Source of the DNA: a virus
IMG/VR virus record: IMGVR_UViG_3300033995_000685
Location: 1 to 22,297 of that record
DNA: 22,297 nucleotides
Reading direction: 5' to 3' (one strand)
Below the pieces are notes generated by a model. It saw only the letters and a program-made list of their open reading frames with translations. It made no database searches and was not told the DNA's origin. Numbering within the stretch: the first letter of the stretch is position 1; the number at the start of each line of letters is the position of its first letter. A program made the translations under genes and the position numbers. This document shows, piece after piece, positions 1 to 22,297 of this stretch.

Positions 1-134
1 AACCTACACTTCCAAAGATTGATCCGTGGCTTTACGAAGCAAACCGATGTTCTAGATGTTCAATGGACTTTGATATGATAACAGGATATGTTTGTCCTAG
101 ACCATCTTGTCCCACTTTTTTGAAAGCAACATAG
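1..134 (+). CDS. C-terminal part of a zinc-ribbon-like protein (5' truncated)
   Basis: The frame beginning at base 3 is open from the window edge to a TAG at 132-134 and gives 43 residues. It contains CSRC, then 11 residues, then C-P-R-P-S-C, so four cysteines are spaced like a small zinc-binding knuckle. The start lies outside the window, so neither size nor family can be judged. The next gene starts 4 bases downstream, which suggests one transcript. Function is not recognised; metal binding is inferred only from the cysteine spacing. Confidence 0.55.
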   Translation, partial: PTLPKIDPWLYEANRCSRCSMDFDMITGYVCPRPSCPTFLKAT

Positions 135-138
135 TATA

Positions 139-414
139 ATGCAGTTTGTAATAGACGACGGTAAAGGTAAGGCAACTCTTTGGTGCGAACAACATAGTGT
201 GTTGCCAGATGGGTGTATCACATTCGAAGTCATCAATGGGTCTTGGAGAGGAATCTATGATCCTCAAAAACATAAAGTATATGTTAATGGTTCTGACACA
301 GTAAATGACGGTAATATAATTTGGCAAGGTCGTGCCCCATTCGGTCTGCATCATTACAATGAAGCATTGGCTTGGGTTGACGAACAAATGTTTGAAGAGG
401 ATAGTTTTGAATGA
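139..414 (+). CDS. Hypothetical protein, 91 aa
   Basis: This open frame sits between the preceding partial gene and thyX. Its stop overlaps the thyX start (ATGA at 411-414), the overlap style used throughout the window, which supports it as real. The product is a soluble, Trp- and acid-containing protein with no signal peptide or membrane segment. The ribosome binding site is weak, so translation may be coupled to the upstream gene. I do not recognise the family. Confidence 0.7.
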   Translation: MQFVIDDGKGKATLWCEQHSVLPDGCITFEVINGSWRGIYDPQKHKVYVNGSDTVNDGNIIWQGRAPFGLHHYNEALAWVDEQMFEEDSFE

Positions 415-1076
415 GTGAAGTTAATTTAATCGGTATTACAAAGCCAAGTGCATACACCGACTGCACCTCTGCAAACGAACTAGTGGCTTGGGCTGCTCGT
501 GTATCTAACCCATCTAATCAGAACAATACACAGACTGCTGGTAAGCTAGTTAAGTATCTGATCAACAATAATCACTGGAGTCCTCTTGAGATCGTCCACG
601 TCTCGATGGAGATCAAGACAACTAGGGACATTGCCCGTCAAATCTTGCGTCATCGTTCTTTCTCATTCCAAGAGTATTCTCAAAGATATGCCGATCCAAC
701 AAAGGATTTGGGATTTGTCACACGGGAAGCCAGGCTACAAGACCCAAAGAATCGACAGAACTCAGTAGAGACTGAAGACTCTCGTCTCCAAGAAGAATGG
801 AATATGAGGCAGCGTAAGTCTATGGCTGAAGCTATTATCTCTTATCGTTGGGCTATTGATAATGGTATTGCGAAGGAACAGGCTCGTGCTGTACTTCCTG
901 AAGGTAATACCGAATCAACAATCATCATGGCTGGATCACTTCGTAGCTGGGTACATTATTGTCAGCTAAGGATGGATATTGCTACTCAAAAGGAACATCG
1001 TATCGTAGCTGAACAGTGCTGGGAAATCATTGGTATTCACTTTCCTGATATTATTGAGGCACTGAAGAATGATTAA
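411..1076 (+). CDS. thyX: Flavin-dependent thymidylate synthase ThyX
   Basis: ThyX makes dTMP from dUMP using methylene-tetrahydrofolate, NAD(P)H and FAD. The family signature RHRxxSxxxxSxR is intact at residues 80-92 (R80, H81, R82, S85, S90, R92). Downstream features fit the family: ARAVLPEGNTEST at about 158-170 and an R-x-D-x-A-T-Q-x-E-x-R stretch near 187-197. The 221-residue length is typical. The start overlaps the previous stop as ATGA, and the 3' end overlaps the next gene by 8 bases. In cells the enzyme works as a tetramer in the cytoplasm. With NrdAB and the dCMP-deaminase-like gene in this window it forms a deoxynucleotide supply set, a common theme in T4-like phages, many of which carry ThyX instead of Td. 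Confidence 0.97.
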   Translation: MSEVNLIGITKPSAYTDCTSANELVAWAARVSNPSNQNNTQTAGKLVKYLINNNHWSPLEIVHVSMEIKTTRDIARQILRHRSFSFQEYSQRYADPTKDLGFVTREARLQDPKNRQNSVETEDSRLQEEWNMRQRKSMAEAIISYRWAIDNGIAKEQARAVLPEGNTESTIIMAGSLRSWVHYCQLRMDIATQKEHRIVAEQCWEIIGIHFPDIIEALKND

Positions 1077-1320
1077 GATTTACTATACATTAGAACCAGA
1101 GTTTGACGATTATCTTTTTATCGAAGCCGACCATGGGCTGGATTATATTACTGAGTGGGCTGAAAAAGCTGCCGAAAATTATTATGACGAACATGGTGGG
1201 TGGGAAGCTTCTTGGCCATGTCATATCTGGCTTTGGAACGAAGACGCCACACTTATTGGTTGTTATCTTGTTACATTAGAAGCTGTACCTACGTTTCGTG
1301 CATGGAAGAGTGAAGAATAG
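1069..1320 (+). CDS. Hypothetical protein, 83 aa
   Basis: The gene starts at an ATG inside the end of thyX (8-base overlap), so it is probably translated by coupling. The product is acidic and rich in Trp and Tyr, with a GGWEASWPCHIWLW segment around residues 43-56, and it has no membrane segment or known catalytic motif. The next small gene begins 1 base after its stop. I do not recognise the family. Confidence 0.75.
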   Translation: MIKIYYTLEPEFDDYLFIEADHGLDYITEWAEKAAENYYDEHGGWEASWPCHIWLWNEDATLIGCYLVTLEAVPTFRAWKSEE

Positions 1321-1321
1321 A

Positions 1322-1471
1322 ATGTCTCGTAGAAACCTCGGCAATAAAAACTTCAAAGGCAAAAAGACATTTGCTTTTATGTATGGAAAGTTTGTCGAAG
1401 ATATATTTGTAAACTTCAAAGAATCTGTTTTGAAAAAAGAACACGTCAAGCAAATGAAAGAAGGCGAGTGA
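1322..1471 (+). CDS. Small basic hypothetical protein, 49 aa
   Basis: ATG at 1322 opens a 49-codon frame ending TGA at 1469-1471. The product starts MSRRNLGNKNFKGKK and is lysine-rich. It fills the space between the genes on either side exactly: it begins 1 base after the upstream stop, and its TGA overlaps the next ATG (TGATG). Small basic proteins in T4-like early regions are often host-takeover factors, but nothing here assigns a function. Confidence 0.6.
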   Translation: MSRRNLGNKNFKGKKTFAFMYGKFVEDIFVNFKESVLKKEHVKQMKEGE

Positions 1472-1680
1472 TGGCTGAACGGAAGTTTGAATATTATGAA
1501 CAATATAATGATGATGCGTTAATCATCACCGAAACAGAAATTATAAAGACATTTTTTCCTACTTGGAAAGAACTAATGACACGTAAATTTGGCGAACTAC
1601 GTAACACAGAAAATGACATAGAAATGTGTATAGCAGATTTTTGTGTAATTAATTGGGCAGAAGAGGTATACGATGACTGA
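1471..1680 (+). CDS. Hypothetical protein, 69 aa
   Basis: The ATG at 1471 is preferred over an in-frame GTG at 1468 because it forms a TGATG overlap with the upstream stop and lies 7 bases after AAGG (1460-1463). The product is acidic, starts MAERKFEYYEQYNDD and ends AEEVYDD. No recognisable motif or membrane segment is present. It overlaps the next gene by 8 bases, so it is part of a tightly packed small-gene operon. Confidence 0.65.
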   Translation: MAERKFEYYEQYNDDALIITETEIIKTFFPTWKELMTRKFGELRNTENDIEMCIADFCVINWAEEVYDD

Positions 1681-1846
1681 CATTTATACAGCCGAAGTTT
1701 GTGAAGGACTCGATGGAGAGCTATATATAAAATTTCCTGATGATTTGATAAAAGATTTAGGTTGGGATGAAACAACCAAATTGATTTGGGATGTAACAGA
1801 AGAAAAGACTACATTGAGAAAGGTGGTTGACGATGAAGAAGTATAG
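1673..1846 (+). CDS. Small protein resembling an AbrB/MazE-type beta-hairpin, 57 aa
   Basis: ATG at 1673 begins a frame of 57 codons ending TAG at 1844-1846. The central stretch reads GELYIKFPDDLIKDLGW and then T-K-L-I-W, which resembles the swapped-hairpin AbrB/MazE pattern (a hydrophobic strand, 'P..L...LGW', a second strand). Similar short proteins occur in T4-like phages. This could be a DNA-binding or antitoxin-type fold, but no toxin partner is evident next to it, so function is not claimed. It overlaps both neighbours. Confidence 0.6.
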   Translation: MTDIYTAEVCEGLDGELYIKFPDDLIKDLGWDETTKLIWDVTEEKTTLRKVVDDEEV

Positions 1847-2069
1847 AATTAAAGAAAAACTAGATGGATCATGGAAGGTACAACATAAAGGATTTTTAGG
1901 GTTTTGGTACGATTCTATTAATGTTGATTATGATCGCCCCATACCTCAATGGACATATTATCAATGCACAGGTTATATTAGAAGGCAACACGAGATAGCT
2001 GTCTTTAAACCAAAGATCATTTATCCTCCGTTTCCAGATAGTGACCCAAACACTGGTCATGGTGTGTAG
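1833..2069 (+). CDS. Hypothetical protein, 78 aa
   Basis: I place the start at ATG 1833 (MKKYRIKEK), not at the upstream in-frame TTG, because AAAGGTGG lies about 6-7 bases before it. The product is basic, rich in aromatic residues and prolines, and ends DSDPNTGHGV. There is no membrane segment and no family I recognise. It is the last gene before the promoter at 2081-2110, so it probably closes the thyX-containing operon. Confidence 0.65.
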   Translation: MKKYRIKEKLDGSWKVQHKGFLGFWYDSINVDYDRPIPQWTYYQCTGYIRRQHEIAVFKPKIIYPPFPDSDPNTGHGV

Positions 2070-2080
2070 ATATATAAGCT

Positions 2081-2110
2081 GTGTACAAATAATGTTGCAT
2101 AGTGTATTAT
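2081..2110 (+). promoter_or_regulatory. GTGTAC-N18-TATTAT promoter (P1)
   Basis: GTGTAC at 2081-2086 is followed by 18 bases and TATTAT at 2105-2110. The same arrangement recurs three more times in non-coding gaps of this window (7526, 8340, 20550), always just upstream of a gene. It would drive the FkbM-like methyltransferase and the nrd cluster. The -10 looks like a bacterial sigma70 box; the conserved GTGTAC at the -35 position differs from TTGACA. Confidence 0.7.
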
Positions 2111-2138
2111 AAGAATATGAACAGAGGAGTGAGTTGAA

Positions 2139-2810
2139 TTGAATAAAAATTATGAAAGATCTACCTATATTAGACAGGATGAACATCAGTTCAGATGGCC
2201 TAATGATGATAGTAGCACATGGGGCATTATTGCACATGACTACATTCATACAATCAAACCTTTAATTAAGATCTTACAAGAAAAGTCGATAATTAAGAAT
2301 CGTGGTGTCTTCCAAGCAGGAGGTCATTGTGGTCTTTATCCTTATATGCTCACTGAATATTTTGACATGATTTTTACATGTGAACCAAATCCTCTTTCAT
2401 TTTATTGCTTGGTGAATAACTGTCAAGGCAATAATATCATTAAGTTGAACGTGGCCTTAGGTAAACAACCTGGTAAGATGCAAAGCATCTGCGAGTATCC
2501 AAATAATACTGGAATGAATCGTGTCGTTGAAACAAAAGATAAGTATTATATTCCAATGATCACTATCGACTCTCTTGGTCTTGATGATATTGACTTAATG
2601 CAGTTAGACCTTGAAGGATTTGAGTATGATGCTCTGGTCGGTGCAAGGGAAACTATTGAACGATGTAAGCCAGTCATTATCGTAGAGAGTACATCAGATA
2701 ATGTTGATACGTTCTTAGCTGAGTTTGGATATGTCAATTGGAAGAAGATAAACCGTCTCGATACTATGTATGTTCTTGCAAAAGATTTAGACAAATTAAG
2801 TGATGTATAA
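2139..2810 (+). CDS. FkbM-like SAM-dependent methyltransferase
   Basis: Likely an S-adenosylmethionine-dependent methyltransferase of the FkbM type. The SAM-binding loop is VFQAGGHCGLYP at residues 57-68, an acidic ribose-binding strand ends CEPNP at 81-85, and IDLMQLDLEGFEYDALVGA at 151-169 matches the FkbM 'DLEGxE...L.GA' signature. A final strand, KPVIIVE, lies at 177-183. The start must be TTG at 2139: an in-frame stop lies at 2130-2132, the next ATG is about 70 codons in, beyond the SAM loop, and AGGAG (2125-2129) is 9 bases upstream. The substrate is unknown; FkbM enzymes in phages and bacteria mostly O-methylate sugars or polyketides, so surface glycan or nucleotide modification is possible. 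It leads the nrd operon behind promoter P1. Confidence 0.85.
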   Translation: MNKNYERSTYIRQDEHQFRWPNDDSSTWGIIAHDYIHTIKPLIKILQEKSIIKNRGVFQAGGHCGLYPYMLTEYFDMIFTCEPNPLSFYCLVNNCQGNNIIKLNVALGKQPGKMQSICEYPNNTGMNRVVETKDKYYIPMITIDSLGLDDIDLMQLDLEGFEYDALVGARETIERCKPVIIVESTSDNVDTFLAEFGYVNWKKINRLDTMYVLAKDLDKLSDV

Positions 2811-2824
2811 TAAGGAAACAGTTA

Positions 2825-5098
2825 ATGATTAATGTGATTAAACGTAATGGCCTCAAAGAACCTCTAGATCTAAATAAGTTTCATGCTGTAGTGGCCAATG
2901 CGTGTGAGGGTCTATCTGGTGTATCTGCATCAGAGATCGAGATCAAGTCTCAGATCCAATTTTACAATAACATTAAGTCTACTGATATCCAAGAGACATT
3001 GATCAAGGCGACCGCAGAGTTAATCTCTGAAGATGCACCTAACTACCAGTACGTGGCCGGTCGCCTGATCAACTATCATCTCCGTAAGGAAGTCTATGGT
3101 CGTTATGAACCTAACAGTCTGTATGCTCACTATATCAATGTAGTGGGTGCAGGCTATTATGATGAAGCATTAGATGGAGCATATTCAGATGATGAATGGA
3201 AAGAACTCGCCAACTATATCGACCATGACCGTGATAGCCTTCTCACCTATGCTGCTATGGAGCAGATGCGTGGTAAGTATCTAGTAAAGAACCGAGTTAC
3301 TGGAGAGTTCTATGAGACTCCTCAGATGTCTTTCATGCTGATCGCAATGACGCTGTTCAGCTCTTATACCACAGACCGTATGAAATGGGTAAAGGAATTT
3401 TATGATGCAGTATCTACTTTTGATATCAGTTTGCCTACTCCTATCATGGCAGGCGTACGAACTCCTCAGAGGCAATTCTCCTCATGCGTTCTCATTGAGA
3501 CTGACGACTCTCTGGACTCAATCAATGCAACAGCTTCGTCTATTGTTCGATACGTTAGTCAAAAAGCTGGTATTGGTATTGGCGCTGGTCGTATTAGGGC
3601 CATTAATTCTCCTATTAGGAACGGTGACGCTTCTCATACTGGAGTTGTTCCTTTTTACAAGCATTTTCAGAGCGCTGTTAAGTCGTGCTCCCAAGGGGGA
3701 GTTCGAGGAGGAGCTGCAACGCTTTACTACCCAATTTGGCACCTTGAAGTCGAGGACATTCTAGTCCTAAAGAATAACAAAGGAACTGAAGATAACCGTG
3801 TACGTCACCTAGATTATGGTGTACAATTCAATAAGGTAATGTATGAGAGGCTTCTATCCAATGGTAGTATCACGCTATTCTCTCCTCATGATGTTCCTGA
3901 GTTGTACAATGCCTTCTTTACTGATGTGGATCTATTCAGGGATCTATACGAGAAGGCAGAAAAGAATACTAAGTTACGTAAGAAGGTAATCTCTGCTATC
4001 GACCTATTCTCTGCGTTCGTCCAAGAGCGTAAGGATACTGGTCGGATCTATCTGATGAACGTAGACCATGCCAATGATCATGGATCCTTCATCGCTGCAA
4101 AGGCGCCTATTCGGATGTCTAATCTATGTGCAGAGATCACACTACCTACTAAGCCTTTAAATGATATCCATGATGCTGATGGTGAGATCTCTCTGTGTAC
4201 TCTATCTGCTATCAACTGGGGTAAGATCAAGAAGCCATCTGACTTTGAAAAGCCTTGTACTATCGCAGTACGTGCACTAGATGCTCTATTGGACTATCAA
4301 GACTATCCTGTACAGGCAGCGTACCTCTCTACGATGAACCGCCGCCCTCTCGGTGTAGGTATCATTAATCTAGCCTACTGGATGGCTAAGAATGATATGA
4401 GCTATACTAAGCCTAATCTAGATATGATCGATGAGTATGCAGAAGCATGGTCCTACTACTTGATCAAGGCCTCTATCGATCTAGCTAAAGAGAAGGGTTC
4501 GATCACTAAGAGCAATGAGACCAAGTACGGTCATGGTGTAATGCCGATCGATACATATAAGAAGGAAGTCGATGAGCTCACGTCACGTGCACCTACTCAA
4601 GACTGGGATACACTACGTACAGAGGCTAAAGAGTTCGGTATCCGTAACTCTACATTGATGGCTCTAATGCCTGCTGAGACGTCTGCTCAAGTCTCTAACT
4701 CTACTAACGGTATCGAACCTCCTCGTGCTCTGGTCTCTATCAAAGCGTCTAAGGACGGTGTACTGAAGCAGGTCGTTCCTGAAGTAAAGAAGCTAAAGAA
4801 TAAATATGAACTACTATGGGATCAAAAGAGTCCTGAAGGATATATCACTATCATGGCCGTCCTACAAAAGTGGATCGACCAATCTATCTCTACGAATACC
4901 TCTTATAATCCTAAGTTCTATCCTGAAGAGAAGATACCACTATCTGAGATGCTGAAGCATATCTTGATGTGCTATAAGTATGGTATCAAGACACTATACT
5001 ATAATAACACACTAGACGGTGCTGGTGAGTTTAAGTTCGAAGAGCCACTAGCTCAAGGTGCAACAGATGAGGAAGATTGTGAGTCATGCAAGATTTAA
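2825..5098 (+). CDS. nrdA: Ribonucleotide reductase class Ia, large (alpha) subunit
   Basis: NrdA reduces ribonucleoside diphosphates to deoxyribonucleotides, using the radical made in NrdB. The 757-residue length matches T4 and E. coli NrdA. The N-terminal ATP-cone covers about 1-95. Catalytic residues by comparison with E. coli are C221 (in RQFSSC), N433, C435 and E437 (in SNLCAEI), C458 (in SLCTLSAIN), the radical-transfer pair Y725-Y726, and the C-terminal thiol pair C752/C755 in DCESCKI. AAGGA lies 7 bases before the ATG. The barrel-coding stretch at about 3526-3775 uses codons unlike the rest (isoleucine ATT instead of ATC), which suggests past gene conversion. The 3' end overlaps the next gene by 13 bases; nrdB follows two small genes later. 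Confidence 0.98.
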   Translation: MINVIKRNGLKEPLDLNKFHAVVANACEGLSGVSASEIEIKSQIQFYNNIKSTDIQETLIKATAELISEDAPNYQYVAGRLINYHLRKEVYGRYEPNSLYAHYINVVGAGYYDEALDGAYSDDEWKELANYIDHDRDSLLTYAAMEQMRGKYLVKNRVTGEFYETPQMSFMLIAMTLFSSYTTDRMKWVKEFYDAVSTFDISLPTPIMAGVRTPQRQFSSCVLIETDDSLDSINATASSIVRYVSQKAGIGIGAGRIRAINSPIRNGDASHTGVVPFYKHFQSAVKSCSQGGVRGGAATLYYPIWHLEVEDILVLKNNKGTEDNRVRHLDYGVQFNKVMYERLLSNGSITLFSPHDVPELYNAFFTDVDLFRDLYEKAEKNTKLRKKVISAIDLFSAFVQERKDTGRIYLMNVDHANDHGSFIAAKAPIRMSNLCAEITLPTKPLNDIHDADGEISLCTLSAINWGKIKKPSDFEKPCTIAVRALDALLDYQDYPVQAAYLSTMNRRPLGVGIINLAYWMAKNDMSYTKPNLDMIDEYAEAWSYYLIKASIDLAKEKGSITKSNETKYGHGVMPIDTYKKEVDELTSRAPTQDWDTLRTEAKEFGIRNSTLMALMPAETSAQVSNSTNGIEPPRALVSIKASKDGVLKQVVPEVKKLKNKYELLWDQKSPEGYITIMAVLQKWIDQSISTNTSYNPKFYPEEKIPLSEMLKHILMCYKYGIKTLYYNNTLDGAGEFKFEEPLAQGATDEEDCESCKI

Positions 5099-5289
5099 AG
5101 GAGTTGAACGTTGGGGACATTATTTGTATTAACAGTGATAATTGGGATGATGTGGGTGTTAACTTCGAGGTAGTAGATTTCTCAAAGGCGTACACTACTA
5201 CTGGGATCAATCTAACACTAAAGGCTAAAGGTACTATTGTTGAAAGAACTGTACCGTATCAATGGATAGTCAAGCAAAATGGCGTATAA
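5086..5289 (+). CDS. Small beta-rich hypothetical protein, 67 aa
   Basis: The ATG at 5086 lies inside the last codons of nrdA. The product starts MQDLKELNVGDIICI, a pattern common in small SH3/KOW-like barrels (leader, 'VGD', short strands), and ends with alternating hydrophobic strands. It has no cysteines or catalytic motif. It lies between nrdA and nrdB and overlaps the next gene by 11 bases, so it is co-translated with the reductase genes. A role in reductase regulation would be speculation. Confidence 0.65.
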   Translation: MQDLKELNVGDIICINSDNWDDVGVNFEVVDFSKAYTTTGINLTLKAKGTIVERTVPYQWIVKQNGV

Positions 5290-5704
5290 GAGACGATCTT
5301 CTACTGGTGCAGATGGCACTAGACATACTACTACCATCAATTCTAAAGGTGGTACAACAAGAAGTAGTAGCAGTTCTACTGGTAGTGGTAGATATACTAC
5401 TAGTCAGAATTCTAAAACTGGTAAGACGACTACTACAAGATCTGGTAAGAACGTATGGGGTACATATACTAGATCAGTATCTAAGGGTATAAAATCAAGT
5501 AGTGGCAAGCGCACCTCTACACCTAAAGTCAAAAAAACAAAAGAAACACAATATCATCATGTAAACTATACTAATGATGACTTACATGATCTTGCAGTGG
5601 GTGCACTTCAACTTGGTGCATTGACGGCTGCTGCTCTTATTGCAATGGTGGTAGGCTTCTGGATCATTGGTACTGTAAACGATATCATCAATAACATATT
5701 TTAA
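5279..5704 (+). CDS. Ser/Thr/Lys-rich protein with one C-terminal membrane segment, 141 aa
   Basis: Residues 1-85 are low-complexity and rich in Ser, Thr, Gly, Lys and Arg (for example STGSGRYTTSQNSKTGK). Residues from about 105 to 130 form one hydrophobic helix (LQLGALTAAALIAMVVGFWI), leaving a short tail. The protein is probably anchored in the inner membrane with its basic N-terminal region in the cytoplasm, by the positive-inside rule. It overlaps the upstream gene and ends 11 bases before nrdB. Low-complexity tail-anchored proteins occur in phages, but no function is assigned. Confidence 0.75.
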   Translation: MAYKRRSSTGADGTRHTTTINSKGGTTRSSSSSTGSGRYTTSQNSKTGKTTTTRSGKNVWGTYTRSVSKGIKSSSGKRTSTPKVKKTKETQYHHVNYTNDDLHDLAVGALQLGALTAAALIAMVVGFWIIGTVNDIINNIF

Positions 5705-5715
5705 CTGGAGAATTA

Positions 5716-6804
5716 ATGTCAGTATTCGAAAATACCAAGTTTGATGCTACTGAGCAGAACTGCTTCTTTGGGAAGCCAGTCAACATTGCTCGTTACGACA
5801 AACAACGATATCCTGCATTCGATAAACTAACTCAACAACAACTGGGTTTCTTCTGGCGTCCAGAGGAGATCGATGTATCTCGTGACTCAAAAGATTTTAA
5901 GGCGTTATCTGACCATGAAAAGCACATCTTCACTAGTAACCTCAAAAGGCAAATATTACTGGATTCTGTTCAAGGCAGAGCTCCTTCGCTTGCCTTCCTT
6001 CCTATCTGTTCGCTACCTGAATTGGAGACCTGGATCCAGACTTGGGCGTTTTCTGAAACAATCCACTCTCGGTCATACACTCACATCATTCGCAACGTCT
6101 ATAGTGATCCGTCGATTGTCTTTGATCAACTATTGGATATTGAGGCAATTGGAGATTGCGCCTCCGATATCAGCAAATACTACGATGAGTTGATCTGGTT
6201 TAATCAGCAGATTAAGACGATCAACACGTTACCTTCGTTCACCTATGATCACAAGACAGCTCTATGGCTCTGTCTCAATGCTGTTAATGCTCTGGAAGGA
6301 GTAAGGTTCTATGTATCATTTGCATGTTCATGGGCGTTCGCTGAGGTCAAGAAGATGGAGGGCAATGCAAAGATCATCAAACTTATTGCTCGAGACGAGA
6401 ATGTCCACCTTGCAGGAACACAGCAGCTTCTCAAGATCCTTCCAAAAGAAGACCCCGAGTTTGCAAAGATTGCAGAAGAGACAAAGGCTGAATGCGTCCA
6501 GATGTTTCAGTCAGTCATCGACCAAGAAAAGGAGTGGGCGAAGTACCTATTCAAAGACGGTTCGATGATCGGGCTCAATGAACAGCTACTATGTGACTAC
6601 GTAGAGTGGATCGGTCATAAGCGTATGGCTGCTATCGGTCTAAACGGTAAGTCTGTCGGTACTAATCCACTGCCATGGACACAGAAGTGGATCTCAGGAT
6701 CAGACGTACAAGTAGCTCCTCAAGAAACAGAAATTACCAGCTACGTAATTGGCGGCATAAATAAAGACGTTGATGAAAACACGTTTGCAGGGTTTACTCT
6801 ATGA
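5716..6804 (+). CDS. nrdB: Ribonucleotide reductase class Ia, small (beta) subunit
   Basis: NrdB carries the diiron-tyrosyl radical cofactor used by NrdA. The metal ligands are all present: D83, E114 and H117 (in SETIHSRSY), E194, E228 and H231 (in RDENVH). The radical tyrosine is Y121, four residues after H117 as in E. coli R2 (H118/Y122). The length of 362 fits the family. GGAG lies 5 bases before the ATG. The stop overlaps the start of the next gene (ATGA at 6801-6804). Codons in the part encoding the metal-binding helices (about 5940-6200) look less like the rest of the gene. Together with nrdA it forms a complete class Ia enzyme, which needs oxygen for cofactor assembly. Confidence 0.98.
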   Translation: MSVFENTKFDATEQNCFFGKPVNIARYDKQRYPAFDKLTQQQLGFFWRPEEIDVSRDSKDFKALSDHEKHIFTSNLKRQILLDSVQGRAPSLAFLPICSLPELETWIQTWAFSETIHSRSYTHIIRNVYSDPSIVFDQLLDIEAIGDCASDISKYYDELIWFNQQIKTINTLPSFTYDHKTALWLCLNAVNALEGVRFYVSFACSWAFAEVKKMEGNAKIIKLIARDENVHLAGTQQLLKILPKEDPEFAKIAEETKAECVQMFQSVIDQEKEWAKYLFKDGSMIGLNEQLLCDYVEWIGHKRMAAIGLNGKSVGTNPLPWTQKWISGSDVQVAPQETEITSYVIGGINKDVDENTFAGFTL

Positions 6805-6983
6805 TCGAATACCGTTTAACTAGTCTGAGGGACAGAGAAGAAATCTGTTGGAAGATGGCTAAGGTATTCCTTGAGAATTTAGATGCTCATGGCCTCCACG
6901 ATATGGGAGTTGAGATCCAAGCCCTTCAGCGTGCAATCAACGAATTGTCAACGCTGAAGGGACTCACTGATGAAAAACGATGA
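6801..6983 (+). CDS. Small helical hypothetical protein, 60 aa
   Basis: The start overlaps the nrdB stop as ATGA. The sequence looks all-helical (LTSLRDREEICWKMAKVF, then a long amphipathic helix to the end) and has no membrane segment. Its 3' part carries an 11-bp inverted repeat (6922-6932 with 6951-6961) that covers the ribosome binding site of the next gene, so its translation probably opens that site. Function unknown. Confidence 0.65.
   Translation: MIEYRLTSLRDREEICWKMAKVFLENLDAHGLHDMGVEIQALQRAINELSTLKGLTDEKR
6922..6961 (+). promoter_or_regulatory. RNA hairpin covering the next gene's ribosome binding site
   Basis: CCCTTCAGCGT (6922-6932) and ACGCTGAAGGG (6951-6961) are perfect reverse complements, separated by 18 bases that can add a short CAAT/ATTG pairing. 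The right arm contains GAAGGG, the only good Shine-Dalgarno sequence for the ATG at 6970. There is no T-run, so it is not a terminator. It probably couples translation of the zinc-ribbon gene to the gene before it. Confidence 0.6.
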
Positions 6984-7125
6984 TTGGATATTCTGCGAGA
7001 GCTGTCGCTCCGAATATAAGGTTGTAAGCTCTATCTCTAATGAACTAGCCGTCACGTATTGCCCATTTTGTGGTAATGAGAACGAAGATGAATTAGAGTT
7101 TGAATACATCGACGACGAAGAGTGA
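6970..7125 (+). CDS. Small zinc-ribbon protein, 51 aa
   Basis: ATG at 6970 opens a 51-codon frame ending TGA at 7123-7125. Cysteines C9, C12, C31 and C34 (in FCESCRSEY and YCPFCGNEN) form a treble-clef or ribbon pair, and the tail is very acidic. GAAGGG (6956-6961) is 8 bases upstream but lies inside the hairpin described separately. It overlaps the upstream gene by 14 bases and the downstream GTG start by 3. A short zinc-ribbon adaptor is likely; its partner is unknown. Confidence 0.75.
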   Translation: MKNDDWIFCESCRSEYKVVSSISNELAVTYCPFCGNENEDELEFEYIDDEE

Positions 7126-7523
7126 CATGGACCTACTTTGGTCAGCCATTCGAAGATCCTGAAAAGTGGTATGGGTTCGTCTATAGGATAACCCATATTC
7201 CTACTGGGAAACACTATCTCGGTAGGAAGTACTTCCACCTGGCAGCCACCAAGATGGTCAAGGGCAAGAAGAAGAAATACCGTAAGGAATCTGATTGGAA
7301 GACGTACTATGGGTCCTCAAAGTACCTGCAGGCTGACGTAGCGACCTTTGGTGCTCATGAGTTTAAACGCGAGATCCTCCGCCTATGTAAGAGTCGGACC
7401 GAATGCTCGTACTATGAGACTAAGTTCATCTTCGAAGAGGATGCCTTGCTCTCTGATAAAAGTTACAACAAATGGGTTTCTTGTAAGATCACAGAGATGC
7501 ATATTCGTTCTCTCGCAAAATAG
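7122..7523 (+). CDS. GIY-YIG domain protein (SegE-like family)
   Basis: The first half carries a GIY-YIG-type nuclease signature: WYGFVYRITHIPTGKHYLGRKYF at about 16-38, where GFVY and YLGRK correspond to the two motif halves. YYGSS at about 64-68 and an ECSYYETKFIFE helix at about 93-104 fit the phage 'SegE-like GIY-YIG' proteins seen in T4-like phages. The start is GTG at 7122, overlapping the preceding stop as GTGA; no ATG lies near. The 133 residues leave no room for a separate DNA-binding domain, so site-specific homing is not certain and a general nuclease role is as likely. It is the last gene of the P1 operon. Confidence 0.8.
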   Translation: MTWTYFGQPFEDPEKWYGFVYRITHIPTGKHYLGRKYFHLAATKMVKGKKKKYRKESDWKTYYGSSKYLQADVATFGAHEFKREILRLCKSRTECSYYETKFIFEEDALLSDKSYNKWVSCKITEMHIRSLAK

Positions 7524-7525
7524 TT

Positions 7526-7555
7526 GTGTACATTAATTCATCCGTGTGCTATAAT
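7526..7555 (+). promoter_or_regulatory. GTGTAC-N18-TATAAT promoter (P2)
   Basis: GTGTAC (7526-7531), 18 bases and a perfect TATAAT (7550-7555) lie just after the stop of the GIY-YIG gene. Transcription would begin near 7562, about 20 bases before the ATG at 7584. This is the same module as P1, P3 and P4. Confidence 0.78.
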
Positions 7556-7583
7556 GAACTATAGTAGCAATGGAGAGATGATT

Positions 7584-7748
7584 ATGGAATACAAGACCTT
7601 TGATTTCCCTACCACGGCTGACGGTATCCACACTGTCGAGCTTAAGTTCTGCGAGTTGATGAATAAGTATCGCAGTAATCCAAATACCCTAGATCCAGCT
7701 GAATTAGATTTCATGGACTGGGCTAACAACGTAATCAGTGCACAATAG
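7584..7748 (+). CDS. Small acidic hypothetical protein, 54 aa
   Basis: Several in-frame starts exist. I choose ATG 7584 because GGAG (7572-7575) is 8 bases upstream and the -10 of promoter P2 lies at 7550-7555, which rules out the upstream starts at 7524 and 7554. ATG 7578 would be too close to the GGAG. The product starts MEYKTFDFPTTADG and ends DWANNVISAQ; it is acidic and probably helical. The family is not recognised. Confidence 0.7.
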   Translation: MEYKTFDFPTTADGIHTVELKFCELMNKYRSNPNTLDPAELDFMDWANNVISAQ

Positions 7749-7756
7749 GATATATC

Positions 7757-8044
7757 ATGCTCATTCAAGCTCCCTTGACGGTAGGCGATACCGTAACTCT
7801 AAAACTAACCTCTGGTGAAGAGGTCGTCGGCCGATACGTGGCCAAGGCCGAGGACGGAATTCACGTCCGTAAGCCGGTCACATTCATGATGGGTGCTCAA
7901 GGCCTTGGACTAGTGCCATACGCCTTCTCTGCGCCTGAGGATATCACCATGGTATTCCCCATGCATATCATCATATGCTCGTTTAAGACTGACAGCCAAG
8001 TCGCTAGTCAATACATCAAGCAATCAACCGGTTTAACCCTCTAG
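7757..8044 (+). CDS. Sm-like (LSm/Hfq-type) domain protein
   Basis: Residues 8-45 read like an Sm1 motif: VGDTVTLKLTSGEEVVGRY, then a turn and GIHVRKPVTF, giving the strand-turn-strand pattern of the LSm fold. A second conserved patch around 60-75 (EDITMVFPMHII) could be the Sm2 strands. Similar proteins are common in T4-like marine phages and are often left hypothetical. LSm rings bind RNA, so a role in RNA handling is possible but inferred. The 95-residue length fits. It follows the previous gene by 8 bases. Confidence 0.65.
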   Translation: MLIQAPLTVGDTVTLKLTSGEEVVGRYVAKAEDGIHVRKPVTFMMGAQGLGLVPYAFSAPEDITMVFPMHIIICSFKTDSQVASQYIKQSTGLTL

Positions 8045-8053
8045 GAGATCGTC

Positions 8054-8203
8054 ATGTTTGTAATAGGATTCATCGTACTATTTGTAAATCTGGCAGCTAT
8101 GATGTACAACATCAAAAGGGGTGATCGACCGTGGATGGCAGCACTCAGCGCCTTTGCAGCTGGCTTTTTGAGCCATGAACTGCTATTTCAAATATTGAGG
8201 TAA
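8054..8203 (+). CDS. Small membrane protein, 49 aa, two predicted transmembrane helices
   Basis: ATG at 8054, with AGGAG 6 bases upstream, begins a 49-codon frame. Residues 1-18 (MFVIGFIVLFVNLAAMMY) and about 28-48 (MAALSAFAAGFLSHELLFQI) are hydrophobic and flank a charged turn with NIKRGDRP, so a helical hairpin in the inner membrane is likely. Such small proteins can be holins or superinfection-exclusion factors. It lies far from the spanin genes and in an early-type operon, which favours a host-interaction role, but this is a guess. Confidence 0.65.
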   Translation: MFVIGFIVLFVNLAAMMYNIKRGDRPWMAALSAFAAGFLSHELLFQILR

Positions 8204-8208
8204 GTTAA

Positions 8209-8337
8209 ATGAGACCTGCGATCACAGATCCTACCCTTCGTCGCCGGTTGACGGCCGTAGAGAAGGTCATTGCATCCACTAAGTCTGAATGGGCTCAAGC
8301 CTACTGGCGAAAAATATGGTACGAATTGCAAAAATAG
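8209..8337 (+). CDS. Small basic hypothetical protein, 42 aa
   Basis: ATG at 8209 begins 5 bases after the upstream stop; the frame ends TAG at 8335-8337. The product (MRPAITDPTLRRRLTAVEK and so on) is basic with one amphipathic helix. The ribosome binding site is poor (GGTAAG). The reading frame fills the space before promoter P3 exactly, which supports it, but it is short and unrecognised. Confidence 0.5.
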   Translation: MRPAITDPTLRRRLTAVEKVIASTKSEWAQAYWRKIWYELQK

Positions 8338-8339
8338 TT

Positions 8340-8371
8340 GTGTACTTTAATTGAGAATGGTTTATTATAAT
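8340..8371 (+). promoter_or_regulatory. GTGTAC-N17/18-TATTAT promoter (P3)
   Basis: GTGTAC (8340-8345) is followed by TATTAT at 8363-8368 (17-base spacer) and an overlapping TATAAT at 8366-8371. It lies immediately after a stop codon and 34 bases before the next ATG, like the other members of this promoter set. AAAGGA follows, before the start at 8405. Confidence 0.7.
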
Positions 8372-8404
8372 AATATAAGCTGATCACAACAAAGGAAATT
8401 GATC

Positions 8405-8815
8405 ATGGCGACCCTCTTGACTCTCTCTGATATTAATGCTGCCACTAGAAGCTACGACGGCAGTGTTTTCTCCGACCTGTTCAAGGATGTCTACGGGTAC
8501 CGTCCCACTGGCAGTCTTGCCCAGTTTAATTCTATCAATGAGTTTGACGCTGAGTTTGATCGTCTCTCCGTGAAGCTGAGTAAGCTCCTCGATGAAGCGC
8601 GTGTCCAGGAGCTTCATAACTTCTCCGAGTTTGTTGCTCGTGTTGAAGACACGATGCAGATCGTTAAGTTCATTAATCGTGAGCGAGCTATCCAGATCAT
8701 TGCCGAAGCTGAGGGTGAAGCCGAAAACCTTGCATGGTATGGTTACGAGCGTCTAGAGTGGCACTTTGATTTAAAGTATGGCTCTATCAAGCAGTGGCTA
8801 GAGGAGGTTGAATAG
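8405..8815 (+). CDS. Hypothetical protein, 136 aa
   Basis: The ATG at 8405 is preferred over the in-frame TTG at 8399 because AGGA (8392-8395) is 9 bases before it. The product is acidic and mostly helical; it begins MATLLTLSDINAATRSYDGS, contains DVYGYRPTGSLAQFNS near 27-42 and ends with a long charged helix (ERAIQIIAEAEGEAENL). No membrane segment or catalytic motif is seen. It is the first gene after promoter P3, so it should be well expressed early. The family is not recognised. Confidence 0.8.
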   Translation: MATLLTLSDINAATRSYDGSVFSDLFKDVYGYRPTGSLAQFNSINEFDAEFDRLSVKLSKLLDEARVQELHNFSEFVARVEDTMQIVKFINRERAIQIIAEAEGEAENLAWYGYERLEWHFDLKYGSIKQWLEEVE

Positions 8816-9012
8816 TGATCAACGAATATACGATCGTGACTAATAATGGCCACATCCATACGAATGATGATATTTTAACTGCAAAGGGTATTGACATTGA
8901 TGACGTAATTGATGGTCGATATCCTCTTGAACCAGATGTTAAGCTGATTATGGTTTTGAAGAATGGTAAAGATTACTGGGCAATGTGGGATCGATCTCAA
9001 GGGATCTTGTAG
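8815..9012 (+). CDS. Hypothetical protein, 65 aa, GTG start
   Basis: GTG at 8815 overlaps the preceding TAG (TAGTG) and sits 7 bases after a strong GAGGAGG (8801-8807), which fixes the start despite the unusual codon. The product begins MINEYTIVTNNGHIHTND and has alternating strands. It contains a D-I-D-D-V-I-D-G-R-Y segment and ends with a Trp-containing strand. No family is recognised. Confidence 0.7.
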   Translation: MINEYTIVTNNGHIHTNDDILTAKGIDIDDVIDGRYPLEPDVKLIMVLKNGKDYWAMWDRSQGIL

Positions 9013-9027
9013 AAAAGGAAGTTGCAT

Positions 9028-9186
9028 ATGATTGACTTTAATTCGCATACTGACGAAATAGATGAAGTTATCTATTTTGACACATACAATCATCTACTAG
9101 AATTTGTTACTGTAATCAAGGCGGCTCGTAAGAAGAAGACTTACTTCGAACCTGCTGTACAAAAGTGGGCTCTTGTGACTGCGTGA
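9028..9186 (+). CDS. Small hypothetical protein, 52 aa
   Basis: ATG at 9028, with AAGGAAG 6-8 bases upstream, begins a frame ending TGA at 9184-9186. The N-terminal 20 residues are acidic (MIDFNSHTDEIDEVIYFD) and the second half is basic (KAARKKKTYFEP). It overlaps the start of the deaminase-like gene. Function unknown. Confidence 0.65.
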   Translation: MIDFNSHTDEIDEVIYFDTYNHLLEFVTVIKAARKKKTYFEPAVQKWALVTA

Positions 9187-9590
9187 AGCCAGACACTATC
9201 ATGGCAATGCTCGATAAGGTTGCAGAGGCACTAGATCCTGTATCTAATGCTAGACTTGCAGCTGCAGTCGTGTACAAGAATGATATCATCGCCATCGGTG
9301 TTAACCAGAATAAATCGCATCCATTTCAAAGGCGCTTTGCCAAACACGAGAGTGCGATCTATCTGCACGCCGAAGTTGATGCTATCAAGAATGCTATGAA
9401 GCACATCTCTCTTGCTGATCTTGCAAAGAGCAAGTTATATATAAGTAGGATCAAATATGAATCCGGATCTATCACTAAGCTTCAACGTGGCTTGGCTAAA
9501 CCGTGCTCTGGCTGTTCAAGGGCCATTGCTACTTTCAACATCAAACACGTCTGTTTTACGACAGACAATAACCAATATGAATGGCTATAA
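9183..9590 (+). CDS. dCMP/cytidine deaminase-like enzyme
   Basis: The zinc-site motifs of the cytidine deaminase superfamily are present in order: HAE at residues 62-64 (HAEVDAIKNA) and PCSGC with C108 and C111. The Glu of HAE is the proton shuttle. The short second helix and the order HAE then PCxxC fit dCMP-type deaminases, which make dUMP for thymidylate synthesis; with ThyX this completes a dTMP route. At 135 residues it is shorter than T4 Cd (193), so any allosteric regions may be missing. I chose GTG 9183, which overlaps the previous TGA (GTGA), over GTG 9165 and ATG 9201; the start remains uncertain. Substrate is inferred from context. Confidence 0.82.
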   Translation: MKPDTIMAMLDKVAEALDPVSNARLAAAVVYKNDIIAIGVNQNKSHPFQRRFAKHESAIYLHAEVDAIKNAMKHISLADLAKSKLYISRIKYESGSITKLQRGLAKPCSGCSRAIATFNIKHVCFTTDNNQYEWL

Positions 9591-9591
9591 C

Positions 9592-9879
9592 ATGACAAAG
9601 TACCTAATTGATACCATCTCAACACACCGTCTAAGATATGTAGTTGAGGCTACAAGTGAACATGCTGCAGTTGCAGAAGTAAAGAAGAATATTGAAGGTA
9701 ATTTTAATGACGAGTTCTTAGAATTCTCTCAACAGCATCTAGGTGAACTAGTTGCAGCATCTCGTCCTATTACGACTGAAGAGTATCTAGAGCTATTTGA
9801 TATAGACAATGGCTACTTAAATACCTGGCCAGAAGAACAAAAGTTTGTATTTGTTAATATCGTGGATGAAACCGTTTAA
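9592..9879 (+). CDS. Conserved phage hypothetical protein, 95 aa
   Basis: The ATG at 9592 (MTKYLIDTISTHRLRYVVEA) follows the deaminase stop by one base. The reading frame stays open upstream to 9457, but that part overlaps the deaminase and has no ribosome binding site. The product is acidic, with a conserved-looking RYVVEATSEHAAVAEV segment, TTEEYLELFD near 63-72, and a C-terminal EEQKFVFVN helix. Similar proteins are widespread in T4-like cyanophages as far as I recall. No enzymatic role is known to me. Confidence 0.8.
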   Translation: MTKYLIDTISTHRLRYVVEATSEHAAVAEVKKNIEGNFNDEFLEFSQQHLGELVAASRPITTEEYLELFDIDNGYLNTWPEEQKFVFVNIVDETV

Positions 9880-9890
9880 GGAGAACTACA

Positions 9891-10436
9891 ATTAATATCT
9901 TCTATATCGATACTGATCCGATTATCGCTGCTCAACAGCAAGTAGATAAACATGTCGTTAAGATGATTTTAGAGACTGCACAACTTCTATCTACAGCTCA
10001 TCGTGTTCTAGATGGGATGCAGGTAGAAGTTACTCTCGAAAAGGACGGCAAACGTCGTAAGAAAAAGGTATGGGTTCTAGGAGACGGTCGTAATGACATA
10101 CTTTATAATGCTACTCATATTAATCATCCTTCTGCTGTCTGGGCAAGGGAGTCCGTTAGTAACTATAGCTGGTTGGTTGATCATCTTTTTGCTCTTAGTG
10201 ATGAGTATACCCATCGTTATCATAAGCGCCATGCTACTATGGTTAAGCTTGGGTATCTGATCCAATCGCCACCCCTTAATCTTAAGACATGGGATCCTAC
10301 ACCAATCCCGTGCTGTATGGATAAAGAATACATCATCTCTGATGATCCTGTAACTAACTACAGGAATTATTACAAACATGGCAAGTCTAAGCTCCATTCA
10401 TGGAAGAAGCGTGAAGCACCTGCCTGGATTTTATAA
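9891..10436 (+). CDS. Conserved phage protein (181 aa) starting at ATT
   Basis: The first ATG in this frame is at 9963, but 24 codons upstream the same frame encodes NIFYIDTDPIIAAQQQ and VDKHVVKM, matching the N-terminus I recall for this T4-like family (M-N-I-F-Y-x-D-x-D-P ... D-K-H-V-V-K-M). No ATG, GTG, TTG or CTG lies in that stretch. AAGGAG (9878-9883) is 7 bases before ATT 9891, so ATT is the likely start. The rest holds ETAQLLSTAHRVLDG and NHPSAVWARESVSNYSWL, with many His, Trp and Tyr. The family's function is not established to my knowledge; conserved Asp, Lys and His could suggest an enzyme. It ends inside a TATAAATA box. Confidence 0.8.
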   Translation: MNIFYIDTDPIIAAQQQVDKHVVKMILETAQLLSTAHRVLDGMQVEVTLEKDGKRRKKKVWVLGDGRNDILYNATHINHPSAVWARESVSNYSWLVDHLFALSDEYTHRYHKRHATMVKLGYLIQSPPLNLKTWDPTPIPCCMDKEYIISDDPVTNYRNYYKHGKSKLHSWKKREAPAWIL

Positions 10437-10439
10437 ATA
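10432..10439 (+). promoter_or_regulatory. TATAAATA late-promoter-like box
   Basis: A perfect match to the T4 late -10 box covers the TAA stop (10434-10436) of the preceding gene. The next ATG is at 10457. The predicted start of transcription (about 6 bases after the box) would fall at the edge of AAAGGAG, leaving a very short leader, so activity is plausible but less sure than at 11196 or 12743. Confidence 0.4.
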
Positions 10440-10456
10440 TCCGAAAGGAGATAATT

Positions 10457-11176
10457 ATGGACAAAGAATTTATCAAACGTGCATTACATGTAACATCTTT
10501 TAACTTGTCTGCTTCGGACTTTGAGAGTATAAAGCATAAAAAAGAGATTCAATATATTTTTAATATGCACTTTTTCCCAAAGTTTGATCTAGATCAAACT
10601 ATTGATGCTGTTGATATGAATAAGTTGAACAGCATCATCAGCAAACTAAAGAGCGAAGATGCTGCTATGTTTGCCAAAATGCATAATTATAATCTAAAAG
10701 GAGTTGGACCCGGTGAAGTCACACTCTATTTTTTAATCAATTCAGCTCATCTAGGTGGAGGATCATCTGCTGGCGTTGATTTGGTAGCAAGTAATGGCAA
10801 GTTTGAAATTAAGGCTGTTAAGGTCGGCCGTGATGGATATGCATCAGATTTTAAACTTGGTGGTACTACTCCACTATCAGATATCATTATAGCACTGGAT
10901 AATATCCGCACCGAGCATAAGCTTGGTGGTACACGCACTGAGATGTCTGGTTCTATCATGGATCAGATGAAAAAGCTAGCTCCTGATAAATTTGCAGCAG
11001 CTGAGGACAAATTTGCTACCGCTGCTGCTAACTATTTTAAAGGTCATAAGGTTATTTTTATCAATAACAGTCCATCAAATCTTGGTAAGATTGAAGCTAT
11101 TAAAGAAGTCAAGAAATCCGATGTTATCATTGAACGCGTAACGAGTGGAACTATTAAACCAAAAGTAAAATTATAA
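10457..11176 (+). CDS. PD-(D/E)XK-like putative nuclease, 239 aa
   Basis: The middle of the protein has a restriction-endonuclease-like signature: an acidic residue in KGVGPGEVTLYFLI (E87), then AGVDLV with D108, then KFEIKAVK with E117 and K119. D-x8-E-x-K is the classic PD-(D/E)XK spacing, with Gly and hydrophobic strands around it. The N-terminal 80 residues are helical and charged; the C-terminal part is mixed. AAAGGAG precedes the ATG by 7 bases. In the late block it could trim or process DNA or act as a virion-associated nuclease. The catalytic call rests on motif spacing alone. Similar proteins occur beside the DUF6267 gene in T4-like phages, as far as I recall. Confidence 0.65.
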   Translation: MDKEFIKRALHVTSFNLSASDFESIKHKKEIQYIFNMHFFPKFDLDQTIDAVDMNKLNSIISKLKSEDAAMFAKMHNYNLKGVGPGEVTLYFLINSAHLGGGSSAGVDLVASNGKFEIKAVKVGRDGYASDFKLGGTTPLSDIIIALDNIRTEHKLGGTRTEMSGSIMDQMKKLAPDKFAAAEDKFATAAANYFKGHKVIFINNSPSNLGKIEAIKEVKKSDVIIERVTSGTIKPKVKL

Positions 11177-11195
11177 AAATAGTGCACATCGTTAG

Positions 11196-11203
11196 TATAA
11201 ATA
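11196..11203 (+). promoter_or_regulatory. TATAAATA late promoter
   Basis: A perfect T4-type late box lies in the gap between genes. Transcription from about 11209 would give a short leader with CGGAG (11217-11221) ahead of the ATG at 11228. It belongs to the late class used by the gp55-type sigma factor in T4 relatives. Confidence 0.7.
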
Positions 11204-11227
11204 GATCACAAGCATCCGGAGTTGATT

Positions 11228-12586
11228 ATGTACAAATTTAAACAGTTCGTTGTTGAATCTATGGAATCCAATGAAGAAAAACTAACCCATCTAGAACATG
11301 CTGAAGACCACGTCATCAATGCTGGTCATGAAGGGTTTAGTCACGCGTACAATAATCTCATGGATGTGCATAACAAATTACAAGGTAAACGGAACGACAC
11401 AAAGGTGACCATGAAATACGATGGGTCACCTTCTGTCATTTTTGGACGTAACCCAGATAACGGTAAGTTTTTTGTGGCTTCTAAGTCTGCATTCAATAAG
11501 AATCCTAAGATCAACTATACTCCTGAAGATATTGAAGCCAACCACGGTCATGCACCGGGTCTAGTAGCTAAACTCAAGGCGGCTCTATTACACCTTCCTA
11601 AGGTGACTCCTCCACAGGGTGTCTATCAAGGTGACATTATGCACACTCCTGAGGATATCCATTCAGATGGCAATGGTGTATCCTTCACTCCTAATACTAT
11701 CACGTACTCTGCACCTAATGGATCGCCTCAAGCTAATAAGGCGCGTAACTCTAAAATCGGTGTTGCACTACATACTGCCTATAATGGAGACTCACTTGCC
11801 GGTATGAAGGCTGAGTATGCTCCTAATCTAGATCACTTCAATAAGCATTCAGATGTGCATATGATCTCTACTCAACACCCTCTGGATAAGATTCAATATA
11901 CACCAAAGCAACAAGCTGAGTTCAAGAAGCATATCGATGCTGCATCTAGAACATTTGCAACTACTCCAAGAGAAGCCCATGATGCTGTGTCACCTCATAT
12001 GATGGCAGTAAAGACCTATATCAATAGTACAGTACGTGATGGATCTAAACCATCAACTCAAGGTCTATTGGCTTTTATGAATGCTCAAAAGTCTAAAGCT
12101 ATCTTATCAGTTAAGACTCCAGCTTCTCAACAAAAGAAATCTGATGAGCATAATGCTAACATTGCACACGTTGCAGCAACTGCTCATCACTTTGATAATG
12201 TACTCAAGATGCACCACCATCTACAAAAGGCTAAAGATGTTCTGACTAATGCACTATCATCACAGTCAGAATTTAATCATACTATCAAAGGTAAGCCTGC
12301 TAAACCTGAAGGATTCGTTGTTGTAAGAGGTAATCGTCCTACTAAGTTTGTTGATCGTGCAGAATTCTCTAGAGCTAACTTTGCACCGCGTGGTGTTACT
12401 GAGACCTATGCTGGTACTGGTATTGGTGGTGGAGCCGTCCGAGGAGCTGGTGCTTCTACTGGAGATGCATCACCTACAGTCATTAATACCTATATTGGTG
12501 CTAATATAGCTGATGCGGATACTCAAGATAATCATCTTAAGCATATTCTCAAGACATTCCATAATAACTATCATGGTAAAAAGTAA
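11228..12586 (+). CDS. DUF6267-type protein with ligase/nucleotidyltransferase-like motifs, 452 aa
   Basis: The sequence fits a T4-like phage family that I recall as DUF6267. It holds ATP-ligase-like motifs in order: KYDGSPS with K63, D65 and G66 (motif I, the lysine that takes AMP), GVYQGDIM at 131-138 (position of motif III), PEGFVVV at 360-366 (motif IV, EGxV) and TKFVDR at 372-377 (motif V). The N-terminus MYKFKQFVVES aligns with the T4 internal-protein capsid-targeting peptide MKTYQEFIAE, so head packaging is possible. Residues 398-412 are Gly-rich. ATG 11228 is chosen over TTG 11222 because CGGAG lies 6 bases before it. It follows a TATAAATA promoter. Substrate and activity are untested. 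Confidence 0.78.
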   Translation: MYKFKQFVVESMESNEEKLTHLEHAEDHVINAGHEGFSHAYNNLMDVHNKLQGKRNDTKVTMKYDGSPSVIFGRNPDNGKFFVASKSAFNKNPKINYTPEDIEANHGHAPGLVAKLKAALLHLPKVTPPQGVYQGDIMHTPEDIHSDGNGVSFTPNTITYSAPNGSPQANKARNSKIGVALHTAYNGDSLAGMKAEYAPNLDHFNKHSDVHMISTQHPLDKIQYTPKQQAEFKKHIDAASRTFATTPREAHDAVSPHMMAVKTYINSTVRDGSKPSTQGLLAFMNAQKSKAILSVKTPASQQKKSDEHNANIAHVAATAHHFDNVLKMHHHLQKAKDVLTNALSSQSEFNHTIKGKPAKPEGFVVVRGNRPTKFVDRAEFSRANFAPRGVTETYAGTGIGGGAVRGAGASTGDASPTVINTYIGANIADADTQDNHLKHILKTFHNNYHGKK

Positions 12587-12738
12587 TGAAAACTATTAAA
12601 CAGATCAGAGAGATGGTCGTCAGAGACGCGTCTGGTAAGAAGATACCAATACATAAAGTGCCTATTCGTATGGCAGATGGTACTATCCAGATGCAATATC
12701 CTGGTAAGAGCAGCAGTTCAGGTGGCGGTGGAGATTAA
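12586..12738 (+). CDS. Small late protein, 50 aa, Gly-rich tail
   Basis: ATG 12586 overlaps the stop of the ligase-like gene as TAATG. The product begins MKTIKQIREMVVRDASGKK and ends SSSSGGGGD. It resembles the 49-residue product at 16777 in having a basic start, then V-x-D-x-SGK, and in following a large late gene with a TAATG overlap, so the two may be paralogs. Function unknown; a small virion or assembly protein is possible. Confidence 0.6.
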   Translation: MKTIKQIREMVVRDASGKKIPIHKVPIRMADGTIQMQYPGKSSSSGGGGD

Positions 12739-12742
12739 TTAA

Positions 12743-12750
12743 TATAAATA
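12743..12750 (+). promoter_or_regulatory. TATAAATA late promoter
   Basis: A perfect T4 late box lies in the 33-base gap between genes, 21 bases before the ATG at 12772. Transcription would start near 12757 and include GGGGTAG as a weak Shine-Dalgarno. Confidence 0.7.
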
Positions 12751-12771
12751 TAAGAAAACACGGGGTAGTCA

Positions 12772-14436
12772 ATGACCAACTTATTAGACAAAATTAAAAA
12801 TAGATTAGAATTCTCTAAGAAGGGTGGCACGACTGCTACCGGTCAACCTATAACCGACATTGATATGACTCCGACCACTAACTCGGTCAGGGAACAAACT
12901 GAGAAGCATGCAGTATTCACCTTCGGTAGGTTTAATCCACCTACACAAGAAGGTCACGGTAAGCTGATCAAGAAGGTTCAAGATACAGCTGCAGCCAAGG
13001 GTGCATCACACACCATCTTTGCATCGCAGTCTCACGATTCAAAGAAGAATCCATTACCCCACTCTGAAAAGATTGGGTTCATGAAGAAGATGTTCCCAGG
13101 TGCCAATATCCATTCTGGTGGTGCAGTAAAGACAGTTCTAGATGCAGCTCGTCATCTTGCAGCCAAGGGTACTACGCACGGTACTCTCGTCGTTGGTTCT
13201 GATCGTGTCGATGAGTTCCACAATCTATTGAGCAAGTACAATAAGCATCCTGACTCACCTGACTATGATCCTACTAAGCACTTCTATATCCCACATCTCA
13301 ATGTAATATCTGCAGGCAATAGAGATCCTGATGCCGAAGGTGCAGAAGGTATGTCTGCATCCAAGTTAAGAGCACACGCCGCATCAGGTAACTTTAAAGC
13401 ATTCGCAGCTGGAACTCATCCATCGATCGCTAAACCTATGTACGATTCAGTCCGTGCGCACATGGGCATCAATGAGCAGTACTTATCACCTGTCGAAAAG
13501 ATGTCACTCAAGATCAGAGCTGGTGCTGAGAAAGAACGTAAGACTGCTCAATCTGCAGCTGCTAAGAAGATAAAGCACGCTCGTAAGATTGATCACGAGA
13601 GTGAGCACTATGCAAAGAAGTACATTACTCCACACGCGCCTGCTACCATGCCATCCAGCATGGCACTGAATCCATACGAAGAGACAAGATATATCATTCC
13701 TAACGTCAGAGATGAAATGGCTCCTGGCGCAAAACCCGTTGATATCGGTTATGATAAAGATCTAGAGTCAAAGGATACTACTAAGCAGTTGAAACGTCGT
13801 CAGGCAATGAAACGATTCAAACAGACTATGGATGAAGATGCATATGATCCTGGTAGTTCAGTTCCTACACCAGTCAACATCATGATTCCTTCTATCAAGA
13901 TCAAGCCAAAGAAGCCTAAGGTTGACTATGATGATGTAGCTACCAATGAAGAAGTCGATAATGAAGGCGGTATGGCCAAGAATGAACTAGAGACTGCAGA
14001 ACGTGGAATCAAAAATATCAAGTCCAAGATCAAGGGCCCTAATGCAAAACTACCTGCATGGGTACAGTCAAAGATCTCTAAAGCATCTGATCATATTGAT
14101 ACAGTATCTGACTATATGTCGGGTGAACATGATCCTGTATCTGAAGGTAAAATTGGTCTATGGGATCGCATCCATGCCAAACGTGAGAGAATCAAGCGTG
14201 GCTCTGGTGAACGTATGCGTAAGCCTGGTTCCGAAGGTGCACCTACTGCCCAAGACTTCAAGGACTCACAGGTCAAAGAAGAGGGTATGTTTGGTGACGT
14301 ATCAATCGGTGATAAACCGACTGCATATCCTAATGTATCCACACCTACACCTTCTGTCGTTGCTAGACCACAACAGCGCCTTAAGAATAAAGGTGCAGTG
14401 AACAACACACCTTATAAAGAACAAGAGCCATCATGA
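12772..14436 (+). CDS. Putative nucleotidyltransferase (cytidylyltransferase-like), 554 aa
   Basis: Residues 45-235 carry the HxGH-superfamily nucleotidyltransferase fold: strand HAVFTFGRFNPPTQEGHGKLI at 46-66 (GRFNPPT and GH are the nucleotide-binding loop), LVVGSDR at 139-145, and GMSASKLR at 193-200, the equivalent of the ISST-x-x-R motif. NMNAT and CoaD enzymes share it, but the exact transfer is unknown. Residues 240-554 are basic, low-complexity and rich in Lys, Pro and Asp, with VKEEGMFGD near 502-510. T4-like phages often carry such proteins in the late region. It follows a TATAAATA box and overlaps the next gene as ATGA. NAD-related or ligation roles are possible given the neighbouring ligase-like gene; this is inference. 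Confidence 0.75.
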   Translation: MTNLLDKIKNRLEFSKKGGTTATGQPITDIDMTPTTNSVREQTEKHAVFTFGRFNPPTQEGHGKLIKKVQDTAAAKGASHTIFASQSHDSKKNPLPHSEKIGFMKKMFPGANIHSGGAVKTVLDAARHLAAKGTTHGTLVVGSDRVDEFHNLLSKYNKHPDSPDYDPTKHFYIPHLNVISAGNRDPDAEGAEGMSASKLRAHAASGNFKAFAAGTHPSIAKPMYDSVRAHMGINEQYLSPVEKMSLKIRAGAEKERKTAQSAAAKKIKHARKIDHESEHYAKKYITPHAPATMPSSMALNPYEETRYIIPNVRDEMAPGAKPVDIGYDKDLESKDTTKQLKRRQAMKRFKQTMDEDAYDPGSSVPTPVNIMIPSIKIKPKKPKVDYDDVATNEEVDNEGGMAKNELETAERGIKNIKSKIKGPNAKLPAWVQSKISKASDHIDTVSDYMSGEHDPVSEGKIGLWDRIHAKRERIKRGSGERMRKPGSEGAPTAQDFKDSQVKEEGMFGDVSIGDKPTAYPNVSTPTPSVVARPQQRLKNKGAVNNTPYKEQEPS

Positions 14437-14726
14437 TAGACTTTAAAACATTCTGTGAATCCAGAGGAGCAGACTCCAAAGGATACTTCAGACCTACTGA
14501 AAAGGGTGCTGGATTAACCTCTAAGGGTGTTGCACACTTTAGAGCAAAGAATCCCGGATCTAAGCTTCAGACAGCAGTAACCGGTAAGGTAGAACCAGGT
14601 TCTAAGGATGCGAAGAGACGTAAATCTTTTTGCGCTAGAATGTCCGGCATGCCTGGACCGATGAAAGACGAAAAGGGTAGACCTACCCGCAAAGCACAAT
14701 CATTAAGAAGATGGAGATGTAGATAA
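14433..14726 (+). CDS. DUF6321-type basic protein, 97 aa
   Basis: The sequence matches a short phage family that I recall as DUF6321: LTSKGVAHFRAKNPGSKLQTAV, then KDAKRRKSFCARMSGMPGPM and GRPTRKAQSLRRWRC. The product is strongly basic, so DNA or RNA binding is likely. The N-terminus MIDFKTFCES aligns with the capsid-targeting peptide pattern M-x-x-F-x-x-F-x-E. It overlaps the nucleotidyltransferase stop (ATGA) and the Dps-like start (TAATG). Two cysteines near the C-terminus (C67 and C96) are notable. Function unknown; a packaged or head-associated DNA-binding protein would fit. Confidence 0.72.
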   Translation: MIDFKTFCESRGADSKGYFRPTEKGAGLTSKGVAHFRAKNPGSKLQTAVTGKVEPGSKDAKRRKSFCARMSGMPGPMKDEKGRPTRKAQSLRRWRCR

Positions 14727-15169
14727 TGGCTATTCTAGGAGATAAACTAAAGAGGGTTCTTGCAGATACATTTTCTATGTACCTCAAGGCACACAACTAT
14801 CATTGGAACATCGAAGGACCTGATTTCTTCGAATACCATTCATTCTTCGGTGAGATTTATGAACAATTACATGATGCAGTAGATCCTATTGCAGAGCATA
14901 TTAGAGCTATCGGTGAATATGCACCTGGTGCGCTATCACGATATAAAGAACTTACTACTATTGAAGATGAACTTGCAGTAGTTCCTGCTCTAGTATCAGT
15001 TCAGCGTCTTCTAGTTGACAATCAAAAGGTCATTGACTCTTTGACGATCGCTTATCGTGAAGCTAATGCTGCTGAAGAGATCGGCCTAGCTAACTTCTTA
15101 CAAGATAGAGTAGATGCACATAAGACTCTAGGATGGAAGCTTAGAGCCTCCATTGCCGGAAAACAATAA
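14726..15169 (+). CDS. dps: Dps-like ferritin (DNA protection during starvation family)
   Basis: Dps proteins form 12-subunit shells that oxidise and store iron and can bind DNA. The conserved patch is KAHNYHWNIEGPDFFEYHSFF at residues 21-41, then AVDPIAEHIRAIG at 51-63. Against E. coli Dps the ferroxidase ligands align as H26 (H51), H38 (H63), D53 (D78) and E57 (E82). The D67 position falls on G42 with E43 next to it, so the site may be altered. The length of 147 is short for Dps because the N-terminal extension is absent. It starts in a TAATG overlap and ends in an AATAAATA box. A late-expressed Dps could protect or condense phage DNA or scavenge iron from host stores; this is inference. 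Confidence 0.85.
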   Translation: MAILGDKLKRVLADTFSMYLKAHNYHWNIEGPDFFEYHSFFGEIYEQLHDAVDPIAEHIRAIGEYAPGALSRYKELTTIEDELAVVPALVSVQRLLVDNQKVIDSLTIAYREANAAEEIGLANFLQDRVDAHKTLGWKLRASIAGKQ

Positions 15170-15172
15170 ATA
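15165..15172 (+). promoter_or_regulatory. AATAAATA late-promoter-like box
   Basis: One base away from the T4 TATAAATA box. It overlaps the TAA stop (15167-15169) of the Dps-like gene and lies 30 bases before the ATG at 15203. Transcription from about 15178 would include TTAGGAG (15190-15196). Spacing fits a late promoter, but the sequence is only near-consensus. Confidence 0.45.
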
Positions 15173-15202
15173 ACAAAGAACATAATCCATTAGGAGATAA
15201 CT

Positions 15203-16777
15203 ATGCAAGTATATCACGAAGAATTCGGTGAGGGTCAAATCCTTGCTTCAACAGAACAGTTTGATGAAGCTGGCAATATCACTTCAGCCGACGTGATGTT
15301 CGAACATGGTGTAGAGATGGGCATGTCTGCAGATGATCTACAAGAATTATCAAAAGAGACCATGGGTTCTTATGTAAAAGCTAAGAAGGCTGCTATCCCT
15401 TATCAAGCAACTGCTCCTGGAATTAAGCTAGCTCAAAAGAAGCTGGCTAAGAATGAAGAAGTTGAACTTGATGAAACAATGGATAAACACTTTACAAAAC
15501 AATCCCCTAAGATGCAAGATGCAATCAACCTTCATCTTCGCAGGGGCAAAGACTATGCTGGTGCAGTAGAAGCTGCTAAGAAGCATGTAAAAGAAGAAGT
15601 TGAACTTGATGAAGGTTATTCTTTAGGGGATGCTAAGTATCCTAAAGAATCAGAAGGTCACGCTATGCATGATGTACATTATAAGCCTATGATCGGTGCA
15701 AAAAGAAAAGTAGGACATGTTGTTGCTTATCCAATTAAAGGTGGACGTGATATAGAATATGCTTCTGGAAGCAATGCTAAGAATGATCCACATTTTACAA
15801 GTGGACATAAAACTGCAGAAGCTGCATTTAAAGAATTGAAGAATCAAAAACCTCATCAAGAAGTTAAAGAAGAATCTGAGCTTGATGAAGGTAAATCTAA
15901 ATCTACTCTTGAAAAGCATTTTTCAGGCAATCCCCAAGTAATGTTTACAGTACCAAAAGGAAAACCGAAACCCGCATTTACCGAGCCAAAATCAAAGTCA
16001 ATGAAAGAAGAAAAGCAGCACATCGAAGTAATCGATGCATCTGGCCAAAAGAGAAAAGTTCCTGTTGATGCTGATAAGGCATTTGCTGCAGTTGCTCACT
16101 ATCGTAAGCAGCCTGGTATCAAGAGTGCACGTATCGTTTCTGAAACTGTTGAAGTCGAAGAAGCCGTTGAAGTCGAGACCATTAAGCATCCTATCGGACA
16201 ACGTCCTAAGGGACCAGGCTGGGTACTTAAGTCATCCGGTGAACAAACTGGTAAAGATCATAACGTCTGGCAGCGTAAGTTTAAGCAAGTAGGTGAAGCT
16301 GCTGAAGTCTGCACTTTAGGTAAAGAATCAACTGATAAGACTGCAACTACAGTAGCTCCTACCAAGAAGTTTGGTAAGCCTAAGCCTACTGCCACAGGTG
16401 AAGTCGCCGAGGAACTATCAGATAAGCAAAAGAAGCATATTGATCAAAACAAGAACGGTAAGATCGATGCTGATGACTTTAAAAAGCTACGTGGTGAAGA
16501 TGATGATACTCCTCCATGGACCGGTTCATCTAAGAAGGTTCCTGCAGGTTATGTTCCCTCTAAGAGTCATCGTCAAAAGCTAGCTCGCAGCGGTATACCT
16601 GAGTCAGTTGAAACTGTGACTGAAGAGACTAAGGATACACCACATAATGTAACTCCTGCTTCTGCTGATCTTCGTAACGTCGCTGTAGAGAACACGGTCC
16701 GTCAGATCATGGCACAGAATATTGATCTACGTCAAGAAGCAAAAGAGCGTGACTTCAACAGTCGTAACAATAAATAA
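15203..16777 (+). CDS. Modular acidic protein with repeated ELDE linkers and an EF-hand-like loop, 524 aa
   Basis: The N-terminal 50 residues (MQVYHEEFGEGQILASTEQF and on) form a beta-rich domain seen in T4-like phage proteins. Then modules are separated by acidic linkers: EEVELDE at 85-91, EEVELDE at 131-137 and EESELDE at 223-229. Later acidic runs are IVSETVEVEEAVEVE (311-325) and VAEELSDKQKK. Residues 414-425 (DQNKNGKIDADD) match an EF-hand calcium loop. LDE fits the L-x-E pattern cut by T4 prohead protease gp21, so it may be a scaffold or internal protein cleaved during head maturation (inference). TTAGGAG lies 6 bases before the ATG. The stop overlaps the next ATG (TAATG). No enzyme motif is seen. 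Confidence 0.75.
   Translation: MQVYHEEFGEGQILASTEQFDEAGNITSADVMFEHGVEMGMSADDLQELSKETMGSYVKAKKAAIPYQATAPGIKLAQKKLAKNEEVELDETMDKHFTKQSPKMQDAINLHLRRGKDYAGAVEAAKKHVKEEVELDEGYSLGDAKYPKESEGHAMHDVHYKPMIGAKRKVGHVVAYPIKGGRDIEYASGSNAKNDPHFTSGHKTAEAAFKELKNQKPHQEVKEESELDEGKSKSTLEKHFSGNPQVMFTVPKGKPKPAFTEPKSKSMKEEKQHIEVIDASGQKRKVPVDADKAFAAVAHYRKQPGIKSARIVSETVEVEEAVEVETIKHPIGQRPKGPGWVLKSSGEQTGKDHNVWQRKFKQVGEAAEVCTLGKESTDKTATTVAPTKKFGKPKPTATGEVAEELSDKQKKHIDQNKNGKIDADDFKKLRGEDDDTPPWTGSSKKVPAGYVPSKSHRQKLARSGIPESVETVTEETKDTPHNVTPASADLRNVAVENTVRQIMAQNIDLRQEAKERDFNSRNNK
15455..15889 (+). repeat. Three copies of a coding repeat for EE(V/S)ELDE
   Basis: A 21-base sequence beginning GAAGAAGTTGAACTT is present identically at 15455-15475 and 15593-15613, and with a few changes at 15869-15889. 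The copies are in frame with the 15203 gene and mark the borders between its modules. DNA-level identity suggests module duplication or exchange rather than chance convergence. Confidence 0.7.
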
Positions 16778-16926
16778 TGGACAAGATAATAGCCAGACAG
16801 GTCATACTAACTGACCTGTCTGGTAAACCTGTGAAGCTATTAAAAAATGGTGCAACGTTGCACGTGAAGGTACATGCAGCACCTGTGTTAAAGATAAAAG
16901 ATACAGAGTTCTCTTATAATAAATAA
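16777..16926 (+). CDS. Small late protein, 49 aa
   Basis: ATG 16777 overlaps the previous stop (TAATG). The product begins MDKIIARQVILTDLSGKPVK and has alternating strands and lysines. It resembles the 50-residue product at 12586 (V-x-D-x-SGK core, same position after a large late gene). A perfect 12-bp inverted repeat lies at codons 6-16. Its TAA is inside an AATAAATA box. Function unknown. Confidence 0.6.
   Translation: MDKIIARQVILTDLSGKPVKLLKNGATLHVKVHAAPVLKIKDTEFSYNK
16793..16823 (+). promoter_or_regulatory. Perfect 12-bp hairpin at the start of a small gene
   Basis: CCAGACAGGTCA (16793-16804) and TGACCTGTCTGG (16812-16823) are exact reverse complements with a 7-base loop. No T-run follows, so it is not a simple terminator. 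It lies 14 bases after the ATG at 16777, where an RNA hairpin could slow or regulate translation, or act as a processing or protein-binding site. Confidence 0.6.
16918..16925 (+). promoter_or_regulatory. AATAAATA late-promoter-like box
   Basis: One base from the T4 late box. It overlaps the stop TAA (16924-16926) of the small gene and lies 25 bases before the ATG of the structural-type gene at 16951, with AAAGGAG between. The spacing is right for a late promoter. Confidence 0.5.
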
Positions 16927-16950
16927 ACAATAAGCAAAGGAGACCATCAA

Positions 16951-17772
16951 ATGGCTTTATGGGGTAAATTAGACCGGGCAAACAACGCGCCTGAACAGAC
17001 CAGCGTAATTGCTGGAACATCATATCGTGGTAATACTATCTTTAGTAATACTACACCAAACGCAGTAGTCAATAACCAAGTTGCAGGTCTATTCGGTGTT
17101 GACCAAACAGAAGCAACAGTAAAAGGCCGTGGCGTAACTCCTGGTTGGGTTATCGTTCGTCAAGGTACTGGACCAATCACTGCTATGACCGCTTCTGGTG
17201 GTGCTGGTTTCGTCACTGGCGATTCTATCACTGTATCTAACGGTTCAGCTAATGCTACAGCAACACTAGTTGCTAATGCTACTGGTAACTTAGTTTCAGT
17301 AGCTATTCGATCAACAGGACTTGGTTTTGGCTATGTCAACAATTCAGTTGTTGTCACTGGTTTCAACCGTGAAAAGCATGTCACATTGATTACCTATACC
17401 GGTACAGCTACTGGTTATAACAACACTGACGTAATCACTGTTTCAAACACTGGTTTCATCAATGCTACTGCAACAGTATCAACAAATGCTACTGGCGGTA
17501 CACTGACCTTCGCTGTCACTAATTCAGGCCGTGTTGCTAATACGACTGCCAATGCTGCTCTAGTTGTGGCTATTGCTAATTCAACTGGTGGTGCTTCTGG
17601 TGGTTCTGGTGCCACATTCGGTGCTAATGCTGTTGCTTCTTCAGGCGGAACTTTGAATAGTATTATTGTCGGTGGACGCTCTGGTCGTATTCAGTATGAA
17701 AACATTGCAGTAGTGCGCTCTATGAGCAATGCAGCTGCTGATGCTGAAGATACAATATTCCCTGACTCATAA
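16951..17772 (+). CDS. Putative virion structural protein with internal beta repeats, 273 aa
   Basis: It starts MALWGKLDRANNAPEQ, an N-terminus I recall from structural proteins of T4-like marine phages, and ends GRSGRIQYENIAVVRS...EDTIFPDS, also typical of them. The middle is rich in Gly, Ala, Thr, Val and Asn and holds two copies of a strand repeat: ITVSN...NATAT...NATG at 93-114 and 162-185. This looks like a stacked beta domain, possibly a head decoration or fibre protein. No signal peptide or enzyme motif is present. AAAGGAG lies 9 bases before the ATG, after an AATAAATA box. Exact location in the virion is inference. Confidence 0.72.
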   Translation: MALWGKLDRANNAPEQTSVIAGTSYRGNTIFSNTTPNAVVNNQVAGLFGVDQTEATVKGRGVTPGWVIVRQGTGPITAMTASGGAGFVTGDSITVSNGSANATATLVANATGNLVSVAIRSTGLGFGYVNNSVVVTGFNREKHVTLITYTGTATGYNNTDVITVSNTGFINATATVSTNATGGTLTFAVTNSGRVANTTANAALVVAIANSTGGASGGSGATFGANAVASSGGTLNSIIVGGRSGRIQYENIAVVRSMSNAAADAEDTIFPDS

Positions 17773-17788
17773 TCTGAAAGTATAGCAT

Positions 17789-18232
17789 ATGTCCAACACC
17801 GTAGTTAGAACAACTGAACTTACACAATCAACAGCTCTATCTAATACAGATCTGTTTATAGTAGTTCGCGGTGTTGGATCATATCCTACCACCAATTCAG
17901 TATCATTCTCAACATTAAAATCCAGTACTAGAAATAATATTCGTGATGCTGGTGCTGTAAATGCTGTTACTATTGATTTTTCTGTAGATGAAACTATTAT
18001 ATACGCACCTACTGCTGTTAATGCTATCACACTATCCGGGTTTACTACAGGTAAACATGTTACTGTATATGCTAAATGCTCTACTAATTCAGTGATTACT
18101 ACAGGTGGAAATGCTAATATGTGCAGTCTTGGTGTTGCAACAATTACACCTGTAGTTAACAGTGTAGTTAAAACACAATATCTATGTACAGGGACAACAT
18201 TAGCTTCTGTCTATGTAACGTATACTCTATAA
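17789..18232 (+). CDS. Putative structural protein, 147 aa
   Basis: The product starts MSNTVVRTTELTQSTALSNTD and runs through DLFIVVRG...TNSVSFSTL, a pattern typical of small phage structural or fibre-like proteins where a strand is followed by a 'T..V.F..L' line. The rest is Thr, Val and Asn-rich beta structure, ending ASVYVTYTL. It follows the preceding structural gene by 16 bases with a poor ribosome binding site (GAAAG). The exact role is unknown. Confidence 0.7.
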   Translation: MSNTVVRTTELTQSTALSNTDLFIVVRGVGSYPTTNSVSFSTLKSSTRNNIRDAGAVNAVTIDFSVDETIIYAPTAVNAITLSGFTTGKHVTVYAKCSTNSVITTGGNANMCSLGVATITPVVNSVVKTQYLCTGTTLASVYVTYTL

Positions 18233-18249
18233 TTTAGTAAAGTAATATT

Positions 18250-18642
18250 ATGATTGAAAAACTTGACGAAACGAACTTCTTGCTTTATTGTGCGAAGTAC
18301 TACGATAACCCGCAGTGCTTCGACACTCTAGAATTTTATGATGATCTAAAGAGAATTAAGTACATCAAAAGACTTTTTAATAAGTATATTGAGAGTGGTG
18401 ACCTTAAGGAACGATTGATTTTAAACCATATCATAGTACTGTGTAACGTATTCGGCCCGGTTCACGCCAGCCGAATACTTTTTTTTAAGTTAAAGAGTTT
18501 TTATCCACAGCTGAAACCATTCCTTGAGATTCTGGGTTATATGCCAGAAAAAATAAATAATATTGGATTTATACCTTTTGAAGTTAACAGTGAAGACGTG
18601 TTGTCTGATCCGTACATAGAAGAAGTATTGAGGAACATCTAA
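18250..18642 (+). CDS. Conserved T4-like phage protein (DUF7207-like), 130 aa
   Basis: It begins MIEKLDETNFLLYCAKYYDN, then LKRIKYIKRLFNKY and LKERLILNHIIVL, and holds VFGPVHASRILFFKL in the middle. I recall this arrangement from a conserved protein of T4-like cyanophages (DUF7207 from memory). It is helical and soluble, with no catalytic motif I recognise. The coding DNA includes an intrinsic-terminator-like hairpin followed by eight T (18448-18486) and an AATAAATA at 18552. The stop overlaps the next ATG (TAATG). Function unknown. Confidence 0.78.
   Translation: MIEKLDETNFLLYCAKYYDNPQCFDTLEFYDDLKRIKYIKRLFNKYIESGDLKERLILNHIIVLCNVFGPVHASRILFFKLKSFYPQLKPFLEILGYMPEKINNIGFIPFEVNSEDVLSDPYIEEVLRNI
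18448..18486 (+). terminator. Intrinsic-terminator-like hairpin inside a coding gene
   Basis: GTATTCGG (18448-18455) pairs perfectly with CCGAATAC (18471-18478), extended by a C-G pair, and is followed at once by eight T (18479-18486). This is the classic shape of a Rho-independent terminator on the + strand, but it lies at about codons 67-79 of the 18250 gene. Confidence 0.6.
18552..18559 (+). promoter_or_regulatory. AATAAATA late-promoter-like box inside a gene
   Basis: A near-consensus late box lies about 65 bases after the internal terminator-like hairpin and 83 bases before the ATG at 18642. It could restart transcription for the downstream genes, but AT-rich coding sequence makes chance matches likely. 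Confidence 0.25.
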
Positions 18643-19574
18643 TGACTAAATCGATTAATGAAGAAATGGTAGAAGCTCCACATGGAGATCCACACTATCA
18701 TGCCAATGTACATCGCGAATTAATCAATAGAGCGTCTGGTCCTCAAAAAGAAATTTCTCTTGGTGCGCATATCTATCGTCATCTTTCAACGCACCCAGAT
18801 GAATCTCATATCACATCTCATTACGAAAAAACAATATATCCTATTTTAAAGAAACACGGATTTCCTAGAGAAGATCACGGACCAGTAGGTCCTGGACATC
18901 CACGACATGACGAACATCTTAGATTCCATCGTGAGTTTTTGCCTGATGTTCATAAGGCGTGGAGAGAGATGGACAAAAATAATCCTCATACCGCAAAACT
19001 ACTCGCTATTGCAGATAAAGAAGCCAAACGAAAAATAACTGAAAGAGAATCTGAAAAAGAAGCTAAACGACAAAAAGGAATAGAAGCTAATAAAAAACGA
19101 ATGAACGAAGAATCAATCGACGAAGCTGCTAAACCTGGCGCAGAGCACTTTAAGACTATTGCCATGGGCAATGGCGAACACGAAGTTCATTGGAAAGGTA
19201 AAAGGACACCTTATACCATCTTCAATGGTTCTATGGGTGCTTCTGGATTTGGTAATAACATTTACGGTATTCATCATAAAAAAACTGGTGTAACTCGTGC
19301 TAGTGGTACTCTACAACAAATGAAGAGTGTTATAATGAAGGCTTTACATAACGATGAGTCTAAAGCTTCTTTAGAAGAATCCAAGATGCAATCATTTGGT
19401 CAGTTCATGGAAGATGGTGTCGGTGGAGCTGGCGGTGTTGGTTCTGGTGTCGGTGGCCTTGGTAGTGTCGTCGATAAAGCAGGCAATGTCCAATCACCTC
19501 CTGTATTCCCAGCTGCTCAGAAGCGTATCGTGAAAAAGGGTACTCCAATGTTTAGAAGGAAGTTAGATGTTTAA
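18642..19574 (+). CDS. His-rich modular protein, 310 aa
   Basis: Residues 1-116 contain 17 histidines (for example PHGDPHYH and GHPRHDEHLRFH), which suggests metal binding. Residues 125-156 form a charged helix, then SIDEAAKPG at 159-166 gives an I-x-E site of the T4 prohead-protease type. A second domain at about 167-235 follows (HEVHWKGKRTPYTIFNGS). MQSFGQFMED at 249-258 matches the capsid-targeting pattern M-x-x-F-x-x-F-x-E but is internal. The last 50 residues are Gly-rich, then basic (MFRRKLDV). The start overlaps the upstream stop (TAATG), and the end overlaps the spanin gene by 8 bases. Probably a head or internal virion protein; this is inference. Confidence 0.68.
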   Translation: MTKSINEEMVEAPHGDPHYHANVHRELINRASGPQKEISLGAHIYRHLSTHPDESHITSHYEKTIYPILKKHGFPREDHGPVGPGHPRHDEHLRFHREFLPDVHKAWREMDKNNPHTAKLLAIADKEAKRKITERESEKEAKRQKGIEANKKRMNEESIDEAAKPGAEHFKTIAMGNGEHEVHWKGKRTPYTIFNGSMGASGFGNNIYGIHHKKTGVTRASGTLQQMKSVIMKALHNDESKASLEESKMQSFGQFMEDGVGGAGGVGSGVGGLGSVVDKAGNVQSPPVFPAAQKRIVKKGTPMFRRKLDV

Positions 19575-20076
19575 TCTGATCCCTCTACCTTATAGAATAG
19601 CTATCATCGCTGCTACTATAGCAGGAGCAGGTACGTTTGGCTATATCAAGGGTAATGCATCAGGTAAATTAGAACTAGAAAGATATACTGCTAAGTCACA
19701 ATTAAAGATTGCTGAATTAGAAAAGAAGAATCTAGAGATTAGTAATTCTGTAATCACTAAATATGTAGACCGAACAAATACTATCAAGGAAAAAGAATAT
19801 GTCTATCTTGATGCCGCTACAAAGAATGTGCCTAATCAGTCTGTTATGTCTAACGGCTGGGTGTACCTCCACGACGCTAGTGCCACAGGCAGTGATGCCG
19901 ACGCCACCAGAAGTTCTGATGCAACCTCCTCTGGTATTAAAGACACTGAAGCCCTTGCCGGTATCGTCACCAATTACGCCAGATGCCAGCAGAATGCCAA
20001 CCAACTAATGTACCTTCAAAAGTGGGTTAAAGATAACCAATCCGCTATTGAAGAGTCCAACAAAAAGAAGAAATAA
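19567..20076 (+). CDS. i-spanin (Rz-like inner membrane protein)
   Basis: Rz-type spanins sit in the inner membrane and link to an outer membrane lipoprotein to fuse the membranes at lysis. Residues 8-27 form a single N-terminal hydrophobic segment (PYRIAIIAATIAGAGTFGYI), followed by a charged coiled-coil stretch (LKIAELEKKNLEISN) at about 45-60. A periplasmic region ends in a basic tail (SNKKKK). The 169-residue length fits Rz. A second gene with a lipoprotein signal lies fully inside it in another frame, the classic nested Rz/Rz1 arrangement. Residues 100-122 are Ser, Asp, Ala and Thr-rich because of the overlapping reading frame. No homology search was made; the call rests on architecture. 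Confidence 0.72.
   Translation: MFNLIPLPYRIAIIAATIAGAGTFGYIKGNASGKLELERYTAKSQLKIAELEKKNLEISNSVITKYVDRTNTIKEKEYVYLDAATKNVPNQSVMSNGWVYLHDASATGSDADATRSSDATSSGIKDTEALAGIVTNYARCQQNANQLMYLQKWVKDNQSAIEESNKKKK
19799..20008 (+). CDS. o-spanin (Rz1-like lipoprotein), nested in the i-spanin gene
   Basis: This frame, shifted +1 relative to the surrounding i-spanin gene, encodes 69 residues. MPLQRMCLISLLCLTAGC forms a signal with a lipobox LTAGC, so cleavage before C22 would give a short outer-membrane lipoprotein. The mature part has 11 prolines in 48 residues (PTPPEV, QPPLV, KPLPV), a hallmark of Rz1. Start could be ATG 19799, 19811 or 19826. No obvious ribosome binding site is seen, as in many nested Rz1 genes. 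Together the two products would span the periplasm for lysis of a Gram-negative host. Confidence 0.75.
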   Translation: MSILMPLQRMCLISLLCLTAGCTSTTLVPQAVMPTPPEVLMQPPLVLKTLKPLPVSSPITPDASRMPTN

Positions 20077-20077
20077 C

Positions 20078-20548
20078 ATGGCCGATACAGTTGAAACAAG
20101 ACTCGCAGTATTAGAAAGAGAAATCAATCAATTCTCTGGTCTATTTGATAGACTCGATACTACTATCGAGAAACTAACTGACGTTTCGACTGCTATTAAA
20201 CAACTATTAGCAATCCATGAGATAAAGATTGCTCAACATGAGACGACCCATCGCGATGTATATGACGAATTAGAAAAAAGAAGAACTGAATCACACAATC
20301 AGCATATCGCGACACAGGACAAAATGGTCACCATGGAAAGCAATTTCAAAAAAGAAATTGATGATGTAGAAAGAAGGATCACTTCTGAACTGAAAGACAT
20401 GCGTAAGGACCAACAAGAATTCATTACATCTATCTCAAAGCGTACAAGCACCATTGAGAAGTGGCGTTGGATCATCATCGGCGGTGCCGTCACTGTAGGT
20501 TGGCTGATATCAGCTGCACCAAAGATTCTTGAGTTTATCGCAAGATAA
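20078..20548 (+). CDS. Coiled-coil protein with a C-terminal membrane anchor, 156 aa
   Basis: The ATG at 20078 follows the i-spanin stop by one base; the upstream in-frame TTG is not used. Residues 1-125 are a long heptad-like charged helix (RLAVLEREINQFSGLFDRLD and more). Residues 131-150 (WRWIIIGGAVTVGWLISAAP) are a membrane segment near the C-terminus. This layout resembles XhlA-type proteins that act with holins, and its place right after the spanins makes a lysis role plausible. T4-like phages carry similar proteins, as I recall. It could also be a structural protein, so the lysis call is inference. Confidence 0.7.
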   Translation: MADTVETRLAVLEREINQFSGLFDRLDTTIEKLTDVSTAIKQLLAIHEIKIAQHETTHRDVYDELEKRRTESHNQHIATQDKMVTMESNFKKEIDDVERRITSELKDMRKDQQEFITSISKRTSTIEKWRWIIIGGAVTVGWLISAAPKILEFIAR

Positions 20549-20549
20549 C

Positions 20550-20579
20550 TGTGTACTTATAACCCCTACTACTGTATAA
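20550..20579 (+). promoter_or_regulatory. GTGTAC-N18-TATAAT promoter (P4) for the primase gene
   Basis: GTGTAC (20550-20555), 18 bases and TATAAT (20574-20579) lie in the 70-base gap before the primase ATG at 20619. The element places an early or middle promoter in the middle of late genes. Transcription would start near 20586. AGGTATGCGG follows as a weak ribosome binding site. Confidence 0.78.
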
Positions 20580-20618
20580 TGAATTATGGTTCATCAATAA
20601 TAGTATTAGGTATGCGGT

Positions 20619-21620
20619 ATGAGTATTTGGGTAGACATCAAGTTCACTAATCTAGTATCTGCCAAACTGGACAGGTTCAAAGTAAAGACACACAATCCAT
20701 ATTTGGCTAACTGTAGATGTCCAATCTGTGGTGACAGTCAAAAGAATAAGTTGAAAGCACGCGGCTTCTTCTTTCAGAAGCAGGACAATCTTATTTATAA
20801 GTGCCATAACTGTGGTGCAGGTAGGAACATAGCATCGTTCCTTAGAGATCTAGATCCTGTACTCTATAAAGAATATATCGCAGAGTCATACTTCGATAAA
20901 GACACTCCAAAAGAAGAATTGGCAGTAATTAAGACACCTAGCTATATGAAGTCCGGATCTCCACTACTTAAGATCAAGAAGATCTCTCAGCTAGCATTCG
21001 ATCATCCAGCAAAGCAATACGTCATCGATCGTGGTATTCCTAATGAGTACCATGCAAAGCTATTCTATTGTTCTAAGTTTGCTGCGTGGACCAATACGAT
21101 GATTCCAAGGAAGTTAAAGACTGATGGTGATACACCTAGACTGATTATCCCGTTCATCGATAAGGATGGGCAGTTGTTTGGCTATCAAGGTAGAAGCTTT
21201 GATAAGGCATCTAAGCTCAGGTACATCACCATCATGTTGGAAGATCGACCTAAGATCTTTGGTATGGATACTGTTAATCTCAATAAGACACACTATATCA
21301 TAGAAGGTCCTATCGACTCTATGTTCATTCCTAATGCCATCGCCATGGCCGGAGCGGATCTAGATAGGAGCATCATTAATGAACACTCCGTATTTGTATA
21401 TGATAATGAACCTAGAAATCCTGAGATCATCAGGAGAATGAAGAAAGTCGTCGATGCAGGCCATAAGATCGTAATCTGGCCCGAAAATTTTATATGGAAA
21501 GATATAAATGATATGATTCTAGGAAATATAAATAGAAAGGCAGTAATTGACATGATCGTAGATAACACTTATAGTGGTCTTACGGCATTAGTCAAACTGA
21601 ACGGTTGGAAAAAGATCTAG
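20619..21620 (+). CDS. 61: DNA primase, T4 gp61-like
   Basis: Primase makes RNA primers for lagging-strand synthesis with a helicase partner (gp41 in T4). The N-terminal zinc finger has C34 and C37 (CRCPICGDS) and C62 and C65 (YKCHNCGAG). The TOPRIM core shows YIIEGPIDSMFI at 226-237, with E229 and D233, and VYDNEPRN at 260-267 with D262. A basic-aromatic stretch, RLIIPFIDKDGQLFGYQGRS, at 174-193 fits the T4 gp61 family. Length (333) matches T4 gp61 (342). It has its own GTGTAC promoter. The 3' end contains a TATAAATA box that may serve gp13. The helicase gene is not in this window. Confidence 0.93.
   Translation: MSIWVDIKFTNLVSAKLDRFKVKTHNPYLANCRCPICGDSQKNKLKARGFFFQKQDNLIYKCHNCGAGRNIASFLRDLDPVLYKEYIAESYFDKDTPKEELAVIKTPSYMKSGSPLLKIKKISQLAFDHPAKQYVIDRGIPNEYHAKLFYCSKFAAWTNTMIPRKLKTDGDTPRLIIPFIDKDGQLFGYQGRSFDKASKLRYITIMLEDRPKIFGMDTVNLNKTHYIIEGPIDSMFIPNAIAMAGADLDRSIINEHSVFVYDNEPRNPEIIRRMKKVVDAGHKIVIWPENFIWKDINDMILGNINRKAVIDMIVDNTYSGLTALVKLNGWKKI
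21527..21534 (+). promoter_or_regulatory. TATAAATA late promoter inside the primase gene
   Basis: A perfect late box lies within the primase coding sequence about 95 bases before the gp13 ATG (21630). The surrounding 60 bases are more AT-rich than the rest of the gene. It would let gp13 be expressed late although the gene before it is early. Confidence 0.5.
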
Positions 21621-21629
21621 GAGATACTA

Positions 21630-22297
21630 ATGGCAGGACCCACATCGAGAGATGAGTTTAAAGCATACTGCTTACGCAGACTAGGTGCTCCTGTAATTGA
21701 AATTAACGTTGACGATGATCAAGTCGAAGATCGTATCGATGATTCACTGAAGTACTATTGGGACTATCACTTTGATGGTACCGAGAAGCAGTACTACAAA
21801 TACGGTCCAGTAACTCAGACCGATAAAGATAATAAGTACATCACGATGCCTCAGAACATCATCGGTGCCGTAAGAATCTTCCCTATCGGTCAAGCTCTAT
21901 CCACCAATAATCTATTCAATATCCGATACCAGATCGCCCTGAACGACCTCTATGATCTGACTTCTACGACCATGGTACCGTACTATATGGCCATGCAGCA
22001 TATCCAGTTCCTAGAGCAATTGCTCGTGGGTGAACAGCCTATCAGATATAACCGTAACATGAATCGGCTATACATCGATATGGATTGGAATAAAGTTAAT
22101 ATTGGTGAGTATATTGTAGTTGAAGCTTATATGATCGTAGACCCTGCAGTATATTCTGACGTATGGAATGATCGCTGGCTACAAAGATATGCTACTGCTA
22201 TGATCAAACAGCAGTGGGGATCTAACCTAACCAAGTATCGTGGGGTATCACTACCTGGTGGTATGCAGTTCAATGCTGAAGTCATCTATATGGATGC
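21630..22297 (+). CDS. 13: Neck protein gp13-like (3' truncated)
   Basis: In T4, gp13 with gp14 closes the head after DNA packaging and joins the tail. The first 60 residues (MAGPTSRDEFKAYCLRRLGA, then PVIEINVDDDQVEDRIDDSL and KYYWDYHFDGTEK) match the start I know from cyanophage and T4-like gp13, including the LGAPVxEINVDDDQxxDRIDD pattern. Further along, VEAYMIVDP and ATAMIKQQWGSNLTKY fit the family. The reading frame runs off the window after 222 codons. ATG 21630 follows the primase stop by 9 bases with TAGGAG 7-12 bases upstream. In T4 it is followed by gene 14. Confidence 0.9.
   Translation, partial: MAGPTSRDEFKAYCLRRLGAPVIEINVDDDQVEDRIDDSLKYYWDYHFDGTEKQYYKYGPVTQTDKDNKYITMPQNIIGAVRIFPIGQALSTNNLFNIRYQIALNDLYDLTSTTMVPYYMAMQHIQFLEQLLVGEQPIRYNRNMNRLYIDMDWNKVNIGEYIVVEAYMIVDPAVYSDVWNDRWLQRYATAMIKQQWGSNLTKYRGVSLPGGMQFNAEVIYMD

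What the first reader, a model, noticed from the sequence alone, without database searches (positions are those of the whole stretch)
11228..14463. Capsid-targeting-like peptides on a ligase-like protein and a DUF6321 protein
MYKFKQFVVE (11228 gene) aligns position by position with MKTYQEFIAE, the capsid-targeting peptide of T4 internal proteins: M1, aromatic 4, F7, hydrophobic 8, E10. MIDFKTFCE (14433 gene) matches with E at 9. Internally, MQSFGQFMED in the 18642 gene (bases 19386-19415) fits too. If real, this phage packs a nucleotidyltransferase-like enzyme and a basic DNA-binding protein in its head and injects them with the genome: an undescribed virion-delivered module.
Basis: partly seen in the sequence, partly recalled or inferred. 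Interest (0 to 1): 0.72.

Follow-up and report, generated by a model that had tools for sequence, protein, structure and literature searches.

The report
Head-packaging tags on phage enzymes
A short peptide known from phage T4, where it routes proteins into the virus head for injection into bacteria, also begins many unrelated enzymes in aquatic T4-like phages, including an RNA-ligase-like enzyme in this window, and published mass spectrometry finds several tagged enzymes of relatives in virus particles.

Summary
They fit the T4 capsid-targeting sequence, and not by chance: over 270 related sequences the strict motif starts 253 of 4,489 predicted genes but follows only 18 of 16,793 internal methionines. 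It sits on about two dozen unrelated families, mostly in the exact T4 register. Nearly all DUF6267 homologs outside cyanophages carry it. Published virion proteomes agree: in S-CREM2 the SAM hydrolase, kinase and cytidylyltransferase found in virions are tagged, and the Cas9-like protein has the peptide displaced by 16 residues. The nucleotidyltransferase is tagged and detected in four phages, untagged and reported undetected in one. DUF6267 folds like an RNA ligase with an invariant catalytic lysine. The internal peptide matches the start of stand-alone genes resembling T4 gp61.1. Packaging, cleavage and injection of the window's own proteins remain unproven; the DUF6321 tag is imperfect here; some tagged proteins were not detected in virions. 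Best reading: a T4-type targeting system with new enzymatic cargo.

The parts
11228..12586 (+). DUF6267 protein (452 aa), RNA-ligase-like covalent nucleotidyltransferase fold; tag MYKFKQFVVE at 11228-11257
   Evidence: Pfam PF19782 E 3.2e-100; ligase-like fold, Z 9.4 to Naegleria RNA ligase; invariant K63-x-D65-G66, E361-G362, K373; low-confidence linker after the tag helix
11228..11257 (+). capsid-targeting-like peptide MYKFKQFVVE: F4, F7, V8, E10
12772..14436 (+). nucleotidyltransferase (cytidylyltransferase / NMNAT-like), no N-terminal tag here; its homologs carry the tag in cyanophages
   Evidence: phrog_3041 E 3.3e-51, phrog_395 E 2.2e-37
14433..14726 (+). DUF6321 protein (97 aa, basic); imperfect tag MIDFKTFCES (E9, S10)
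   Evidence: PF19846 E 1.4e-21; tagged homologs
14433..14462 (+). capsid-targeting-like peptide MIDFKTFCES, processing site doubtful
18642..19574 (+). 310 aa protein; its last 62 aa correspond to a stand-alone gp61.1-like gene in relatives
19386..19571 (+). gp61.1-like cassette MQSFGQFMED + Gly-rich + basic tail, in-frame inside the 18642 ORF; possible internal start
   Evidence: position, order, length and composition match L218 and L222 62/61 aa genes and T4 gp61.1; resemblance by eye, no BLAST match of the C-terminal 62 aa
20619..21620 (+). gp61-type primase downstream, the syntenic anchor for the gp61.1-like cassette
   Evidence: ORF list; primases annotated in the same order in relatives; in T4 61.1 lies next to 61

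Best explanation
The peptide is a capsid-targeting sequence of the T4 kind. During head assembly F4 and F7 of the peptide dock the tagged protein onto the scaffold core; the gp21-type prohead protease then cuts after the glutamate at or near position 10, the freed enzyme stays in the head with the DNA, and it is injected with the genome. In this phage the clearest cargo is the DUF6267 protein, an RNA-ligase-like adenylyl-transferring enzyme; DUF6321 and the gp61.1-like cassette are probable further cargo. Shown: the peptide, its conservation, its sharing by unrelated proteins, the ligase-like fold (predicted), and virion detection of several tagged enzymes in relatives. Inferred: docking, cleavage and injection for these proteins. 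A role in mending nucleic-acid ends in the first minutes of infection is my guess at function (about 0.35).
For: Conservation: all but a few of 80 IMG/VR DUF6267 homologs start with forms such as MTTFKDFLAEE, MNYLTFITEA, MLKFRGFLVEQ; also phages C48C1, DLP_6 and Melnitz. Statistics: 74/1,074 starts against 0/3,788 internal Met, 253/4,489 against 18/16,793. 28 tagged clusters, 24 with the aromatic exactly at 4; K2 in 12 of 24 against 11% background, a position the motif did not impose. T4 control finds ipII and ipIII. Proteomes: S-CREM2 (PMC10665884 Table 3) detected SAM hydrolase MKDFDSFLEE, kinase MKRFDAFLTEE, cytidylyltransferase MKNFSSFLTEA and the Cas9-like protein (LRFASFMAEA, displaced), plus gp13 MKDLHSFLTEQ and gp136 MQTFSMFFSED; none of the named structural proteins checked has it. 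Nucleotidyltransferase tagged and detected in S-CREM2, S-SZBM1, S-SM1 and S-SCSM1; untagged and reported undetected in S-PM2. Over three whole genomes 6 of 10 strictly tagged genes detected, 1.9 expected, P 0.0045. Prohead protease and capsid protein genes in the close relative G006. T4 facts on residues 4, 7, 8, 10: PMC9026906.
Against: No proteome exists for this phage. In S-SZBM1 two tagged small proteins, in S-SCSM1 one and in S-CREM2 one were not detected; small size may explain it. The proteome test is modest (P 0.0045), and S-SZBM1 or S-SCSM1 alone are not significant. Several untagged proteins of the same cluster were flagged as virion proteins in S-SCSM1, so the tag is not the only route. 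CsCl carry-over of abundant proteins was not excluded by the authors. The window fragment holds no protease, scaffold or capsid gene. The DUF6321 tag here lacks E10.
Confidence: 0.77

Rival explanations
1. Only one member of the DUF6267 / nucleotidyltransferase pair is tagged because the two form a complex: the tagged one is targeted and the other rides along, so the packaged unit is the pair.
For: Among 161 loci holding both, tag on the nucleotidyltransferase only 82, on DUF6267 only 69 (plus 5 unclear), both 2, neither 3. PHROG family 455 holds both domains in one protein.
Against: The pattern rests on few lineages, so the counts are not independent. In S-SZBM1 the untagged DUF6267 (gene 141) was not detected while the tagged nucleotidyltransferase was.
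Confidence: 0.35
2. The peptide serves another purpose, such as an amphipathic helix for binding a shared host or phage partner in the cell, and virion detection is contamination by abundant proteins.
For: CsCl-purified stocks can carry soluble proteins, as the authors say; some tagged proteins were not detected.
Against: Register and residues match the T4 signal at positions shown to matter for targeting; tagged enzymes such as a SAM hydrolase and a kinase were found with 19 and 21 unique peptides while most untagged enzymes were not listed.
Confidence: 0.12
3. The resemblance is chance or inherited in each family without function.
For: Ten-residue motifs are easy to find; the internal MQSFGQFMED alone is not improbable.
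Against: About fifty-fold excess at gene starts over internal Met; tag present or absent at the front of the same DUF6321 domain like a plug-in.
Confidence: 0.03
4. DUF6267 is a non-enzymatic head or core protein that merely kept a ligase fold.
For: Motif V second lysine is replaced by valine (K373-x-V375), and no activity is known.
Against: K63, D65, G66, E361, G362 and K373 are invariant in 41 diverse sequences.
Confidence: 0.2

Closest known systems
T4 internal proteins IPI, IPII, IPIII and Alt with their capsid-targeting sequence
   Same: N-terminal peptide with aromatic at 4, F at 7, hydrophobic at 8, E at 10, shared by otherwise unrelated proteins; T4-type protease in relatives
   Different: Cargo here is enzymatic (ligase-like, nucleotidyltransferase, phosphatase, SAM hydrolase, kinase, Cas9-like) rather than small basic inhibitors; tag moves between neighbours; packaging not shown for this phage
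Virion-associated NMNAT / cytidylyltransferase of cyanophages S-SM1, S-SCSM1, S-CREM2, S-SZBM1
   Same: Same gene cluster and homologous nucleotidyltransferase
   Different: Those papers, in the passages read, give no packaging signal; in this window the neighbour DUF6267 bears the tag instead
T4 gp61.1
   Same: MKTFKEFIKED start, Gly/Ser-rich middle, basic lysine run, next to primase gene 61
   Different: Here it is the C-terminal 62 aa of a longer ORF; similarity is compositional and positional, not a BLAST match
RNA ligases (Naegleria RNA ligase, TbREL1, T4 Rnl2, Rnl1)
   Same: Covalent nucleotidyltransferase fold and motif I lysine
   Different: About 120-residue helical insertion between motifs, motif V altered, sequence not detectably similar

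Membership tests
T4-type capsid-targeting sequence | about 10-residue N-terminal peptide with aromatic 4, F7, hydrophobic 8, E10 | tested here: met
   11228 gene meets all; 14433 gene lacks E10 but its homologs have it
T4-type capsid-targeting sequence | same peptide on unrelated proteins of one phage group | tested here: met
   28 clusters, 24 in T4 register
T4-type capsid-targeting sequence | tagged proteins found in virions | tested here: inconclusive
   met for several tagged proteins of relatives in published proteomes; no data for the window's proteins
T4-type capsid-targeting sequence | S77 prohead protease in the phage | tested here: inconclusive
   window is a fragment; present in relatives G001 and G006, PF03420 E 7.5e-35 and 6.9e-32
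T4-type capsid-targeting sequence | cleavage after the glutamate | not testable with these tools
   needs N-terminal proteomics
T4-type capsid-targeting sequence | peptide sufficient to target a foreign protein | not testable with these tools
   needs a reporter fusion
DUF6267 (PF19782) | profile match above cut-off | tested here: met
   336.5 bits against cut-off 27
DUF6321 (PF19846) | profile match above cut-off | tested here: met
   77.4 bits against cut-off 28.5
covalent nucleotidyltransferases (RNA/DNA ligases) | motif I K-x-D-G | tested here: met
   K63, D65, G66 invariant in 41 sequences
covalent nucleotidyltransferases (RNA/DNA ligases) | motif IV E-G | tested here: met
   E361, G362 invariant; assignment by eye
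covalent nucleotidyltransferases (RNA/DNA ligases) | motif V K-x-K | tested here: inconclusive
   K373-x-V375-D-R377: first lysine invariant, second replaced
covalent nucleotidyltransferases (RNA/DNA ligases) | ligase fold | tested here: met
   all 50 re-aligned rows listed are ligases, best Z 9.4, 182 residues at 3.5 A; plain Foldseek E values were not significant, 0.24 at best
covalent nucleotidyltransferases (RNA/DNA ligases) | nucleotidyl transfer activity | not testable with these tools
   needs an assay
cytidylyltransferase / NMNAT family (12772 gene) | family profile and nucleotide-binding motif | tested here: met
   phrog_3041 and phrog_395, GRFNPPTQEGH; substrate unknown

The most novel reading that the evidence does not exclude
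The T4 capsid-targeting sequence is a general, exchangeable address code across aquatic T4-like phages. It marks a whole injected enzyme set, including a virion-borne RNA-ligase-like enzyme, a nucleotidyltransferase, a polynucleotide-kinase-like phosphatase, a SAM hydrolase, a kinase and a Cas9-like protein, so that injected proteins can be predicted from genome sequence alone.
Probability: 0.65. Interest if true: 0.85.

Novelty: new variant of a known kind. Interest (0 to 1): 0.7.

Why it matters
Cyanophage papers have reported enzymes in virions without saying how they get there, and could not exclude contamination. A shared N-terminal address would answer that and gives a sequence test for which of the many unknown proteins in abundant aquatic phages are injected at time zero. 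In T4 such proteins block host restriction enzymes (PMC12373910), so the tagged set is a short list of likely first-response counter-defence or take-over factors.

Tried and rejected
P0005 search of viral contigs: no relative; its C-terminal 62 aa gave no BLAST match in the loci then held, so its link to L218/L222/T4 gp61.1 rests on position, order, length and composition. Sequence search of solved structures with P0001, P0002 and the DUF6267 alignment: nothing credible. Plain Foldseek against PDB: no E below 0.2. Chance as the explanation: rejected by the internal-Met control. Tag confined to T4-like neighbourhoods for DUF6321: only suggestive, 6 of 9 tagged against 16 of 71 untagged loci with a T4-like marker nearby. 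S-SZBM1 proteome alone gives no significant enrichment. Literature search for a capsid-targeting sequence in cyanophages: none found in the held open-access library; subscription journals are not covered. Only main texts could be read, not supplementary tables such as Table S8 of PMC3037559.
Full report
What is there. The window is a 22,297-base IMG/VR virus fragment. The peptides are at the stated places. The 11228 gene is DUF6267 (PF19782) and the 14433 gene DUF6321 (PF19846). Between them the 12772 gene is a nucleotidyltransferase of the cytidylyltransferase / NMNAT kind; it has no tag here.

More than chance. T4 work summarised in PMC9026906 says that ten residues of the IPIII propeptide suffice for head targeting, that residues 4 and 7 carry targeting and 8 and 10 processing, and that Asp at 10 blocks processing but not targeting. 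I searched the strict pattern M.{1,3}[FYL]..[FY][LIVM].E. In 81 loci it starts 74 of 1,074 unique predicted genes and follows none of 3,788 internal Met. In 270 sequences it starts 253 of 4,489 genes and follows 18 of 16,793 internal Met (loci overlap, so counts are not independent). The tagged genes form 28 clusters by sequence, of which a few look accidental (for example hydrophobic or shadow ORFs); 24 have the aromatic or leucine position exactly at 4, and unforced positions also lean to the T4 peptide, such as K2 in 12 of 24 against 11% in other genes. In T4 itself the pattern hits ipII, ipIII and gp61.1 and misses IPI and Alt.

Conservation in homologs. Almost all of the 80 best IMG/VR homologs of DUF6267 carry the peptide in varied wording, as do phages C48C1, DLP_6 and Melnitz. 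One of six search seeds was MYKFKQFV, but most homologs differ there and so were found through other seeds. Synechococcus-type phages do not tag DUF6267 (MAKNTHLEHLED), but their neighbouring nucleotidyltransferase is tagged (MRFRQFIIEA). Among loci with both genes, exactly one is tagged in 151 (82 and 69), both in 2, neither in 3, with 5 unclear. These fall into few lineages and should not be read as 151 independent cases. DUF6321 is found with and without the tag in front of the same domain: MKSFKEFLNES-SAWQRKEG against MAKTP-AWTRKEG.

Virion evidence from the literature. In S-CREM2 (PMC10665884, Table 3) the authors list as non-structural virion proteins a SAM hydrolase, an APH/ChoK-like kinase, a cytidylyltransferase, a Cas9-like nuclease and two endolysins. 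The first three start with the peptide and the fourth has it at residues 17-26; the endolysins do not. Hypothetical gp13 and gp136, also detected, are tagged (gp136 in a looser form). In S-SZBM1 (PMC9146016) the tagged nucleotidyltransferase was detected and the untagged DUF6267 was not. In S-SCSM1 the tagged NMNAT was detected. In S-SM1 the nucleotidyltransferase (T4-GC190) was detected (PMC3037559) and is tagged, MKKFSAFLNEA; the same paper says it was not detected in S-PM2, where it has no tag. Counting strictly tagged genes at annotated starts over three whole genomes, 6 of 10 were detected where 1.9 were expected, P 0.0045. The four undetected are small proteins of 55 to 165 residues. Untagged proteins of the cluster were flagged as virion proteins too in S-SCSM1, so other routes exist.

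The machinery. The window is too short to hold head genes, but G006, whose DUF6267 is the nearest non-identical relative at 68%, has a Peptidase_S77 prohead protease and a major capsid protein 63% identical to that of S-SZBM1. In G006 the DUF6267 start itself is degenerate (MERLYLAES).

The cargo. The model of DUF6267 has mean pLDDT 85; the first eight residues form a helix, the linker to about residue 20 is of low confidence, and the folded domain begins after it, as expected of a removable tag. Re-aligned against PDB chains, all 50 listed rows are RNA or DNA ligases, the best Naegleria RNA ligase, Z 9.4 over 182 residues; plain Foldseek was not significant. K63-x-D65-G66, E361-G362 and K373 are invariant in 41 sequences. 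A tagged phosphatase in L080 matches a PHROG named polynucleotide kinase. A ligase, a phosphatase and a nucleotidyltransferase suggest nucleic-acid end repair or NAD metabolism at the start of infection; this is inference.

The internal peptide. In L218 and L222 a stand-alone gene of 62 or 61 residues sits right after the same upstream gene as the 18642 ORF and begins MKTFKQFMLEDGG or MKSFKQFILEDGM, then a Gly-rich stretch and a basic tail. T4 gp61.1, next to primase gene 61, has the same build. The last 62 residues of the 18642 protein match in position, length and build.

Verdict. Observation confirmed; interpretation well supported for the peptide and for DUF6267 as likely cargo, weaker for DUF6321 and the internal unit, and unproven by experiment for this phage.

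Noticed in passing
15203-16777: Protein rich in [LIV]xE[AGST] sites resembling prohead-protease sites (7 against 2.1 in shuffles, P 0.003), with repeated EEVELDE; similar repeats occur in large proteins of relatives. Possibly a multiply cleaved core protein.
   Followed up: partly
T4 record AF158101, 18966-19130 (L090): T4 gp61.1 (54 aa, unknown function) begins MKTFKEFIKED and may be an unrecognised internal protein.
   Followed up: partly
L091 16688-18031: Annotated start of the C48C1 cytidyltransferase looks wrong: an upstream GTG start gives a tagged protein, VIKNFSQYLLEEEREVYFTFGRMNPPT.
   Followed up: yes
L179 33257-34420, L183 38820-40049, L084 10579-12846: The tag is followed by a shared stretch of about 45 residues in the nucleotidyltransferase of S-SM1 and S-SCSM1 and in the S-CREM2 kinase, and PHROG 3561, which matches the S-CREM2 Cas9-like protein, has it too: a longer sorting module.
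   Followed up: partly
L183 41627-41836; L010-L052 C-termini: Tag-like FxxF sequences at protein C-termini: S-SCSM1_93 ends RTFKEFLEYIE; cassette proteins end MSFNRFMKK or MTFSRFMRK.
   Followed up: no
12587-12739: Small ORF MKTIKQIREMVVRDASGKKIPIHKVPIRMADG (read by eye) resembles the tagged 55 aa protein MKTFKHFVSEQHVDHKGNPITVQDIRLIAG of L039, with a degenerate tag.
   Followed up: no
14726-15169: Dps-like ferritin (PF00210, E 5.7e-19) directly after the DUF6321 gene, untagged.
   Followed up: no
10457-11176: 239 aa protein with no Pfam or PHROG match, conserved in at least four relatives.
   Followed up: no
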